From Flavobacteriales bacterium (lineage in GTDB: Bacteria > Bacteroidota > Bacteroidia > Flavobacteriales_E > Vicingaceae), in assembly GCA_018608405.1 (NCBI GenBank), contig JABAZP010000015.1, positions 91,853-155,852 on the forward strand: DNA of 64,000 bases, written 5' to 3'. A program made the position numbers and the translations under genes. Shown here one piece after another: positions 1 through 64,000 of this stretch. Position 1 is the stretch's first letter; each line of letters begins with the position of its first letter. The notes beneath the pieces are model-generated. The model made no database searches and was not told where the DNA came from. It saw nothing but the letters and a program-made list of their open reading frames with translations.

Positions 1-80
1 GGTCGTCATCATCTTTTTTACTTTTTACAGATTTACGGTGATGTATAAAATCACTTTCTTCTTATTTCAACTGCTTTCAA

Positions 81-88
81 TACCTTTG
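81..88 (+). promoter_or_regulatory. Putative -7 promoter element of pfkA
   Basis: The octamer TACCTTTG fits the Bacteroidota -7 consensus TAnnTTTG and lies 14 bases before the pfkA start codon. I see no good -33 partner, so this is a motif-only call. Confidence 0.35.
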
Positions 89-102
89 AAAGAAATCATA
101 CA

Positions 103-1071
103 ATGAATCGAATTGCTGTTTTTACTTCAGGTGGAGATGCTCCAGGAATGAATGCTTGCGTGCGGGCAGTAGTGAGAACTGCTTTGCTCCACAATGTTGA
201 AGTATATGGCATTGTCCGCGCATATTCTGGAATGATTTCAGGAGATTTTATTCCCTTAGATTTTAATTCAGTGAGTAACATCATTCAACGCGGTGGGACA
301 ATCTTAAAAAGTGCTCGTTGCGAAGAGTTTAGAACTTCAGAGGGTAGGGCGAAAGCTGCGGCTCAATTGAAAAAATTCAACATTGATGGCGTAGTAGCTA
401 TAGGAGGAGACGGAACATTTACCGGCGCTCAAATTTTTACCAAAGAACACGGCATTCCATTTATCGGTTGCCCCGGCACCATTGACAATGATTTATTTGG
501 AACGGACAATATCATCGGGTACGATTCGGCATTGAACACAGTAATTGAGGCAGTGGACAAGATTAGAGATACTGCAGATGCACACGACCGTTTGTTTTTT
601 GTGGAAGTAATGGGCAGAGATGCCGGTTTTATTGCGTTGCGATCGGGAATAGCAGTTGGAGCCGATGCTGTTTTAATACCCGAAACCGAAACTTTTGTGG
701 ACAGCCTCATTGAACGACTAAAAATTGGGAAGGCCCACCATAAAACAAGCTCAATTATTATTGTTGCTGAAGGTGATGATGGAGGAGGAGCTTATGAAGT
801 CGCTCGCAAAGTGAAAGAGCAATACAATTATTATGAAACGAAAGTAACGGTCTTAGGTCATATTCAAAGAGGAGGAAGTCCTTCAGCTTCAGATCGAGTG
901 TTGGCAAGTATTCTAGGTAAAGCAGCAGTTGAAGCACTGCTAAAAGGAAAAAAGAATGAAATGGCAGACGTTATTAATCGCAAAGTTGTATTCACGAGTT
1001 TTACTAAGGCAATTAAACACCATCAACAAATAAATAAAGACCTATTGAACCTAGCAGAATCGTTGGCTTAG
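103..1071 (+). CDS. pfkA: ATP-dependent 6-phosphofructokinase
   Basis: Cytoplasmic glycolytic enzyme that phosphorylates fructose 6-phosphate to fructose 1,6-bisphosphate. The 322-residue length is normal for the bacterial type. Visible motifs are the N-terminal TSGGDAPGMNA nucleotide loop (about residues 8-18), GGDGTFTGA (about 106-114), PGTIDNDL (about 128-135), MGRDAG, and HIQRGGSPSASDR near residue 255. The glycine in GGDGT and the glycine in PGTIDND are those of ATP-dependent enzymes; PPi-dependent forms carry Asp and Lys there. The ATG start puts the first motif at the usual distance from the N terminus. priA follows after one base, so the two are probably cotranscribed. Confidence 0.96.
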   Translation: MNRIAVFTSGGDAPGMNACVRAVVRTALLHNVEVYGIVRAYSGMISGDFIPLDFNSVSNIIQRGGTILKSARCEEFRTSEGRAKAAAQLKKFNIDGVVAIGGDGTFTGAQIFTKEHGIPFIGCPGTIDNDLFGTDNIIGYDSALNTVIEAVDKIRDTADAHDRLFFVEVMGRDAGFIALRSGIAVGADAVLIPETETFVDSLIERLKIGKAHHKTSSIIIVAEGDDGGGAYEVARKVKEQYNYYETKVTVLGHIQRGGSPSASDRVLASILGKAAVEALLKGKKNEMADVINRKVVFTSFTKAIKHHQQINKDLLNLAESLA

Positions 1072-1072
1072 C

Positions 1073-3559
1073 ATGACGGAAAGAAAAACCAAATTTGTTC
1101 AGGTAATATTGCCATTAGCTTTGCCACAAACTTTTACCTATCGTGTTCCGCATGAATGGAATGATGACATTGCTATAGGACAGCGAGTAATTGTGCAATT
1201 TGGGAAAGGCAAGAAACAATATTCAGCCATAGTTGCTGAAATCCATTATACACCACCTGCTAGTTATCAAGCTAAATATTTAGAGGCAATTTTAGATGAA
1301 AGCCCAATCATTCATCCCGTGCAACTAACTTTTTGGAACTGGATTGCAGACTATTATATGGCTAACATTGGTGACGTAATGGTGACGGCACTTCCCGGAG
1401 GACTTCGGCTGACAAGTGAAACAAGAGTGTTGCTGCATCCTGAATATCAAAGTAGCATAGACCAGCTGACAGACGACGAGTATTTGGTGGTGGAAGCACT
1501 TGAGGTTCGAAATGTATTGGAGTTAAGTGAAATCTCTCAAATTTTGAACATCAAATACGTTCAGTCCAAAATTAAGTCGCTCATTGAGAAGAAGGCGGTG
1601 ATGGTAGAGGAAGAGTTGAAGCAACGCTACAAACCCAAAATGGTAGACTACGTTCGTTTAACCTTTGAGGCCAGTAAAGAGGAACGACTGAAGGTTATTT
1701 TTGATGAATTGGAAAAAGCCCCACGGCAATTGGAGTTGTTAATGATTTTTATTCAGTTGAACGGAAGGTATACTTCTCAGCCAAAGGAAGTAAAGAAATT
1801 AGACCTTCAAAAGCTGATCAATGCCACCTCTTCTTTAGTGAACCAGTTGGTGCAGAAAGAAATATTGGAAGTATACAAAGTGGAGGCAGGGCGGTTATCA
1901 ACAACCGAGGCAACTTCAAGTGAAAAGCAGCTGAATGAATACCAGCAAACGGCTTACGAAGAAATTAAGAATCACTTTAAAGAAAAGTCAACTGTATTGC
2001 TGCACGGAGTTACCTCTTCTGGAAAAACTGAAATATACATTAAGCTCATACAAGAAGCAATTGACGCTAAAAAGCAAGTCTTGTATTTGTTGCCCGAAAT
2101 TGCTTTGACGACCCAAATCGTAACACGGCTACAAGCCATTTTTGGCGAAAAGGTAGGAGTTTATCATTCTCGTTTCAACGAAAATGAGCGGGTAGAAGTG
2201 TGGAATAACGTTTTAAAGTTTAACCCTGGTCACTATGAAGACTTTCAGATTATTTTGGGTGCACGATCGGCTTTGTTTTTACCTTTTTCACAATTGGGGT
2301 TAATCGTTGTGGATGAAGAGCATGAAAATACCTTCAAGCAATACGATCCATCACCACGTTATCAGGCGAGAGACGCTTCATTGGTATTGGCCAACATGCA
2401 AGGCGCCAAGGTACTGCTTGGATCTGCTACACCCTCGGTTGAAAGTTATACCAATGCCAAAGAAGGGAAGTATGGATTAGTAACACTCTCAAAACGGCAT
2501 GGTAACGTAACCTTACCTGAAATTACCTGTGCTGATGTGAAGGAAGCTACACGGAAGAAGAAGATGAACTCTCATTTTACTCCAGAGTTGTTGAAGATGA
2601 TGAAAGAAAACTTGGAGAATGGAAAGCAAATTATTCTTTTTCAAAACAGACGGGGTTACTCTCCCGTGATGATGTGCGATACTTGCGGTAATGCGCCGCA
2701 ATGTATTAATTGTGATGTAAGTTTAACCTATCACAAATTCAAGCGTGAGTTAAATTGTCACTACTGCGGATACCATACGAACTTGCCAACAGCCTGCCCA
2801 TCTTGTGGAGACACGAATTTGCAGGTAAAAGGGTTTGGAACAGAAAAAATAGAGGAGGAGTTGGCGATTTTTTTACCAAAGGCAAAAATTGGGCGAATGG
2901 ATTTAGATACCACCAGAGCAAAGAAAGCCTACCACCAAATCATTACCGCTTTTGAAGAAAAGGAAATAGATATTCTGGTTGGTACCCAAATGGTAACGAA
3001 AGGCTTGGATTTTGAGAACGTAGGAATGGTCGGTGTTTTAAATGCCGACAACATGCTCAATTTTCCTGATTTTAGAGCATTTGAGCGTTCTTATCAATTA
3101 ATGTCTCAAGTAGCAGGTAGGGCAGGAAGAAAGAAGGACAGAGGGCAGGTATTGATTCAAACCTTTAACCCCGAACATCAAATTATTCGGCAAGTCATCG
3201 ACAGTGATTACTTGGGCATGTATCGGAATGAATTGGTAGATCGACGAAACTTTCATTACCCTCCGTTTTATCGATTGATACAACTTACACTTAAGCACAG
3301 AGATCAAAGAAAGATTGAGGAAGCTGCAATGCATTTAGCGAATCGATTAAAACAAAAGTTTGGCCAACGAATTCTAGGTCCTGAAGCTCCGGGTATTGCT
3401 AGAATTCGAAATTTCTACCACCAGAACATTCTATTTAAAATTGAAAGTAAGGCGTCTATTAAAAAAGCGAAAGACTTGCTTAAAGAAGAGTTACAGCTTT
3501 TTGCCGTTCATGATTTGTACAAGTCCGTTCGGGTAGTGGTGGATGTGGATCCTGTTTAG
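1073..3559 (+). CDS. priA: Primosomal replication restart helicase PriA
   Basis: DEAH/D-type superfamily 2 helicase that reloads the replisome at stalled forks. The 828 residues show an N-terminal 3'-DNA-binding domain, Walker A GVTSSGKTEIY (about 313-323), the DEEH box (about 418), and a zinc-binding insert with cysteine pairs CDTCG, CINC, CHYC and CPSC (about 535-590). The helicase C domain follows, with GTQMVTKGLDF and QVAGRAGR. All catalytic motifs are intact. The gene starts one base after the pfkA stop and ends 24 bases from a convergent gene. I saw no clear terminator between the convergent pair. Confidence 0.96.
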   Translation: MTERKTKFVQVILPLALPQTFTYRVPHEWNDDIAIGQRVIVQFGKGKKQYSAIVAEIHYTPPASYQAKYLEAILDESPIIHPVQLTFWNWIADYYMANIGDVMVTALPGGLRLTSETRVLLHPEYQSSIDQLTDDEYLVVEALEVRNVLELSEISQILNIKYVQSKIKSLIEKKAVMVEEELKQRYKPKMVDYVRLTFEASKEERLKVIFDELEKAPRQLELLMIFIQLNGRYTSQPKEVKKLDLQKLINATSSLVNQLVQKEILEVYKVEAGRLSTTEATSSEKQLNEYQQTAYEEIKNHFKEKSTVLLHGVTSSGKTEIYIKLIQEAIDAKKQVLYLLPEIALTTQIVTRLQAIFGEKVGVYHSRFNENERVEVWNNVLKFNPGHYEDFQIILGARSALFLPFSQLGLIVVDEEHENTFKQYDPSPRYQARDASLVLANMQGAKVLLGSATPSVESYTNAKEGKYGLVTLSKRHGNVTLPEITCADVKEATRKKKMNSHFTPELLKMMKENLENGKQIILFQNRRGYSPVMMCDTCGNAPQCINCDVSLTYHKFKRELNCHYCGYHTNLPTACPSCGDTNLQVKGFGTEKIEEELAIFLPKAKIGRMDLDTTRAKKAYHQIITAFEEKEIDILVGTQMVTKGLDFENVGMVGVLNADNMLNFPDFRAFERSYQLMSQVAGRAGRKKDRGQVLIQTFNPEHQIIRQVIDSDYLGMYRNELVDRRNFHYPPFYRLIQLTLKHRDQRKIEEAAMHLANRLKQKFGQRILGPEAPGIARIRNFYHQNILFKIESKASIKKAKDLLKEELQLFAVHDLYKSVRVVVDVDPV

Positions 3560-3583
3560 GTTCACCAAAACAATGACTCAATT

Positions 3584-5638
3584 TTACTTGACAATAACCT
3601 TAGAGGTGGAAACTTTCCCGCCGTTTTCTTTTAATCTGACAAAATAAACACCCGGCGAGGTCTTCAAAGAAATATTGATTAGATGATTTTCTAAGATTTT
3701 CTCATTATAGATAATCTGTCCTATACCATTTATGATTTCAACCTCACCATTGAATTGATTCGCACTTTTGATGGTGAATTGTCCATTTGAAGGATTAGGG
3801 GAAATTACGAAGCTTTCATCGCTGAGGTCATCTTTCGCAATTCCAACACCTAAAACTAAGGTACATGCTGAGGTGTCTTTACAACCATTTTCTGTTAATT
3901 CAACAGCATAATCTCCATTTTGAGTAGCAGTATAGGAAGCATTCGTTTCGCCTTGAATAGCAGTATAGTTGTTAGAACAATCTAACCATTGGAAGGTCGA
4001 ATTTGATGCATTACTTGTTAAGGTAAACCCATTCTGCGTAACTGAAGTGTTTTGATTGGTAATGAAAAGATTAATCGTTAAAACACTATCACAACCCACT
4101 TGATTAATTAGCGTATCTGAATAGTTTCCACTTGCTGTCCAACGGTAATTACCGCTAGGTGAACTGTAGGAATTACAAGCAACTACAAAAATGGAGGAAT
4201 CACTAGCAGTACAGTCATTTAGTTTGGTAATAAAACCATCTGTTAAGCCATAATTGGGAATACCTTGGATGCTTGGTGAAGGGTCAAAATCAGCAGGTGA
4301 AGATGCATTGCCAACTAAGTACACTCGGCTGTTGTCGCAAACTATATTGGTGCCTATATCTGTATTGCTTCCTGAATAGGTAGTCACCCATTGGAATAAG
4401 CCATTTTTATCTAATTTTAAAAGGTAGGTGTCACTTGAACCTGCATTGGACTTACTTACAGTTGCAGTCGGACTTGGGTCAAAATCCATGTTACCAAAAT
4501 AATAGCCAGTGCAAAAGATGTTGTCGTAGCTATCTAATTCTATTTTCTCAACAACATCTGCAGAACTTGAACCTAGTGTTTTTACAAAATCAAAGTTTGA
4601 ATTTGAATCTAGTTTTAAAACAAACATTTCTTTACTTCCGTTCGATGTTCTAAAAGCAGTTGCACTGCTTGGGTCAAAGTCAACTGTATTGTAAAAATGA
4701 CCTCCAACTACTACCTCGTTTAATTTTGAAATTTTTACGCCCTTAATCATGATTTCTGAGCTACTCGAAATGTTTTTTGCCCAAACCAAATTACCTTGAT
4801 TATCTAGCTTTGTAATAAAGGCATCTACTTGTGAACTATGAGGTAGATTTACAATGGCTGGAGAGGGATCAAAATCTATCGTTCCTCCGTAAAACCCAAC
4901 AAAAATTATATTGTTACTGCGATCAATAGCAATCTCTCGGCTAGCGTCATTATTACTTGAGGATCCAAATGTTTTATTCCAAATTAAGTTTCCAGCTGAG
5001 TCGAATTTGGATAAAAAGATATCCGTTGAGTTACTGTTTGAAGTAGCATTTTGAATCGCTGAATTAGGATCAAAGTCTACAGTTCCAGAATAGGTTCCGG
5101 TAACAATAACTTCACTTGAAGCGTTAACAACCACATTTATTCCTTCATCATTCGATGTGCCACCAAAGGTTTTTACCCAAATTGCATTTCCAATCGAATC
5201 AAATTTGGCGAGAAAAACATCCGTTCCACCATTTGATGTTTTCGTGAATGATCCTGTAGTACTGCGGTCAAAATTTACTGAACCTGAAAACGTTCCTGTT
5301 ACATAAATGTTACCCCACTTATCAAAGTCAAGACTCCTTGACCAATCTATTCCTGCTCCGCCAAATGCTTTACTTACTAAAAGCTGTCCTGAAGTTGTAT
5401 ATATGTTCAATAGTATATCACCCCCTCCGTTGTGAGATACATTTGGTACTGGATTGGTAGGATTAAAAGTTAATGCACCATCAAATGAACCAATGGTACC
5501 AATTTGATTTCCATGAACCTCTGCATCCCATATTCTGTCATAGTTCGTTGAGCCATATGAACGTACCCACTCGAAGGTTTGTCCAAAGGAAAGCAATGAA
5601 AATAGGAATAACAGGCAGGTAAAAGATAGCTTTTTCAT
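3584..5638 (-). CDS. T9SS-secreted repeat protein with C-terminal sorting domain
   Basis: Probable cell-surface or secreted protein exported by the type IX secretion system. ATG at 5638 begins a clean signal peptide (MKKLSFTCLLFLFSLLSFGQ); a TTG three codons upstream gives a poorer start. The body holds about seven repeats of roughly 50 residues. Each carries a DFDPSP-like block and phrases such as LxKFDSxGNxIWxKTFG, a pattern seen in beta-propeller-like (SBBP-type) repeat proteins. A threonine/serine-rich linker precedes a T9SS type A sorting domain (about the last 75 residues, with ISPNPSNGQFTI, GVYFVRL and the terminal KVIVK). The ligand or function is unknown. The gene appears monocistronic. 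Confidence 0.88.
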   Translation of the reverse strand: MKKLSFTCLLFLFSLLSFGQTFEWVRSYGSTNYDRIWDAEVHGNQIGTIGSFDGALTFNPTNPVPNVSHNGGGDILLNIYTTSGQLLVSKAFGGAGIDWSRSLDFDKWGNIYVTGTFSGSVNFDRSTTGSFTKTSNGGTDVFLAKFDSIGNAIWVKTFGGTSNDEGINVVVNASSEVIVTGTYSGTVDFDPNSAIQNATSNSNSTDIFLSKFDSAGNLIWNKTFGSSSNNDASREIAIDRSNNIIFVGFYGGTIDFDPSPAIVNLPHSSQVDAFITKLDNQGNLVWAKNISSSSEIMIKGVKISKLNEVVVGGHFYNTVDFDPSSATAFRTSNGSKEMFVLKLDSNSNFDFVKTLGSSSADVVEKIELDSYDNIFCTGYYFGNMDFDPSPTATVSKSNAGSSDTYLLKLDKNGLFQWVTTYSGSNTDIGTNIVCDNSRVYLVGNASSPADFDPSPSIQGIPNYGLTDGFITKLNDCTASDSSIFVVACNSYSSPSGNYRWTASGNYSDTLINQVGCDSVLTINLFITNQNTSVTQNGFTLTSNASNSTFQWLDCSNNYTAIQGETNASYTATQNGDYAVELTENGCKDTSACTLVLGVGIAKDDLSDESFVISPNPSNGQFTIKSANQFNGEVEIINGIGQIIYNEKILENHLINISLKTSPGVYFVRLKENGGKVSTSKVIVK

Positions 5639-5644
5639 AGCTTT

Positions 5645-5652
5645 CAAAAATA
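5645..5652 (-). promoter_or_regulatory. Putative -7 promoter element of the T9SS-protein gene
   Basis: TATTTTTG on the minus strand matches TAnnTTTG and ends six bases before the ATG at 5638. This supports the ATG over the upstream TTG and would give a very short or absent leader. It is a motif-only call. Confidence 0.35.
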
Positions 5653-5769
5653 GTAAAATATTGTAAATAAGAATGTTAATTTTAGGGAGTAATTCGGTTG
5701 CTTAAGAATATCCTCTAGTCTACATAGTACTTGAAGAAAGGAATAGGGCTGGTTAACTCTGCTGTCTTA

Positions 5770-6084
5770 TTAACCTCCAATCAAAACATTTACCAAAGAA
5801 ACAACTTGGCCCAAGAGAATTAAAACCGGTAGAATAATTAAAAACGATGGAAACAAGAGTTGGGTGAGCGGCGCTTTAGTTTTCTTGTTTTCTTTCGCAA
5901 TCGTTACAAAACTGCTTATCGCCATGATAGAGAAGAGTAAGTAGAGTATTCTCATGAAGACATCTTTACCTACTGAAACTCCACCTTCACTTTTAGCCCA
6001 ATACAAATTCATGACCATAGCAATAATAAAGATGAAATAGGAGAAGATTAAGATGACAAAAGCCTTTTTTTGTGGTTCGTTCAT
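5770..6084 (-). CDS. Small three-helix membrane protein of unknown function
   Basis: This 104-residue protein has three hydrophobic segments (about residues 9-28, 44-62 and 76-100) separated by short charged loops (QKK at the start, KENKKTKAP before the third). I do not recognise the family. It follows the DUF6090-like gene after nine bases on the same strand, so the two probably form a small membrane-protein operon. The ATG start has no competitor. Confidence 0.6.
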   Translation of the reverse strand: MNEPQKKAFVILIFSYFIFIIAMVMNLYWAKSEGGVSVGKDVFMRILYLLFSIMAISSFVTIAKENKKTKAPLTQLLFPSFLIILPVLILLGQVVSLVNVLIGG

Positions 6085-6093
6085 GATTGCTAG

Positions 6094-6798
6094 CTATTTA
6101 TCTTGTTGAATTATCCTAACTTGTTCTCTTACTTGAGCCTTAATGTATTTCAAATAGCCGAAACCTTGCTGCAAAATCTGCAACATGCTCTTTTTGTAAA
6201 CCCTTCCTGAATTTAGATAGTTCATAAACTCATCCTGCTTTCTCAATTCATAAAATACTTCACCCTGAAAGGAGTAGTTAACCGGCGATGGATATATAAA
6301 GGGTGCATTTTGATCCATATAAGGAAGTGCAGTATTCAGTACAAACTCCTTTTCAACATAAAGCCAATCTTCCATTCTAGGATATATTACATTGTGTAAG
6401 TTGAGGTAATACCAAATAAGACTGTCTTTCCGTTCAATTGTCATGTCAGAATCAGTGTTGATCCTTTTATACGTATTTGCTGTTGCGTTGAAGGGCAGGT
6501 AAGAAGTGAAGTGGTCTAAAAATATCGTTAAACTGTCTGGGTTCAGTGTTCCCGTTTGGTACTCTAGCAAAGTGTCATGAGACCGCGCCATAATTTTATA
6601 AATATTAATGGTTCCTTCCTGTACTAGTGAGTCTGCATATAAATCTTTATTAATATCAACTAATAATTGTTCCTTCTTGGCTTCTAGTTTGTTACTTTCT
6701 TGCCATTCATTCACAATGAATGAAACTGTAATTCCGGCAATAATTACGATTAAATCAAAAAAATAAGATGACTTGGACTTTCGCAGTGTTCGTGACAT
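6094..6798 (-). CDS. DUF6090-like single-pass membrane protein
   Basis: This 234-residue protein has a short basic N terminus (MSRTLRKSKSS), one transmembrane helix (about residues 12-30, YFFDLIVIIAGITVSFIVNEW) and then a soluble, mostly helical domain. The helix followed by NEWQESNK and a charged coiled segment recalls the DUF6090 family common in Bacteroidota (hydrophobic helix followed by NNWNE). The function of that family is unknown to me. The downstream small membrane gene is nine bases away. The family assignment rests on pattern resemblance only. Confidence 0.6.
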   Translation of the reverse strand: MSRTLRKSKSSYFFDLIVIIAGITVSFIVNEWQESNKLEAKKEQLLVDINKDLYADSLVQEGTINIYKIMARSHDTLLEYQTGTLNPDSLTIFLDHFTSYLPFNATANTYKRINTDSDMTIERKDSLIWYYLNLHNVIYPRMEDWLYVEKEFVLNTALPYMDQNAPFIYPSPVNYSFQGEVFYELRKQDEFMNYLNSGRVYKKSMLQILQQGFGYLKYIKAQVREQVRIIQQDK

Positions 6799-6851
6799 GT
6801 TAAATGAAGTTTGTTACTACGAAGGTAAATGCTTTTAAAATAAAAAACCAA

Positions 6852-7604
6852 CTAATTCAATTTACTTAGAAACAAGTTCATTGCTTCGCGTTTTTGTAGG
6901 TTAAAATCAAAGTCAATGTAGGTTGTCAAATATTCCTTTAGGTCTTCCTTGCTAATCATGGTTTGAGCTGATTTCTCAATGGAAGAGTCAAGTTGAAGTA
7001 ATCCATCGTGTAAGACCTTATTAAATTCGGCAATAAATTCCGACGAGAGCTTTTTGTTACTAACCCAAGCGGCAAAAACGAATGGTAAACCTGTTAGTTT
7101 CTGCCATTCCTCAGCCAAGTCAAATTGGTAAGAATAGTCTTTCTCAAAATGAAAGGTTCTGTCGCCAATAATTACACCTGCAGTTGTGCCTGCAATTTGG
7201 CTTTCAAATCCGGTTTCTCCCGCAATGAACGTAGGTGTTATGTTCCATAGTTCTTTGCACAGCACTTTACATAAATTAACAGAGGTGCGCGAATGATAAT
7301 CCAAATAAATGCTCTCAATTTCTTCCAAGGGAACATCGCTCACCAACAAAACTGATTTTACTTTGCCAACAGCACCAATACAATAGTCAGATATTACATG
7401 GGCCTCTTTTAAGTTTGGAATTGCCGCTACCGGAATTAATCCCAAATCTACTTCTCCGTCAATTAGTTTTCTAGCACATTCAGATGGGATATCCTTGTGC
7501 AATTCTATTTGCTCTAGAAATGATTCATTATTCTCAATACCAAACACCAAAGGGGTAGTGTTGAGGTAAGAGACAATCGATATTTTTACTTTTTCCAAGG
7601 TCAA
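6852..7604 (-). CDS. mqnA: Menaquinone biosynthesis protein MqnA (chorismate dehydratase)
   Basis: First enzyme of the futalosine pathway; it dehydrates chorismate to 3-[(1-carboxyvinyl)oxy]benzoate. The 250 residues begin with the family signature ISIVSYLNTTPLVFGI and contain DLGLIPVAAIP and the DYHSRTSVNL block of the periplasmic-binding-protein-like fold. There is no ATG at the expected place: the reading frame starts at TTG (7604), with a second TTG two codons in. mqnB and mqnD lie at 16.2-17.7 kb on the other strand. The remaining pathway genes (mqnC, mqnE) are not in this window. Confidence 0.88.
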   Translation of the reverse strand: MTLEKVKISIVSYLNTTPLVFGIENNESFLEQIELHKDIPSECARKLIDGEVDLGLIPVAAIPNLKEAHVISDYCIGAVGKVKSVLLVSDVPLEEIESIYLDYHSRTSVNLCKVLCKELWNITPTFIAGETGFESQIAGTTAGVIIGDRTFHFEKDYSYQFDLAEEWQKLTGLPFVFAAWVSNKKLSSEFIAEFNKVLHDGLLQLDSSIEKSAQTMISKEDLKEYLTTYIDFDFNLQKREAMNLFLSKLN

Positions 7605-7629
7605 AAATTCAAGTCACAAACCTAAGCAG

Positions 7630-8412
7630 TCAAACTTGAATTTGCTTGCTCTTTTTGTGCAGGGATATAGTTGCTGCAACAGCTGATATAATCGCAACAA
7701 AAGAGGACAAAGCAATTCCGATTAAAGGAATCGCTAATACTAGTGCAAACACAATTCCATTGCCCATTACAATTCCCCTGTTCTTCTTCATGTAATTCAC
7801 ACTTTCAGACACAGTGTATTGCTTCCGTTCGAGGTTGTAATCAATAAAGGAGAAACCATAATAATAAGCAGATACAAGTATCAGGATAGGGGAGGTGCCT
7901 AGCCCTAAAAGCGGAACGAAACTTAACCCAAATAGCAAAACGATAAAAAGCATTTCAAAAGCAGAATTTCGAATTGAGATTCGAATTCCCCGCACGATGT
8001 CAATAAGCAGCTGTTTTAGGGTGAAAGGATATTCATTGCCTTCTAAAATGCTTTCTGTTTTTTCTGAGACTATTGCTAAGATGGGTGACATCAAAATAAG
8101 GACTACATGACCTCCTAAAAATGCAAGAATTAGAAACACTAGTACTTTTAAAATAATCCAAAGAAAAAAATGAACCGTTTGGGACAGAAACTCTGAACCC
8201 CAGAACTCCCAGCTGTCGATTTCTATACAGCTTTCCGTCCAAACCAACACTTCATCCGACAATTCACCAAGAAAATGAAACCCTGTGGTAAAAAACAAAA
8301 TATTCAATACAACTGGCCACAAAAAGTAGCGTTTCATTTTGTTTTTTAAGACAAACTCAATCGCACTTCCATAGGAGGAGACAGCAGTGGTTATATTCGA
8401 TAAAAGTGTCAT
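7630..8412 (-). CDS. EI24-domain (CysZ-like) integral membrane protein
   Basis: The 260 residues contain about five or six transmembrane segments in the arrangement of the EI24/CysZ family: an N-terminal amphipathic stretch, FLWPVVLNILFF, long paired helices around residues 80-115, and two C-terminal helices. CysZ in proteobacteria is a sulfate channel, but Bacteroidota members are uncharacterised, so no substrate is assigned. The ATG overlaps the stop of the upstream endonuclease pseudogene (ATGA), which suggests historical cotranscription with the restriction-modification locus. Confidence 0.75.
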   Translation of the reverse strand: MTLLSNITTAVSSYGSAIEFVLKNKMKRYFLWPVVLNILFFTTGFHFLGELSDEVLVWTESCIEIDSWEFWGSEFLSQTVHFFLWIILKVLVFLILAFLGGHVVLILMSPILAIVSEKTESILEGNEYPFTLKQLLIDIVRGIRISIRNSAFEMLFIVLLFGLSFVPLLGLGTSPILILVSAYYYGFSFIDYNLERKQYTVSESVNYMKKNRGIVMGNGIVFALVLAIPLIGIALSSFVAIISAVAATISLHKKSKQIQV

Positions 8413-9097
8413 GGTGTGGTTTTCAAATATGTGACCAAAGATAAAGGTTCTTTAGCATCTCTTTCTAAATTGCAGCACCAAAACTCACGCATTCCGTATT
8501 TCCATTTTTGCAGGTGTTGAGGTTTTTCATTGATTTGTTGAATCAGTTCGGCTTTGTCTATCCAACCTATGAGAAAAGTGTCTGTTTCATATCGAAATGC
8601 AGCTAATTGCTCATAAACCTCTTCCAGTTTAGAGTCAAATTGAATGGTTTGTTTTTTTAACCAGTCATCTTTGCGCAATCACAACTGTTTAAATGCAATT
8701 TGTACGTGAATGTCTCCATCTAATCCTTCAATGGTTTATCCTTTCGTCGAATGAGTTTAATGTCTCTGCGATTCATCATTTCAAGTAAATCCTGATCTAC
8801 GTCGGGGATTAACGATGTTTTAAGTTCTACTTCCATTCTTTTGGATCCAACTTCGTAAACAAAATCAATGTCCATTCCGGAAGAGTAGTCTTTAATGTTC
8901 GATTCTTTAAACTCAATGTTATGTGATTTTGCCCATTTTTTAAAGGCAATTTCACCCACATAACCTCTCAATTTACTGTCTAAAGCCACGTTAGGGTGTC
9001 GATTCCGTAAATTATCAATAAAATTTTGTTGTAAAGCAGTGTGAAGAGCGGTAAGAATTTCTTCCTTTGAAAGTGGTATGTCAACTATCGCACTCAC
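8409..9097 (-). pseudogene. Restriction endonuclease remnant (frameshift plus in-frame TGA)
   Basis: A GTG start at 9097 overlaps the methyltransferase stop (GTGA). The first 125 codons encode a PD-(D/E)XK-like core: GYVGEIAFKKW, then MDIDFVYE, then MEVELKTS, giving the E, D and ExK pattern of type II-like nucleases. The frame then breaks at an AAA run (8735-8737 on the plus strand). Adding one A would continue as DKTIEGLDGDIHVQIAFKQL, reach TGA at 8679-8681, and go on in the same frame as RKDDWLKKQ to a stop at 8409. The restored protein would be about 229 residues. The C-terminal part (FLIGWIDKAEL, FWCCNLERD) reads like genuine protein. The nuclease identity is inferred from motif spacing and from the methyltransferase neighbour. 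As it stands the gene should not yield full-length enzyme. Confidence 0.75.
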
Positions 9098-10371
9098 TTT
9101 TTGACACGTACTTTAAAATATTTCAATTGGTTGCCTTCTAAACCTTTTACTAGTTTGCCTCTTCTTGTTTTGAATCCTTCAATTACCGCCTTGTTTCTGG
9201 CATAAGTTACCTCTTCGCAAATATTGTTTTCATTGTTGGTAATTAAGGTGCAAGACCTTTTTCCTCCGTCTTTTTTATTTTGAAGCATCGTGGCATGCAG
9301 GGTAGTGCCGCTACCTGCAAAAAAGTCTAATACGTTAATTTCTTTATTAGGAATTAAATCAAGGACAAACTGCAATAAATCCGTTGGTTTGGGATAACTG
9401 AAGATATCTTGTTTTAATATGTCTTTCAACTCGTTACTTCCTTTTGAGTTGTTGAAATCAATCAACGCTCTATAAGGCAACTTCCGGACTCGAATTTCAT
9501 CCTTATTATCTACGAATTGGTATTGTTTGATGTAGACCTTCCATCCTTTGGGTGTTTCTTTAAATACAATGTAATCGTTTTTAATTCCCCACTTGAACTT
9601 TTCCTTTCCCCATCGTCAAGTATTAGGCCGGCCAAGCGCACCGCCGGAAAGCATTATTGTACCATCCGGTGCCGTAATTTCATAATCTAGCGTTTTACTG
9701 TAACTGCCTTTGTAATCTAAATCTCGCAAGTAATACTTTCCTCTACGCTTAACGAATCGATCTTCGTATTTATACTTCTTGTCACTTTCGACATCTACCG
9801 TTTCTTGGTTAAAAACCAAGGTGTTAATGTTCTTTGCATAACACAACATGTAATCAAATTCAACCGCCACTTGTTTGCTATCGTGTCCGCTACCTGCTGT
9901 GTTTTTTCGAATAAAATTGGCAACAAAGTTTTGCTCACCAAAAATACCGTCGCAAATTAGTTTTAAGCGTGCCTGTTCAGCATCGTCTATCGCTAAAAAG
10001 ATGACTCCGTTGTCGGAAAGAAGTTGTTTCGCTTTTTGCAGTCGTTTGTGCATAAAAGAAGACCAGGTCGAATGACGAGCTTCGTCTTCGGTGTTGAAAT
10101 AGGTGTCTGTGTATTTAAAGTCTTTATTTCCTGTATTGTATGGAGGGTCAATGTAGATTAGGTCAAACGTTTCACCTTTTTTGTTAAGCAAATGAAGTGC
10201 TCCTAAATTATCGCCTTCAATAATTTGATGAACGGGACCTACCTTTCCAACTTTTCTAGATTTTACTTCGGTAAGTGAAAGTAGATCCTTTGCAATGTGC
10301 TGCTCAACTTCTTCTGCTTTATTCTCCCAATAAAGTCCGTTGAGATATACGAAGTTGGCGTTGGTTTTCAA
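9094..10371 (-). pseudogene. Beta-class N6-adenine DNA methyltransferase interrupted by one TGA
   Basis: One continuous frame of about 425 codons is broken only by TGA at 9616-9618. Upstream are DPPYNTGNKDF (motif IV, about residues 75-85) and a target-recognition-like segment. Downstream are LDFFAGSGTTLHAT (motif I) and NNENNICEEVTYAR. This IV-before-I order is the beta class typical of type III Mod and related type II enzymes (PF01555 family). The residues around the stop read RPNT-stop-RWGKEKFKWG; related enzymes usually have Trp there, so TGG to TGA is the likely change. The start is a TTG at 10371 with an in-frame stop just upstream, so the N terminus may be complete or slightly eroded. 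The endonuclease partner follows with overlap. Confidence 0.85.
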
Positions 10372-10454
10372 GTTTTAATTTTGATTATTCGGTTGTAATT
10401 GCGTGATGGTTAACCTCACAATTATGTTTTATAAGTTCACCTGCCGATTTTAAA

Positions 10455-11618
10455 CTATACTTTTCTTCGGTTTAACTCCTTCTGGATTAGACTCAATTCT
10501 CTACTCGTTTGACCGGCAACTGAAGTGTTTTCTTCAGCTCTTCGAATCAAATACGGCATCACTTCAATCACAGGGCCGTAGGGTACATATTTTGCAACAT
10601 TAAAGTTCACCTTGGACAGGTTGTAACTAATGTGGTCGCTCATTCCTAAAAGTTGAGAAAAATAGATACGCTGGTCATTTTCTAAAATCTGATTTTCTTT
10701 CATGATTTCAGTCAATAGTAAAGAACTCTTTTCATTGTGAGTTCCTGCGCAAATCGATATTCTATTGATTTTTTCTACACAAAATCGAATGGCTTTATCA
10801 TAATCTACATCTGTTGCTGCTTTGGTCGGTTGAATAGGAGAGTTATATCCTTTCTTTTGTGCCCTTGCTCTTTCCTTCTCCATGTATGCTCCTCTTACGA
10901 TTTTTAAACCCACGTAAAAATCTCCTTCTTCAGCTTGCTTGTATAGGTTTTGAATGTATAAGAAACGGTCGTGACGATACATTTGTGCGGTGTTGTACAC
11001 AATTGGTCGCTCCAAATTGTATCGGGTCATCATTAAATGGGCAATTTCATCAATTGCTTCTTGAATCCAACTTTCTTCCGCATCAATCATCAAGGGAATT
11101 TCCGCATTAAAAGCGTTTTGAGCAATAATGTCAACACGATTTCTTCCCTTTAAAAACTTCATGCTTTCTTCTTCTGAAAGGGTAGATTTCGCGCTCACTT
11201 TTTCTAAAAGATCAAAGGGAATTAAGCCAGTTAACTTGATCACGCAAAAAGGCACATTTTGGTCCAATTTCGCTCGTTCAATAGAAGAAACAGCTTTCCC
11301 CAAACACAAGTCAAAATCAGATTCATCTTGTTTACCTTCAACAGAATAGTCTAAAATTGTTTTTATATTGAATTTCGCAAGTGCTTGAATTCTGCTTTCG
11401 CAGTCTAAAATATCTTCTCCTCCGCAAAAATGATCGTATACTGTTGCTCTAATTAAACCTTTAATAGGAAGTTTCATGGCCAGGGCAAGAGTAGTTAGCC
11501 GTGTTCCAATTTTAGTTAAAACAGAATTACCAATAAGCCTAAAGAGTAGATTGGCTCTCCTTAGTTCATGATTGCTTTTATTCGCAAAGGCAATCTTGGT
11601 GTTTTCAAATGAAATCAT
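10455..11618 (-). CDS. Proline dehydrogenase family protein
   Basis: FAD-dependent oxidation of proline to pyrroline-5-carboxylate, the first step of proline catabolism. The 387-residue length fits the stand-alone Bacteroidota enzyme. Motifs of the PutA-type barrel are visible: TILDYSVEG, CVIKLTGL, PLMIDAEESW, KIVRGAYMEKER (about residue 240) and AGTHNE. The C-terminal RRAEENTSVAGQTSREL is the conserved substrate- and FAD-contact block. The ATG overlaps the fabD stop (TAATG), so it is translated from the fabD transcript. The next enzyme of the route is not in the window. Confidence 0.9.
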   Translation of the reverse strand: MISFENTKIAFANKSNHELRRANLLFRLIGNSVLTKIGTRLTTLALAMKLPIKGLIRATVYDHFCGGEDILDCESRIQALAKFNIKTILDYSVEGKQDESDFDLCLGKAVSSIERAKLDQNVPFCVIKLTGLIPFDLLEKVSAKSTLSEEESMKFLKGRNRVDIIAQNAFNAEIPLMIDAEESWIQEAIDEIAHLMMTRYNLERPIVYNTAQMYRHDRFLYIQNLYKQAEEGDFYVGLKIVRGAYMEKERARAQKKGYNSPIQPTKAATDVDYDKAIRFCVEKINRISICAGTHNEKSSLLLTEIMKENQILENDQRIYFSQLLGMSDHISYNLSKVNFNVAKYVPYGPVIEVMPYLIRRAEENTSVAGQTSRELSLIQKELNRRKV

Positions 11619-12502
11619 TAAATAGACGCACTTTCGGTTGGAAACTGGCGGTCTACCTTTTTAATAAGACCTTGTAATACTTTGCCCGGACCAACTTCTG
11701 TTAAATGCTCTGCGCCATCAGCTATCATTTGATTCATGGTTTGAGTCCATCGTACAGCACCCGTCAGTTGTGCAATTAAGTTTTCTTTAATCTCTGTTGG
11801 AGAAGTAACTCCTTTTGCAACAACATTTTGATAGATCGGACAAATAGGTGAGCTGATCTCCGTATTTTTTATTGCCGCTTCTAATTCAGCTCTCGCAGGT
11901 TCCATTAAAGGCGAGTGAAATGCACCACCCACAGGAAGTTTTATGGCTCTTTTTGCGCCGGCCTCTGTTAGCTTTTCACAAGCAAAGTCTACTCCGGCAA
12001 TACTGCCTGAGATCACAAGTTGACCTGGGCAATTGTAATTTGCTGCAACAACAACTTCATCAATTGACGCACATATTCGTTCAACATCGGCATCTTCCAT
12101 TCCTAGAACTGCAGCCATTGTCGAAGGTTCGGCTTCACATGCTTTTTGCATGGCATTTGCCCTTTTAGCAACTAAATTTAAGCCATCTTCAAAGCTCATG
12201 GCACCACAAGCTACTAATGCAGAAAACTCACCCAATGAATGACCTGCAGCCATATCCGGTTGAAAGCTGTCTCCAAGAGCCTTTGCTAAAATAACAGAAT
12301 GTAAAAATATAGCAGGTTGAGTTACGTTGGTTTGCTTTAATGCTTCATCTGTCCCAGAAAACATGATTTCCGTAATGTTGAATCCTAAGATTTTATTCGC
12401 CTTTTCAAATAGGGCCTTGGCATCTTCTGAAGAATCGTATAGGTCTTTTCCCATTCCTACAAATTGGGCTCCTTGACCAGGAAAAACGTAAGCTTTTTTC
12501 AT
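11618..12502 (-). CDS. fabD: ACP S-malonyltransferase FabD
   Basis: Transfers the malonyl group from CoA to acyl carrier protein for fatty acid synthesis. The 294 residues begin with the FPGQGAQFVGMG oxyanion loop. They carry the nucleophile in AGHSLGEFSAL (about residues 86-96) and the catalytic histidine in GGAFHSPLM (about 195-203). Length is normal and no lesion is seen. It is followed directly by the proline dehydrogenase gene, an unusual partner for fabD. No fab genes flank it. Confidence 0.95.
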   Translation of the reverse strand: MKKAYVFPGQGAQFVGMGKDLYDSSEDAKALFEKANKILGFNITEIMFSGTDEALKQTNVTQPAIFLHSVILAKALGDSFQPDMAAGHSLGEFSALVACGAMSFEDGLNLVAKRANAMQKACEAEPSTMAAVLGMEDADVERICASIDEVVVAANYNCPGQLVISGSIAGVDFACEKLTEAGAKRAIKLPVGGAFHSPLMEPARAELEAAIKNTEISSPICPIYQNVVAKGVTSPTEIKENLIAQLTGAVRWTQTMNQMIADGAEHLTEVGPGKVLQGLIKKVDRQFPTESASI

Positions 12503-12663
12503 AAATCTATAAAATACATTAAAAAGGGAAAGTTAACGGATAAAAGAGTTTTGTGCAATTTTTTGGGATGAGAGTTACTAATAGTTTACATCAAATGAAA
12601 GATACAGAATAGCTCATTATACCAATAACTTACAACTTTCAATTCTATGCTGATTAACTCAAA

Positions 12664-13392
12664 TTATCTTCTGTCACCAAATAGTCTCAACAACATCATA
12701 AACAAGTTCACAAAGTCTAAATAAAGGTTTAACGCACCCATAATGGCAAGTTTATTAGATGATTCTGAACCGTATTCAACACCTGCACCTATGCGTTTCA
12801 GTTTTTGAACATCGTATGCTGTCAAGCCAGTGAATACTAAAACACCTACACAGCTAATTATGATGTCTAACATTCCATTACTTAAGAACATATTGACAAT
12901 CGAAGCGATAATTATTCCAATTAGTGCCATAAATAAAATAGAACCGAATTTGGTTAAATCTTGCTTCGTGGTGTATCCTAATACAGCCATAACTCCAAAT
13001 GTTGCTGCGGTGATGAAAAAAGTAGAAGCGATACTTGATGTGGTGTAAGCCAAGAAAATAAAACTCATACTGAGGCCCATAACTGCCGCGTAAACTACAA
13101 ATAATCCCAGTAAGGCAAAAGAAGAGAGCTTATTGAATGCGAATGACATCACCAAAACAAATGCTAGTGGAGAAAACATAACCACATATCCTAAAAGAGT
13201 TGCTCCTCCCATTGGGTTGATAAGATAAGTCATTAAACTTGGGGTACTGCCAAACCAGTAAGCTAGCAATCCTGTAATCGCTAATGCACCACCCATGTAA
13301 GTAAATACGTTTGCTAAAAAAGTACTTACCGCATCTTTGGTTTGAATTCCACTCGTTTCTACGTTAGAATTATTTTTACTAAAGTCAATCAT
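12664..13392 (-). CDS. Bax inhibitor-1/YccA family membrane protein
   Basis: The 242 residues have a soluble N-terminal stretch of about 25 residues followed by seven hydrophobic helices. The TMBIM-family hallmarks are VFTYMGGALAITGL at the start of the first helix and TAYDVQKLKRIGAG, with its aspartate, before the last helices (about residues 190-205). Family members act as pH-sensitive calcium leak channels in structural work on one homologue and associate with FtsH in E. coli; the role here is unknown. The gene has its own promoter region with a palindrome (13411-13429). Confidence 0.92.
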   Translation of the reverse strand: MIDFSKNNSNVETSGIQTKDAVSTFLANVFTYMGGALAITGLLAYWFGSTPSLMTYLINPMGGATLLGYVVMFSPLAFVLVMSFAFNKLSSFALLGLFVVYAAVMGLSMSFIFLAYTTSSIASTFFITAATFGVMAVLGYTTKQDLTKFGSILFMALIGIIIASIVNMFLSNGMLDIIISCVGVLVFTGLTAYDVQKLKRIGAGVEYGSESSNKLAIMGALNLYLDFVNLFMMLLRLFGDRR

Positions 13393-13410
13393 GAGTTCTA
13401 TTTTTTAAGT

Positions 13411-13429
13411 GTATTATCAAAAATAATAC
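13411..13429 (-). promoter_or_regulatory. Promoter element within a perfect palindrome upstream of the BI-1 gene
   Basis: GTATTAT-CAAAA-ATAATAC is a perfect inverted repeat with 7-base arms and a 5-base spacer. On the minus strand it contains TATTTTTG (13418-13425), which matches the TAnnTTTG -7 element, 25 bases before the BI-1 start. A palindrome overlapping the -7 box could be an operator for a dimeric repressor. A chance AT-rich hairpin is the alternative. Confidence 0.4.
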
Positions 13430-13459
13430 CCACAAATTTAAACTGAATTTTTGTCAGAT

Positions 13460-14074
13460 TTATGAAAGCTGAGCCGATAATAAGTTAATAAACTCTCTAC
13501 GTGTTGAATCTTTTTCAAATGCTCCTGTGAAGGCCGAAGTTGTTGTAACTGAATTTTGCTTTTGAATTCCTCGCATTTGCATGCACATGTGCTTGGCTTC
13601 AATAACAACGGCAACTCCTAACGGATTCATCGTGTCTTGAATACATGCTTTAATTTGATCTGTTAAACGTTCTTGGACTTGCAATCTTCTAGAAAAAGCA
13701 TCAACGACTCTTGGAATCTTACTTAGACCAACAATTTTTCCATTAGGAATGTAGGCAATGTGCGCTTTACCCATGAAAGGCAACATGTGGTGCTCACACA
13801 TACTATACATTTCAATGTCCTTTACAATGACCATTTGGTTGTGGTCTTCAGTAAACATGGCACTTTTTAATATCTCTGCAGGGTCTAAATCATAACCATG
13901 TGTAAGGTATTGCATTGCTTTGGCCACTCGTTCCGGTGTTTTTAACAAACCCTCACGATTCACATCTTCACCTAAATCTGTGATGATATTGCTGTACATG
14001 TTTGCAATTCTTTTAATTTTTTCGTCGTTGTATTCGTCAGATCGAATATATCCTTCTTTAAATTCTTCAGCCAT
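13460..14074 (-). CDS. folE: GTP cyclohydrolase I
   Basis: Converts GTP to 7,8-dihydroneopterin triphosphate, the entry to folate, tetrahydropterin and queuosine precursors. The 204 residues show the zinc-binding and active-site blocks [12 protein letters not shown] (about 88-99), [18 protein letters not shown] (about 120-137) and CMQMRGIQ (about 163-170). It follows the PTPS/QueD-family gene after 29 bases on the same strand, which fits a two-step pterin branch. Confidence 0.96.
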
Positions 14075-14103
14075 TTAGTCTGTTTCCTTCGGTCAAAAAA
14101 TGA

Positions 14104-14523
14104 TTAACCGTGATATTCTACATAATTATTTTCAGTTTCAGAAATCTTAACGCAATGTAGTTCAGCACCAAGTTTCTTTACAGGTTTTTCTAATTGCTCC
14201 CATATTGCAATGGCTAAATTTTCGGTAGAAGTCATAATGTCTTTTGTAAAAATCACATCCGCATTTAGATTCTTGTGATCTACATGTTGAATTACCTCTT
14301 CTTTAATAACCTCGCCTAAAGCCGATAAATCAACAACGAAACCAGTCATTGGTTCAGGAGTTCCTTTCACAGTAACCCAAAGCACATAATTGTGGCCATG
14401 CCAGTTTGGGTTAGAGCATTTTCCAAAAGTCTCGTAGTTTTTTTGATCAGACCATTCAGGTCGAGCTAATTTGTGAGCTGCACTAAAGCGCTCCCTTCTC
14501 GTAATTTGTACAATTTTGGGCAT
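14104..14523 (-). CDS. 6-pyruvoyl-tetrahydropterin synthase / QueD family protein
   Basis: The 139-residue T-fold enzyme acts on dihydroneopterin triphosphate, the product of the adjacent folE. Zinc ligands are visible as the histidine of FSAAHKL and both histidines of WHGHNY. The catalytic cysteine sits in FGKCSNPNWHGHNY, and the substrate glutamate is near the C terminus (KISETENNYVEY). The insertion FGKCSNPN resembles eukaryotic-type PTPS more than short QueD, so 6-carboxytetrahydropterin synthase (queuosine) and pyruvoyltetrahydropterin synthase both remain possible. It is probably the first gene of a queD-folE operon. Confidence 0.88.
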   Translation of the reverse strand: MPKIVQITRRERFSAAHKLARPEWSDQKNYETFGKCSNPNWHGHNYVLWVTVKGTPEPMTGFVVDLSALGEVIKEEVIQHVDHKNLNADVIFTKDIMTSTENLAIAIWEQLEKPVKKLGAELHCVKISETENNYVEYHG

Positions 14524-14539
14524 TCTATATAATTTTTTG

Positions 14540-14547
14540 CAAATATA
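14540..14547 (-). promoter_or_regulatory. Putative -7 promoter element of the PTPS/QueD-folE operon
   Basis: TATATTTG on the minus strand matches TAnnTTTG, 16 bases before the ATG. The intergenic space (14524-14702) is shared with the divergent pepD promoter. Confidence 0.4.
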
Positions 14548-14672
14548 ATTCGTTGAGCTGGTTATTTACATAAAAGAGGTAACAATAATCTACGCATTCC
14601 TGTTCTTACGAAGTTTAACTAAATGCACTATAATTCTTCCTTCTTTTACTTCCTGATTCAACTGCTAGGGCT

Positions 14673-14680
14673 TATCTTTG
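14673..14680 (+). promoter_or_regulatory. Putative -7 promoter element of pepD
   Basis: TATCTTTG matches TAnnTTTG and lies 22 bases before the pepD ATG, facing away from the PTPS/QueD promoter. Confidence 0.4.
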
Positions 14681-14702
14681 AAGAACATTAAAAAGAAATA
14701 CT

Positions 14703-16166
14703 ATGTCAAAAAATGTTGCGGCTTTAGAGCCTCAAATCATGTGGAAAAACTTTGTAGATTTAAATGCAGTTCCACGTCCTTCTAAGAAAGAAGAACGAGT
14801 GATAAAGTTTATGCAAGACTTTGGTGCGAGGTTGGGTTTACCAATGAAGACAGATGCATGTGGCAATGTATTGATTTCGAAACCTGCGACCCCAGGAATG
14901 GAAGATCGCAAAAAGGTGACGTTGCAGTCGCACCTAGACATGGTTCATCAGAAAAATAATGATACTGTTTTTGATTTCGACAAAGAAGGAATAAAAATGT
15001 ATGTAGATGGCGACTGGGTGAAAGCTGAGGGAACAACGCTAGGATCAGATAATGGAATTGGAGTTGCCTCAATTATGGCTTTGCTTGAATCTAAAGATAT
15101 TGCGCATCCTGCTATAGAAGGATTTTTTACCGTAGATGAAGAAACAGGCATGACGGGCGCATTTGAATTGAAGGCCGGGTTTTTAGAAGGGGAAATTTTA
15201 TTGAACTTAGATACGGAAGATGACGATGAATTGACGATCGGTTGTGCAGGTGGAGTTAACGTATCTGGAGACGCATTCTACGATGAAATTGAAATGAATC
15301 AAAACTTTGAGACCATTCATTTAACTGTAAGAGGATTGTCAGGAGGTCACTCGGGGATGGACATTATTAAGGGACTTGGCAATGCAAATAAATTGATGAA
15401 TAGATTCATGCATGAATTAATGCAAGAAACAGAATTCTCAATTATAGAAATTGAAGGTGGAGGATTACGAAATGCTATTCCAAGAGAGTCGAATGCTATT
15501 ATAGGCGTTGCTAAAAAAGACCTTGAGCGTTTTAAAGCTGCAAAAGATAAATTCACAGCTGAAGTCATTGCCGAATACAAAGACACTGATCCGAACCTAA
15601 TATTTGAGACCATGGCGGTGGAACATCGAGTAAAAGGAGCTTCGGTAGAGTCTTCAAAACGTTTTATAACAGCTATTTATGCTGTGCCAAACGGAATTTA
15701 TAGAATGAGCCCGACTATTGAAGGCTTAGTCCAAACGTCAAATAACTTATCTCAAGTGCGCATGAAGCTTGGAAAAGCTGAAGTTTTGTGCTTGTGCAGA
15801 AGTTCTGTCGATTCAGAAAAACACGATGAAGTGCGAACGATTGAGGCAGCATTGTCTATTATAGATGCAAAGGTTACACTGGATGCAGATTACCCCGGTT
15901 GGACACCGGAGCCAAATTCTGCCATTGTTTCTATAATGAGCGACTTGTATGAAGAAATGTTCAACGAAAAAGCACATGTTATGGCCTGTCATGCAGGACT
16001 AGAGTGTGGTATTATTGGAACCAATTACCCCAAATTAGACATGGTATCTTTTGGTCCAAACATCCGTGGGGCACATTCACCAGATGAGAAAGTTCAGATT
16101 AGTTCGGTTCATAAGTATTGGAGCTTTTTATTGGAAGCCTTGAAGAGAATACCTGTGAGAGCTTAA
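14703..16166 (+). CDS. pepD: Aminoacyl-histidine dipeptidase (M20C family)
   Basis: Zinc dipeptidase that releases amino acids from Xaa-His and other dipeptides. The 487 residues match PepD length. Metal-site motifs are visible in order: LQSHLDMVHQK (about residues 75-85), EGTTLGSDNGIG (about 104-115), VDEETGMTGA (about 138-147, with the catalytic glutamate) and LNLDTEDDDE. The C-terminal AHVMACHAGLECGI and FGPNIRGAHSPDE carry the last ligands. The family is usually cytoplasmic and I see no signal peptide. mqnB begins 39 bases downstream, so read-through is possible. Confidence 0.94.
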   Translation: MSKNVAALEPQIMWKNFVDLNAVPRPSKKEERVIKFMQDFGARLGLPMKTDACGNVLISKPATPGMEDRKKVTLQSHLDMVHQKNNDTVFDFDKEGIKMYVDGDWVKAEGTTLGSDNGIGVASIMALLESKDIAHPAIEGFFTVDEETGMTGAFELKAGFLEGEILLNLDTEDDDELTIGCAGGVNVSGDAFYDEIEMNQNFETIHLTVRGLSGGHSGMDIIKGLGNANKLMNRFMHELMQETEFSIIEIEGGGLRNAIPRESNAIIGVAKKDLERFKAAKDKFTAEVIAEYKDTDPNLIFETMAVEHRVKGASVESSKRFITAIYAVPNGIYRMSPTIEGLVQTSNNLSQVRMKLGKAEVLCLCRSSVDSEKHDEVRTIEAALSIIDAKVTLDADYPGWTPEPNSAIVSIMSDLYEEMFNEKAHVMACHAGLECGIIGTNYPKLDMVSFGPNIRGAHSPDEKVQISSVHKYWSFLLEALKRIPVRA

Positions 16167-16205
16167 TTTTGAATTGCGGAATCTAAATAAGAGAATTTAT
16201 AATAA

Positions 16206-16868
16206 ATGAAAATTCTATTAGTAGCAGCAACGGAAAAAGAGTTAGCTCCAATTCAACGTAAGTTAGATGAGAATCAGCACGAACATACTATTGTGAGTCT
16301 AATTGCAGGAGTAGGAATGATTGCTACTACATTTAAATTAACAAAAATATTACAAAAACAATCTTTCGATTTGGCAATCAATGTTGGAATTGCAGGAGCT
16401 TTTGACAGAAATATAGCCTTAGGCGAAGTAGTTGAAGTTGTTCAAGATCAGTTTTCTGAAGAAGTTATTGAGGACGGAATCGAATTAAAGTCATACGACG
16501 AAATTGGCTTAAGAAATAAGGATGAAGTGCCTTTCACAAATGGCGTTTTAAACAATACTTTTCAATCTTTACAACCCCCATTTCAGAATCCGAACGAGAA
16601 ACTAAAGCAAGTGAGCTCAATTACCGTAAATACGGTGCATGGAAGTGATTTTTCTATTAAGCGAATTCGAGAACGTTTAAATCCGCAGGTTGAAAGCATG
16701 GAAGGTGCGGCGTTTTTTTATGTTTGTAATAAAATGGAAGTCCCTTGTTTGCAATTGAGAGCCATTTCTAATTATGTAGAAAAACGCAACAGAGATGCTT
16801 GGGAAATTGAACTTGCACTATCAAACTTAGCAGAGGAAACTCTAAGGACTTTAAATAAACTGGTATGA
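16206..16868 (+). CDS. mqnB: Futalosine hydrolase
   Basis: Nucleosidase of the futalosine route; it removes hypoxanthine from futalosine to give dehypoxanthine futalosine. The 220 residues show the nucleoside-phosphorylase fold signatures NVGIAGAFDRNIALGEVVEV (about residues 59-78) and VESMEGAAFFYVCNK (about 171-185), with the conserved ESMEGAA ribose-binding block. The start is ATG with no nearby competitor. It overlaps mqnD by four bases (ATGA), which directly supports the pathway assignment. Confidence 0.92.
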   Translation: MKILLVAATEKELAPIQRKLDENQHEHTIVSLIAGVGMIATTFKLTKILQKQSFDLAINVGIAGAFDRNIALGEVVEVVQDQFSEEVIEDGIELKSYDEIGLRNKDEVPFTNGVLNNTFQSLQPPFQNPNEKLKQVSSITVNTVHGSDFSIKRIRERLNPQVESMEGAAFFYVCNKMEVPCLQLRAISNYVEKRNRDAWEIELALSNLAEETLRTLNKLV

Positions 16869-17701
16869 AAAAACTAACATTAGGCTTTTCTCCTTGTCCG
16901 AACGATACCTTCATTTTTGATGCCATGGTGCACCAAAAAATTGATACAGAAGGGCTGGATTTCGAAGTTGTGTTAGGTGACGTAGAGGAATTGAATGATA
17001 AGGCCTTTAAGCAACAATTAGACATTACTAAGCTTAGTTATCATGCCATGGCTTTTTGTTTGAACGATTATCAATTACTGCATTCTGGAAGTGCCTTAGG
17101 TAGTGGGGTTGGTCCTTTATTAATTGCAAAGGAGCAATTAAGTGCAGAACAAATTAATGCTGGGAAAATTGCGATTCCGGGAAAGTATACCACCGCTAAC
17201 TTTTTACTTTCCATGGCCTATCCAAAGGCTAAAAACAAGCACGAAGTATTGTTTTCAGAAATTGAAAAAATGGTGCTCGACGGCACTGTTGATGCAGGAT
17301 TAATTATTCACGAGAATCGATTTACATACGCTGAAAGAGGGCTTAAAAAAATAATTGATCTAGGAGATTTTTGGGAAAAAGAATCTGGTGGTTTGATTCC
17401 GCTTGGAGGAATTGTGCTTCGAAGAAGTTTTGACAAAGATTTACAGCAAAAGGTCAATAGAGTGCTTCGTCGAAGCATTGAGTTTGCTGCTAAAAATCCA
17501 AGTTCTTCAAAAGAATATGTTCGGCAACACGCTCAAGAAATGGATGAAGGTATAACTCAAAAACACATTAATTTGTACGTAAATGATTATTCGCTAGACC
17601 TTGGAGAAAAAGGTCGTTCGGCAGTTGAGAAGTTGTTTTCAGTTGCGATTGAGAAAGGTATAATAAAAGAAATAAGACAACCCATATTTGTAGAGAAATG
17701 A
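16865..17701 (+). CDS. mqnD: 1,4-dihydroxy-6-naphthoate synthase
   Basis: Converts cyclic dehypoxanthine futalosine to 1,4-dihydroxy-6-naphthoate. The N-terminal GFSPCPNDTFIFDAM (about residues 7-21) is the family signature, followed by the periplasmic-binding-like fold with KLSYHAMAF and GPLLIA. The central AGLIIHENRFTY and the LGGIVLRR segment are typical. Its 278-residue length is normal. It overlaps mqnB upstream and hldD downstream by four bases each, so the three are one transcript. Confidence 0.93.
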   Translation: MKKLTLGFSPCPNDTFIFDAMVHQKIDTEGLDFEVVLGDVEELNDKAFKQQLDITKLSYHAMAFCLNDYQLLHSGSALGSGVGPLLIAKEQLSAEQINAGKIAIPGKYTTANFLLSMAYPKAKNKHEVLFSEIEKMVLDGTVDAGLIIHENRFTYAERGLKKIIDLGDFWEKESGGLIPLGGIVLRRSFDKDLQQKVNRVLRRSIEFAAKNPSSSKEYVRQHAQEMDEGITQKHINLYVNDYSLDLGEKGRSAVEKLFSVAIEKGIIKEIRQPIFVEK

Positions 17702-18663
17702 TTGTAGTAACAGGAGCAGCAGGATTTATCGGTAGCTATTTGGTTAGCTTTTTGAATAAACAAGATCGTGAAAACATCATCGTTGTTGATGACTTTAGCT
17801 TTCCCGAAAAGAATAAAAACTTAAATGGAAAACGTATTGTAGAACAAATTGAGCGGGAAGACTTCATTGCTTGGTTTGAGGAAAATGCCGAAAATGTAAC
17901 GTTTGTATATCATTTAGGTGCAAGAACCAATACCGCAGAGTTTGATGAAGCTATTCTTCAAAAATTGAATGTTGAATACTCAAAATCGATTTGGAACATT
18001 TGTGCGAAACATAAAATAGGCTTAATCTATGCTTCTTCTGCAGCGACCTATGGTCTTGGTGAGCACGGGTATAAAGATTCTGAAGAAACGATGAATAAGT
18101 TAGAGCCTCTAAACCCTTACGGTCGTTCTAAAAATGAATTTGATAAATGGGCTTTCGCTCAAAAGGCTCAACTACCATTTTGGGCAGGATTGAAGTTCTT
18201 TAATGTATATGGACCGAATGAATACCACAAGGGCAGAATGGCTTCAGTTATTTTTCATGCACACAAACAAATTAAGGAAACTGGTGCAATGAAGTTGTTT
18301 CAATCGCATAATCCAGAGTATAAGGATGGTGAACAAATGCGTGATTTTGTTTACGTTTGGGACTTAGCCAATGTGATGTTTTGGATGCGCAATAACCTGC
18401 CTGAAAATGGCTTATATAATATGGGCTCTGGTAAAGCAAGAACCTTTTTGGATTTGGTAAAAGCTACCTTCAACGCCATGGATCAAGAACCTAGCATTAG
18501 CTTTATTCCAACACCAGAAGACATTCGTGATAAGTACCAGTATTTTACCGAAGCTGACATGAGTAAACTCAAAGATGCCGGCTATCCGCATCCTTTTCAC
18601 ACCTTAGAAGAAGGGGTAGAGGATTATGTGAAAAAGTACCTTTCATCTGGGGCATATTATTAA
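17698..18663 (+). CDS. hldD: ADP-L-glycero-D-manno-heptose 6-epimerase
   Basis: NAD(P)-dependent short-chain epimerase that makes the ADP-L,D-heptose donor for lipopolysaccharide inner core. The 321 residues show the TGAAGFIGS nucleotide loop (about 5-13), YASSAATYG with the catalytic serine (about 110-118), and YGRSKNEFDKW with the YxxxK pair (about 140-150). The FFNVYGPNEYHKGRMAS block is characteristic of HldD/RfaD. Its ATG overlaps the mqnD stop, and its own stop overlaps the next start (TAATG). The heptosyltransferase-like GT9 at 41-42 kb could use this product. Confidence 0.92.
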   Translation: MIVVTGAAGFIGSYLVSFLNKQDRENIIVVDDFSFPEKNKNLNGKRIVEQIEREDFIAWFEENAENVTFVYHLGARTNTAEFDEAILQKLNVEYSKSIWNICAKHKIGLIYASSAATYGLGEHGYKDSEETMNKLEPLNPYGRSKNEFDKWAFAQKAQLPFWAGLKFFNVYGPNEYHKGRMASVIFHAHKQIKETGAMKLFQSHNPEYKDGEQMRDFVYVWDLANVMFWMRNNLPENGLYNMGSGKARTFLDLVKATFNAMDQEPSISFIPTPEDIRDKYQYFTEADMSKLKDAGYPHPFHTLEEGVEDYVKKYLSSGAYY

Positions 18664-20405
18664 TGAAAGGGTTCGCGTCTATTTCCAACCTGTTCATGCA
18701 TGGGATCTTCATCTTATTGATGATCATGTCCGTTGTGTTGTACAAAGAGCGAATGTTTGCCGACGCTTCCTATTATCTATTTCACGCAATTAATAGTCAG
18801 TGGTTTCATGTAGAGCACGGCAGAACTGTTTTAGCACTTTCTCAAGTTTTTCCAATCATAGGAACTTGGCTGCATTTACCGCTGAAAGTATTGCTAGTTT
18901 TAGGTTCCTTAGGGCATGAATTCTTTTATTATGGAGTCTTTTTAACTTGTTTGTATCTGTTAAAAGACAAGCAAGCAGCACTAGCGGTAATTGCAGTGCA
19001 TGTAATTGGTCAGCTATCGCTGTATTGGTCGCCTATGCTTGAAATTTGCTACGGCGCAGCACTTTCAGTACTGTTTTATTCTATTCTGCAGTCCAACAAA
19101 TGGGAGGATGATAAGTGGTTGATATTTATGTTAGTAGTGCAGTGGTTTACCATGATGAGTCACCCTGAAAATTTCTTATTAATTGGTGTTGGAATTGCGT
19201 ACCACTTTCTTCAAAATGGTTTTCAAAATCGAATTCACACAGGGGTGGGAATTTTTACTATCGTAGGTTTTATTGTTGAAGTTCTTACGTTCTCTGACTA
19301 TGAAAAAGGGCACACTCAACTTATTGGGGTTGAACAGAAAGCATCGGCGTTGAACCTAATAGATTTAGCATACCTTCAAGATGTGATTGCCATATTCACC
19401 AATTTCTTTTTTGATTTAATTCTTTTGTTGGTTATTGCCTTAATTTATATGATTAAAAGAAAGCGATGGAAGGAAATGATACTTTTTGTTGGAAGTATAC
19501 TGGCGCTTATCGTAATTGTAAATCAAGCTCAAGTCGCTGATGAATATAGTCGCTACAATGAATCAATGTACAATCCGATTGTTTTTATTGTCGTTTTTTT
19601 CTATGTCTACGAGGTGATTCGCTGCACAAATAAGTACATCAGTTCTGCTTCAATCGCCTTGTTACTCGTTATTTCTTTATTTCGATTAGGTTGGATTTAT
19701 AATCACGGAGAACCTTTGAGGGTGAGAACAGCCCAACTAGAACGTTTGGTTGATTACACGCAAACTCTTGAAGGCTCAAAGCACAGTATTGACGCAAAGA
19801 ATATTTACTATGCTACTTGGGCAAACCCAATAGAGAGTCTTTTCTATTCCGCACTAGATGGAAAAGAAGAGACGGTGAGTTTAGTGACAAGTTCAGACAT
19901 TGAATTTGAAAAAAATGAACAACTATTGAAACCTGGAGTCTTCATTTTTAGAAGATTTGAATTAGAGCCTCTGAGCTTCTTAAATAAACAATACTTTCAA
20001 TTGGACAGTAGTGATTATGTTCCATTGAACCATGCCACTTTTGAGAAACCTATGGAGGAATATTCGAAGAACATTAAAATTGAGTTACTAGCTCAAGAAT
20101 CATTAAAACACAATGATTCAACCCGTTTTTTAGTTAAGATTATCAATACGAACGCTGAACCACTTCCGTCATTGGTTGAACATCAGCTTTTCCTTTCTTA
20201 TCATTGGTTTGATGAAGCAGGAGGGCAAAAGATATGGGACGGCAAACGGACAAAATTAGAGGTAGATGTTCATGAGTCGTTTGTGCAAACCATGATGGTA
20301 ATTCTGCCGGAGCACGAGGGCAACTTCTTTTTTGTGCCGGATCTATTAATTGAAGGGAAGCAGTGGTTTAACTTAGCTGAGAAATACCAATTAAAGGTAG
20401 ACTAA
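18663..20405 (+). CDS. Large polytopic membrane protein of unknown function
   Basis: The 580 residues have about ten predicted transmembrane segments in the first 350 residues, then a soluble C-terminal domain of about 230 residues. The overall plan (membrane core with acidic and aromatic residues, periplasmic tail) resembles GT-C-type glycosyltransferases, but I cannot identify a family or a catalytic DD/DE motif with confidence. Translation is coupled to hldD (TAATG), which suggests an envelope role. The stop codon overlaps the convergent glycosyltransferase stop by three bases. Confidence 0.7.
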
Positions 20406-21106
20406 AAACTGTATTTAAGGATACAAAAGATGGCCTTTACACCATCTTGCCAACCAATTTTTTTACCTTCTTCATAGGTTCGAAATTCATACGCAACAGG
20501 CACTTCTCCGTATTTTATACCTTTTACCTTTGCGAGCTTAGCGGTAATTTCAGGCTCAAATCCAAAGCGCTTTTCCTGTAATGTTAAACTCTTTGCAATT
20601 TTTGAATCTATTAACTTATAACAGGTTTCCATGTCTGTAATTCTCCAACCACTGCAAAGGTTTGATAATTTCGTAAGAAATTGATTTGCAAAGTAGGAGG
20701 CATTTTTATTAGGATTTTCTGCTTGCAGAAAACGAGAACCATACACCACTTGAATTTTCTCTGTAATCGCTTTTTCAAGTAATTTGTTAATGTCATTTGG
20801 GTCAAGCTCTAAATCAGCATCTTGAGGAATTAAGTAATCACCTGTTGCTTTCTCAATTCCATAATGAAGCGCTGCACCTTTGCCCTGATTTACTTCTTGA
20901 TTAAAAAGCTTAATTCCAGATTCAGGATGGGCTGCAATAAATTCCTCAGTCAATGCCCGTGTTCGGTCAGAAGAAAAATCATTGATGACTAGTATTTCTT
21001 TTTGGATATTGTTTATTAGCTCGAGTTGAGACACAATATCTAATACTTGTGCAATGGTCTTTTCCTCATTGAAGGCCGGAATAATTATAGAAAGTTTTTG
21101 AATCAC
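20402..21106 (-). CDS. Family 2 glycosyltransferase (DPM1-like)
   Basis: The 234 residues show a GT-A fold: [14 protein letters not shown] at the N terminus, [29 protein letters not shown] and the metal-binding [11 protein letters not shown] (about residues 96-106). YGSRF and RFGFEPEIT follow in the order seen in dolichol- or polyprenyl-phosphate sugar transferases. No C-terminal membrane domain is present. The start is GTG at 21106, nine bases after the MerR gene stop. The substrate is not predictable. Confidence 0.88.
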
Positions 21107-21115
21107 GGGCTGAAA

Positions 21116-21442
21116 TTAAAGCTCTTCTTTTAAATCGAGCAAAAAGGATCTTATTTTTTTCAGAGATTTTAGCATCTCGGCCTCATTGATTGAATCAGAC
21201 TTGTTCTCTTTTAGCTTTTTCTTTGCACCTTCTAAAGTAAAACCTCTTTCTTTCACCAAATTGTAGATAATGTGAAGGTTGTCAACGTCCTTTTGAGTAA
21301 AAAGACGATTTCCTTTGGCATTTTTTTTTGGCTTTAAAATGCTAAACTCCTTTTCCCAAAAACGGATTAACGAGGTATTAACATCGAACATCTTACTTAC
21401 TTCACCTATGGAGTAATATAGCTTAGCGCTTTTTTCCGCCAT
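21116..21442 (-). CDS. MerR-family transcriptional regulator
   Basis: The 108 residues comprise a winged helix-turn-helix (YYSIGEVSKMFDVNTSLIRFWEKEF, N-terminal third) and a helical dimerisation segment (TLEGAKKKLKEN, MLKSLKKIRSFLLDLKEEL). I chose the ATG at 21442 (MAEKSAKLYY): it follows the M23 peptidase stop by one base and matches the usual N terminus, whereas the longer frame runs into the upstream gene. No effector-binding domain is present. It sits between an M23 peptidase and a glycosyltransferase, and its target is unknown. Confidence 0.88.
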   Translation of the reverse strand: MAEKSAKLYYSIGEVSKMFDVNTSLIRFWEKEFSILKPKKNAKGNRLFTQKDVDNLHIIYNLVKERGFTLEGAKKKLKENKSDSINEAEMLKSLKKIRSFLLDLKEEL

Positions 21443-21443
21443 T

Positions 21444-22415
21444 TTAATCGAATGATTGAGTTTGTTGAGAAGAGAATTCAATCATTCTTTCATATTCCGC
21501 AGGAGTTAAATCATTGAAATAGAAATTAACTGGGTTTACTTTTTGGTCATCTTTCCAAACCTCATAGTGTAAGTGAGGGGCAACAGAAGTTCCGGTATTA
21601 CCTACATAACCAATAGTTTGGCCACGTGTAATCTCTTGACCTTGGCGAACATTAAAACTGCTCATGTGCGCATACAAGGTTTTGTAGCCATATCCATGGT
21701 CGATGATAATGTTGTTTCCATAACCTCTTCTGCTTGTTTCGGTATGCACAACTTTACCTGCACCAGTAGCATAGATTTCTGTACCTCTTTCTGCTGAAAA
21801 GTCCATACCTGTATGCATTTTCATTCTCTTATATATCGGGTGCATTCTCATGCCATAACCAGAAGCCATTCTTCGTAAATCGCTATTTGAAACAGGTTGT
21901 ATCGCCGGAATTGATGCAATCATCTTTTCTTTTGCCATGGCCATTTCAATCACATCGTCATATGACTTAGATTGAATGTACAATTGTTTTGTGATTTGAT
22001 CTAGCTTCTTAGCACTTTCAACGATTAATTCTGAATTCTTCAATCCTTGAAGGTTCTTATAACGGTTTACTCCACCAAAACCGGCGGTTCGAATTTCTTT
22101 TGGAATCGGCTCAGCTTCTAAAATCACTCGGTAAATGTCATCGTCCCTTTTTTGCACATCAGCCAAAACTTCTTCTGCCTGACTCATTCTTTTGTTTAAA
22201 ATGTCGTATTGTGCCTTAAGTTGACTATTCTCTTGTTTTAAGAGTTTTTCCTTCGGAGAATCAAAGTATTTTGCCCCGATAAAAAAGAAAATAAATCCTG
22301 CAAATAAACTAGCAACCAGGAACGTAGAAATTTTCAGTGAACGCTGTTTCCAGTCCGCTTCGATTTTTTCGTAGCTAAGTGTTTTGGTATTAAATCTATA
22401 CTTTATTCGGGCCAA
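21444..22415 (-). CDS. M23-family peptidoglycan metallopeptidase
   Basis: Membrane-anchored LytM-type endopeptidase. The 323 residues have one transmembrane helix near residues 30-50, a coiled-coil segment (about 60-100), and a C-terminal peptidase domain with HTGMDFSAERGTEIYATGAG (about 200-219, zinc ligands H and D) and GNTGTSVAPHLHYEVW (the HxH ligand, about 275-290). All zinc-site residues are present, so it should be catalytically competent rather than an EnvC/NlpD-type degenerate. Together with the one-base-spaced MerR gene it forms a likely transcription unit. Confidence 0.92.
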   Translation of the reverse strand: MARIKYRFNTKTLSYEKIEADWKQRSLKISTFLVASLFAGFIFFFIGAKYFDSPKEKLLKQENSQLKAQYDILNKRMSQAEEVLADVQKRDDDIYRVILEAEPIPKEIRTAGFGGVNRYKNLQGLKNSELIVESAKKLDQITKQLYIQSKSYDDVIEMAMAKEKMIASIPAIQPVSNSDLRRMASGYGMRMHPIYKRMKMHTGMDFSAERGTEIYATGAGKVVHTETSRRGYGNNIIIDHGYGYKTLYAHMSSFNVRQGQEITRGQTIGYVGNTGTSVAPHLHYEVWKDDQKVNPVNFYFNDLTPAEYERMIEFSSQQTQSFD

Positions 22416-22550
22416 TTTGCTTTCTTATTTGGTTAAGTTTGCAACGTAAATCAATATACGAAAGTACCTATTTTAAAGCGTTTTCGCAATAACAAAGGTG
22501 GTTTGCAATTGTTAATATAACTTACAGATTGTTAAAAGTTTTCAACAGAT

Positions 22551-25154
22551 ATGACTTCACAAGCAATAAGAGAAGCATTTTTTAAATTTTTCGAAGCCAA
22601 GGGACATCAACTTGTAAAATCAGCTCCAATTGTCATTAAAAATGATCCAACCCTATTGTTTACCAATGCAGGTATGAATCAGTTTAAAGATTATTTTTTG
22701 GGTAATGAAACTCCAAAATATAATCGAGTGGTAGACACTCAAAAGTGTTTGCGGGTCTCAGGAAAACACAATGATTTGGAAGAAGTCGGTGTGGACACCT
22801 ATCACCATACCATGTTTGAAATGCTAGGAAACTGGTCATTCGGAGATTTCTTTAAGGAAGAAATGATTCCCTGGTCATGGGAATTTTTAACGGATGAATT
22901 GAAGTTAGATAAGGATCGACTGTATGTTACCATTTTCGAAGGAGACCAAGAAGATGGAACAGAAGAAGACGCTACCTCTTTTGCGGCTTGGGAAAAAATT
23001 ATTGATACCGATAGAATTTTAAAAGCCAATAAGAAGGATAATTTTTGGGAGATGGGAGAAACAGGTCCGTGCGGACCCTGCTCCGAAATTCACATCGATT
23101 TAAGAACTGATGCCGACCGTAATGCAGTTGACGGAAAAACATTGGTAAATGAGGATCATCCACAAGTGGTAGAAATATGGAACTTGGTTTTCATGGAATT
23201 TAACCGTTTGAAGGATAAGAGCCTTCAAAAACTCCCTGCACAACACGTGGATACAGGGATGGGTTTTGAGCGTTTGTGCATGGCGGTTCAAGGAAAAATG
23301 TCCAACTACGACACGGATGTATTCATGCCATCTATTCAAGCTTTAGAGAAAATTGCAAAAAAGCCTTATGCAGCTTCAGATGACAAAAAAGACGTCGCTT
23401 TCCGCGTAATAGTAGATCACATTCGAGCAATTGCTTTCTCGATTGCCGATGGACAGTTGCCTTCAAACACCGGAGCTGGTTACGTGATTCGAAGAATATT
23501 GAGAAGAGCAGTTCGGTATGGTTACAGTTTTCTTGATTTGAAGGAACCTTTCATGTATCAAATATTAACTCCACTTATTGAAACCTTGGGAGGTACTTTT
23601 TCGGAGTTGGAGGCACAAAAAACGTTGATTTCAAAAGTGATTAAAGAAGAGGAAGCTTCTTTCTTAAATACCTTAGAAAGAGGGATTCAGCTTTTTGAAA
23701 AGAAAGTGGTGGAAAAGCCACTGCAGATTGAGGGCAGCTTTGCTTTTGAGATGTACGATACGTTTGGATTCCCAATCGACTTAACACAGTTGCTAGCTCA
23801 AGAGAATGGCTTAAAAGTGGACATGCAAGGGTTTGAAAAAAACTTGAAAGCACAAAAAGACCGATCAAGAGCTGCTACAAAGGTAGATACCGGCGATTGG
23901 GTAGAAGTGTACAAAGACGATAAGGAAGAATTCATTGGATACGATCGAACTGAGTCGAAAGTAAAAATTTCTCGCTACCGAAAAGTGAATCAAAAAGGAA
24001 AAGATGCCTACCAGTTGGTATTTAATCTAACGCCATTTTACCCAGAAGGGGGAGGTCAAGTTGGCGATACTGGATACATTGAGGCAGAAGGTAAAAAGTA
24101 CTCGATTCTAGATACTAAGAAGGAGAATAATTTGATTATTCATTTTACTGTTGAATTGCCTGATAATTTAGATTTGGATTTTCAAGCTGTAGTGAACTCC
24201 ACTAAAAGGGAGTTGACAAAAGCAAACCATACTTCTACACACTTGTTGCACCAAGCATTAAGAGAGATCTTAGGAACACACGTGGAGCAGAAAGGCTCTT
24301 TGGTGAACGATTCCTATTTACGATTTGATTTCTCTCATTTTCAAAAAGTAGAAGCAGAGGACATTCGAAGAATAGAAGATTTTGTGAATCAAAAGATTCG
24401 AGAGAATTTGAGCTTGGAAGAAGAACGTAATCTCCCGATCGAAGAAGCAAAAGCTAGGGGGGCGATGGCGCTTTTTGGTGAAAAATATGGAGATACTGTT
24501 CGTATGATTCAGTTTGGTGATTCGGTGGAACTGTGTGGAGGAACTCATGTGAGTGCAACTGGAGAGATTGGTTTGTTCAAGATAACACACGAGAGTGCTG
24601 TTGCGGCAGGTATTAGAAGAATTGAAGCGGTGAGCTCAGTAACAGCATTGGGCCAATTTTATGCTCAAAACGATTTAATAAACGAGCTAAAAATAAGCTT
24701 GAAGAACCCGAAGAACATTCAACAATCGATTGAATCTTTATTGACGGAGAACTCCAAACTACAAAAGGAAATTGAGAGCTTTAAAGCAAAGACTGCTGGT
24801 AACCTGAAAGGTGAGTTACAAGAGAAGGTGCAGTTAATTAATGGGGTGAATGTATTAATTGAAGAAGTAGAAGTGGATGCAGGATCTGCTAAAAACATTG
24901 CTTTTCAACTGAAAGCAGAAGTAGAGCGGTTATTCTTGGTATTAGCCTCTAAAGTGGGAGGGAAACCAACCATCACCATTCTAATAAGCGACGAATTGGT
25001 GGCTGAAAAAGATTGGAACGCAGGGAAGCTGGTTCGCGATTTAGGCAAACACATTCAAGGCGGCGGCGGAGGTCAAGCCTTTTTTGCTACAGCAGGAGGT
25101 AAAAACCCAAACGGAATTGAAGCGGCCTTAAATGCAGCGAGAGAGTTGGTGTAA
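22551..25154 (+). CDS. alaS: Alanyl-tRNA synthetase
   Basis: Class II synthetase charging tRNA-Ala. The 867 residues begin with the conserved IREAFFKFFEAKGH and contain FTNAGMNQFKDYFLG, GPCGPCSEIH (about residues 175-184), the editing-domain zinc motif NHTSTHLLHQALRE, and VELCGGTHV (about 660-668). The glycine-rich C-terminal GGGGGQAFFATAGGKN (DHHA1 domain) is intact. The upstream 135 bases are shared with the divergent M23 peptidase gene. No T-box or other leader structure was seen. Confidence 0.97.
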   Translation: MTSQAIREAFFKFFEAKGHQLVKSAPIVIKNDPTLLFTNAGMNQFKDYFLGNETPKYNRVVDTQKCLRVSGKHNDLEEVGVDTYHHTMFEMLGNWSFGDFFKEEMIPWSWEFLTDELKLDKDRLYVTIFEGDQEDGTEEDATSFAAWEKIIDTDRILKANKKDNFWEMGETGPCGPCSEIHIDLRTDADRNAVDGKTLVNEDHPQVVEIWNLVFMEFNRLKDKSLQKLPAQHVDTGMGFERLCMAVQGKMSNYDTDVFMPSIQALEKIAKKPYAASDDKKDVAFRVIVDHIRAIAFSIADGQLPSNTGAGYVIRRILRRAVRYGYSFLDLKEPFMYQILTPLIETLGGTFSELEAQKTLISKVIKEEEASFLNTLERGIQLFEKKVVEKPLQIEGSFAFEMYDTFGFPIDLTQLLAQENGLKVDMQGFEKNLKAQKDRSRAATKVDTGDWVEVYKDDKEEFIGYDRTESKVKISRYRKVNQKGKDAYQLVFNLTPFYPEGGGQVGDTGYIEAEGKKYSILDTKKENNLIIHFTVELPDNLDLDFQAVVNSTKRELTKANHTSTHLLHQALREILGTHVEQKGSLVNDSYLRFDFSHFQKVEAEDIRRIEDFVNQKIRENLSLEEERNLPIEEAKARGAMALFGEKYGDTVRMIQFGDSVELCGGTHVSATGEIGLFKITHESAVAAGIRRIEAVSSVTALGQFYAQNDLINELKISLKNPKNIQQSIESLLTENSKLQKEIESFKAKTAGNLKGELQEKVQLINGVNVLIEEVEVDAGSAKNIAFQLKAEVERLFLVLASKVGGKPTITILISDELVAEKDWNAGKLVRDLGKHIQGGGGGQAFFATAGGKNPNGIEAALNAARELV

Positions 25155-25228
25155 GTAAAAAAGTGCGGCGGGTTTAAATTCTAATGTTTTAAAGGAATAA
25201 TCGTAAACTAGATTCAATAAGTATACTA

Positions 25229-26395
25229 TCAATTCACCCTCACAAACTTCTCCACATCACCTTTTGAAATTTCGGGTTCACCCAAGATAATCAGGCGTTC
25301 CACCACGTTTCTTAATTCGCGGATATTTCCGGTCCAGTCAAAGTCTTGTAGCGATTTCAAAGCGTCCGAACTAATTTTTTTCTCAGGCATTCCTTGTTCT
25401 GCACTCACTTTCGATAAAAAGAAATCCACCAACATCGGTATGTCGTCTCTTCTTTCATTTAAAGCAGGGACGTGAATTAGAATGACACTTAGACGATGGT
25501 ACAAATCTTCTCTAAAATTACCCTCTGAAATTTCTTTCTTTAAGTCCTTATTGGTGGCTGCTAAAACTCGAACATTCACTTTAATGTCTTTTTCTCCACC
25601 AACTCTTCGAATCCTATTTTCTTGCAAAGCGCGCAGCACTTTAGCCTGAGCAGATGCTGACATGTCACCAATCTCATCTAAAAATAGTGTTCCACCTTCC
25701 GCTTGTTCAAAGTTTCCCTTCTTCTGTTTTACCGCAGAAGTAAAAGCTCCTTTTTCGTGGCCAAATAGTTCACTTTCAATTAACTCAGAAGGGATTGCCG
25801 CACAATTCAATTCAATAAAAGGCGCTTTTTTACGACTCGAGTTTTGGTGTAAGTTCCGTGCTACCAATTCCTTTCCCGTACCATTACTTCCTGTAATTAG
25901 TACTCGTGCATCTGTAGGAGCAACTTTTTCAATCATGGCTTTAACAGCCATAATGGGTTCGCTTTCTCCTATAATGTCATTGAGTTTGCTCTTGTATACT
26001 TTTTTACGAAGCTGCTTGGTTTGTTCCACCAATTCATTTCGATCCAATGCGTTCCTCACCGTTACTAACAAACGGTTCAAATCCAATGGTTTGGCAATAA
26101 AATCAAAAGCTCCCAATTTAATGGCGCCAACAGCCGTTTCAATATCTCCGTGGCCTGAAATCATAACCACCGGGATGTGAGGTTTCAACTCCTGAATTTT
26201 TTGCAATACTTCAATGCCGTCCATTTTTGGCATTTTTATATCACAGAGAATCAAGTCGTAGTCGTTTTTTTCAACTTTAGAAATAGCCATCTGACCATCT
26301 TCCGCATCTTCTACTTTGAATTTTTCAAACTCAAGAATCTCCTTTAACGTGCTTCTAATCGGACGGTCATCGTCCACTATTAATATTGTCGCCAT
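25229..26395 (-). CDS. NtrC-type sigma-54 activator without a DNA-binding domain
   Basis: The 388 residues contain a response-regulator receiver domain (LIVDDDRP, phosphoacceptor aspartate in LILCDIKMPKMDG, lysine in FIAKPLD) and an AAA+ sigma-54 interaction domain (Walker A GSNGTGKELVA, Walker B GGTLFLDEIGD). The loop that normally reads GAFTGA is GAFTSA. The chain stops right after the AAA+ lid (NIRELRNVVERLIIL), so the Fis-type helix-turn-helix is absent. I found no continuation downstream. It follows the ABC permease gene by one base. No histidine kinase is adjacent. Confidence 0.9.
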   Translation of the reverse strand: MATILIVDDDRPIRSTLKEILEFEKFKVEDAEDGQMAISKVEKNDYDLILCDIKMPKMDGIEVLQKIQELKPHIPVVMISGHGDIETAVGAIKLGAFDFIAKPLDLNRLLVTVRNALDRNELVEQTKQLRKKVYKSKLNDIIGESEPIMAVKAMIEKVAPTDARVLITGSNGTGKELVARNLHQNSSRKKAPFIELNCAAIPSELIESELFGHEKGAFTSAVKQKKGNFEQAEGGTLFLDEIGDMSASAQAKVLRALQENRIRRVGGEKDIKVNVRVLAATNKDLKKEISEGNFREDLYHRLSVILIHVPALNERRDDIPMLVDFFLSKVSAEQGMPEKKISSDALKSLQDFDWTGNIRELRNVVERLIILGEPEISKGDVEKFVRVN

Positions 26396-26396
26396 G

Positions 26397-27737
26397 TTAC
26401 GTTTTTGTTACAATCCACTTGCCAATTTCTTTAAAGCTTGGCTTCTTTCCATACATCAATATTCCGATTCGGTATATTTTACCTGCCATAGCAGTGGTTC
26501 CAATAAAGCTAATAATTAAAAGCCCCATAGATAACGCTACTTCCCACGTGTCCACTCCAAAAGGTATTCGAACCATCATGAGAATAGGGGAGGTAAGCGG
26601 GAACAAAGAGCCCCAAAATGCCAACTGCCCATCTGGATTGTCCATAACCACTTGCGCAATAACAATCGCTAATATTAAGGGTATGGTAATCGGCATCATA
26701 AATTGCTGCGTATCTGTTTCATTGTCCACTGCAGCGCCAACGGCTGCGAATAAAGAACCATATAACAAATAACCACCCAAGAAGAAGAAGATAAAACACC
26801 CAATTACCAATGGGAAATTAATGGTATCCATGTTGTTTTTAATCTTCATGAAAATGGACCCATCGCTAGCTGCATTTGCCAGTTCGCTACCCACCGGATT
26901 TGAACTTTCTACCTGCTCAATTTGGCTTTTTTGATTGTTCGTAATATCGTCTCCATAAACGTTGACCGCGCCTGCATAGATCCCAGTACTCAGAGCAACC
27001 CATATTCCAACTTGTGTTAATGCTACCAGTGCGATGCCAACGATTTTACCCATCATTAATTCAAATGGCTTTACAGACGAAATGATTACTTCAATAATTC
27101 GATTGGTTTTCTCTTCAATCACGCCTCTCATCACCTGCACTCCAAATAGAAAAATGAAGAAATAAATAATCATGGCTAAAACAAGTCCCAAAATCATGGC
27201 AAGTTTATCTGACTTTGCTTCAGTATTGCCGGTTTCATCTATTTTATTTGCAACAATTCCCACTTTAGGGCGCAAACCAGAAACTTGGTCGTAGCTCAAA
27301 TTGTATAGGTCTTGTAACTTTTTGTCTTCCATGATCCGCGCAATTTGATTTTCCATGTAATCAATGGAACTTCCTTTGGGTTTGTCTTTGTAAAAAAGTT
27401 GCACAGTTTTCGGATGTGTTACAACCACTTTAGGAATGTGCAATACCGCAGTATATTTCCCTTCTTTGCTAAACAAATCTTCTTGGGCATCCTTTAAACT
27501 CCTAAACTCATAGCCAAAGTTGATCTCGTCGCTATTCTCTAGCTGACCAATGAACAACCGTGTTTCATCAACCACCTCTACATTTTGGCTGTCTTCATCT
27601 TCACTTGCTAACCAAGCAGGTACAATCATCAGTGCAGCGAACAAAATGGGACCAACAATACTCAGTACCAAAAATGATTTTTTCTTCACTCTGGTCAAAT
27701 ATTCTCTTTGAATAATCAAGTTAATTTTATTCATCAT
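26397..27737 (-). CDS. ABC-2-type transporter permease (NatB-like)
   Basis: The 446 residues have an N-terminal helix (about 22-42), a periplasmic domain of about 140 residues, and a cluster of five or six helices from about residue 185 onward. RGVIEEKTNRIIEVIISSVKP is the conserved amphipathic block of ABC2_membrane_3/NatB proteins. NatAB exports sodium in Bacillus; the substrate here is unproven. The start overlaps the ATPase gene by eleven bases, and the sigma-54 activator gene follows after one base. Confidence 0.88.
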   Translation of the reverse strand: MMNKINLIIQREYLTRVKKKSFLVLSIVGPILFAALMIVPAWLASEDEDSQNVEVVDETRLFIGQLENSDEINFGYEFRSLKDAQEDLFSKEGKYTAVLHIPKVVVTHPKTVQLFYKDKPKGSSIDYMENQIARIMEDKKLQDLYNLSYDQVSGLRPKVGIVANKIDETGNTEAKSDKLAMILGLVLAMIIYFFIFLFGVQVMRGVIEEKTNRIIEVIISSVKPFELMMGKIVGIALVALTQVGIWVALSTGIYAGAVNVYGDDITNNQKSQIEQVESSNPVGSELANAASDGSIFMKIKNNMDTINFPLVIGCFIFFFLGGYLLYGSLFAAVGAAVDNETDTQQFMMPITIPLILAIVIAQVVMDNPDGQLAFWGSLFPLTSPILMMVRIPFGVDTWEVALSMGLLIISFIGTTAMAGKIYRIGILMYGKKPSFKEIGKWIVTKT

Positions 27738-28671
27738 TTGCCTCCTTTGTTATTGAGTTTTCACCTACCTTTTTAATAAAAATGTCGTTCATACTTGGAA
27801 TTACTTCCTGCAAGCCAAATACTTCCACTTGTCCTACGATAGCTTTTAGTAAATCGTTGGTGCTAATGTTTGGCGCTAATTTTACTTTCGCAGAAATTCT
27901 ACCATCTAAGTTTTCGGAGTTTAATAACTCACAAGCTGCTCCTAAAGCGTTGGTAAAAGAAATCATGTTTCCTTTAAACTCAATGTTGTAGATTCCTTCC
28001 TTAAAGTCTTGTTTCACTTGCTTTACGGTGCCGTCTAATATCTTTTTTGAATTGTTAATCAAGGCAATTTGGTCGCAAATTTCTTCTACGGAACCCATGT
28101 TGTGCGTGGAAAGAATGATGGAGGTCCCTTCTTCTTTCAATCGATAGATTTCGTTCTTTACAATATTCGTATTGATTGGATCAAAGCCACTAAAAGGCTC
28201 ATCTAGAATTAACAATTTGGGTTCGTGCAAAACGGTGACGATAAATTGTACTTTCTGCGCCATTCCTTTTGAAAGTTCTTCTACCTTTTTATTCCACCAT
28301 GGAGAAATGTCGAAGCGCTTGAACCACATGGAAAGTTTTTGTTTCGCTTCCCTCTTACTCATTCCTTTCAGCTGAGCGAGGTACATGGCTTGTTCGCCCA
28401 CCTCCATTTTTTTGTACAATCCTCGCTCTTCCGGCAAATAACCAATTTGACTAATGTGCTCAGGAGCAAGGGGAGTGCCATCGAAAAATACCTGACCTTC
28501 ATCCGGTCGCGTAATTTGATTAATGATCCTAATAAGAGAGGTTTTACCTGCTCCATTAGGTCCAAGAAGTCCGTAAATGCAACCTTTTGGTACATCAATG
28601 CTAACGTCATCCAACGCTCTGTGCGCTGCATATTGCTTGACAATGTTCTCCGCTTTTAAAATTGAACTCAT
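27727..28671 (-). CDS. ABC transporter ATP-binding protein (NatA-like)
   Basis: The 314 residues show Walker A GPNGAGKTS (about 36-44), Q-loop GYLPEERGLYKKM, signature LSKGMAQKVQ, Walker B LLILDEPFSGFDP and the switch STHNMG. The EERGLY Q-loop and a C-terminal domain of about 80 residues are typical of the NatA/DUF4162 group. It is the first gene of a natA-natB-activator operon, preceded by a TATATTTG element. Confidence 0.92.
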   Translation of the reverse strand: MSSILKAENIVKQYAAHRALDDVSIDVPKGCIYGLLGPNGAGKTSLIRIINQITRPDEGQVFFDGTPLAPEHISQIGYLPEERGLYKKMEVGEQAMYLAQLKGMSKREAKQKLSMWFKRFDISPWWNKKVEELSKGMAQKVQFIVTVLHEPKLLILDEPFSGFDPINTNIVKNEIYRLKEEGTSIILSTHNMGSVEEICDQIALINNSKKILDGTVKQVKQDFKEGIYNIEFKGNMISFTNALGAACELLNSENLDGRISAKVKLAPNISTNDLLKAIVGQVEVFGLQEVIPSMNDIFIKKVGENSITKEANDE

Positions 28672-28687
28672 AGAATTGAAATTTCAA

Positions 28688-28695
28688 CAAATATA
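28688..28695 (-). promoter_or_regulatory. Putative -7 promoter element of the NatAB-like operon
   Basis: TATATTTG on the minus strand matches TAnnTTTG, 16 bases before the ATPase start codon. Confidence 0.4.
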
Positions 28696-28825
28696 ATAGG
28701 AGTAATTGATGCGCCGTCTGTTTTAGGATGAAAAATCAAAAACAAATGATGAATGGTTACTTGTGGCATAAAATTGTTATACCGAGTATCTAAGAGATTA
28801 AATTTGTTAACTAAAGTTGAACCTT

Positions 28826-29326
28826 ATGAAAAATCTAAAACGAATAATCAGAATTACAGGTGTATATATTGTGGGAACCCTTTTTCTTATTTCTTGTGCG
28901 CAAGATGGAAGGGACGGCAGAGATGGTAGAGATGGCTTTGACGGCTTCGATGGAAGAGATGGTGTGGCAAACATACAGAGCAACACGTACTTTGTTGGTA
29001 CGGGAGATTGGAATACTACCTCGTTCGGAGCGGAAGTAAATGTTTCAAATCCGGCTATAACTGCCGATGTTGTGGCAACTGGACTCGTTCAAGCATACTT
29101 TTCTTTGGACGCAAATCCGAACACAAGACGTTGGATTGCTTTACCTTACTACGACTTTAGTTATTCTTACGTTCAAGGTTTTACAACCTTTGAGCATTAT
29201 GACAATCCCGGTTCACCTGATGATTTATAGTATAAGGTTGTTGTTATTCCCCAAGCTGCAAGAATTGATGGACTTAATTTAAACGATTACGAAGCCGTTA
29301 GTACGGTTTATGGCTTAGAGGACTAA
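28826..29326 (+). pseudogene. Collagen-like lipoprotein gene with internal TAG
   Basis: ATG at 28826 begins a lipoprotein signal (hydrophobic core, then LISC lipobox). It is followed by seven Gly-X-Y triplets (GRDGRDGRDGFDGFDGRDG) and a globular part. The frame stops at TAG (29228-29230), but it continues in phase for another 31 codons as YKVVVIPQAARIDGLNL, then NDYEAVSTVYGLED and TAA (29324-29326). The end block with KVVVIP and a C-terminal NYEAV-like motif is what I would expect of the Bacteroidota collagen-like lipoprotein family, so the TAG looks like a recent nonsense change (CAG to TAG is the simplest). The function of the family is unknown. A 134-residue truncated form could still be made. 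Confidence 0.75.
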
Positions 29327-29364
29327 TTTAATTGAAAGCTTCTAAAGTTTTGTTTTGATGTTTG

Positions 29365-29850
29365 TTATTCTTCTATAAAATCCAAGCTAACAGAATTAAT
29401 ACAATACCGCAGACCGGTTGGGTCTGGTCCATCTTCGAAAACATGACCTAGGTGGGATCCGCATTTGCTGCATTCCACCTCTACACGATTCCATCCGTAA
29501 CTGTTATCTGCTTTTTCCGTTACATTGCCTTCTATGTAGTCGTAAAAACTTGGCCATCCCGTACCTGATTTGAATTTTGTTTTAGATTCAAATACAGGAG
29601 TCTTACATGCATTGCAGGTGAAGGTTCCTTGTTTTTTAAGGTCAATATATTTGCCTGTAAATGCACGCTCAGTGCCTTCATTCCGAAGCACATCATATTC
29701 TAACGCAGACAATTGTTGTTTCCATTCTTCTTCGGTTTTTACAACTTCAAACTTGTTGTCGGTTTTAGACTCAGTGGGTTTTTTAGATTGTCCACATGCC
29801 ATTAAAGAAACAATGATGTTGAGTAGCACAAATAAGCTGATATTTTTCAT
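29365..29850 (-). CDS. msrB: Peptide-methionine (R)-S-oxide reductase, lipoprotein form
   Basis: Reduces methionine-R-sulfoxide in proteins. The 161 residues start with a lipoprotein signal (lipobox around LMAC, Cys at about residue 19), so the enzyme is predicted outside the cytoplasm. Zinc is held by CNAC and CSKC pairs. KSGTGWPSF and the catalytic cysteine in [13 protein letters not shown] are present. A lipoprotein MsrA is encoded at 50.8 kb. It lies convergent to the broken collagen-like gene and divergent from tex. Confidence 0.94.
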
Positions 29851-29933
29851 AAACTAAATTTTGGTTTTCTAAAGATACTAACGAATATTGTAGGGCTTTC
29901 GTTCACGAAGAATGAAAAGATTTTTTTCCCTCT

Positions 29934-32075
29934 ATGACACAGCAAACAACGCTTTCAAACTGGTTGACTAAAACCCTCAATTTATCTCAAAAATCTGTTG
30001 AAGCTACCCTCGAATTGTTAGATTCTGGGGCTACTATTCCTTTTATTTCTCGTTATCGAAAAGAAGCAACCGGGAATTTGGATGAAGTAGAGATTGAGTC
30101 TATTTTTAAGGAGAGTGAACGATTTAAGGAGTTAGAAAAGCGAAAAGAAACAATTTTAAAAAGCATTGACGAGCAAGGGAAGTTAACAAGCTCTTTAAAA
30201 GAACAGATTCAAGAAACTTTTGAATTGACCACCTTGGAAGACATCTATCTTCCTTACAAACAAAAACGAGAAACCAAGGTAGATAAAGCCATAAAAAAAG
30301 GATTGGAACCTCTGGCAAAAATCATCATGTCGCAAGAGGTGAAAGGACTGAAAAGCACAGCCTCGAAGTTTGTTACCAAGGAGGTAACTGATGTGGAAGA
30401 GGCATTGGAAGGTGCAAGGCATATCATTGCAGAGTGGATCAATGAGCGTACAGCTGTTCGAGATATTTTGCGAAGGGCGATGGAACAAAAGGCACTTTTA
30501 GAATCTAAAATAATTAAAGGAAAGGAAGAGGAAGCTGAAAAATTTAAAGATTACTTTGCTTGGGCTGAACCCTTAAAACGAACTCCCGCACATCGTTTTT
30601 TGGCCATTTCAAGGGGAGAGAAGTTGGGCTATTTAAGAATAAAGCTTACGTTGGAGAAAGCTGAGGCGGAAGAGAAAATTACCAACTATATTATTCGAAA
30701 AAACAACTTTGAAACTGCAGAGCAAATTGAGTTAGCAATAGCAGATTCTTGGAAACGTTTGTTGCATCCATCTTTGGAGAATGAATTCAAAAAGAAACAC
30801 AAAGAAGCAGCAGATTTAGCCTCTATTCAAGTGTTTTCTGAGAATTTACGGCAGTTACTCTTAGCACCGCCTTTGGGACAGAAGCGAACCATGGCGATTG
30901 ACCCTGGATTTAGAACGGGCTGCAAGGTGGTGTGCTTGGATGAAACAGGAAAGCTGCTGTATAATGAGACCATTTATCCTCACCCTCCAAAAAATGAAGG
31001 AAAGATGGCCGCTAAGAAAATAGGAACCATGGTGAGTGCCTATAAAATAGATGCAATTGCCATAGGCAATGGAACTGCAGGCAGAGAAACGGAGCAATTT
31101 ATTCAGAATTTAATTTTCGATCGTAAAGTTTTCTCCTACATGGTGAATGAGAATGGAGCATCCATTTATTCCGCATCAAAAATTGCACGGGAAGAATTCC
31201 CTGACTATGATGTCACCGTTAGAGGTTCAGTTTCAATTGGTAGGCGGTTAATGGACCCATTAGCAGAGTTAGTAAAAATAGACGCAAAATCCATCGGAGT
31301 AGGGCAATACCAACACGATGTGGACCAGAAAATGCTGCAAGAAAGTTTGGATCGAGTGGTTGAGTCGGCGGTGAACAAAGTTGGAGTGAACCTGAATACG
31401 GCGAGTAAACACTTATTGGCCTATGTTTCGGGCTTAGGGCCCAAGTTGGCAGAAAACATTGTTAGCTACCGAGAAAAAGAAGGCGCTTTTGAAGATCGGA
31501 AACAATTGAAGGAAGTGAAAGGAATGGGAGCTGTCGCTTTCCAACAATCTGCAGGTTTTTTAAGAATTAGAAATGGAAAAAACCCTTTAGATGAAACTGG
31601 GATTCATCCGGAGCGCTATAAAGTGCTGAAGAAAATCTTGGCAGATAATAAAATAAATGTATCAGAATTAAGGGCTGAAAAAGAAAAGATTGAGTCACTT
31701 CAAGTGAAGCAATACATTTCATCAGATATAGGGGAATTAACCTTGAATGATATCAAGAATGACTTGCTGAAACCGGGAAGAGACCCTCGTGAAAAAATGA
31801 AGGCTTTTCAATTTGACAGCACGGTGAAAACGATTGGGGACTTAAGAGTTGGAATGGAATTGCCGGCATTGGTAACCAACATTACGAATTTTGGTGCTTT
31901 TGTTGATGTAGGTGTGAAACAAGATGGCTTGGTGCACATTTCTAATTTGGCCAATAAATTTGTGAGTGACCCTAATGAAGTGGTTTCGCTAGGTCAGGCC
32001 ATTCGTGTAAAAGTACTTGAAGTAGATGCACAACGAAAAAGGATTCAGTTGTCGTTAAAAGATGTAAGTCAATAA
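29934..32075 (+). CDS. tex: RNA-binding transcriptional accessory protein Tex
   Basis: Cytoplasmic nucleic-acid-binding protein. The 713 residues follow the Tex plan: an N-terminal helical region with ATIPFISRYRKEATGNLDEV, a YqgF/RNase-H-like domain starting MAIDPGFRTGCK (about residue 320), helix-hairpin-helix repeats (ASKHLLAYVSGLGPKLAENI and LKEVKGMGAVAFQQ, about 485-540), and a C-terminal S1 domain (NFGAFVDVGVKQDGLVHIS, about 650-668). The next gene starts immediately after the stop. Confidence 0.95.
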   Translation: MTQQTTLSNWLTKTLNLSQKSVEATLELLDSGATIPFISRYRKEATGNLDEVEIESIFKESERFKELEKRKETILKSIDEQGKLTSSLKEQIQETFELTTLEDIYLPYKQKRETKVDKAIKKGLEPLAKIIMSQEVKGLKSTASKFVTKEVTDVEEALEGARHIIAEWINERTAVRDILRRAMEQKALLESKIIKGKEEEAEKFKDYFAWAEPLKRTPAHRFLAISRGEKLGYLRIKLTLEKAEAEEKITNYIIRKNNFETAEQIELAIADSWKRLLHPSLENEFKKKHKEAADLASIQVFSENLRQLLLAPPLGQKRTMAIDPGFRTGCKVVCLDETGKLLYNETIYPHPPKNEGKMAAKKIGTMVSAYKIDAIAIGNGTAGRETEQFIQNLIFDRKVFSYMVNENGASIYSASKIAREEFPDYDVTVRGSVSIGRRLMDPLAELVKIDAKSIGVGQYQHDVDQKMLQESLDRVVESAVNKVGVNLNTASKHLLAYVSGLGPKLAENIVSYREKEGAFEDRKQLKEVKGMGAVAFQQSAGFLRIRNGKNPLDETGIHPERYKVLKKILADNKINVSELRAEKEKIESLQVKQYISSDIGELTLNDIKNDLLKPGRDPREKMKAFQFDSTVKTIGDLRVGMELPALVTNITNFGAFVDVGVKQDGLVHISNLANKFVSDPNEVVSLGQAIRVKVLEVDAQRKRIQLSLKDVSQ

Positions 32076-32708
32076 ATGAAGAGGAAGGAAATAGATATGT
32101 TTGCTAGAATTGCAGCGTTGTGTTGCGTTTTTCTCGTAAGCCTTCAATTTGGTTTTGCACAAGAAGGGTGGGAAAACGTTGAGGACAGGGCAGGAGGCGC
32201 TCAACTGAACAACATTCAATTACAAGAAGGAATTTATAGAACTTTTGACGAGTTTAAAACCAACTCGCCTTCCATTACTGTGGAATTTGAAATTCGAGCT
32301 AAACATCTGTTTCTAAAAGATACTGGAAGTACGTGGGTTCGAGTAAATGAAAACAAAATATGGGGTTGTTTTAAAAACGGTAAAATTTATGTTTCTAAAG
32401 ACGAAGGTGTTTGGCGTTGCGTGAACGTTGGCAGATTACTACAATTTGCAACTGTTAAAATTCAACGTTACGTGGACCCTAATTTTATGTACGGATCAAA
32501 TGTTCATGAACAACAAATTACTAAACAGTACTTTTTGGATACTGAAACAGCACAAGTTTTCGACTTAAATCATCGAAATCTTGCTCCATATGCTGCTCAA
32601 GAACCAAATTTAAAACATTTCAAATCAAAGAATAAAATGGCCCAAACTATTTTGATGTTAAAAGCTTATAATGAATTAAACCCACTAATACTAAACTCCA
32701 ATGAGTAA
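32076..32708 (+). CDS. Secreted protein of unknown function
   Basis: The 210 residues have an N-terminal signal peptide (core AALCCVFLVSLQFGFAQ), so export is likely. Two starts are possible: ATG at 32076, directly after the tex stop, and ATG at 32097 (MFARIAAL), which gives a cleaner signal peptide. The mature part contains the repeated phrases FEIRAKHLFLKD and WGCFKNGKIYVSKDEGVWRCVN and ends in a helical segment. I do not recognise the family. The last eight bases overlap the next gene. Confidence 0.7.
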   Translation: MKRKEIDMFARIAALCCVFLVSLQFGFAQEGWENVEDRAGGAQLNNIQLQEGIYRTFDEFKTNSPSITVEFEIRAKHLFLKDTGSTWVRVNENKIWGCFKNGKIYVSKDEGVWRCVNVGRLLQFATVKIQRYVDPNFMYGSNVHEQQITKQYFLDTETAQVFDLNHRNLAPYAAQEPNLKHFKSKNKMAQTILMLKAYNELNPLILNSNE

Positions 32709-33135
32709 ATTAATTTTATCTTTTTTTGTTGTAGTAGTAAGCCTATCTACTCAAGCTCAAATGACTAAAACCATAGCGGAAGAGCAAATTAAGTTGGTGA
32801 TGAAATTTCAAGAAAGCGCTTGGAATAGGGGAGACATTTCCGGTTTTATGGATGGTTACTGGAATTCAGACTCTTTGTTGTTTATCGGAAGTAAGGGTCC
32901 AACTTACGGGTACTCCAAAACGCTAACGAATTACTTAAAGAGTTATCCTACACCTGAGAAAATGGGCCAATTAACCTTTGGTTTTGTTAAAATTGAAATT
33001 TTATCGGAAAATCAAGCCTTTGTAGTTGGTACATGGCACCTTCAGCGGGAAGAGGACGATCTTGGTGGACACTTCACCTTACTTTGGAGAAAGCTCGATG
33101 GTGAATGGAAAATTGTGATAGACCATTCTTCTTAA
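32701..33135 (+). CDS. Secreted DUF4440/SnoaL-like (NTF2-fold) protein
   Basis: The 144 residues comprise a signal peptide (about 1-19, ending QAQ) and an NTF2-like domain. The pattern ESAWNRGDISGFMDGYWNSD, GYSKTLTNYLKSYP and GHFTLLWRKLDGEWKIVIDH is typical of DUF4440 proteins. These folds serve varied enzymes and binding proteins, so no activity is assigned. It overlaps the preceding secreted-protein gene by eight bases, so the two are translated together. Confidence 0.85.
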   Translation: MSKLILSFFVVVVSLSTQAQMTKTIAEEQIKLVMKFQESAWNRGDISGFMDGYWNSDSLLFIGSKGPTYGYSKTLTNYLKSYPTPEKMGQLTFGFVKIEILSENQAFVVGTWHLQREEDDLGGHFTLLWRKLDGEWKIVIDHSS

Positions 33136-33160
33136 CTCACCATTTTGTATTTATAAGCGT

Positions 33161-33168
33161 TATATTTG
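33161..33168 (+). promoter_or_regulatory. Putative -7 promoter element of pyrR-pyrB
   Basis: TATATTTG matches TAnnTTTG, nine bases before the ATG at 33178. The short leader leaves no room for a PyrR-controlled attenuator in front of pyrR. Confidence 0.4.
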
Positions 33169-33177
33169 TGTTTTGAA

Positions 33178-33726
33178 ATGAAGAACAACAGGATTATTCT
33201 CGATCAAATTCAATTAGAGCTAGCCATAAAGCGCCTTTGTTATGAATTGATTGAAAATCACAACGACTTCTCGAACTCAGTAATCCTTGGACTTCAGCCT
33301 CGTGGAGTAATTTTAGCCAAGCGAATTCATTCCGAATTGATTAAAATCACTTCAAAAACTTCAATTCCATTAGGGAGTCTGGACACCACCTTTTTTAGAG
33401 ACGATTTTAGAAGAAGGGACAGCCCGATTATTGCCAACAAAACACAAATTGACTTCATTATTGAAAACAAAAAAGTGATTTTGATTGACGATGTGTTGTA
33501 TACTGGCAGAACGATTAGAGCCGGCTTGGATGCTATGTTGGCATATGGTCGACCTGATTTAGTAGAATTGTTGGTGTTGGTAGATCGCAGGTACGGTCGT
33601 CACTTGCCAATTGAACCAAACTATATCGGAACTACTATTGATTCTGTTGCTAGTGAAAGAGTAGAGGCGAAGTGGTTAGAAACCGATGGGGTAGATGAAA
33701 TAATTTTAAAAGAAAATAAGAAATAG
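33178..33726 (+). CDS. pyrR: PyrR-like uracil phosphoribosyltransferase / pyr regulator
   Basis: A type I phosphoribosyltransferase fold of 182 residues. The PRPP-binding loop VILIDDVLYTGRTIRAGLDA is clear (about residues 100-119), and GLQPRGVILAKRIH and LVDRRYGRHLPIEPNYIG match PyrR. I start at the ATG at 33178; the longer frame begins at an upstream TTG with weak context. In Gram-positives PyrR attenuates pyr transcription through RNA. Here I see no attenuator, so it may act mainly as an enzyme. pyrB begins directly after its stop. Confidence 0.92.
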   Translation: MKNNRIILDQIQLELAIKRLCYELIENHNDFSNSVILGLQPRGVILAKRIHSELIKITSKTSIPLGSLDTTFFRDDFRRRDSPIIANKTQIDFIIENKKVILIDDVLYTGRTIRAGLDAMLAYGRPDLVELLVLVDRRYGRHLPIEPNYIGTTIDSVASERVEAKWLETDGVDEIILKENKK

Positions 33727-34671
33727 ATGGAAAAATTATCGACTCGGCATTTATTGGGAATTAAAGAACTCAGCAAAGCTGACATAGAGTTGATTTTTTC
33801 TACTGCAGATAATTTTAAAGAGGTTATCAACCGACCGATTAAAAAAGTGCCTTCCTTAAGAGACATTACCATTGCCAATCTCTTCTTTGAAAACTCCACC
33901 CGAACAAAGTTATCCTTCGAATTAGCTGAAAAAAGGCTTTCTGCAGACGTGATCAACTTTTCTGCTTCAGCATCCTCGGTGACCAAGGGTGAGACCTTGA
34001 TTGATACTGTAAATAATATTCTGGCCATGAAGGTGGACATGGTGGTGATGCGACACCCAAATCCAGGGGCACATGCATTTTTAAGCAAACACATTGATGC
34101 AACCATTGTGAATGCCGGTGATGGAGCTCACGAACACCCAACGCAGGCGCTTTTAGACGCTTTCAGTATGCGACGAGAATTAGGTGATTTAGCAGGTAAA
34201 AAAGTGGTAATCGTTGGCGATATTTTGCACTCTAGAGTGGCACTTTCTAACATTTATTGCCTGCAAAAACTAGGAGTAAAGGCAATGGTCTGTGGACCTC
34301 CTACACTTATTCCGAAATACATTTCTTCGCTTGGTGTAGAAGTGACTTATAAGTTAGATGAGGCTCTGGAATGGTGCGATGCTGCAATGATGCTTCGAAT
34401 TCAACTAGAAAGACAAGGTGGAGATGAGCACTCTGGGGTAAAGTTTTTTCCTTCGCTTAGAGAATATCACAATTTGTATGGCTTAACGATGGAGCGAATC
34501 AACAGGTTAAAAAATATTCCAATCATCTTACATCCTGGACCAATTAACAGAGGTGTGGAAATATCTTCAGAAGTAGCCGACTCGGAGCATTCAATTATTT
34601 TAAACCAAGTAGAGAATGGAGTAGCCATCCGCATGGCAGTTCTTTATTTATTGGCGCCAGGTAGTAACTAA
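33727..34671 (+). CDS. pyrB: Aspartate carbamoyltransferase catalytic subunit
   Basis: Makes carbamoyl-aspartate, the second step of pyrimidine synthesis. The 314 residues carry the carbamoyl-phosphate loop FENSTRTKLSFELAEKRL (about 55-72), GAHEHPTQALLDAF (about 133-146), MMLRIQLER and HPGPINRGVEI (about 274-284), all intact. It is contiguous with pyrR. No pyrI regulatory-subunit gene is adjacent. Confidence 0.95.
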   Translation: MEKLSTRHLLGIKELSKADIELIFSTADNFKEVINRPIKKVPSLRDITIANLFFENSTRTKLSFELAEKRLSADVINFSASASSVTKGETLIDTVNNILAMKVDMVVMRHPNPGAHAFLSKHIDATIVNAGDGAHEHPTQALLDAFSMRRELGDLAGKKVVIVGDILHSRVALSNIYCLQKLGVKAMVCGPPTLIPKYISSLGVEVTYKLDEALEWCDAAMMLRIQLERQGGDEHSGVKFFPSLREYHNLYGLTMERINRLKNIPIILHPGPINRGVEISSEVADSEHSIILNQVENGVAIRMAVLYLLAPGSN

Positions 34672-34686
34672 GCGGTGTAAATTTTA

Positions 34687-34694
34687 TATATTTG
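34687..34694 (+). promoter_or_regulatory. Putative -7 promoter element of the STAS-rnz pair
   Basis: TATATTTG matches TAnnTTTG and lies 18 bases before the STAS-protein ATG. It falls in the 41-base gap after pyrB. Confidence 0.4.
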
Positions 34695-34712
34695 TTTCAA
34701 AGCGAATTAAAC

Positions 34713-35108
34713 ATGAGTTCAGCAGCATTTACCATTGACGTTCAAGAGAAATACACCCATATTTCTGTTTTAGAAGACAAGTTTACAGCGAAAGTTGCTC
34801 CTGATTTAAAGGCAGAATTAGCCTTAGTTAGTGCTAATGGAATGAAAAATATCATTTTTGATGTATCAAAATGCACTTATTGCAACTCTTCTGGCTTAAG
34901 TGTTATTCTAATAGCAAATCGAATTTGCAAAGATAACGGAGGCTGTCTTGTTGTTTGTGGCTTGCAGCCTGCTGTTTCTAAACTAATGGACATTTCTCAA
35001 TTAACAAGTGTACTCAATATTACTCCGAGCTTTAACGAAGCTGTTGATTTCATTTTCATGGATGAATTAGAGAAAGGATTAAGTGAGGATGGAGATCAGC
35101 TAAATTAA
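34713..35108 (+). CDS. STAS-domain protein (anti-sigma factor antagonist type)
   Basis: The 131 residues form a single STAS domain. The phosphorylatable position lies in KCTYCNSSGLSVIL (about residues 53-66), where the usual Asp-Ser-Ser/Thr-Gly reads Asn-Ser-Ser-Gly. I start at ATG 34713 (MSSAAFTIDV); the alternative TTG lies upstream. A short acidic C-terminal tail follows the domain. STAS proteins of this type are dephosphorylated by SpoIIE-like PP2C phosphatases; the only such phosphatase in the window is broken (46.0-48.1 kb). No cognate kinase is adjacent. Its stop overlaps the rnz start (TAATG). Confidence 0.85.
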   Translation: MSSAAFTIDVQEKYTHISVLEDKFTAKVAPDLKAELALVSANGMKNIIFDVSKCTYCNSSGLSVILIANRICKDNGGCLVVCGLQPAVSKLMDISQLTSVLNITPSFNEAVDFIFMDELEKGLSEDGDQLN

Positions 35109-36016
35109 TGTCATTAGAAGTACTTATTCTAGGAAGCGGTTCTGCACTTCCAACCATTTCAGCAAATCAAACATCACAAGTAGTTAGTTGTGGCAATCAA
35201 CACTTTCTAGTAGATTGCGGAGAAGGTACACAGGTTCAATTGCGAAAGAATAAAGTTAAAATTCAGCAAATCAATCAAGTGTTTATTTCTCATTTACACG
35301 GGGATCACTTTTTTGGTTTAGTAGGACTCTTATCTACCATGCATCTTTTAGGTCGTAGAGCAGAGTTGCACATTTTTGGTCCAAAAGGTTTGGATGAAAT
35401 TGTAGAAATTCAATTTCGGAATGCCGGAAGTCATTTGTCCTTTAACATGGTTTTTCATTCCATTGAAAAAGCTGGAGATGTATTGTATGAAGATGGGAAA
35501 GTTATGGTTACTTCATTGCCATTAAAACACAGGATTCCATGCTACGGATTTCACTTTCAAGAGAAGAAAGGGTTGCGAAAGTTAGACGGTCAAAAGTTGG
35601 TGGAATACAACATACCCGTGTATGCTCGAAAAAGTATTGCTGAGGGGCAAGACTTTCGAAGTGAGGAAGGAGTAATTGTAAAAAACGCTGAATTAACGAC
35701 TGATCCTCCCAAGCCAAAGGCTTACGCATTTTGTTCTGATACTGCATATTACGAAAAACTAATTCCGTTTATTCAGGAAGTTGACTTGCTTTACCATGAA
35801 GCTACTTTCTTGGAAAGTGAGCGAGAACGAGCTAAAAAAACCTTTCATTCAACAGCAAAAGATGCAGCAAGCATAGCAGAAAAAGCAAATGTGAAGCAAC
35901 TCATTATGGGGCATTTCTCTAACCGCTACAAAAACAAAGATGGCTTTTTACAGGAGGCCCGAATGGTATTTAAAAATACTGATGTAGCTGAGGAAGGGAA
36001 AGAGTACAAGCTTTGA
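35108..36016 (+). CDS. rnz: Ribonuclease Z
   Basis: Zinc endonuclease that matures tRNA 3' ends. The 302 residues show SGSALPT at the N terminus, the metal motif SHLHGDHFFGL (about residues 61-71), FCSDTAYYEKLI (about 210-221), YHEATFLE, and the terminal HSTAKDAASIA and MGHFSNRYK. These are the ordered features of the short RNase Z form. Its TGA stop shows that UGA is a normal terminator in this genome. Confidence 0.95.
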   Translation: MSLEVLILGSGSALPTISANQTSQVVSCGNQHFLVDCGEGTQVQLRKNKVKIQQINQVFISHLHGDHFFGLVGLLSTMHLLGRRAELHIFGPKGLDEIVEIQFRNAGSHLSFNMVFHSIEKAGDVLYEDGKVMVTSLPLKHRIPCYGFHFQEKKGLRKLDGQKLVEYNIPVYARKSIAEGQDFRSEEGVIVKNAELTTDPPKPKAYAFCSDTAYYEKLIPFIQEVDLLYHEATFLESERERAKKTFHSTAKDAASIAEKANVKQLIMGHFSNRYKNKDGFLQEARMVFKNTDVAEEGKEYKL

Positions 36017-36124
36017 GTAAAGAAGCGGTTTTGCGAGCAATTATCCTTTACTGAAAATCCTGTTCGTCATTCTTATCTTATTTCTTGGCCGACCAATATT
36101 CATAATTGATTTTATCTACTTCTG

Positions 36125-36694
36125 TTATTTACTTAATAAGTAGATGAATATCTTTTCACTACCATCCATGATCATAGTTGTCGCCACCATTCCAATGTTT
36201 TTCTGATAATATACTCTAGTTGTGCTCTCACTTGCAGCTACTTCCACCATAAGGCAGTTGCTGTGAGTTGTGGTGGGTGTTGTAATGGTTGCATTTAAAT
36301 CTAACACCTTAGAACTTCCATCTTGTTGAGAACCAAATTTGTCACCCACTTTTGGTTCATTACTAAATTGGACGATTTCTTCTGTTGCTTTATCTTGCCT
36401 CGTAATTATTGATCCATCATTTCCAAATCTAAAATAGCTCGTTACTACAACGTCGTCTCCTTTTCCGCCAACCATTTTGCCTTTGGAAACGAAATATTCT
36501 TTTCCATCTATTGTTTCTTCATTTTCAAGAATTTCGACTTCAAATTTATAATCTTCGTATGGCGTTCCCCCATATATTTCTTTGCCGTAAGCATATGTCC
36601 ATTTTGAACCTTTCTCCACAGGAAAGTAGCTAGTTTGAGCTTCTGTATAATTCCAAACTACCATTGAAATCATGATTATTAGTAACTTTTTCAT
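36125..36694 (-). CDS. Secreted protein of unknown function
   Basis: The 189 residues start with a signal peptide (MKKLLIIMISMVVWNYTEAQ). The mature part is beta-rich, with YFPVEKGSKWTYAYG near its start. Proteins beginning YFPLxxGxxWxY are common secreted proteins in Bacteroidota, but I know no function. It appears monocistronic and is preceded by the repeat-rich intergenic patch. Confidence 0.7.
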   Translation of the reverse strand: MKKLLIIMISMVVWNYTEAQTSYFPVEKGSKWTYAYGKEIYGGTPYEDYKFEVEILENEETIDGKEYFVSKGKMVGGKGDDVVVTSYFRFGNDGSIITRQDKATEEIVQFSNEPKVGDKFGSQQDGSSKVLDLNATITTPTTTHSNCLMVEVAASESTTRVYYQKNIGMVATTMIMDGSEKIFIYLLSK

Positions 36695-36729
36695 AGGGTG
36701 TATTTAAATTTTATTGTTAGTAACTGGTA

Positions 36730-36987
36730 TTTACAACGCCATTGTATGTAGCGTCCGTTTTGGTGAAGATAATGTTTCGAATTTAAAATAGCCAAAGCTG
36801 TGCTTTGGACTGTTACTTTTTTGATTATCAATAGGCCAAAATACAGTTTTGGCGGGGCTTCCAGAAACCACAGAACTACGGCCTAGCAGGTCCCACGGAT
36901 GATATCATACAAAATGTTGTATGTTTTGTTTCGATTATTCCCAACGCCCCAAATTCAACCGTTTTAGGGCAAAGGGTGCGTTAAACA
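36730..36987. other. Structured non-coding patch with four hairpins
   Basis: No gene is visible here. Four stem-loops occur in about 180 bases: CCAAAGC-tgt-GCTTTGG (36792-36808), GCCAAAA-tacag-TTTTGGC (36835-36853), CATACAA-aatg-TTGTATG (36906-36923) and GCCCcAAA...TTTTaGGGC (36946-36970, one mismatch). Between the second and third lies a stretch of about 50 bases that is much more GC-rich than its surroundings. The patch is bounded by TTTACAACGCC (36731) and GGTGCGTTAAA (36975), which are loosely inverse. It could be a small mobile or palindromic repeat, a structured RNA, or a degenerate recombination site. I cannot name it. Confidence 0.45.
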
Positions 36988-37155
36988 AACATAAGTTACA
37001 AAGTTAAAGGAACATAGTTTACACTTTTAGGATGGGTAATTTGATGAAAAAATCAAATTATCATGCCTTGGAAAGTAAAAACAACTATGAAACATCAATT
37101 AAACTTTATCAATAATTAGTGTAACGCATGTATCTTTAACTTTGTAACGCATGTA
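36988..37155. repeat. Inverted-repeat element overlapping the 3' end of a lipoprotein gene
   Basis: Arm A (36988-37024, plus strand) and arm B (37119-37155, read on the minus strand) are about 37 bases each. They share the exact 15-base core GTTACAAAGTTAAAG and are about 80% alike overall. A 24-base AT-rich hairpin (37037-37060) lies between them. Arm B extends into a direct repeat: GTAACGCATGTATCTT at 37121 and again at 37144, a 23-base period. Arm B encodes the last residues of the neighbouring lipoprotein. Confidence 0.6.
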
Positions 37156-37767
37156 TCTTAACGAACAATGTAATGTTTCAATCCAACCACCTGCTAAAAT
37201 TAGCACGCTTAAGTCATTTTGCTCGTTAGTCTTTAAATAGCTGTCTGCAGATTTAAAAGCATCGGATACCAGAGCCAAGAGTGAATCTTGATTTCCAAGG
37301 TTAGCTTCAAATCGCTTAATCATTGTTTCGTCAAAGATATTTGTCATCCCTAATTCAGCAGAAAGTCGTTTTGTAATTGCCATATAAGAAATAGCATCTT
37401 GCGTTTGATCGTAAATCGTTGCATAGCCCATATCCGCTCCATAGACACCTAAATTTAGTGCTTTTCTTGCTGAAGTTGAAAGGTTGTAAGCATTGCTAGT
37501 TGGACTTAGCATTTCCGAAGAATATGCAGCACCGGAATGTTTCAATAAAAAGGCGGTTTGGATAGGAGATGGCACGCTAAATACCTTACCGTTAATCTTC
37601 AATAAGTTGGCGTCCTTATCTTCTTTATTTTCCTCTGTTTTTTCTCCGTCTTCTTTGTTTCCTCTTTTCGATTCTTCCGCACAACTCATTAAGAAAAATA
37701 CGACGAATGTAAATACGCCTACTTTTTTAAGGATAGTTTGTGTATTCTTTAAGTTAGTTTTTAACAT
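37099..37767 (-). CDS. Lipoprotein of unknown function, C terminus probably replaced
   Basis: I start at ATG 37767 (MLKTNLKNTQ), which leads into a lipoprotein signal with lipobox LMSC; the longer frame starts at 37815, just after the symporter gene. The mature part has a charged linker (Lys/Glu/Asp-rich), then a helical domain with SARKALNLGVYGADMGYATIYDQ and VLILAGGWIETLH. From about residue 205 on (RYMRYKVKDTCVT) the sequence is encoded by the tandemly duplicated 23-base repeat. Because 23 is not a multiple of three, the native C terminus was probably lost. The remaining product may be truncated or non-functional. Confidence 0.65.
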   Translation of the reverse strand: MLKTNLKNTQTILKKVGVFTFVVFFLMSCAEESKRGNKEDGEKTEENKEDKDANLLKINGKVFSVPSPIQTAFLLKHSGAAYSSEMLSPTSNAYNLSTSARKALNLGVYGADMGYATIYDQTQDAISYMAITKRLSAELGMTNIFDETMIKRFEANLGNQDSLLALVSDAFKSADSYLKTNEQNDLSVLILAGGWIETLHCSLRYMRYKVKDTCVTLIIDKV

Positions 37768-37817
37768 TTTAGTGCTGTAAATGAGTATAATAATTATTCT
37801 TCGAAGCGTAAACATAA

Positions 37818-39584
37818 TTAAATCTCAAAAATTCGAGTTCTTTTCATTTGAAATCTTAATAATAAAAATGAAATTAACGCTAATATGAATTCAATCCCTG
37901 CGTGAGCGTAATTCTGAAATATAAAATCTCCAATACCAAACAATATGCAATAGACCATGACAATTGAGCTAACCCAACTAATAAATAGCGGCGCTAGTTT
38001 AGATTTGGGCTTATTTGGATTCCTGTATTTTTTCCATCCTCCGTCAGGTTTCACTTTTTCATAAAAGCGAATCAATCTTTTCTCTTCCGTTGGTGGTGTT
38101 AAGAAAGTAGCTAATAACCAACAGACTGTGCTAAACCCAACTGTAAATAAAAAATTAAAGGGGTATTCCAATCCGATAACATAATTGGCTAAAATATACC
38201 CTGCAAAGGGGGCAATACTTGCCACAATTTCACTCCAGGCATTAATTCGCCACCAATACCAGCGTAAGATTAAAACCATTCCAAGACCAGCCCCGCATTC
38301 AATTAAGAACTTTGCAGCAGCATCTATACTTGAAATTTGTGTGGTTGCAAATAATGCTAGCAACATAATTAGCACGGTGAATATTCTTGCTTTCTGAACA
38401 TAATCCTTTTGTTCAGCCTCTTTTGTTTCGATTCCTCTTTTTGGCTTCAGAAAACGCTTGTACAAGTCATTGGTTAGGTAACTTGCTCCCCAATTTAACT
38501 GGGTTGAGATGGTACTCATGTAAGCTGATAAAAATGCGACAAGCAACAATCCTTTTAACCCTGTAGGTAGGTGATCTTTCATGGCCATTACAAATCCTTG
38601 TCCAGCATCTTCAACCGGTAATTCTGGGTATAAAACCAATGCGCACAAGCCAACTATTATCCACGGCCACGGGCGCAAACAATAATGTGCAACTTGAAAG
38701 AAAAGGGTAGCATAGATGGCATTTTTTTCGTCCTTGGCGCTCATCATACGCTGTGCTATGTATCCGCCACCTCCAGGTTCCGCCCCAGGGTACCAACTTG
38801 CCCACCATTGCACCAAACCAAATGTTAAAAAGGCGGCAACCGTGACACTAAAAGTCCCAATGTCGTTCACTACAGAGCCAGAATTTATAGTAGGAAAAAA
38901 GTTAAAGCGCCAAGCAGGTAACTGTTCCTTCAAACCTGTAATTCCGCCTACTTTATCTGTATTTAACACCACAACGGCGAGAATAATACAACCTGTCATG
39001 GCGATGAAAAACTGGACAAAATCAGTCATCGCTACTCCCATTAACCCTGAAAGAGAAGAATAGATAGCAACAAAAACCATGGCTCCTGCTATGACCCAAA
39101 TTACCGTCTCGTCAGGAATGTCAAAAAAAACTTTTAAAATGGAAGCCAATGCCACGTTAACCCAACCGATAACAATTACGTTAAGGAATAGACCCATGTA
39201 AACGGATTTAAAACCTCTCAAAAATGCAGCAGCTTTTCCACTGTATCTTAATTCTACAAATTCTAATTCTGTAACAACTTCTGATCGTCTCCAAAGCTTG
39301 GCAAAGAAGAAAGTCGTTAACATTCCTCCAATTAGCATATTCCACCAAAGCCAGTTTCCTGAAACACCATTTTGAGCAATGAGCTCCGTTACTAAAAGAG
39401 GAGTGTCAGCAGCGAAAGTTGTCGCTACCATAGAAATTCCTGCAATGTACCAAGGTAAGTTCCTTCCACCTAAAAAGAAATCGCTTAAGCTCTTACTAGC
39501 TTGTGTTTTATAAAAAATACCAATACTAAATGCTAGAATTAAATAGGCTATGATTATTATCCAGTCTAAAGGTGCTAAAGTCAT
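37818..39584 (-). CDS. Sodium:solute symporter family protein
   Basis: The 588 residues have about 13-15 transmembrane segments. The N terminus reads LDWIIIIAYLILAFSIGI, followed by FFLGGRNLPWYIAGISMVAT, a typical first-helix block of the SSS (SLC5) family. The middle part (PGGLRL-free, GAEPGGGGYIAQRMMSAKDE) resembles the Bacteroidota subgroup often annotated only as Na+:solute symporter. The substrate cannot be read from the sequence. The upstream region (39585-39696) is divergent with the RNA methyltransferase gene. Confidence 0.88.
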   Translation of the reverse strand: MTLAPLDWIIIIAYLILAFSIGIFYKTQASKSLSDFFLGGRNLPWYIAGISMVATTFAADTPLLVTELIAQNGVSGNWLWWNMLIGGMLTTFFFAKLWRRSEVVTELEFVELRYSGKAAAFLRGFKSVYMGLFLNVIVIGWVNVALASILKVFFDIPDETVIWVIAGAMVFVAIYSSLSGLMGVAMTDFVQFFIAMTGCIILAVVVLNTDKVGGITGLKEQLPAWRFNFFPTINSGSVVNDIGTFSVTVAAFLTFGLVQWWASWYPGAEPGGGGYIAQRMMSAKDEKNAIYATLFFQVAHYCLRPWPWIIVGLCALVLYPELPVEDAGQGFVMAMKDHLPTGLKGLLLVAFLSAYMSTISTQLNWGASYLTNDLYKRFLKPKRGIETKEAEQKDYVQKARIFTVLIMLLALFATTQISSIDAAAKFLIECGAGLGMVLILRWYWWRINAWSEIVASIAPFAGYILANYVIGLEYPFNFLFTVGFSTVCWLLATFLTPPTEEKRLIRFYEKVKPDGGWKKYRNPNKPKSKLAPLFISWVSSIVMVYCILFGIGDFIFQNYAHAGIEFILALISFLLLRFQMKRTRIFEI

Positions 39585-39696
39585 TTTGATTCTTTTTTCA
39601 AAGATTATAAATTCAAGGCATGTTAAGAGGGTTATAATATTTGTTTATGAACAATGAATGATGGATAGCATAAGCAGGAATCTGTAAGTTTGCAAC

Positions 39697-41031
39697 ATGT
39701 CAGAAGAACCGAAAAAAGAGGAAGGAACTCCTTCTATTTTAGATAAGCTTAAGATCAAGAAAACCGGAGTAAGGCCTAAAGAAAAGATATATCAACCGAG
39801 AGAAGACAAGACAACTTCTCCAAAAGACGATAAGCCCATTCAAATTAAATTGGATGGTGAGTTTAAGATGGTGGCAACGTGCATGCAAAACATGGAGCCT
39901 GAATTAGAACAAGAATTAATTGATTTAGGCGCAAAAGAGATACAGGTAAAGAGAAGAGCAGTTGAGTTTGTTGGTGATTTAGAGTTGTTGTACAAGGCCA
40001 ATATTTGGTTGCGAACAGCATTGAAGGTGTTAAAGCCAATCTATCATTATTCTGCAAAGAATGATGACGAACTATATAAAAGAGCTTTGAAATTACCGTG
40101 GGAAACAATTTTTAACTCTGAAAAGACTTTTTCAATTGATTCTGCAGTTAGTTCCACTCACTTCACACACAGCCAATTTGCTTCGTTGCGCATAAAGGAT
40201 GCGATTGTAGACCGCTTTAGAGCGCAGCAACTGAATCGGCCAAACGTTGAACGTTTTGATCCCGATGTTCGAATTCACCTCCATATTAACGATACCTCAA
40301 TTACCCTTTCGTTGGATAGCAGCGGAACGCCATTATTTAAAAGAGGGTATAGGGTGAAGCAGCATTTAGCACCAATAAATGAATGTTTGGCAGCAGGCCT
40401 TATTTTGAAGAGCAGTTGGAGAGGAGAAGAAGATTTTTTCGACCCCATGACTGGTACAGCAACTATTGCTATAGAGGCAGCACTAATTGCTTGTAATATT
40501 CCACCGAATTTAAATCGGACAAACTTTGCATTTGAAGGTTGGAATAATTACGACGTAAGCCTACTTTCTAAAGTGTTAGGTCAAGCCCAAGAAGTGTACA
40601 GACCGTTAAAAGTCAATATTTACGCAAAAGAGTTAAACTCAAATAATTTACGCTCTGCAAGAATGAATATTAATTCCGCTAATATGCGTAAAAGCATAGC
40701 GTTAGAACAAGCAGATTTTTTCAAAACACCGCCGCCTTCAGATAGTGGCGTTATGATTATAAACCCTCCTTATGGAGAAAGAATAGAACTTCAAGAAGGG
40801 TTACCTGATTTTTTCGAAAAAATTGGCTCTACCTTAAAACACGAATATTCTGGCTGGGATGCTTGGATCATTGCTTCTGATGAAGAATCTTTCAAAAACA
40901 TTGGACTTAAACCTTCTAAAAAGATTCCTGTAATGAACGGGAAGCTAGAATGTCAATTTAGAAAGTTCGAATTATTTGAAGGAAAGAGAGTGGAAGAAGT
41001 GATAAGGCGAAGTGGAAAGAAACGAGATTAA
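39697..41031 (+). CDS. THUMP-domain RNA methyltransferase (RlmL/RlmK-like)
   Basis: Probable 23S rRNA guanine-N2 methyltransferase. The 444 residues comprise a lysine-rich N-terminal extension of about 50 residues, a THUMP domain (about 60-160, with MEPELEQELIDLGAKEI), and a Rossmann methyltransferase domain. DPMTGTATIAIEAALIA (about residues 250-266) is the AdoMet loop, and INPPYGERI (about 352-360) is the NPPY catalytic motif for N2-guanine methylation. The gene ends nine bases from the convergent GT9 gene. Confidence 0.9.
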   Translation: MSEEPKKEEGTPSILDKLKIKKTGVRPKEKIYQPREDKTTSPKDDKPIQIKLDGEFKMVATCMQNMEPELEQELIDLGAKEIQVKRRAVEFVGDLELLYKANIWLRTALKVLKPIYHYSAKNDDELYKRALKLPWETIFNSEKTFSIDSAVSSTHFTHSQFASLRIKDAIVDRFRAQQLNRPNVERFDPDVRIHLHINDTSITLSLDSSGTPLFKRGYRVKQHLAPINECLAAGLILKSSWRGEEDFFDPMTGTATIAIEAALIACNIPPNLNRTNFAFEGWNNYDVSLLSKVLGQAQEVYRPLKVNIYAKELNSNNLRSARMNINSANMRKSIALEQADFFKTPPPSDSGVMIINPPYGERIELQEGLPDFFEKIGSTLKHEYSGWDAWIIASDEESFKNIGLKPSKKIPVMNGKLECQFRKFELFEGKRVEEVIRRSGKKRD

Positions 41032-41039
41032 ATGATGAT

Positions 41040-42029
41040 TTATTCAGGAAATTGAGGTCGATCAAATTGTTCTTTTTGAATACTATAAGCACAATCAAAA
41101 TGACCCAATGGACATTCTTTTTTACCATGTAAACCACAAGGCCTGCATTCTAATTCTTTTTTTGTTTCCACCACTTTAGCTTGATCAGCCAATGGCCCAA
41201 AACCAAATGAAGGAACGGTTGAACAAAAAACTGCATTGGTAGGAGCATTCAAAGCAGATGCCATGTGCATTGGCGCAGAGTCATTAACATAATTCATGGT
41301 AGCTCCTTTCATTAAAGCCGCTGACTCTAGAAAACTTAGTTGTCCACTTAAATTAATAAGTTTCTCTCTTCCACACATTTCCACAATTTCTTCGCATTCC
41401 TCCGTATCATCTGGGCCGCCGAGTAAATAAATTACCCAGTTATCATCTTGTGACAACAATAATTCAACCCATTTTAAACTTGGAAACTGCTTTGTAGCCC
41501 AAACTGAGGTAGGAGCGAAACAGAGGTAAGGTTCATCTTGAAATTGCTTTACATTTTTAACATCTTCTTTCGACGGATATAATTTTGGTCTTGTGTATTT
41601 GTCGTCAGTTAACTCCCTAACTAAAGACAGATTACGACTCGTTTCATGTTGGCCTATTAGTTGATGCCCAATTTTTTTGGTAAACGTAAAAGACATTGGG
41701 TTTTTTCTGAAACCTACTTTAACTTTAGCTCCGGATAATGCAGTAATTAGGCCAGCGGCCATAAATCGTTGCGCATTAATCACACAATCGTAGTTTCTTG
41801 AACGAACTGTAGCGATAACTTGAAGAAGCGAACGGTATTTTTTACCGCCTTTTGTCCAAATCAATACTTTGTTAACCTTTGGGTGGTTATGCAGTAGTTT
41901 TTCATTTCCCTTGCGAAGTAAAAAATCAATTTTTGCTTCTGGATAGAATTCGCTAAGCTTCTCAATAATAGGAGTTGCCAATATTACGTCACCTATGAAG
42001 GCAGTCTGTATAATAAGTATCTTATTCAT
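41040..42029 (-). CDS. Family 9 glycosyltransferase (heptosyltransferase-like)
   Basis: The 329 residues start with ILIIQTAFIGDVILATP, the signature first strand of LPS heptosyltransferases. FAPTSVWATKQFPSLKWVELL is followed by LLGGPDD and YVNDSAPMHMASALNAPT, the donor-binding blocks of GT9. A heptosyl donor is plausible because hldD is present at 17.7 kb. Its ATG overlaps the dapD stop (TAATG), so it is the last gene of the lptFG-GT4-dapD-GT9 unit. Confidence 0.9.
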   Translation of the reverse strand: MNKILIIQTAFIGDVILATPIIEKLSEFYPEAKIDFLLRKGNEKLLHNHPKVNKVLIWTKGGKKYRSLLQVIATVRSRNYDCVINAQRFMAAGLITALSGAKVKVGFRKNPMSFTFTKKIGHQLIGQHETSRNLSLVRELTDDKYTRPKLYPSKEDVKNVKQFQDEPYLCFAPTSVWATKQFPSLKWVELLLSQDDNWVIYLLGGPDDTEECEEIVEMCGREKLINLSGQLSFLESAALMKGATMNYVNDSAPMHMASALNAPTNAVFCSTVPSFGFGPLADQAKVVETKKELECRPCGLHGKKECPLGHFDCAYSIQKEQFDRPQFPE

Positions 42030-42844
42030 TACACAGCAACTTCGAAATCTCGAAGAACGTCATTAAGAGAAGTTTTTAAATCAGTACTTGCTTTTCGCTG
42101 TCCTATAATTAAGGCACACGGTACTTGGAATTCTCCTGCTGGAAATGTTTTCGTGTAAGAACCGGGAATTACCACAGATCTGCTTGGTACGACTCCTTTA
42201 TATTCTTTTGGCTCTTTTCCTGTTACATCTATTATTTTGGTTGACTTGGTCAACACGACATTCGCCCCCAAAACGGCTTCTTGTTCAACTCTTACGCCTT
42301 CTACAACAATACATCGTGAACCAACAAAGCATCCATCTTCAATGATTACTGGAGAGGCTTGTAATGGCTCCAAAACACCGCCAATTCCGACTCCACCGCT
42401 CAAATGAACATTTTTCCCTATTTGAGCACAACTTCCAACTGTAGCCCAAGTATCCACCATTGTGCCTTCATCAACGTGTGCACCAATGTTGATGTACGAA
42501 GGCATCATAATCACACCTTTTGCAACGTAGGCTCCGTAACGTGCAATAGCATGAGGCACCACTCTGATTCCTTTCTTAGCATAGTCCGATTTTAGAGCCA
42601 TCTTATCATGAAACTCAAACGGTCCCACTTCAATGGTTTCCATTTTTCGAATAGGGAAGTATAGCACAACAGCCTTTTTGACCCATTCGTTTACTTTCCA
42701 ACCATTTTCTGTTGGTTCTGCACACCGAAGGTCCCCTGAATCAATTTTGGCAAGCACAAATTCAATTGCCTTGATGGTTTGTTGTTCTTTAAGTAATTCA
42801 CGGTTCTCCCATGCACTTTCAACTAAATTCTGAAGGTCTTTCAT
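42029..42844 (-). CDS. dapD: 2,3,4,5-tetrahydropyridine-2,6-dicarboxylate N-succinyltransferase
   Basis: Step of the succinylase branch of lysine and diaminopimelate synthesis. The 271 residues have an N-terminal helical domain and a left-handed beta helix of hexapeptide repeats (GAYVAKGVIMMPSYINIGAHV and VIEDGCFVGSRCIVVEGVRV). GTMVDTWATVGSCAQIG and NVHLSGGVGIGGVLEP are DapD-specific. It is embedded between glycosyltransferase genes with four-base overlaps, an unusual setting for an amino-acid gene but consistent with a cell-wall role. Confidence 0.95.
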   Translation of the reverse strand: MKDLQNLVESAWENRELLKEQQTIKAIEFVLAKIDSGDLRCAEPTENGWKVNEWVKKAVVLYFPIRKMETIEVGPFEFHDKMALKSDYAKKGIRVVPHAIARYGAYVAKGVIMMPSYINIGAHVDEGTMVDTWATVGSCAQIGKNVHLSGGVGIGGVLEPLQASPVIIEDGCFVGSRCIVVEGVRVEQEAVLGANVVLTKSTKIIDVTGKEPKEYKGVVPSRSVVIPGSYTKTFPAGEFQVPCALIIGQRKASTDLKTSLNDVLRDFEVAV

Positions 42845-44010
42845 GTTGACAAAAATAATTTTTCTAATTGGTTCGTAGTTGATTTCCAGTCGTAATTCTG
42901 ACGAACAAAATCATGACCGTTCAGTGCAATTCTAGAAGCTAGCTGGTTATTTTCTAAAAGCTCGGTAATTGCTGTTACATAATCATCTACACAATTAGCA
43001 ATGATGATGTTTTCTCTGTCCTTTGCTTTTAAAGCATTATTGGCTAAAGTAGAAGTAATGCAAGGGATTTGCATCGCCATTGCTTCTAGTAGTTTATTTT
43101 GCAAACCAGTGCCAATTTGCATGGGCGCAATAAACACTTTTGAGCAGGCGTAATAATCTCGAATGTCATCGACCCAACCCGTTACCGTTACATTTTTTTG
43201 TGCTAATCTCTGAACTTTCGCATTTGGAGAAGCTCCTGCGATGGCTAGTGTTGCCGAAGGGCTTTTTTTCCATAGTTCAGGTAATACCTCTTCTACTAAA
43301 AATGTAACTCCGTCTACATTGGGCGCGTAAGACATGTTTCCTGTAAATACTAAGTCAAACGATTTCTCCTTTCTTCTAGGACTAAAATAGGCTAAGTCGA
43401 CCCCGTTCCTAACTATTTCAATGGAGCTGTTTTGAGCGTGAATGATTAAGTCCCGATCTTGCTCTGAAATGATCGTTTTATTTTCGAAAGCATTAAAAAT
43501 AAAATGCTCGTACTTTTTAAGTCTACTGGCCTCGATACGCACAAAAGGTTTTAGATAAGCTTTTGATTTTTCGATTCTTCTTTCCATTCCTTTTGAAAGA
43601 ACATCCATGTAATCCAATGTCTTAGGAATATCTTTGACTTCTTTTACATATTCACTCACTCGAATGAGTTGACAGTAAATGTGATCTACCTTATTGCTTC
43701 TAAAAAAGTTGACAATTGGCTTTTTTGCACTTTTTTTGAAAAAGTAGGCTACCTGTAGCGGAAGTTTTGAAAAGAGTAAGCCTTTAATTAAGTTTTTTAT
43801 AATTGTAAGTCTGCTTAGTTGAACCACCATTATTTCCTTGCAATATGGTTTTAGTTCATCAAAGTGAGAAGGTCGAACATCCTTATCGCTTAAACAACAC
43901 AGGTAAATTTCATTGCTCTTTGAAAGCTCTTTAATTTGATGATATGCTCTGAGTTTATCTCCTTTTTCCAATGGAAATGGGAATCTAGAAAGGAGAATAC
44001 CTATCTTCAT
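42841..44010 (-). CDS. Family 4-like glycosyltransferase
   Basis: GT-B fold protein of 389 residues. The N terminus ILLSRFPFPLEKGDKLRAYH and the C-terminal nucleotide-sugar block are clear: DLVFTGNMSYAPNVDGV, VTVTGWVDDIRDYY, and the E-containing APMQIGTGLQNKLLEAMAMQ. The N-terminal pattern resembles the TIGR03087 (PEP-CTERM/XrtA-associated) sugar transferase group, but no exosortase context is visible here. It overlaps LptF/G upstream and dapD downstream by four bases, which points to envelope polysaccharide or LPS assembly. Confidence 0.88.
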   Translation of the reverse strand: MKIGILLSRFPFPLEKGDKLRAYHQIKELSKSNEIYLCCLSDKDVRPSHFDELKPYCKEIMVVQLSRLTIIKNLIKGLLFSKLPLQVAYFFKKSAKKPIVNFFRSNKVDHIYCQLIRVSEYVKEVKDIPKTLDYMDVLSKGMERRIEKSKAYLKPFVRIEASRLKKYEHFIFNAFENKTIISEQDRDLIIHAQNSSIEIVRNGVDLAYFSPRRKEKSFDLVFTGNMSYAPNVDGVTFLVEEVLPELWKKSPSATLAIAGASPNAKVQRLAQKNVTVTGWVDDIRDYYACSKVFIAPMQIGTGLQNKLLEAMAMQIPCITSTLANNALKAKDRENIIIANCVDDYVTAITELLENNQLASRIALNGHDFVRQNYDWKSTTNQLEKLFLST

Positions 44011-45449
44011 ACGTGTGATGCAGTTTTTTTCTTGAAAAAAGACTTAAAGAAACTGGTGTAAGAATCAAAGTTGAACAGCGCAGAGTCACTAGTGGCTTTA
44101 TAGGTAAAAAACAAACCAACAGGTAAAAGAATTGCAGAAGCCATCCACATGCCAAGAAGAGGGTCAATCGCTCCTTCTTTTGCCATTTTTTCTCCGGATA
44201 TACTAAGAATATGAAAGAGTAAAAAGAATAAAACAGAGATAATGATTGGCATGCCCAACCCTCCTTTTCTAATGATAGCGCCGAGAGGTGCACCTATTAA
44301 AAATAGAATAACACAAGCAAAGGGCAGGGTTAATTTTTTGTGCCATTCTATTTCGTGGCTCCAAATGTATTTATTTCGACTTTTCATGTCTTCATGCATA
44401 CTACTTAATCGAGACCGAGAGTTTCGGCTTAAGTTAGTAGCAGTAATTAAAATTTGGCCTTTCTTCTCGTCATTAAAAGTGGAGAAATAATTGTCTAAAT
44501 CTATTTGGCTTGAATCTTTCTTTTGGGTAAATCTACTTTCATCATAATTTGAGTAGAGAAATGAACTATTTTTTAAGCCTGTTTTAAAGTTTTCAAAATG
44601 ATTATTTTTCATTTTGTTTAAGGTGTCTATGGCACTTGACAATTGCGCCATATTTAACATTTTATATCCTGTTTTAAATAGCTCTTCGTCTGTTCTATTT
44701 AAGTCAAATTGTGATAAGTCAGAGCGGATGATATTCTCTTTAAATTTTGATCTCGCTAACGTATATTCTTTTTTAACCTGCGGGTTTTCTTCTTCCTCGT
44801 AATTAATGCCATTGATTAATTTTAATTCTAAATATCGCTTGTCAGCAGTCATGGTCATAATTCCCTCTTCTGCTTGGGTAACCTTTCGGTTTCCCGGACC
44901 ATCTGAATGATCGTAAATTAAGACATCGTACAAGTGTTCAACACCATCAATTTCCTTTTTATCCTTTACTCTGATTGTGATGTCTTCTAAATCGTTTGAA
45001 AACATACCCGGCTGAATATCCATGGTAGGTTTTTGCTGTTTAATGTCATACAACAATGATTTACTTTTTAAGTTAGCTACTGGAAGCCAATAATTTGAGA
45101 ACAAGTAGGCAACAAAACTCAGCATAAGCACAACTGCGAATAGAGGTTGTAAAACTTTCTTTAGAGAAATTCCTGCCGACTTAAATGCTACCAATTCATA
45201 GTGTTCTCCTAAATTTCCAAAGGTCATTAAGGAGGATAGTAAAATGGAAAGGGGCAAGGCCATCGGAACTAAGCTGGCAGCTACGTATACCAGTAATTGC
45301 ACAAAAACACCAAATTCTATACCCTTACCAACTAAATCATCTATGTATTTCCATAAGAACTGCATGAGCAGAACAAAAATGGAAATGAAAAATGTCGCCA
45401 TAAAGGGCGACATAAATGATTTTAGAATAAATTTTGAGGAGGTTTTCAA
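44007..45449 (-). CDS. LptF/LptG-family permease
   Basis: Inner-membrane component of the lipopolysaccharide export (Lpt) complex. The 480 residues have two or three N-terminal helices (about 10-125, including PMALPLSILLSSLMTFG), a large periplasmic jellyroll region (about 135-370), and three C-terminal helices (about 375-460, with LPFACVILFLIGAPLGAIIRKGGLGMP). That glycine-rich helix is a family landmark. It heads a four-gene unit with GT4, dapD and GT9. The LptB ATPase is not in the window. Confidence 0.9.
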   Translation of the reverse strand: MKTSSKFILKSFMSPFMATFFISIFVLLMQFLWKYIDDLVGKGIEFGVFVQLLVYVAASLVPMALPLSILLSSLMTFGNLGEHYELVAFKSAGISLKKVLQPLFAVVLMLSFVAYLFSNYWLPVANLKSKSLLYDIKQQKPTMDIQPGMFSNDLEDITIRVKDKKEIDGVEHLYDVLIYDHSDGPGNRKVTQAEEGIMTMTADKRYLELKLINGINYEEEENPQVKKEYTLARSKFKENIIRSDLSQFDLNRTDEELFKTGYKMLNMAQLSSAIDTLNKMKNNHFENFKTGLKNSSFLYSNYDESRFTQKKDSSQIDLDNYFSTFNDEKKGQILITATNLSRNSRSRLSSMHEDMKSRNKYIWSHEIEWHKKLTLPFACVILFLIGAPLGAIIRKGGLGMPIIISVLFFLLFHILSISGEKMAKEGAIDPLLGMWMASAILLPVGLFFTYKATSDSALFNFDSYTSFFKSFFKKKTASHV

Positions 45450-45498
45450 CGTCTATTTTTATAGTAAGCGTTTCACCTAAAGTTTTATTGTGTTGGAA

Positions 45499-45882
45499 TT
45501 AAGAGCCTATTGCATGCAAAAGACTATTCACTTGGCTTTCCCAAAGTAATTGAGACTCTTCAATTTCATCTTCTTCAGCGTAATCTGTAATAATCAAAGA
45601 AACATCATTAGTGAGGTCATCTGTCTCTAGTTTGAATTCAAAAAATGAATCCTCGTCTTCGTCTTCTTCCCACTTAAAGCGAATGTATTTATCTGTTTTC
45701 TTAGACAATAACATTGCAGTTTCTTCCGAACCATCCCAAATAAAGACAAACTTCTTACCTCTTGAATTTACATTATCTGCAAACCATTCAGAAAGACCTG
45801 AGGGTGTTGATAGAAATTTGTATAACATCTTCGGTGATGCTTTAACTACAAATTCTAATGTGTACTCTACTTTATTTCCCAT
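45499..45882 (-). CDS. START-like/SRPBCC-fold small protein
   Basis: The 127 residues begin KVEYTLEFVVKASPKMLYKFLSTPSGLSEWFADNV, a typical SRPBCC or AHSA1-like lead with its WF motif. They continue with FIWDGSEETAMLL and an acidic strand EEDEDEDSFF. This compact START-like family is widespread in Bacteroidota, with no assigned ligand. Immediately downstream (45450-45498) nothing recognisable is present before the LptF/G gene. The 117 bases upstream also hold no feature I can name. Confidence 0.8.
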   Translation of the reverse strand: MGNKVEYTLEFVVKASPKMLYKFLSTPSGLSEWFADNVNSRGKKFVFIWDGSEETAMLLSKKTDKYIRFKWEEDEDEDSFFEFKLETDDLTNDVSLIITDYAEEDEIEESQLLWESQVNSLLHAIGS

Positions 45883-45999
45883 TGCGTGTTCAGGTTATAA
45901 GGTCGCAAGATACACACTTTTAAGTGATTTTTAAATTTCCTAATGGACTTATTGCGTGCCAAGTAATTGTTAATTGAAGCTACGAAGTATCTTTTTTGT

Positions 46000-48094
46000 T
46001 TAAAATCCAACCCGCAGTATACAAATATCATCTATTTGCTCTTCGTTCTTTCTCCAATCTCTAAAGCTCTTACCCAATGCATCATTAAATGGGTTTTCAC
46101 TATTATTTAAAGCCGATAAAAGGTGCTCTTTAAAGCCAGTTGATTTTAATTTTTTTCCTTTTTCTCCTCCAAATTGATCTAAGTAACCATCTGAAAATAA
46201 GAAAATTTGATCTCCTTTTGATACTTCAATTTTTGTACTTGTGAAAGGGGACCTTTTAATGAACTTACCAATGGGTTGCCGATCAGCTTTAAAATCTAAA
46301 AATTCATTTTTACGTAACAAATACAAGGGATTGAAGGCACCCGAATACACCAATTCGCTTTTATGATCCCACCTGCACAAGCAAATGTCCATTCCGTCGC
46401 TTACAATACCGTCAGCATTATCAAAGGTATGTTCTACAAGAATGGTTAAGCGATCTAAAATTTCACCCGGGTCTGTTAGCATCAATTCATTGATGCACCT
46501 GTTCAATGCATTGTCGCCTAAAACACTAACCAATGCTCCGGGTACACCATGTCCGGTGCAATCTGCTACAGCAAAAAACGTATATTTTTCGGTAGATTCT
46601 AACCAATAGAAATCTCCCGAGACTATATCTTTAGGCCGAAAGAAGATATCAAAGTCTCGGAACATCGCCTCCAATAACTTTTTAGAGGGAAGAATTGCAT
46701 CTTGCAATCGCTGAGCGTAGTTAATACTTTGAATGATTTCTTTATTCTGATTTTCCAACAAAGTGTTCTTCTGAACCACTTCTTGCGTTCTGAATTTCAC
46801 TTCTCTTTCCAGCGTTTCTGTTTGTTTGTTTTTCAGCAGGTTTATCTGCTCTAGTCGTTCAACAGCCTCTTGCTCAGCTACTAATTTATCATTTTGAGTT
46901 TTTCGATACCTCGCGGCTAAGGAGATTGAAAGAAATGCAACTTCAATTGCCGAGGCAATCTTGAGCGAGTTGGTTGCTAGAAATTCACTTTCTATTATAT
47001 TCACATTGCTCAATATGAAAGATATTGCACCCATCCATAGAAAAGCAAAAGCAAGTGTAACTTCAATTCCCGGTTTGTGTCCAGATTTATAACGGAGGTA
47101 AATTCCAACGAAAAAGAACGTAGTGATGATAAATGAAATTCCATTCAGCATAGGAAATGTAACCTCGTAGATCCAACCCTTTAAAAAGCTAGTAAATAGA
47201 AAGAAGCAAACAAGTCCAAAGAAGAAGTAGTAGAGGTTGGTGAACCATTTTTTCTCTTTGTAAAATTCTAAAAATTTGATTTGTATACGCTAAGAGAGAA
47301 AGCATAGAAATAGCAGCGAATATGAGAATAGAATGATTGCCTAAATAGTTAGAATGAGGCCATAGAAATTCAAAAGAAAAACCATCTAACGAGAGCTGGA
47401 ACATTCCCATTACGAAAACATAACTTACAAAATAGAAGTAAATTTTTTCTCGGAGCGCAATTCCAAAAAAGGTAAATAAAACAACTACCAATAAAATAAA
47501 ACCGTAGTATAAACCAAGAAAAAAAATCTCCTTTGAAACGAACTCTGTGAAGCCTTCTATGCTCCAAAATTTCATTGGTAGTTTTAGGATTTCTCCATCA
47601 CTTTTGGCTCTAACTATAATTCTGTAGCTGCTTTTTGCGGAAAATTCTACTGGAAAAACAAACTTTCTGTAGTCGTAAGCTCTTTGTTCAAATACAAAAT
47701 CATCTCCTGTGTGGAATTCTTTTACAATCAAGTTTTGATTATTTAAAAGGTACAAATCAACCTGGTTGGTTAACGACCTCGCTAGTTCAAGTATAAAACT
47801 CCGTTTATCATATCCTGAGTTTTTAACGTTTAACTCCATCCAAAAAGCTGAGTTTGTAAAATCCATATACGGTACCTCAGATGTAGCTTTAAAAGCATCA
47901 TCCGTATCGCCTAAACTCTTGGTTTAAATAATGTCATCAAGCGTTAATGTATCCTCCTGGTCTTCTAAAATCCATGCATGTGCAGCCAAGTGCATTGATT
48001 CTCCATCTTGAGGTAGTTCCACACTGTTTTGGCCAATTGAAAAAATAGAGAAGGCTAATGCAAAAAAGAAGAAAACAGTCTTTTTGAAACTCAT
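46000..48094 (-). pseudogene. 7TMR-DISM/SpoIIE-type phosphatase gene with TAA and a frameshift
   Basis: ATG at 48094 begins a signal peptide (MSFKKTVFFFFALAFS...SIGQ) and a 7TMR-DISMED2-like sensor region (HLAAHAWILEDQEDTLTLDD). TAA at 47924-47926 interrupts it, and the frame continues as TKSLGDTDDAFKATSEVPY into FWMELNVKN and the 7TM block. A second break lies in a T6 run on the plus strand (47248-47253). Removing one base gives REKWFTNLYYFFFGLVC, joining the downstream frame. After a coiled coil come SpoIIE/PP2C motifs: DIVSGDFYWLE, AVADCTGHGVPGALVS, DGMDICLCRWD and LFSDGYLDQFGG. Restored length is about 698 residues. Either ATG 47151 or a late start could still express an isolated coiled-coil/phosphatase piece. 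Confidence 0.82.
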
Positions 48095-48205
48095 GGTTCA
48101 AAAGTACTGCATCCCATTTAATTCTTAACTTTTTTTGTGAAGTTGATTTCGGGTATTTCTTCAAATCTGACGAACTTTCAACTTTGTTCAAGGTTTATTA
48201 AATAA

Positions 48206-49297
48206 ATGATAGGATTTAGATTTTCAGAGTTTTCAGAAGAGCTTAAGGACGAAACACCATTTGAGCGTCTGTTAAAGATATTCCTAGAGCTGATCACCCA
48301 TACTTCTGGCGATTTTGAGGAAAGTATGGCTTGGTTAAAGGAGTTAGATGACGAACATGGATTAACAACCCCAGAATATACGTTAGAGGACTTTAGAAGA
48401 GACTTAGAAGAAAAACGTTACATCAAGACAGACGAAAACAACCAAACAGGGCTGAGTGAAAAGTCAGAACAGTTGATTCGAAAAAAAGCGTTAGAGCAAA
48501 TTTTTGGAAAGCTGAAGAAAGGAGGGAAGGGAAACCACAAAACCAATTCTATTGGTCAAGGTGGTGAGAATAACACAGACCATAGACCTTTTCAATTTGG
48601 CGATACTCTAGATCAAATTGCTTTTACGGAGTCATTTAAAAATGCTCAAATCAATAATGGAATAGATTCTTTTCAAATGACTGAAAGGGATTTGGAGGTA
48701 ACAGAAAGTTTTCATTCCACTCAAATGTCAACGGTTTTGATGATTGATATTTCTCACTCCATGATTTTATACGGAGAGGACCGAATTACACCTGCTAAGA
48801 AAGTAGCAATGGCCTTAGCAGAGTTAATAACCACCAAATATCCAAAAGACAGTTTAGACATTGTGGTATTTGGAAATGATGCTTGGGAGGTAAAAATAAA
48901 GGATTTGCCATATTTGTCTGTCGGTCCATACCATACCAATACCGTTGCCGGGTTGGAGTTAGCTATGGATTTATTACGAAGAAGAAAGAATTCTAATCGC
49001 CAAATATTTATGATTACGGATGGTAAGCCTACTTGCTTGATTGAGAATGGTGAGTACTATCAAAATTCTTGGGGACAAGATCCCAAAATTCTAAACCGTA
49101 CGATTAACTTGGGCATTCAATGCAGGAAGTTGAACATTCCAATTACTACTTTCATGATTGCGAAAGACCCTTACTTACAAAAGTTTGTAGAGGAATTTAC
49201 GGAAGCCAACCAAGGTAAAGCATTTTACTCTGATTTAAATGGACTGGGCAATTTTATATTTACTGATTACGAAAAAAACAAAAGAAAAAGAGTTTAA
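48206..49297 (+). CDS. von Willebrand factor A domain protein
   Basis: The 363 residues have an N-terminal helical, acidic region (about 1-165) and a C-terminal vWA domain. A complete MIDAS is visible: DISHSM (DxSxS, about residue 183), the threonine in YHTNTVAGLELA (about 245), and ITDGKP (about 270). The partner AAA+ ATPase follows after two bases. vWA/MoxR pairs act as chaperone- or chelatase-like complexes that insert metals or remodel targets. The client here is unknown. Confidence 0.9.
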   Translation: MIGFRFSEFSEELKDETPFERLLKIFLELITHTSGDFEESMAWLKELDDEHGLTTPEYTLEDFRRDLEEKRYIKTDENNQTGLSEKSEQLIRKKALEQIFGKLKKGGKGNHKTNSIGQGGENNTDHRPFQFGDTLDQIAFTESFKNAQINNGIDSFQMTERDLEVTESFHSTQMSTVLMIDISHSMILYGEDRITPAKKVAMALAELITTKYPKDSLDIVVFGNDAWEVKIKDLPYLSVGPYHTNTVAGLELAMDLLRRRKNSNRQIFMITDGKPTCLIENGEYYQNSWGQDPKILNRTINLGIQCRKLNIPITTFMIAKDPYLQKFVEEFTEANQGKAFYSDLNGLGNFIFTDYEKNKRKRV

Positions 49298-49299
49298 AG

Positions 49300-50775
49300 A
49301 TGGAACTATTGAAGATAAAGACACTGAAACAACTTAAAGACGCAGGTTTTGAAGTGAAGAGTGTGAAGGATGAGCTCAGAGACAACTTAATCCAGAAAAT
49401 TAAGGCAAAAGAGAATGTGTTTCAAGGAATATTTGGCTACGAAGACACGGTTATTCCAAATATAGAACGTGCAATATTGTCAAGGCACAGCATCAACATG
49501 TTGGGACTTAGAGGGCAGGCGAAGACTAGAATTGCTAGAATGATGACCCAGTTATTAGACGAATACATGCCAATTATTGAAGGTAGCGAAGTCAACGATA
49601 ATCCTTTTGAGCCGGTATCTTATTTTGGGAAACAACTGCTGGAGCAAAAAGGTGATGATACTCCTATTGCTTGGGTGCACAGAAATGAGCGGTATGTTGA
49701 GAAACTAGCTACACCTGATGTCTCTATTGCAGATTTAATTGGAGATGTTGATCCAATTAAAGCGGCCAACTTAAAGCTAGACTATTCAGATCCGAGGGTT
49801 ATTCATTTTGGATTAATACCTAGAGCAAATAGATGTTTGTTTGTAATTAATGAATTGCCAGATTTACAAGCCCGAATTCAGGTAGCCTTATTCAATATTT
49901 TGCAAGAAGGGGATATTCAAATTAGAGGTTTTCAGTTGAGATTTCCCTTAGACATTCAATTTATGTTCACTGCGAACCCTGAAGATTACACGAATAGAGG
50001 TTCCATTATCACACCGCTAAAAGATAGGATTCAGAGTCAAATTATGACACATTACCCTAAGACAATTGAATTAGCCAAGGACATAACGAAGAGTGAAGCA
50101 AGAGTTACTACATTTCAAAATGACAATATCACCATTCCAGAAATCGTCAAGGATTTATTAGAGCAAATATCCTTTGAGGCGAGAGAAAGTGAATTTGTAG
50201 ACGAAAAGTCTGGGGTTTCTGCAAGACTTTCCATCTCAGCTTATGAAACCATGTTAAGCGCTGCAGAGAGAAGAATGCTAAAAAGTGGAGATTCAAAAAC
50301 TACTGTTCGAATTAGCGATGTAATGTCGGTTATACCCGCAATAATTGGCAAGATAGAAATGGTTTACGAAGGCGAGCAAGAAGGAGCAGTAAATGTTAGT
50401 TATGCTCTAATACGCTCTGCAATTCGAACCCAAGCTGTGACATTTTTTCCAGAATTGAAGGATTTAAAGAAATTGAAGAATAATTCTTCAGAAACTTACA
50501 ACTCTATTATCAATTGGTTTTCATCAAATAAATTAGATTTATTGAATGATTTATCTGAAAAAGATTTCCATAAAGAATTAGATCGTGTTGACAATTTAAA
50601 AAACATTGTCAATGAAAAATTTCCTGCTCTTCCTGAAGAAGGCGTTTACCTGATGATGGAGTATTTATTACACAGTTTAGCTGAATATTCTTATTTGAAT
50701 AAAAGTAAATTGGAACGAAGTTTTAAATTCGAAGACTTACTAGGTTCCATGTTTTCAGGCGATATGGAGTTATAA
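49300..50775 (+). CDS. MoxR/magnesium-chelatase-like AAA+ ATPase
   Basis: The 491 residues contain a ChlI-like AAA+ core. Walker A is GLRGQAKTR (about residues 69-77), where Ala replaces the usual Gly before Lys. The Walker B region is CLFVINELPDL (about 178-188), with Asn where Asp is usual, followed by FTANPEDYTNRGSIITPLKDR with sensor and arginine-finger positions. These variants recur in this Bacteroidota subgroup as I remember it. It pairs with the preceding vWA gene in one transcript. Confidence 0.88.
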   Translation: MELLKIKTLKQLKDAGFEVKSVKDELRDNLIQKIKAKENVFQGIFGYEDTVIPNIERAILSRHSINMLGLRGQAKTRIARMMTQLLDEYMPIIEGSEVNDNPFEPVSYFGKQLLEQKGDDTPIAWVHRNERYVEKLATPDVSIADLIGDVDPIKAANLKLDYSDPRVIHFGLIPRANRCLFVINELPDLQARIQVALFNILQEGDIQIRGFQLRFPLDIQFMFTANPEDYTNRGSIITPLKDRIQSQIMTHYPKTIELAKDITKSEARVTTFQNDNITIPEIVKDLLEQISFEARESEFVDEKSGVSARLSISAYETMLSAAERRMLKSGDSKTTVRISDVMSVIPAIIGKIEMVYEGEQEGAVNVSYALIRSAIRTQAVTFFPELKDLKKLKNNSSETYNSIINWFSSNKLDLLNDLSEKDFHKELDRVDNLKNIVNEKFPALPEEGVYLMMEYLLHSLAEYSYLNKSKLERSFKFEDLLGSMFSGDMEL

Positions 50776-50823
50776 GATCTCACAACCAATATGTTCTCAA
50801 CAACACCACTTAATGCTTGTACC

Positions 50824-51489
50824 ATGAAAAAGCAATTTTTATTACTCGTCTCAATTTGTCCATTCTTTAGTTTGTTGGCATGTAATACTCCAACAGAAAA
50901 TATAACGGAGAAAAGCACCGTTCTAACAGAAAAACAGATAGAAAAAGAAGGTTTGAAAAAGGCTTATTTCGCTAGCGGATGTTTTTGGTGTGTCGAAGCT
51001 GTTTTTGAATCAGTGAAAGGTGTGAAAGAGGCCGTTTCGGGATATTCAGGGGGTGATAAGGCAAATCCAACCTACAGAGAAGTTAGTTCTGGACAGTTAA
51101 AACATGCAGAAGCAGTAGAGGTTATTTACGATGAAAAACAAGTTAGTTTTGAAACCTTGGTTAAGGTTTTCTTTGGTTCTCAAGACCCTACAACCCCAAA
51201 TCAACAAGGGCCCGATCGCGGACCACAATACAGATCAATTGCTTTTTACACTAACCCATCTGAAAAGCAAATCATTGAAAACTACATAACGGAATTGACC
51301 GATAAGAAAGTTTTTAATGCACCAATAGTAACGGAAGTGGTTAAGTTTGAAAAGTTTTGGAATGCTGAGGATTACCATCAAGATTATGAAAGACGCAACC
51401 CTAACGTACCTTATGTTAGGTCCGTCTCCGTTCCACGCTTGAACCGTTTTAAAGAAAAGTTTCCTGAGTTACTGAAAGAGAATCACTAA
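50824..51489 (+). CDS. msrA: Peptide-methionine (S)-S-oxide reductase, lipoprotein form
   Basis: Reduces methionine-S-sulfoxide. I start at ATG 50824 (MKKQFLLLV), which leads into a lipoprotein signal with LLAC lipobox; the longer frame adds eleven residues without support. The mature 200 residues show AYFASGCFWCVEAVFE with the catalytic cysteine, GYSGGDKANPTYREV, HAEAVEVIYD and FWNAEDYHQDY. Predicted extracytoplasmic location matches the lipoprotein MsrB at 29.4 kb. It follows the MoxR gene by 48 bases and is convergent with the next gene. Confidence 0.94.
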   Translation: MKKQFLLLVSICPFFSLLACNTPTENITEKSTVLTEKQIEKEGLKKAYFASGCFWCVEAVFESVKGVKEAVSGYSGGDKANPTYREVSSGQLKHAEAVEVIYDEKQVSFETLVKVFFGSQDPTTPNQQGPDRGPQYRSIAFYTNPSEKQIIENYITELTDKKVFNAPIVTEVVKFEKFWNAEDYHQDYERRNPNVPYVRSVSVPRLNRFKEKFPELLKENH

Positions 51490-51502
51490 CCCAGGTTTTT
51501 AA

Positions 51503-52960
51503 TTATCGGCTAGTCTTTTTTAATTCAAAAAGATCTTTTCGTCTATCTCTAAGATTTTTAACACTACCAAATTGGTTTAGCTCACGGAGTAAGTCAAGGT
51601 CAACATCTGCAATCAATATCATTTCGGCATTCGGTGTAGCTTCCGCTTTTATTCCATTTGATGGAAAAGAAAAGTCACAAGGTGTAAATACGGCCGATTG
51701 CGCGTATTGAATGTCCATGTTATGAACCTTCGGTAAATTACCAACACTTCCTGCAATAGCTACATAACATTCATTTTCTATTGCCCTAGCTTGAGCACAA
51801 AGCCTAACGCGTGAATAACCATTCTGAGTATCCGTTAAAAATGGGACAAACAATATTTCCATGCCTTCATCAGCAAGTAACCTGCTTAATTCAGGAAATT
51901 CTGAATCGTAGCAAATAAGGATGCCAATTTTACCACAATCGGTATCGAAGGTTTTTATTTGTGAACCTCCTTGCATTCCCCACACTTTAGATTCATCAGG
52001 GGTCACGTGTAATTTCTCATACCGCTCGATACTCCCATCTCTTCTGCACAAATAACCTACATTGTAAAGTAAGTCATTTTTCATTTCAGGCATACTGCCG
52101 GTAATAACGTTGATATTGTAGGATATGGCTAATTCAGAAAACCGCTTCACAATTTCATCCGTGAACTTGGAAAGTTCTCGGATCGCTTCAGATTCAGGCA
52201 AGTGGTTATTATCTGCCATTAATGGAGCATTAAAAAATTCAGGAAAAAGGGCAAAATCTGATCGATAACCTGAAACGGCATCAATAAAATACTCCGCTTG
52301 CTGCATCAATTCTTCAAAGTCTTTGTACAATCGCATTTGCCATTGTATCAGACCCAATCGAATGATTTTCTTTTGATTAGCTGCTTTTTTTGTCTTTTTT
52401 TCAAAGTAAATGTTATCCCATTTGAGTAAAACCGCATATTCGCTAGAATCTTCATCACCCTCTAAGTAGCCCTTTAAAACTTTTTCAGGGTGGAAGTCGT
52501 TCGAAATTTGGAAACTAAGCACTGGGTCGTGAATTTCCTTTCGTTTTACTTTCTCAATGTATTCTTTTGGTCCGATTTCATCAGCAAACTTGTAAAAATT
52601 TGGAATTCTGCCACCAAAGGCTATTCCTCTTAAATTCAAACGCTCACATAATTTTTTTCGATAGTCGTAAAGCCGTCTTCCTAAACGTAACCCTCGGTAT
52701 TCTGGCTTAATGAAAACGTCAATTCCGTAGAGCATATCGCCCTCTTCATTGTGTGTACTGAAGGTGTAATTACCTGTTATTTCTTTGTAATTATGGTGAT
52801 CTGCGTAAGCCGAATTTTCTACACAAATAGACAGGGCACAGCCGGCCAATTGATTGTTCACTTTTAAAACAACCTGGCCTTCAGGAAACTTCTCTATTAA
52901 GGCCTGAATGTGAGTCTCTTTCCAATAGGAATCAGGCATGGTCGAGTAGGACTCTACCAT
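51503..52960 (-). CDS. GNAT-acetyltransferase/carbon-nitrogen hydrolase fusion
   Basis: The 485 residues fuse an N-terminal GNAT domain (about 1-150, with GIDVFIKPEYRGLRLGRRLYDYRK as the acetyl-CoA loop) to a nitrilase-superfamily domain (about 205-480). The nitrilase triad is visible as Glu in FALFPEFFNAP, Lys in YEKLHVTPDE and Cys in ILICYDSEFPELS. Annotated start ATG 52960 lies about 19 residues later than the family N terminus I would expect (YLTINDYQELKSA is encoded just upstream in the same frame, without a start codon). An ATG at 53029-53031 (MIEEIDNIEL) would join this frame only if one A were added at 53000-53002. See the findings. Confidence 0.85.
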   Translation of the reverse strand: MVESYSTMPDSYWKETHIQALIEKFPEGQVVLKVNNQLAGCALSICVENSAYADHHNYKEITGNYTFSTHNEEGDMLYGIDVFIKPEYRGLRLGRRLYDYRKKLCERLNLRGIAFGGRIPNFYKFADEIGPKEYIEKVKRKEIHDPVLSFQISNDFHPEKVLKGYLEGDEDSSEYAVLLKWDNIYFEKKTKKAANQKKIIRLGLIQWQMRLYKDFEELMQQAEYFIDAVSGYRSDFALFPEFFNAPLMADNNHLPESEAIRELSKFTDEIVKRFSELAISYNINVITGSMPEMKNDLLYNVGYLCRRDGSIERYEKLHVTPDESKVWGMQGGSQIKTFDTDCGKIGILICYDSEFPELSRLLADEGMEILFVPFLTDTQNGYSRVRLCAQARAIENECYVAIAGSVGNLPKVHNMDIQYAQSAVFTPCDFSFPSNGIKAEATPNAEMILIADVDLDLLRELNQFGSVKNLRDRRKDLFELKKTSR

Positions 52961-53031
52961 TGCTGATTTTAACTCTTGGTAGTCGTTTATTGTTAGGTAT
53001 TTAGTTCTATGTTGTCTATTTCCTCAATCAT

Positions 53032-53263
53032 TTTATCACTTATTTTAGCACTTTTACAATATCTAAAAGTGAGGCTAAATTAGCAAATAGATTAGTCAGG
53101 TAAACGCTAATGTGAAACAACCAAATACAATGTTTTAATCGACAGTTAAATATGTTATATTTTGAATAGTAATGTTATAGATGACATGTTGATCGAGGGT
53201 AATATTTTTAATCTCGATATTTTACCTGATTGGGTAGTACGATATAGGCTGTTATGAAGCGTT
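53032..53263. other. AT-rich intergenic stretch without visible features
   Basis: This gap lies between the fmt stop and the possible extended start of the GNAT-nitrilase gene. I see no ORF, no strong hairpin and no RNA gene. It may hold the promoter of the minus-strand GNAT-nitrilase gene. Confidence 0.4.
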
Positions 53264-54214
53264 TTATTTTAAAAACGAATAAGTATCAAAATTGAAGCCG
53301 TTTAGAAGATCTTTTACTGGCATTCTTTTCTTCCCTTCAATTTGTATATCGACTAACTTTAAGTCTAAATCTGCGGTACCAACAGTAATTTCTTTTTCCT
53401 CCACCATTACTTCTCCTGCTGACAATGTTTGACTACTTAAAAGTTCAACTCCATACACTTTTACATTAACAGTTTTATCACTATTACTATCGTACAAGGT
53501 TGACCAAGCTGTCGGGAAGGGACTCATGCCTCTAACCAAATGGTCTATTTCTTTAGCAGATTGAGACCAATTTATTTCACAGTCGTCTTTAAATATTTTG
53601 GGTGCTTCTTTGCTCTCCAATTTAGGTTGTGGGCTAGTATTTAAGTCATTGGTCTCAATACAATTTACGGTTTTAACAACCAGTTTACCACCAACTTTCA
53701 TTAATTTATCGTGAAGCGTTCCTGCTGTTTCACTTGGAGAAATAGCTACTTTTTCTTGAAAGATTAGGTCTCCCGTATCAATTTTGTGCTTTAAGAAAAA
53801 AGTCGTTACTCCAGTTTCTTTCTCTCCATTAATAATTGCCCAATTAATAGGCGCAGCACCTCGGTAATTTGGCAGTAAGGATGCGTGTAGGTTAAAAGTT
53901 CCTAGCTTCGGCATGTTCCATATCATTTCAGGTAACATTCTAAAGGCCACCACAGTTTGTAAATCTGCTTGGTAGCCTTTTAACGATGCAATAAAATCTT
54001 CGTCTTTAAGGTTCGTAGGTTGTAAAACCGGAATTCCTTTTGCTATGGCATACTTTTTTACTGCCGATTCATTTATTTTTTGACCTCGGCCCGCTTTACG
54101 ATCAGGAGCAGTAATGACAGCAACTACATTTTTGTCTGCTTCCATTAATGCATTTAAGCTTTCAACTGCAAAATCAGGTGTTCCAATAAATACAATTCTC
54201 AAATCATTTTTCAT
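53264..54214 (-). CDS. fmt: Methionyl-tRNA formyltransferase
   Basis: Formylates initiator Met-tRNA with 10-formyltetrahydrofolate. The 316 residues start IVFIGTPDFAVESLNAL and carry ASLLPNYRGAAPINWAIING (about residues 112-131), with the conserved Asn/His/Asp active site (NLHASLLP, and IDTGD near 145). The C-terminal OB-like domain (KELDxLVRGMSPFPTAW region) is complete. It overlaps the MATE gene by four bases and is the last gene of a long minus-strand string. Confidence 0.95.
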   Translation of the reverse strand: MKNDLRIVFIGTPDFAVESLNALMEADKNVVAVITAPDRKAGRGQKINESAVKKYAIAKGIPVLQPTNLKDEDFIASLKGYQADLQTVVAFRMLPEMIWNMPKLGTFNLHASLLPNYRGAAPINWAIINGEKETGVTTFFLKHKIDTGDLIFQEKVAISPSETAGTLHDKLMKVGGKLVVKTVNCIETNDLNTSPQPKLESKEAPKIFKDDCEINWSQSAKEIDHLVRGMSPFPTAWSTLYDSNSDKTVNVKVYGVELLSSQTLSAGEVMVEEKEITVGTADLDLKLVDIQIEGKKRMPVKDLLNGFNFDTYSFLK

Positions 54215-55542
54215 ATTACACTATTTTTCCAATTCCCAAACTTTAAGTACAAAATTGATAATAATCCCATAAAGCTGAAATAAATAAACTCTGAACTCCA
54301 AACGGCGACTAACGATAAATCTAAGATTAAAGCGAAGAAATAAGCAAAGGATAAGTAAATAGAAATACTGATAAACTCTATGCTCAACGTTACAAGAGTT
54401 TTACCCGTTCCTGTCACAGAAGAAAAGGTAATGAAGGCAATGCTGAAAAAGAGCATTGCGCCACAGATAACAGGTAAGATCTTTATTGCACCTTCAATTA
54501 AGTCCGCATCATCAGTGTAAATAGAAGTTACTTCAGACGGAAAAATCAAAAGCATTGGCAAAAAGGCAGCAGTTGCAAGAATGCTCATTATTACAATACG
54601 CTTTATGAGTAAAGGAACTTCTTCAATTCTATTCTCTCCCATAATATTAGACACTAAGGTGCTTGCTGCTGAACTAAAACCAAATAAAGGTATCATAACG
54701 ACCATATAGATACTTCTTACGATGTGAGAGACCCCTAAGTTGAATTCTCCCGTTTGCTCTATGATCATGAAAAAACTTAACCATGTGCACAACGCCATAA
54801 AGTTTTGTAACATGATTGGAGCAGCAGTTTTTAAAATGTGCAGTTGTTTTTTCCAACTAAAAGTTAATTCTTGAAAAAGGTTATACTTTTTGTAGTTTGT
54901 TCTAACAAGGGTAAAATAAGCAAAGTAGAGTAGTGCAACTATTTCAGAAATAACAGATGCTAAAGCTGCTCCTTTTATACCCATTTCAGGTAAGCCTAAC
55001 TTACCAAATATCAATAAGTAGTCGAGAACTACGTTAACCCCTGCTTGAATAAAAGTAGCTTTCGTCAGCACCTTTGTGTTGGTCGTTCCGGTATAGAAAG
55101 CGATAAACAGAAAATTAAAGAAGGCAAAGAAAATACCATAGCTTCTAATGGATAAGTAATCGATAGATGCCTGTAAAATATTTTCTGAGGCTACAACGGT
55201 AGAGAGTATTTGAGGTGTGAAAAGCTTTACAAAAGCAAAGAGTAGCAAGGAAATAGGAAGTAAGAAGAACAAACCCGCATTGAATAATTCTCCTATTTCA
55301 CGGAGGTTGCCTTCACCATTTCTTCTACCGATGATAATTTGGCAGCCAATTGTAAAGCCAAATCCAATCATCATGATCACCAAGTAAAAAATTCCGGCAT
55401 TTCCAGCTGCCCCAAGTTCTACAATTCCGTAGCGACCTAAGAAAGCAGTATCTGTTACATTTACAATGTTTTGAGCTACACCACTTAAAATGATGGGATA
55501 AGAAACTTTCCAAATACTTTTGTAATCTATGGCTTGATTCAT
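54211..55542 (-). CDS. MATE-family efflux transporter
   Basis: The 443 residues have twelve predicted helices arranged as two pseudo-symmetric halves. The N terminus YPIILSGVAQNIVNVTDTAFLGRYG is a MATE landmark. The second half repeats it around APIMLQNFMALCTWLSFFMI. MATE exporters are driven by sodium or proton gradients and expel drugs or metabolites; the substrate is unknown. It overlaps fmt downstream and the RlmI-like gene upstream by four bases each. Confidence 0.92.
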   Translation of the reverse strand: MNQAIDYKSIWKVSYPIILSGVAQNIVNVTDTAFLGRYGIVELGAAGNAGIFYLVIMMIGFGFTIGCQIIIGRRNGEGNLREIGELFNAGLFFLLPISLLLFAFVKLFTPQILSTVVASENILQASIDYLSIRSYGIFFAFFNFLFIAFYTGTTNTKVLTKATFIQAGVNVVLDYLLIFGKLGLPEMGIKGAALASVISEIVALLYFAYFTLVRTNYKKYNLFQELTFSWKKQLHILKTAAPIMLQNFMALCTWLSFFMIIEQTGEFNLGVSHIVRSIYMVVMIPLFGFSSAASTLVSNIMGENRIEEVPLLIKRIVIMSILATAAFLPMLLIFPSEVTSIYTDDADLIEGAIKILPVICGAMLFFSIAFITFSSVTGTGKTLVTLSIEFISISIYLSFAYFFALILDLSLVAVWSSEFIYFSFMGLLSILYLKFGNWKNSVI

Positions 55543-56744
55543 TCTTCGATGTAAAGCACTAACCCTTTCAAATACTCGCCTTCAGGATGAAAGATAGAAA
55601 CAGGGTGATCTGCAGGCTGAGATAGGTGATGTAATACTTTAACGTTTCGTCGGGCTTCAATAGCCGCTGCCATAATTGTGTTTTCAAACAACTTCCGATC
55701 AACTACTTGACTGCACGAAAAGGTAAACAGAATTCCGCCCTTTTTAATCATAGAAAATGCCTTTGCATTCAAACGCTTATAGCCTTGTACAGCTTTGTGT
55801 TGGGCACTTTTGCTTTTAGCATAAGCAGGCGGATCTAGTATAATTGTATCGTATAATTCTTCCGTTTCGTTCAAGTATTTTAAGGTGTCTTTTGCGAAGC
55901 TTTTATGAATTGTGCAATCTTCGAAATTAATAGCAACATTTCTGTCTGTTAATTCAATGGCTTTTTGCGAACTGTCAACCGAGTGCACTTCAGTTGCACC
56001 TGCTGCTAGAGCATACACACTAAAACCTCCTGAATAACAAAAGGTATTTAATACTTTCTTCCCTTTGGAATACGTTTTTAATAACTCTCTGTTAAAGCGT
56101 TGGTCAATGAAAAATCCTGTTTTCTGACCATTTATCCAATCAATTTCAAATTGGAGATTATGTTCTAAAACAATTTGTGGACTTTCGGCTTCTCCTAACA
56201 AATAGTCATCTTCAATACTTTCTTCACCTTGGCGATGCAGTGCTTTTTCACTTTTAGAATAGACAGCAGTCAATTTATCTCCCATTACCGCTTTCAGTGC
56301 TTTGGCAATAGCAGGTAGCGCATTGGCAAAACCTGCACTATGCGCTTGAACAATGGCAACACTGCCGTAAATATCAACTACCAGTCCTGGTAAACCATCA
56401 CCTTCAGCATGTACTAAACGATAGCAGGTTGTTGATTCAGAATGGGTGAGTTGGAGGGTACTTCTTAGCTGAAACGCAGCTGTTAACTTTCTTTCCCAGA
56501 AATTTGAATTTACCACATCCTTTTTAAAAGAAAGCATTCTTACTGCTATACTTCCTTCAGCAAAGTGACCCACGCCAAGAATCTTTTCATTTTGATCAGC
56601 TACTTGCACCAAGTCCCCTTCTCGCAGCTCTTCTGCATCTTCATCCATCAAGATTTTGTCAATGGCACCTGAAAAAACCCAAGGGTGCTTCCTTTTTAAA
56701 CTCTCACTTCTCTTGGGTTTTAATATAATTGTTGGGTAATTCAT
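55539..56744 (-). CDS. RlmI-like rRNA cytosine-C5 methyltransferase
   Basis: The 401 residues comprise an N-terminal PUA domain (about 1-85, KRKHPWVFSGAI and GVGHFAEGSIAVRML), a connector with HAEGDGLPGLVVDIYG, and a Rossmann methyltransferase domain. VLNTFCYSGGFSVYALAAGA (about 232-251) is the AdoMet loop, LDPPAYAKS the substrate motif, and FTFSCSQVV the cysteine-containing C5-methyltransferase motif. These match the RlmI family (23S m5C1962). It overlaps its neighbours on both sides by four bases. Confidence 0.92.
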   Translation of the reverse strand: MNYPTIILKPKRSESLKRKHPWVFSGAIDKILMDEDAEELREGDLVQVADQNEKILGVGHFAEGSIAVRMLSFKKDVVNSNFWERKLTAAFQLRSTLQLTHSESTTCYRLVHAEGDGLPGLVVDIYGSVAIVQAHSAGFANALPAIAKALKAVMGDKLTAVYSKSEKALHRQGEESIEDDYLLGEAESPQIVLEHNLQFEIDWINGQKTGFFIDQRFNRELLKTYSKGKKVLNTFCYSGGFSVYALAAGATEVHSVDSSQKAIELTDRNVAINFEDCTIHKSFAKDTLKYLNETEELYDTIILDPPAYAKSKSAQHKAVQGYKRLNAKAFSMIKKGGILFTFSCSQVVDRKLFENTIMAAAIEARRNVKVLHHLSQPADHPVSIFHPEGEYLKGLVLYIEE

Positions 56745-57286
56745 TGTTTACTATCTTGTTGATCTTTTATCGGACGCAAACCCGTTTCAAATTCATTATT
56801 TAAATTATTTTCATCAAACCGACAAAGCCGAGCTCTTTTCAGCTTGAGTCTTTCATTCATAGGGCCGGTAAACCGAATGGGTATTTTCTGCTCTAGAACT
56901 CTATCGTTCTCTTCTTGCGCTGCGTTTTTCTCTTCCTTTATGAGATGATCGTAATAGGCATTTATCTTTTCAATTTTTTGTTGTTCCTTAATAATTTGCG
57001 TTTGCGATAGAACTACACTGTCATTTATTACTGCTGTCAAGCCATTTAATTGTTTTACACTTCGATTTTGTACCAAGGTGAAATTTGAATCAATGTATTG
57101 AATTGTTGCAAAATTAAAATTCTTGTTCTCAGTGTTTGTAAATAAGGAATAGTCTAACTTCTCTTCGGTATCAATTGTATCTCCAACGGCAGGGTGCAGA
57201 GGATATACAACCTGTGCAGAAGAGACAAAATAACTTAAGATTAGGGTCCAACAGCACACATAATTAATAATATAGGCTCTATTCAT
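56741..57286 (-). CDS. Secreted protein, paralogue of the next gene
   Basis: The 181 residues begin with a signal peptide ending near SSAQ, then VYPLHPAVGDTIDTEEKLDYSLF, an alternating helical region (QTQIIKEQQKIEKINAYY), IPIRFTGPMNERLK, and ETGLRP near the end. The protein at 57319-57849 shares all of these blocks in the same order, so the two arose by tandem duplication. The C-terminal tail differs. I recognise no family or activity. Confidence 0.75.
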   Translation of the reverse strand: MNRAYIINYVCCWTLILSYFVSSAQVVYPLHPAVGDTIDTEEKLDYSLFTNTENKNFNFATIQYIDSNFTLVQNRSVKQLNGLTAVINDSVVLSQTQIIKEQQKIEKINAYYDHLIKEEKNAAQEENDRVLEQKIPIRFTGPMNERLKLKRARLCRFDENNLNNEFETGLRPIKDQQDSKQ

Positions 57287-57318
57287 TCATGTGCATATTT
57301 AATCACTTTTTAAGCAAC

Positions 57319-57849
57319 TCACCAAGGTCCAAATTGAAGACCTACTTCTCTTGGTCTCAATCCCATTTGAAATTCCTCCATTCTTCGCTGGTCATTTGCT
57401 AGTCGTGCTTTCATTCTATCTTCTTTTTTTAATTGATCAGAAATTGGGCCATCAAAACGGATAGGAATTTTCTTTTCTACGCTTTTATAATCTTCTTGTT
57501 TGGGTTTTTTAGCTTCTTCGGCTAAATATCTGTAGTAAGCGTTTATTTTTTGAATTTTCTGCTGTTCTTCAATAATCTGTTCCTGACTTAATAGCAGGGT
57601 GTCGTTGTAGTATTTTACAGTGTCATTTGACTCTTTAAGAGCTCGATTTTCAATTAATATAAATCCTGAATTTAAATACTTAATGACAGAAAAGTTAAAA
57701 TTGTCGTTTTCTGAAGCAGCAAACAAAGAGTAGTCTAATTTTTCATCACGGTCTATGGTGTCACCAACGGTTGGATGTAAGGGATATACACCTTGAGAAA
57801 AAGAAGGAATGGCAGTGAATAAAAATACTAAGCCAACAAAATACTTCAT
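57319..57849 (-). CDS. Secreted protein, tandem paralogue
   Basis: The 176 residues begin with a signal peptide (MKYFVGLVFLFTAIPSFSQ), then VYPLHPTVGDTIDRDEKLDYSLF, QEQIIEEQQKIQKINAYYRY, IPIRFDGPISDQLKK and MGLRPREVG. It is about half identical to its downstream neighbour by eye. The start overlaps the stop of the preceding acidic-protein gene by one base (TAATG), so translation is coupled. Function unknown. Confidence 0.75.
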   Translation of the reverse strand: MKYFVGLVFLFTAIPSFSQGVYPLHPTVGDTIDRDEKLDYSLFAASENDNFNFSVIKYLNSGFILIENRALKESNDTVKYYNDTLLLSQEQIIEEQQKIQKINAYYRYLAEEAKKPKQEDYKSVEKKIPIRFDGPISDQLKKEDRMKARLANDQRRMEEFQMGLRPREVGLQFGPW

Positions 57850-58172
57850 TAATCTTCTAAGTCAAGGTCTACATCTTCATCTTCGTATTCCTCTCTTGCA
57901 TCATCCGTCAAATTACCATCGTCATCATAATCTTCATCGTCTTCAATCAACTGCTCTGCCATAATTATGGACATCTTGATTAAGTAAATTTTCTCTTCAG
58001 TTTCAAATCTTAATGCACTAACTTTTTCACCATCTTTATTTACAAAGCTGATTAAGTGCTGACTAAACCCTTCAGAGTATTCTAGTTTAATTTGATGTTG
58101 AATGGTGTCATCAAGTTTTTCAAAAGCTGTTACTACTCGAGGTTTGTTGGGAATATTCATTTTGTTTTTCAT
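57849..58172 (-). CDS. Small acidic cytoplasmic protein of unknown function
   Basis: The 107 residues have a folded N-terminal part (VVTAFEKLDDTIQHQIKLEY, then HLISFVNKDGEKVSALRFETEEKIYLIKMS) and a very acidic tail (EDDEDYDDDGN to the end). A second start (MNIPNK) lies four codons in. It is directly adjacent to the deoxyhypusine-synthase-like gene, with no intervening base. Similar short proteins with acidic tails occur in Bacteroidota, but I know no function. Confidence 0.75.
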   Translation of the reverse strand: MKNKMNIPNKPRVVTAFEKLDDTIQHQIKLEYSEGFSQHLISFVNKDGEKVSALRFETEEKIYLIKMSIIMAEQLIEDDEDYDDDGNLTDDAREEYEDEDVDLDLED

Positions 58173-59150
58173 TTACCAGTTTAACAAATATGCAAATATT
58201 AACGGAGCTACGATGGTAGCGTCAGATTCAATTATAAATTTCGGAGTGTTAATATCTAATTTACCCCAAGTTATTTTTTCATTGGGTACTGCGCCTGAGT
58301 ATGATCCGTAGCTTGTTGTACTGTCAGATATTTGACAGAAATAACTCCAAAAAGGTGTGTCTGTTTGTTCCATGTCTTGATACAGCATAGGTACAACGCA
58401 AATCGGGAAATCTCCCGCAATACCGCCTCCAATTTGAAAAAATCCTATTCCGTCTTTTCCTGCTTCTTCAGTGTAATATTTTGCTAAGTAGGTCATGTAT
58501 TCAATTCCTGACTTCATAGTGGAAGGTCTAAGCTCTTCCTTTAAACAATATGAAGCGAAGATATTACCCAAAGTAGAATCTTCCCAACCCGGACAAATAA
58601 TTGGAAGGTTCTTTTCTGCAGCAGCAAGCATCCAAGAATTTTTTGGATCTATTTCATAATACTGTTCCAACTCTTCTGAAATCAATAATTGATATAAATA
58701 CTCATGTGGTAAAAAACGTTGACCATTGTCCTCTGCTTTTTTCCAAAGTTTAAATACATGGCTCTGTAATCTTCGGAATGCTTCTTCTTCAGGAATACAG
58801 GTGTCTGTCACTCGATTTAGTCCTTTCTCTAACAGGTCCCACTCATCTTTAGGAGTTAAATCTCTATAGTTGGGTACTCTTTTGTAGTGAGAGTGAGCCA
58901 CTAAATTCATCAAGTCTTCTTCTAGGTTTGCTCCAGTGCAAGAAATAATTTGAACTTTGTCCTGTCGAATCATTTCAGCCAATGATTTACCTATTTCTGC
59001 AGTGCTCATAGCTCCAGCTAGCGAAATCAACATTTTCTTTCCACTCGCTAAATGCGTTTCATATGCTTCTGCTGCATCTACTAATGCCGCAGCATTAAAG
59101 TGTTTGTAGTGCTCCGTGATGAATTCTCCTATTGGTCCTTTATTTCCCAT
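58173..59150 (-). CDS. Deoxyhypusine-synthase-like protein
   Basis: The 325 residues belong to the deoxyhypusine synthase fold. Visible blocks are MLISLAGAMSTAEIGKSLAEMI (NAD site, about 38-59), CPGWEDSTLGNIFASYC (about 195-211), and the C-terminal YGSYSGAVPNEKITWGKLD, in which the lysine of WGK aligns with the catalytic lysine of the eukaryotic enzyme. Bacteria lack eIF5A, so the substrate must differ; homospermidine or spermidine formation is plausible given the adjacent speA-speB genes. It overlaps speB by eleven bases. Confidence 0.85.
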   Translation of the reverse strand: MGNKGPIGEFITEHYKHFNAAALVDAAEAYETHLASGKKMLISLAGAMSTAEIGKSLAEMIRQDKVQIISCTGANLEEDLMNLVAHSHYKRVPNYRDLTPKDEWDLLEKGLNRVTDTCIPEEEAFRRLQSHVFKLWKKAEDNGQRFLPHEYLYQLLISEELEQYYEIDPKNSWMLAAAEKNLPIICPGWEDSTLGNIFASYCLKEELRPSTMKSGIEYMTYLAKYYTEEAGKDGIGFFQIGGGIAGDFPICVVPMLYQDMEQTDTPFWSYFCQISDSTTSYGSYSGAVPNEKITWGKLDINTPKFIIESDATIVAPLIFAYLLNW

Positions 59151-60003
59151 TTAATTCAAATTTATAACTCAATAACTTATAATACAATTTAGCAGCTAAA
59201 AAATTTGCCGCATGGTTACCTTCAATTGGAGCCAACTCAACAATGTCTAGTCCAACAACGTTTCTTTGTTCAAATACTTTTCGCAGGTATTTTATGGTTT
59301 CATTCCAAAAAAGCCCACCCGGCTCTGGCGTTCCTGTAGCAGGCATAATGGCAGGGTCAAACGCATCTAAATCAATTGTTAAATACACATCATTTGTCAT
59401 TTGGTCGATGGAGTTTTGCATCCAGTCAGTATTGCCGTGCATGTCTTCTGCAAAGTAGCATTTAGCTTTATTAATATACTTTAATTCGCTAACATCCATG
59501 CTTCTAATTCCAATTTGAATCAGGTTGGTGTTTATGCTTGCATCGTAAACTGCGCAAGCGTGGTTGTAGGGTGAACCTAAATATTCAGGTCTTAGATCCG
59601 TATGAGCATCTAACTGTAAAACGGTTAGATTTTCATATTTTTCATAAAATGCTTGAATAATTCCAATACTAATGGAGTGTTCTCCGCCAAAGAAAGTTAA
59701 GAACTTATCCGCTTTCAATAATTTCTTGGTACTCTCATAAATTGTTTCATATACCTTTTCAGGAGAACTTTCTTCGGTAATTGCATCTACAATATGAACA
59801 CCTTGTTTATACACCTCTGAGGCAGTTTCAATGTCGTAAAGCTCCATATTAGCAGAGGCATCTAAAAAGGCTTCAAAACCTTTATCAGCACCTTTTCCCC
59901 AGCTGCTCGTACCATCGTAGGGTATCGATTGTAACCAAACTTTTGCCCTTTCTTTGTTGGCAAATTGGTCTTCTATTCTAGCGTAGTTGTTATTGTCTTC
60001 CAT
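59140..60003 (-). CDS. speB: Agmatinase
   Basis: Manganese ureohydrolase that converts agmatine to putrescine and urea. The 287 residues contain FFGGEHSISIG (about 105-115), LQLDAHTDLRPEY (about 130-142) and LTIDLDAFDPAIMPATGTPEPGG (about 210-232), the three metal-site blocks. Position between an arginine decarboxylase and a deoxyhypusine-synthase-like gene supports agmatine rather than arginine as substrate. It follows speA after twelve bases. Confidence 0.92.
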   Translation of the reverse strand: MEDNNNYARIEDQFANKERAKVWLQSIPYDGTSSWGKGADKGFEAFLDASANMELYDIETASEVYKQGVHIVDAITEESSPEKVYETIYESTKKLLKADKFLTFFGGEHSISIGIIQAFYEKYENLTVLQLDAHTDLRPEYLGSPYNHACAVYDASINTNLIQIGIRSMDVSELKYINKAKCYFAEDMHGNTDWMQNSIDQMTNDVYLTIDLDAFDPAIMPATGTPEPGGLFWNETIKYLRKVFEQRNVVGLDIVELAPIEGNHAANFLAAKLYYKLLSYKFELNGK

Positions 60004-60015
60004 GGTTATTCCAAA

Positions 60016-61422
60016 TTACTTTTTATAGCCTAAAAGTTTGAACATCTCCTCAGCAGACTGCTCATTTCTATACACATAATCAACAATGTTTCCGTGATCA
60101 TCTCGGTCGATAATAATGTGCTTTGGCGATGGAATTAAACAATGTTTTATTCCGCCATAACCGCTAATTGCATCTTGGTACGCCCCGGTGTGGAAAAATC
60201 CTAAATACAAGGGCTCTTTTTCATCTTCGTTGATTTTGGGTAGTAATACTTCTTGGTTTAAATCTTCCGAGTTGTAATAATCAGAATGGTCACAAGAAAT
60301 ACCTCCAATCGCAGTTCGTTGGTATTCATTGTTCCATTTGTTAATGGGCAACAAAATAAATTTTTCGTTGATACTCCAGGCATCAGGAATGGTATTCATT
60401 AAACTGTTATCAATAATGTACCAGGTTTCGGCGTCGTTTTGCTTCTTTTGTTCAATGACTTCAAATATGATTGCACCGCTTTCACCTACCGTATATTTCC
60501 CAAATTCAGTAAAAATATCGGGTTCCATGATATCTTGCTCATCACAAACACTTTTTATGTTGGTTACAATTTCATTGATCATGTAGTTGTAATCGTATTC
60601 AAAACCAAGGTTATTACGAATAGGCAAACCGCCGCCTAAATTGAATGCCGTAAGGGAATCGCACCTTTTCTTTAAGTCAACGTAAAGTTTCAATGCTTTC
60701 ATGAATTCACCCCAGTAGTAAATGGTGTCCTTAATTCCTGAATCAACAAAGAAGTGCAGCATGACTAATTCTACAGACTCTTCATTTTCAATTTCGGAAT
60801 GGTAAAACTCAATCAAATCTGTATTGGCAATGCCCAAACGAGAAGTATAAAAAGAAGCTTGTGGTTCCTCGTTAATGGCCATCCGGATGCCAATTTTAAT
60901 CTTTTTGGAGCAATTTAATTCCTTAATCCTTGCCATTTCGGTCTTACTGTCTAAGACCAAAATCACGTTTTCAAAACCAAATTCAATTAAATCTACAATT
61001 TTTCTGAGGTAATCATCGGTTTTGTAACCGTTGTTGACGATGGTTCTTTTTTTATCGATTTTACCTTCAGAATATAATTTTAAAATTAAATCGATGTCGA
61101 AAGCAGAAGACGTTTCTAAATGCACTTCATGTTTCAACGCTTCAGAAACAACGTGAGAAAAGTGGTTGCACTTGGTGCAATAACAATAGTGGTATTTTCC
61201 ACGGTAATTGTTCTTTTTGATTGCTCGGTTAAAAAGATTTCGAGCTTTCTTTATTTGATCTCCAATTTTTGGGAGGTAAATAAATCGAAACGGTGTACCG
61301 TATTTTTCAATAAGGTACGTTAAGGAAATGCCGTGAAATGTTAGGTTGTCATTCTTTAAGTCAAAGCCTTCTTGAGGAAAGTAATAACTTTGATCTATAA
61401 GGTCGAAATAGGTATTCTTCAT
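60016..61422 (-). CDS. speA: Arginine decarboxylase (PLP-dependent, alanine-racemase fold)
   Basis: Converts arginine to agmatine. The 468 residues are shorter than the E. coli SpeA (about 650). The PLP-lysine region YHYCYCTKCNHF (about 75-86), the glycine-rich phosphate loop AFNLGGGLPI, and ISCDHSDYYNSED are in family order. The shorter length fits the Bacteroidota form. Diaminopimelate decarboxylase shares the fold, but the agmatinase neighbour argues for arginine. It is the first gene of the long minus-strand string; 61423-61504 upstream holds no other feature. Confidence 0.88.
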   Translation of the reverse strand: MKNTYFDLIDQSYYFPQEGFDLKNDNLTFHGISLTYLIEKYGTPFRFIYLPKIGDQIKKARNLFNRAIKKNNYRGKYHYCYCTKCNHFSHVVSEALKHEVHLETSSAFDIDLILKLYSEGKIDKKRTIVNNGYKTDDYLRKIVDLIEFGFENVILVLDSKTEMARIKELNCSKKIKIGIRMAINEEPQASFYTSRLGIANTDLIEFYHSEIENEESVELVMLHFFVDSGIKDTIYYWGEFMKALKLYVDLKKRCDSLTAFNLGGGLPIRNNLGFEYDYNYMINEIVTNIKSVCDEQDIMEPDIFTEFGKYTVGESGAIIFEVIEQKKQNDAETWYIIDNSLMNTIPDAWSINEKFILLPINKWNNEYQRTAIGGISCDHSDYYNSEDLNQEVLLPKINEDEKEPLYLGFFHTGAYQDAISGYGGIKHCLIPSPKHIIIDRDDHGNIVDYVYRNEQSAEEMFKLLGYKK

Positions 61423-61504
61423 TTACCTGTGTTATTTAATATTCGGGTTAAAATTAACAAGCAACAACAAGCTATTGAAGATTCACAATAATTTATTCTA
61501 AGTA

Positions 61505-62750
61505 TTATTTTGTATCCAAATTGTTTTGTCTCGGAGCACGAAGAGCAAGTACAATTAATAACACAATGGTACCATAAGTTGTTGACTTATGGTACCATAG
61601 ATATTTCCTAAAAATACCAAGTAATAATTCCAGATTAAAAAGCAGAATTGTTATTGAAAATAAGATGGTTTTCCAGTTTATAGGAGTTGTTTTAAAACGC
61701 TGTACTTGGAATAAAATTAAATAGCTAAACGCTGGCAATAGTAGTATAAAATTATACAATCGCTGTTGAGGAAAGAACAACGGGATAACTAAGAAAAGGT
61801 AACTCCATTCCCAAAAGAGTTTTAAGGGTTCTGAACTTAGCTTATTAGCCTTTAAAAAATATAGAGTTAAAATTACAAGGCCTGTCCGAATAAGGTATAT
61901 CAAGTATTTGACTTTCTCATGTCCTAAATCAACTAAGTATCTTCTGTGCGTGAGAGAAACTACATTGTCCTGAATATCGGCTATAAAAAGCGTTGATAAC
62001 CAAGCGGCAATGCCATGATTTTTTCGATTATTCATGTCAAAAATAGCCCAGTCTGGGTTTTCTATTGTTAGGGCTTCGATCCAGTTGTTCCACAGTTCTA
62101 AGTTCGAACTCCAACCTAAAAAAACACTTGGAATAAGAATAGCGAAACCAATCGTGCCTATGCTGCCAATAAAGCTGCGCCATTGCAGCTTATAAAGCAG
62201 GTAAGGCAAAAATACAATCGGGGTAATTTTAAAGCAAAGCGCTAACCCTAATAAAAAGCCTGCTAACCATTTACGTTGTTGGTAGAAGGTTTGATTTAAA
62301 GCTTCGAGACAAAGGCATAGAATAAAAATGGTGAGTTGTAAAAGATGAAAATTACTGTACACCCAAAAAAAATGATCCAATGAAAAGAATCGCGCTAGCA
62401 GTAACTCGTTGCTTCGTTTTTAAAAAGGGCTGAAATAGATGTTGGTCTATCAGTTGAAAAACTCGAAATAAGGCAAACAGATTGATTAACTTCCAAAGTA
62501 ATGAGGCCATGCTAATTGGGAGGAGTGTGAAAGGGTAGAGGAGCGTTGTTAAGAATGGATTCCCAAAATAAAACAGGGAAGGTGGATTACCGTAAAGCTT
62601 GGTAAAAATATTTTCCGGTCCAAATAAATCTGATGATGCTTGGAGGTAGACGAAAAAATCACCTGTTCGATTAAATTCGATGATGATAAAAATGAAGAAT
62701 AACAAAGCAAAATAGATAGTACCAATTGCTTTTGCGCTCTGAATTCTCAT
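61505..62750 (-). pseudogene. GT87/DUF2029-type membrane glycosyltransferase, frameshifted in A8
   Basis: Two overlapping frames form one gene. The first (62750 to 62352) has helices and NPFLTTLLYPFTLLP and ends IGSFFLGVQ. The second (62380 to 61505) starts in the other phase with FFWVYSNFHLLQLTIF and continues through GFLLGLALCFKITPIVFLPY. Reading seven instead of eight T residues on the minus strand (A8 at 62365-62372) would fuse them as IGSFFWVYSNFHLLQL. The combined protein is about 415 residues with about ten helices, normal for polyprenol-phosphate-sugar-dependent GT87 enzymes. Homopolymer slippage, sequencing error or real decay are all possible. Confidence 0.75.
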
Positions 62751-62773
62751 TCGCTAAAAGTACAATTTATAGT

Positions 62774-62808
62774 AAAAAAAACTCCTTCGCCCGAGTGGGG
62801 AAGGAGTT
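62774..62808 (-). terminator. Intrinsic terminator of the infC-rpmI-rplT operon
   Basis: The arms AACTCCTTC and GAAGGAGTT (9 bases, perfect) close on an inner CCC/GGG pair and a short loop. On the minus strand they are followed by seven or eight T residues. It lies 32 bases after the rplT stop, and 23 bases before the GT87 start. Confidence 0.9.
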
Positions 62809-62839
62809 CCTAAATAAGTTTAATTACAGAGGTTTTATA

Positions 62840-63184
62840 TTACTTTACTGCTTTTACAATTGCTTCGAATGCTTTCGCATCATTCATTGCTAGGTCAGCT
62901 AATACTTTTCTATTCAACTGAATATCTTTCTTAGCTAATTTTCCCATGAATTCTGAATAAGACATATCGTGCAATCTAGTTGCAGCATTAATTCTTTGAA
63001 TCCATAAACCTCTAAAGTTTCTTTTCTTCAATTTTCTGCCTGTGTATGCATATACACCTGCTTTTTCTACTGCGTTTTTAGCAACAGTGTGGACATTCTT
63101 TCTTCTTCCGAAGTATCCTTTCGCCTGCTTGAGGACTTTTTTTCTACGAGCTTTTGCAGCTACTGAATTTGTTGACTTAGGCAT
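62840..63184 (-). CDS. rplT: 50S ribosomal protein L20
   Basis: Early-assembly large-subunit protein that binds 23S rRNA. The 114 residues open with [21 protein letters not shown] and contain [25 protein letters not shown], the L20 core. Position after rpmI and before a strong terminator is the classical infC-rpmI-rplT order. The 100-base gap to rpmI could hold an L20-binding site, but I cannot show one. Confidence 0.98.
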
Positions 63185-63284
63185 TTTATTTTCGTTTTTT
63201 GGAGTATCGTGGTTTGTTTAAAACACTTGTACTAACGATATTCCGGGTTTTGTTAATTTTTATTTTACGATAACCAGAAAGGTT

Positions 63285-63482
63285 TTACTTCATGCACAAT
63301 TGCAACTTAATGTTAGACTCGTCGGCCTTGTGCACTAATGTTGCTGCGGTTAAGTTTCTCTTTCTTTTTTTAGCTTTCTTGGTCAAAATGTGACTTTTGA
63401 AAGCATGCTTTCTTTTGATTTTTCCTGACCCCGTAATCTTAAAACGCTTTTTGGCGCTTGAGGTCGTCTTCATTTTTGGCAT
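63285..63482 (-). CDS. rpmI: 50S ribosomal protein L35
   Basis: The 65 residues read [20 protein letters not shown] then [19 protein letters not shown], the full L35 pattern. It lies 24 bases after infC and 100 bases before rplT. Confidence 0.97.
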
Positions 63483-63506
63483 GTGTTCTTCTATTTTAAT
63501 TTAAAC

Positions 63507-64000
63507 TTATTTATTTTTCTTTTTTGGAGCGATCATCATAATCATTCGCTTTCCTTCCATTTTTGGCATTGACTCTACCGTTGCTACCTCTTCTAATGCT
63601 TGCGCAAATTTTAGCAACAGTATTTGTCCTTTGTCCTTAAACAAAATCGAACGACCTTTAAAGAATACATAAGCTTTCACTTTTGCACCTTCAGCAATGA
63701 ACTTTTCAGCATGTTTCAGCTTAAATTCATAATCGTGGTCATCTGTGTTTGGTCCGAATCTAATTTCCTTAATTACAACCTTCACCGCTTTCGCCTTCAT
63801 TTCTTTCTGGCGCTTTTTCTGCTCGTACAAGAATTTCTTGTAATCGATAATTTTAACTACAGGCGGCGTTGCATTAGGTGAAATCTCTACCAAGTCTAAA
63901 CCTGCGTCTTGAGCAAACTGCAGGGCTTCTTGGATGGAATAAACGCCTTGTTCTATTCCTTCTCCAACTACTCTAACATCTTTAGCAGAAATTTTTTCGT
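63507..64000 (-). CDS. infC: Translation initiation factor IF-3, 5' end outside the window
   Basis: The frame is open to the window edge. The N-terminal domain enters with [20 protein letters not shown] and [20 protein letters not shown]. The linker [20 protein letters not shown] and the C-terminal domain ([20 protein letters not shown] through [15 protein letters not shown]) are complete. About 163 codons are visible, so only a short N-terminal piece and the start codon are missing. An apparent TTG start at 63893 is internal. Confidence 0.96.

Follow-up and report, generated by a model that had tools for sequence, protein, structure and literature searches.

A two-gene restriction-modification (RM) system, lying on the chromosome at a site shared across the family, has very probably been inactivated recently in the lineage of the window. 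The window is the whole stretch of DNA that was analyzed, 64,000 nucleotides from a Flavobacteriales bacterium (GCA_018608405.1, contig JABAZP010000015.1, positions 91,853 to 155,852), and its genome groups with marine Flavobacteriales metagenome-assembled genomes (MAGs). The methyltransferase gene (M) and the nuclease gene (R) are both interrupted, and the genes on either side are intact. An RM system is regarded as difficult to lose, since loss of the methyltransferase in the presence of a live nuclease kills the cell. A site at which both genes are freshly broken, and which is variably kept or absent in relatives, opens the order and speed of such a loss to study; the locus is an ordinary yet unusually clean snapshot of the loss of a bacterial defence. 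The features are given below in window coordinates.

6852..7604, minus strand: putative MqnA-like neighbour; intact and syntenic (open reading frame list and synteny)
7630..8412, minus strand: EI24/CysZ-like membrane protein, downstream neighbour; intact, its start overlapping the stop of R
8409..9097, minus strand: broken gene R, PD-(D/E)XK-like nuclease (alignment over the full length of nine homologues with unbroken frames; homologue in relative G003 modelled by AlphaFold; Foldseek)
8679..8681, minus strand: second lesion of R, TGA in place of an Arg codon shared by all nine relatives (five CGA, three AGA, one CGC)
8735..8737, minus strand: first lesion of R, one base missing from an A run (AAA codon in the three same-genus relatives)
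8819..8872, minus strand: catalytic region of R, D76-x-D78 ... E91-L-K93, still present in the window and without variation among nine relatives
9094..10371, minus strand: broken gene M, type III Mod-like beta-class N6-adenine DNA methyltransferase (PF01555, 1e-34; PADLOC MTase_III, 1.2e-89)
9616..9618, minus strand: lesion of M, TGA at Trp (TGG in all eight readable relatives)
10455..11618, minus strand: proline dehydrogenase, upstream neighbour; intact and syntenic (open reading frame list and synteny)

The interrupted nuclease gene

R is present as two minus-strand fragments. The N-terminal fragment encodes 125 aa (9097-8720, GTG start, TAG stop) and the C-terminal fragment 89 aa (8678-8409). 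Adding a base to the AAA run (TTT on the plus strand, 8735-8737) and reading through the TGA at 8679-8681 brings the two into one frame. Leaving the frame at the first lesion results in termination at the TAG at 8722-8720, and the second lesion is a codon change from CGA to TGA. The GTG start of R overlaps the stop of M (GTGA), and its stop overlaps the start of the EI24 gene (ATGA).

A preliminary description of this DNA had proposed that a frameshift and a stop split one nuclease gene of about 229 residues. Comparison with the intact loci of related genomes, nine of which carry a whole R, bears this out. Each of the nine homologues is a single uninterrupted open reading frame, with an Arg codon in all nine where the window has the TGA and, at the site of the lost base, AAA in the three same-genus relatives. 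The restored protein has 229 residues, the same length as the homologue of the same-genus relative G003, and aligns with the nine over its full length at 48-79% identity.

The assignment of R to the PD-(D/E)XK nucleases, also made in the preliminary description, is supported because D76, D78, E91 and K93 (D76/D78...E91-x-K93) are invariant across the nine homologues and the predicted structure agrees. The AlphaFold model of the G003 homologue (mean pLDDT 86, pTM 0.85) places the two halves of the motif on neighbouring strands of the predicted fold (75-83 and 86-97). Foldseek matches of this model to the PDB are weak, the best being R.SwaI (E 0.08), and many of the other weak matches belong to the PD-(D/E)XK superfamily (MGME1, Hjc). 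Matches to predicted viral proteins have E values of 1e-4 to 2e-4 with a probability of 1.00, and two of these proteins are annotated as restriction endonucleases. Searches of Pfam, NCBIfam, PADLOC and PDB sequences gave no reliable match by which R could be named; the PADLOC matches were weak and involved only one of the nine members. The family appears to be undescribed in the libraries searched. Searches of plasmids, phages and viral contigs found no R. Its fold, context and conservation suggest that R had restriction activity. In the window, a product truncated near residue 121 would keep the D, E and K residues and would lack a later core strand and helix.

The interrupted methyltransferase gene

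The methyltransferase beside the nuclease is also broken, as the preliminary description had held. M has 425 codons when read through and is 62-83% identical to its counterparts in the relatives that carry R. The DPPY motif (motif IV) precedes FAGSG (motif I), which is the beta-class pattern. In PADLOC, type III Mod models score far better than type II models, and a PDB sequence search with M finds Mbo45V at 2.7e-43. The sole defect is a codon change from TGG to TGA. This stop falls between the catalytic DPPY and the AdoMet motif FAGSG; therefore, the truncated M should be dead. A product ending at residue 251 would be missing the AdoMet-binding motif I.

In the intact relatives, M would methylate a specific site and R would cut the same site when it is unmethylated, providing defence against phages and plasmids. 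In the lineage of the window, neither protein is expected to be functional.

Lesions relative to the genomic background

The lesions could instead be errors of sequencing or of a metagenome-type assembly, with both genes whole in the living organism. Most of the relatives' records are labelled MAGs and the window genome may be one too, and the contig has two more nonsense differences in genes other than M and R. The background was estimated from 0.84 Mb of this genome and 0.60 Mb of the same-genus genome G004, which share 185 orthologues covering 193 kb. M and R are two of the nine orthologues flagged in this genome. About four of the other flagged genes seem to have interior lesions, a reading checked at the level of single bases for some of them, and the remainder are flagged near gene starts. 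Three lesions thus fall within the 2 kb of M and R, whereas the other genes have about four in 191 kb, making the density at the locus about 75 times higher (Poisson P ~1e-5, uncorrected for the fact that the locus was picked by its lesions). This clustering argues against random assembly error, as does the independence of the lesions, which are two different substitutions and one indel. The reverse comparison flagged 6 of 192 genes in G004, a similar background, so the assembly does not seem to be unusually error-prone. Error, or a mixture of strains, is therefore an improbable explanation for the state of the two genes.

In the gene at 28811-29323 of the window (contig C37, 120663-121175), for which no Pfam match was found, position 158 of 189 is TAG in place of the Trp (TGG) of the G004 orthologue. 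On the same contig but outside the window, position 206 of 227 in a Crp-family regulator (C37, 35644-36318), within the DNA-binding domain, is TAA in place of the Lys (AAA) of the G004 orthologue.

Other readings of the interrupted frames

It is also conceivable that the nuclease alone is dead and that M stays active at a low level, through misreading of the TGA as Trp or joining of the two halves. The TGA sits at a Trp codon, so misreading would restore the native residue, and the next base is C; TGA followed by C is a leaky stop context in E. coli. Both halves are well conserved, with three unique amino acid changes in the 173 codons past the stop, and two-part methyltransferases such as M.AquI exist. 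However, the sole start of the C-terminal half is a late TTG, selection for methylation without R is not evident, and a recent stop explains the preservation equally well. Residual methylation is therefore quite unlikely. Still less likely is the idea that R represents two genuine small genes or is expressed by programmed frameshifting or recoding. That idea can be practically dismissed although both fragments are open reading frames, since homologues encoding them separately were looked for and found in none of the nine, all of which are single frames; the slip site is no standard slippery heptamer, readthrough of the TGA would be needed as well, and TGA is an ordinary stop in the window (it ends 10 of 46 long open reading frames).

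Age and order of inactivation

Inactivation of both genes is probably recent because both frames are as constrained as in intact relatives. The changes unique to the window in M are 12 amino acid and 40 synonymous, compared with 15/29, 17/32 and 16/20 in its sisters. In R they are 12 and 15, compared with 5/13, 13/13 and 11/9. Neither gene has an excess of unique amino acid changes over its intact sisters, with synonymous sites near saturation. Simple Poisson bounds put the neutral share of the branch at about 15% or less for M and at no more than 19-39% for R, the latter figure varying with the background assumed. The earlier term "restriction-modification fossil" was therefore overstated: constraint is not relaxed in either gene, and the sequences point to a system that has been recently inactivated.

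The preliminary description had also proposed that the nuclease died first. Stepwise loss of RM systems beginning with the restriction endonuclease is the published expectation (PMC6471742). By addiction logic, R must have been inactivated no later than M. This order is allowed by the lesions and required by that logic; however, two lesions in R compared with one in M is not a significant difference, and any relaxation in either gene is too slight to date its loss. Dating the order by substitution excess was set aside, since neither gene has such an excess and synonymous sites are near saturation.

Comparison with known systems

The pair resembles type II RM systems in that M and a PD-(D/E)XK nuclease are separate adjacent genes, but by profile score M is much closer to type III Mod than to type II. 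Genes for a helicase, a specificity subunit or a controller were not seen beside M and R. Type III systems (EcoP15I, Mbo45V) have the Mod proteins nearest to M by sequence. However, M has 425 aa compared with about 600 aa for Mod, and it is followed by a nuclease of 230 aa rather than a DEAD/DEAH helicase. In the intact loci, no Res-like helicase lies directly beside the pair, and the 230-aa nuclease follows M in all nine relatives. By contrast, in the four plasmid Mod relatives inspected, annotated methyltransferases of about 600 aa are followed by DEAD/DEAH helicases. The locus is also similar to the decaying RM systems and orphan methyltransferases known, for example, from Halobacteria (PMC6471742), in which RM is under loss and the nuclease is inactivated. 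It differs from these in that both genes are hit yet are otherwise conserved, whereas the commoner survivor is the methyltransferase alone.

Relatives and distribution

The nine relatives with a whole R belong to the same family as the window genome (marine Flavobacteriales; Vicingaceae/UBA1494 group) and include three of the five other same-genus genomes. UBA1494 is a placeholder genus within Vicingaceae (PMC7214798). M is intact beside R in eight of the nine and partly readable in the other (G010), where bases are masked. The two genes overlap or are adjacent in every one of these loci. Acidiluteibacter ferrifornacis S-15 (NZ_WWNE01000007) is one relative with an intact M-R pair. Proline dehydrogenase adjoins the pair in all nine, and the EI24 and MqnA genes lie downstream in most. 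The site is empty in G023, where the gap from proline dehydrogenase to EI24 is about 170 bp and contains no match to M or R, and in G013 an unrelated gene occupies the spot between the flanking genes.

Counting the window genome, R is present in 10 of the 46 genomes of the order sample. A sample of 395 genomes from across the phylum yielded a single distant homologue (G216), which lies in a different setting. The scan of 85,000 species for R used two short peptide patterns only, so distant relatives may escape it. Trees of M, R and the flanking genes recover the same main groups, with poor resolution within the genus.

The locus might tentatively be seen as a natural time series for the loss of an addictive defence. 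On this somewhat doubtful reading, a helicase-free pair, consisting of an unclassified PD-(D/E)XK nuclease and a type III Mod-like methyltransferase of reduced length, has been resident at one core chromosomal site across the family, with mostly vertical inheritance, and its successive states are intact, point-mutated and cleanly absent.

Several individual genomes have features of their own. The proline dehydrogenase of G003 (L081, 808-1968) is displaced in its tree relative to the trees of M and R, and is 59% identical to that of the window, compared with 79-84% in two other same-genus genomes. It is possible that this gene was replaced by recombination or that the bin is mixed. G001 has two small genes between R and EI24 (L004, 447-1077) which by eye resemble a ParD/ParE-type toxin-antitoxin. 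In G005, a methyltransferase with 57% identity (L089, 7615-8820) lies beside a serine recombinase-like gene, and there is no R gene next to it. The R homologue of G216 (L179, 9196-9885) is directly 3' of a MutS2-like gene and is followed by other DNA methyltransferase-like genes, among which there is no Mod-like M. The window gene at 6094-6798 has an orthologue in G004 that is split into two frames (L070, 9633-10326).
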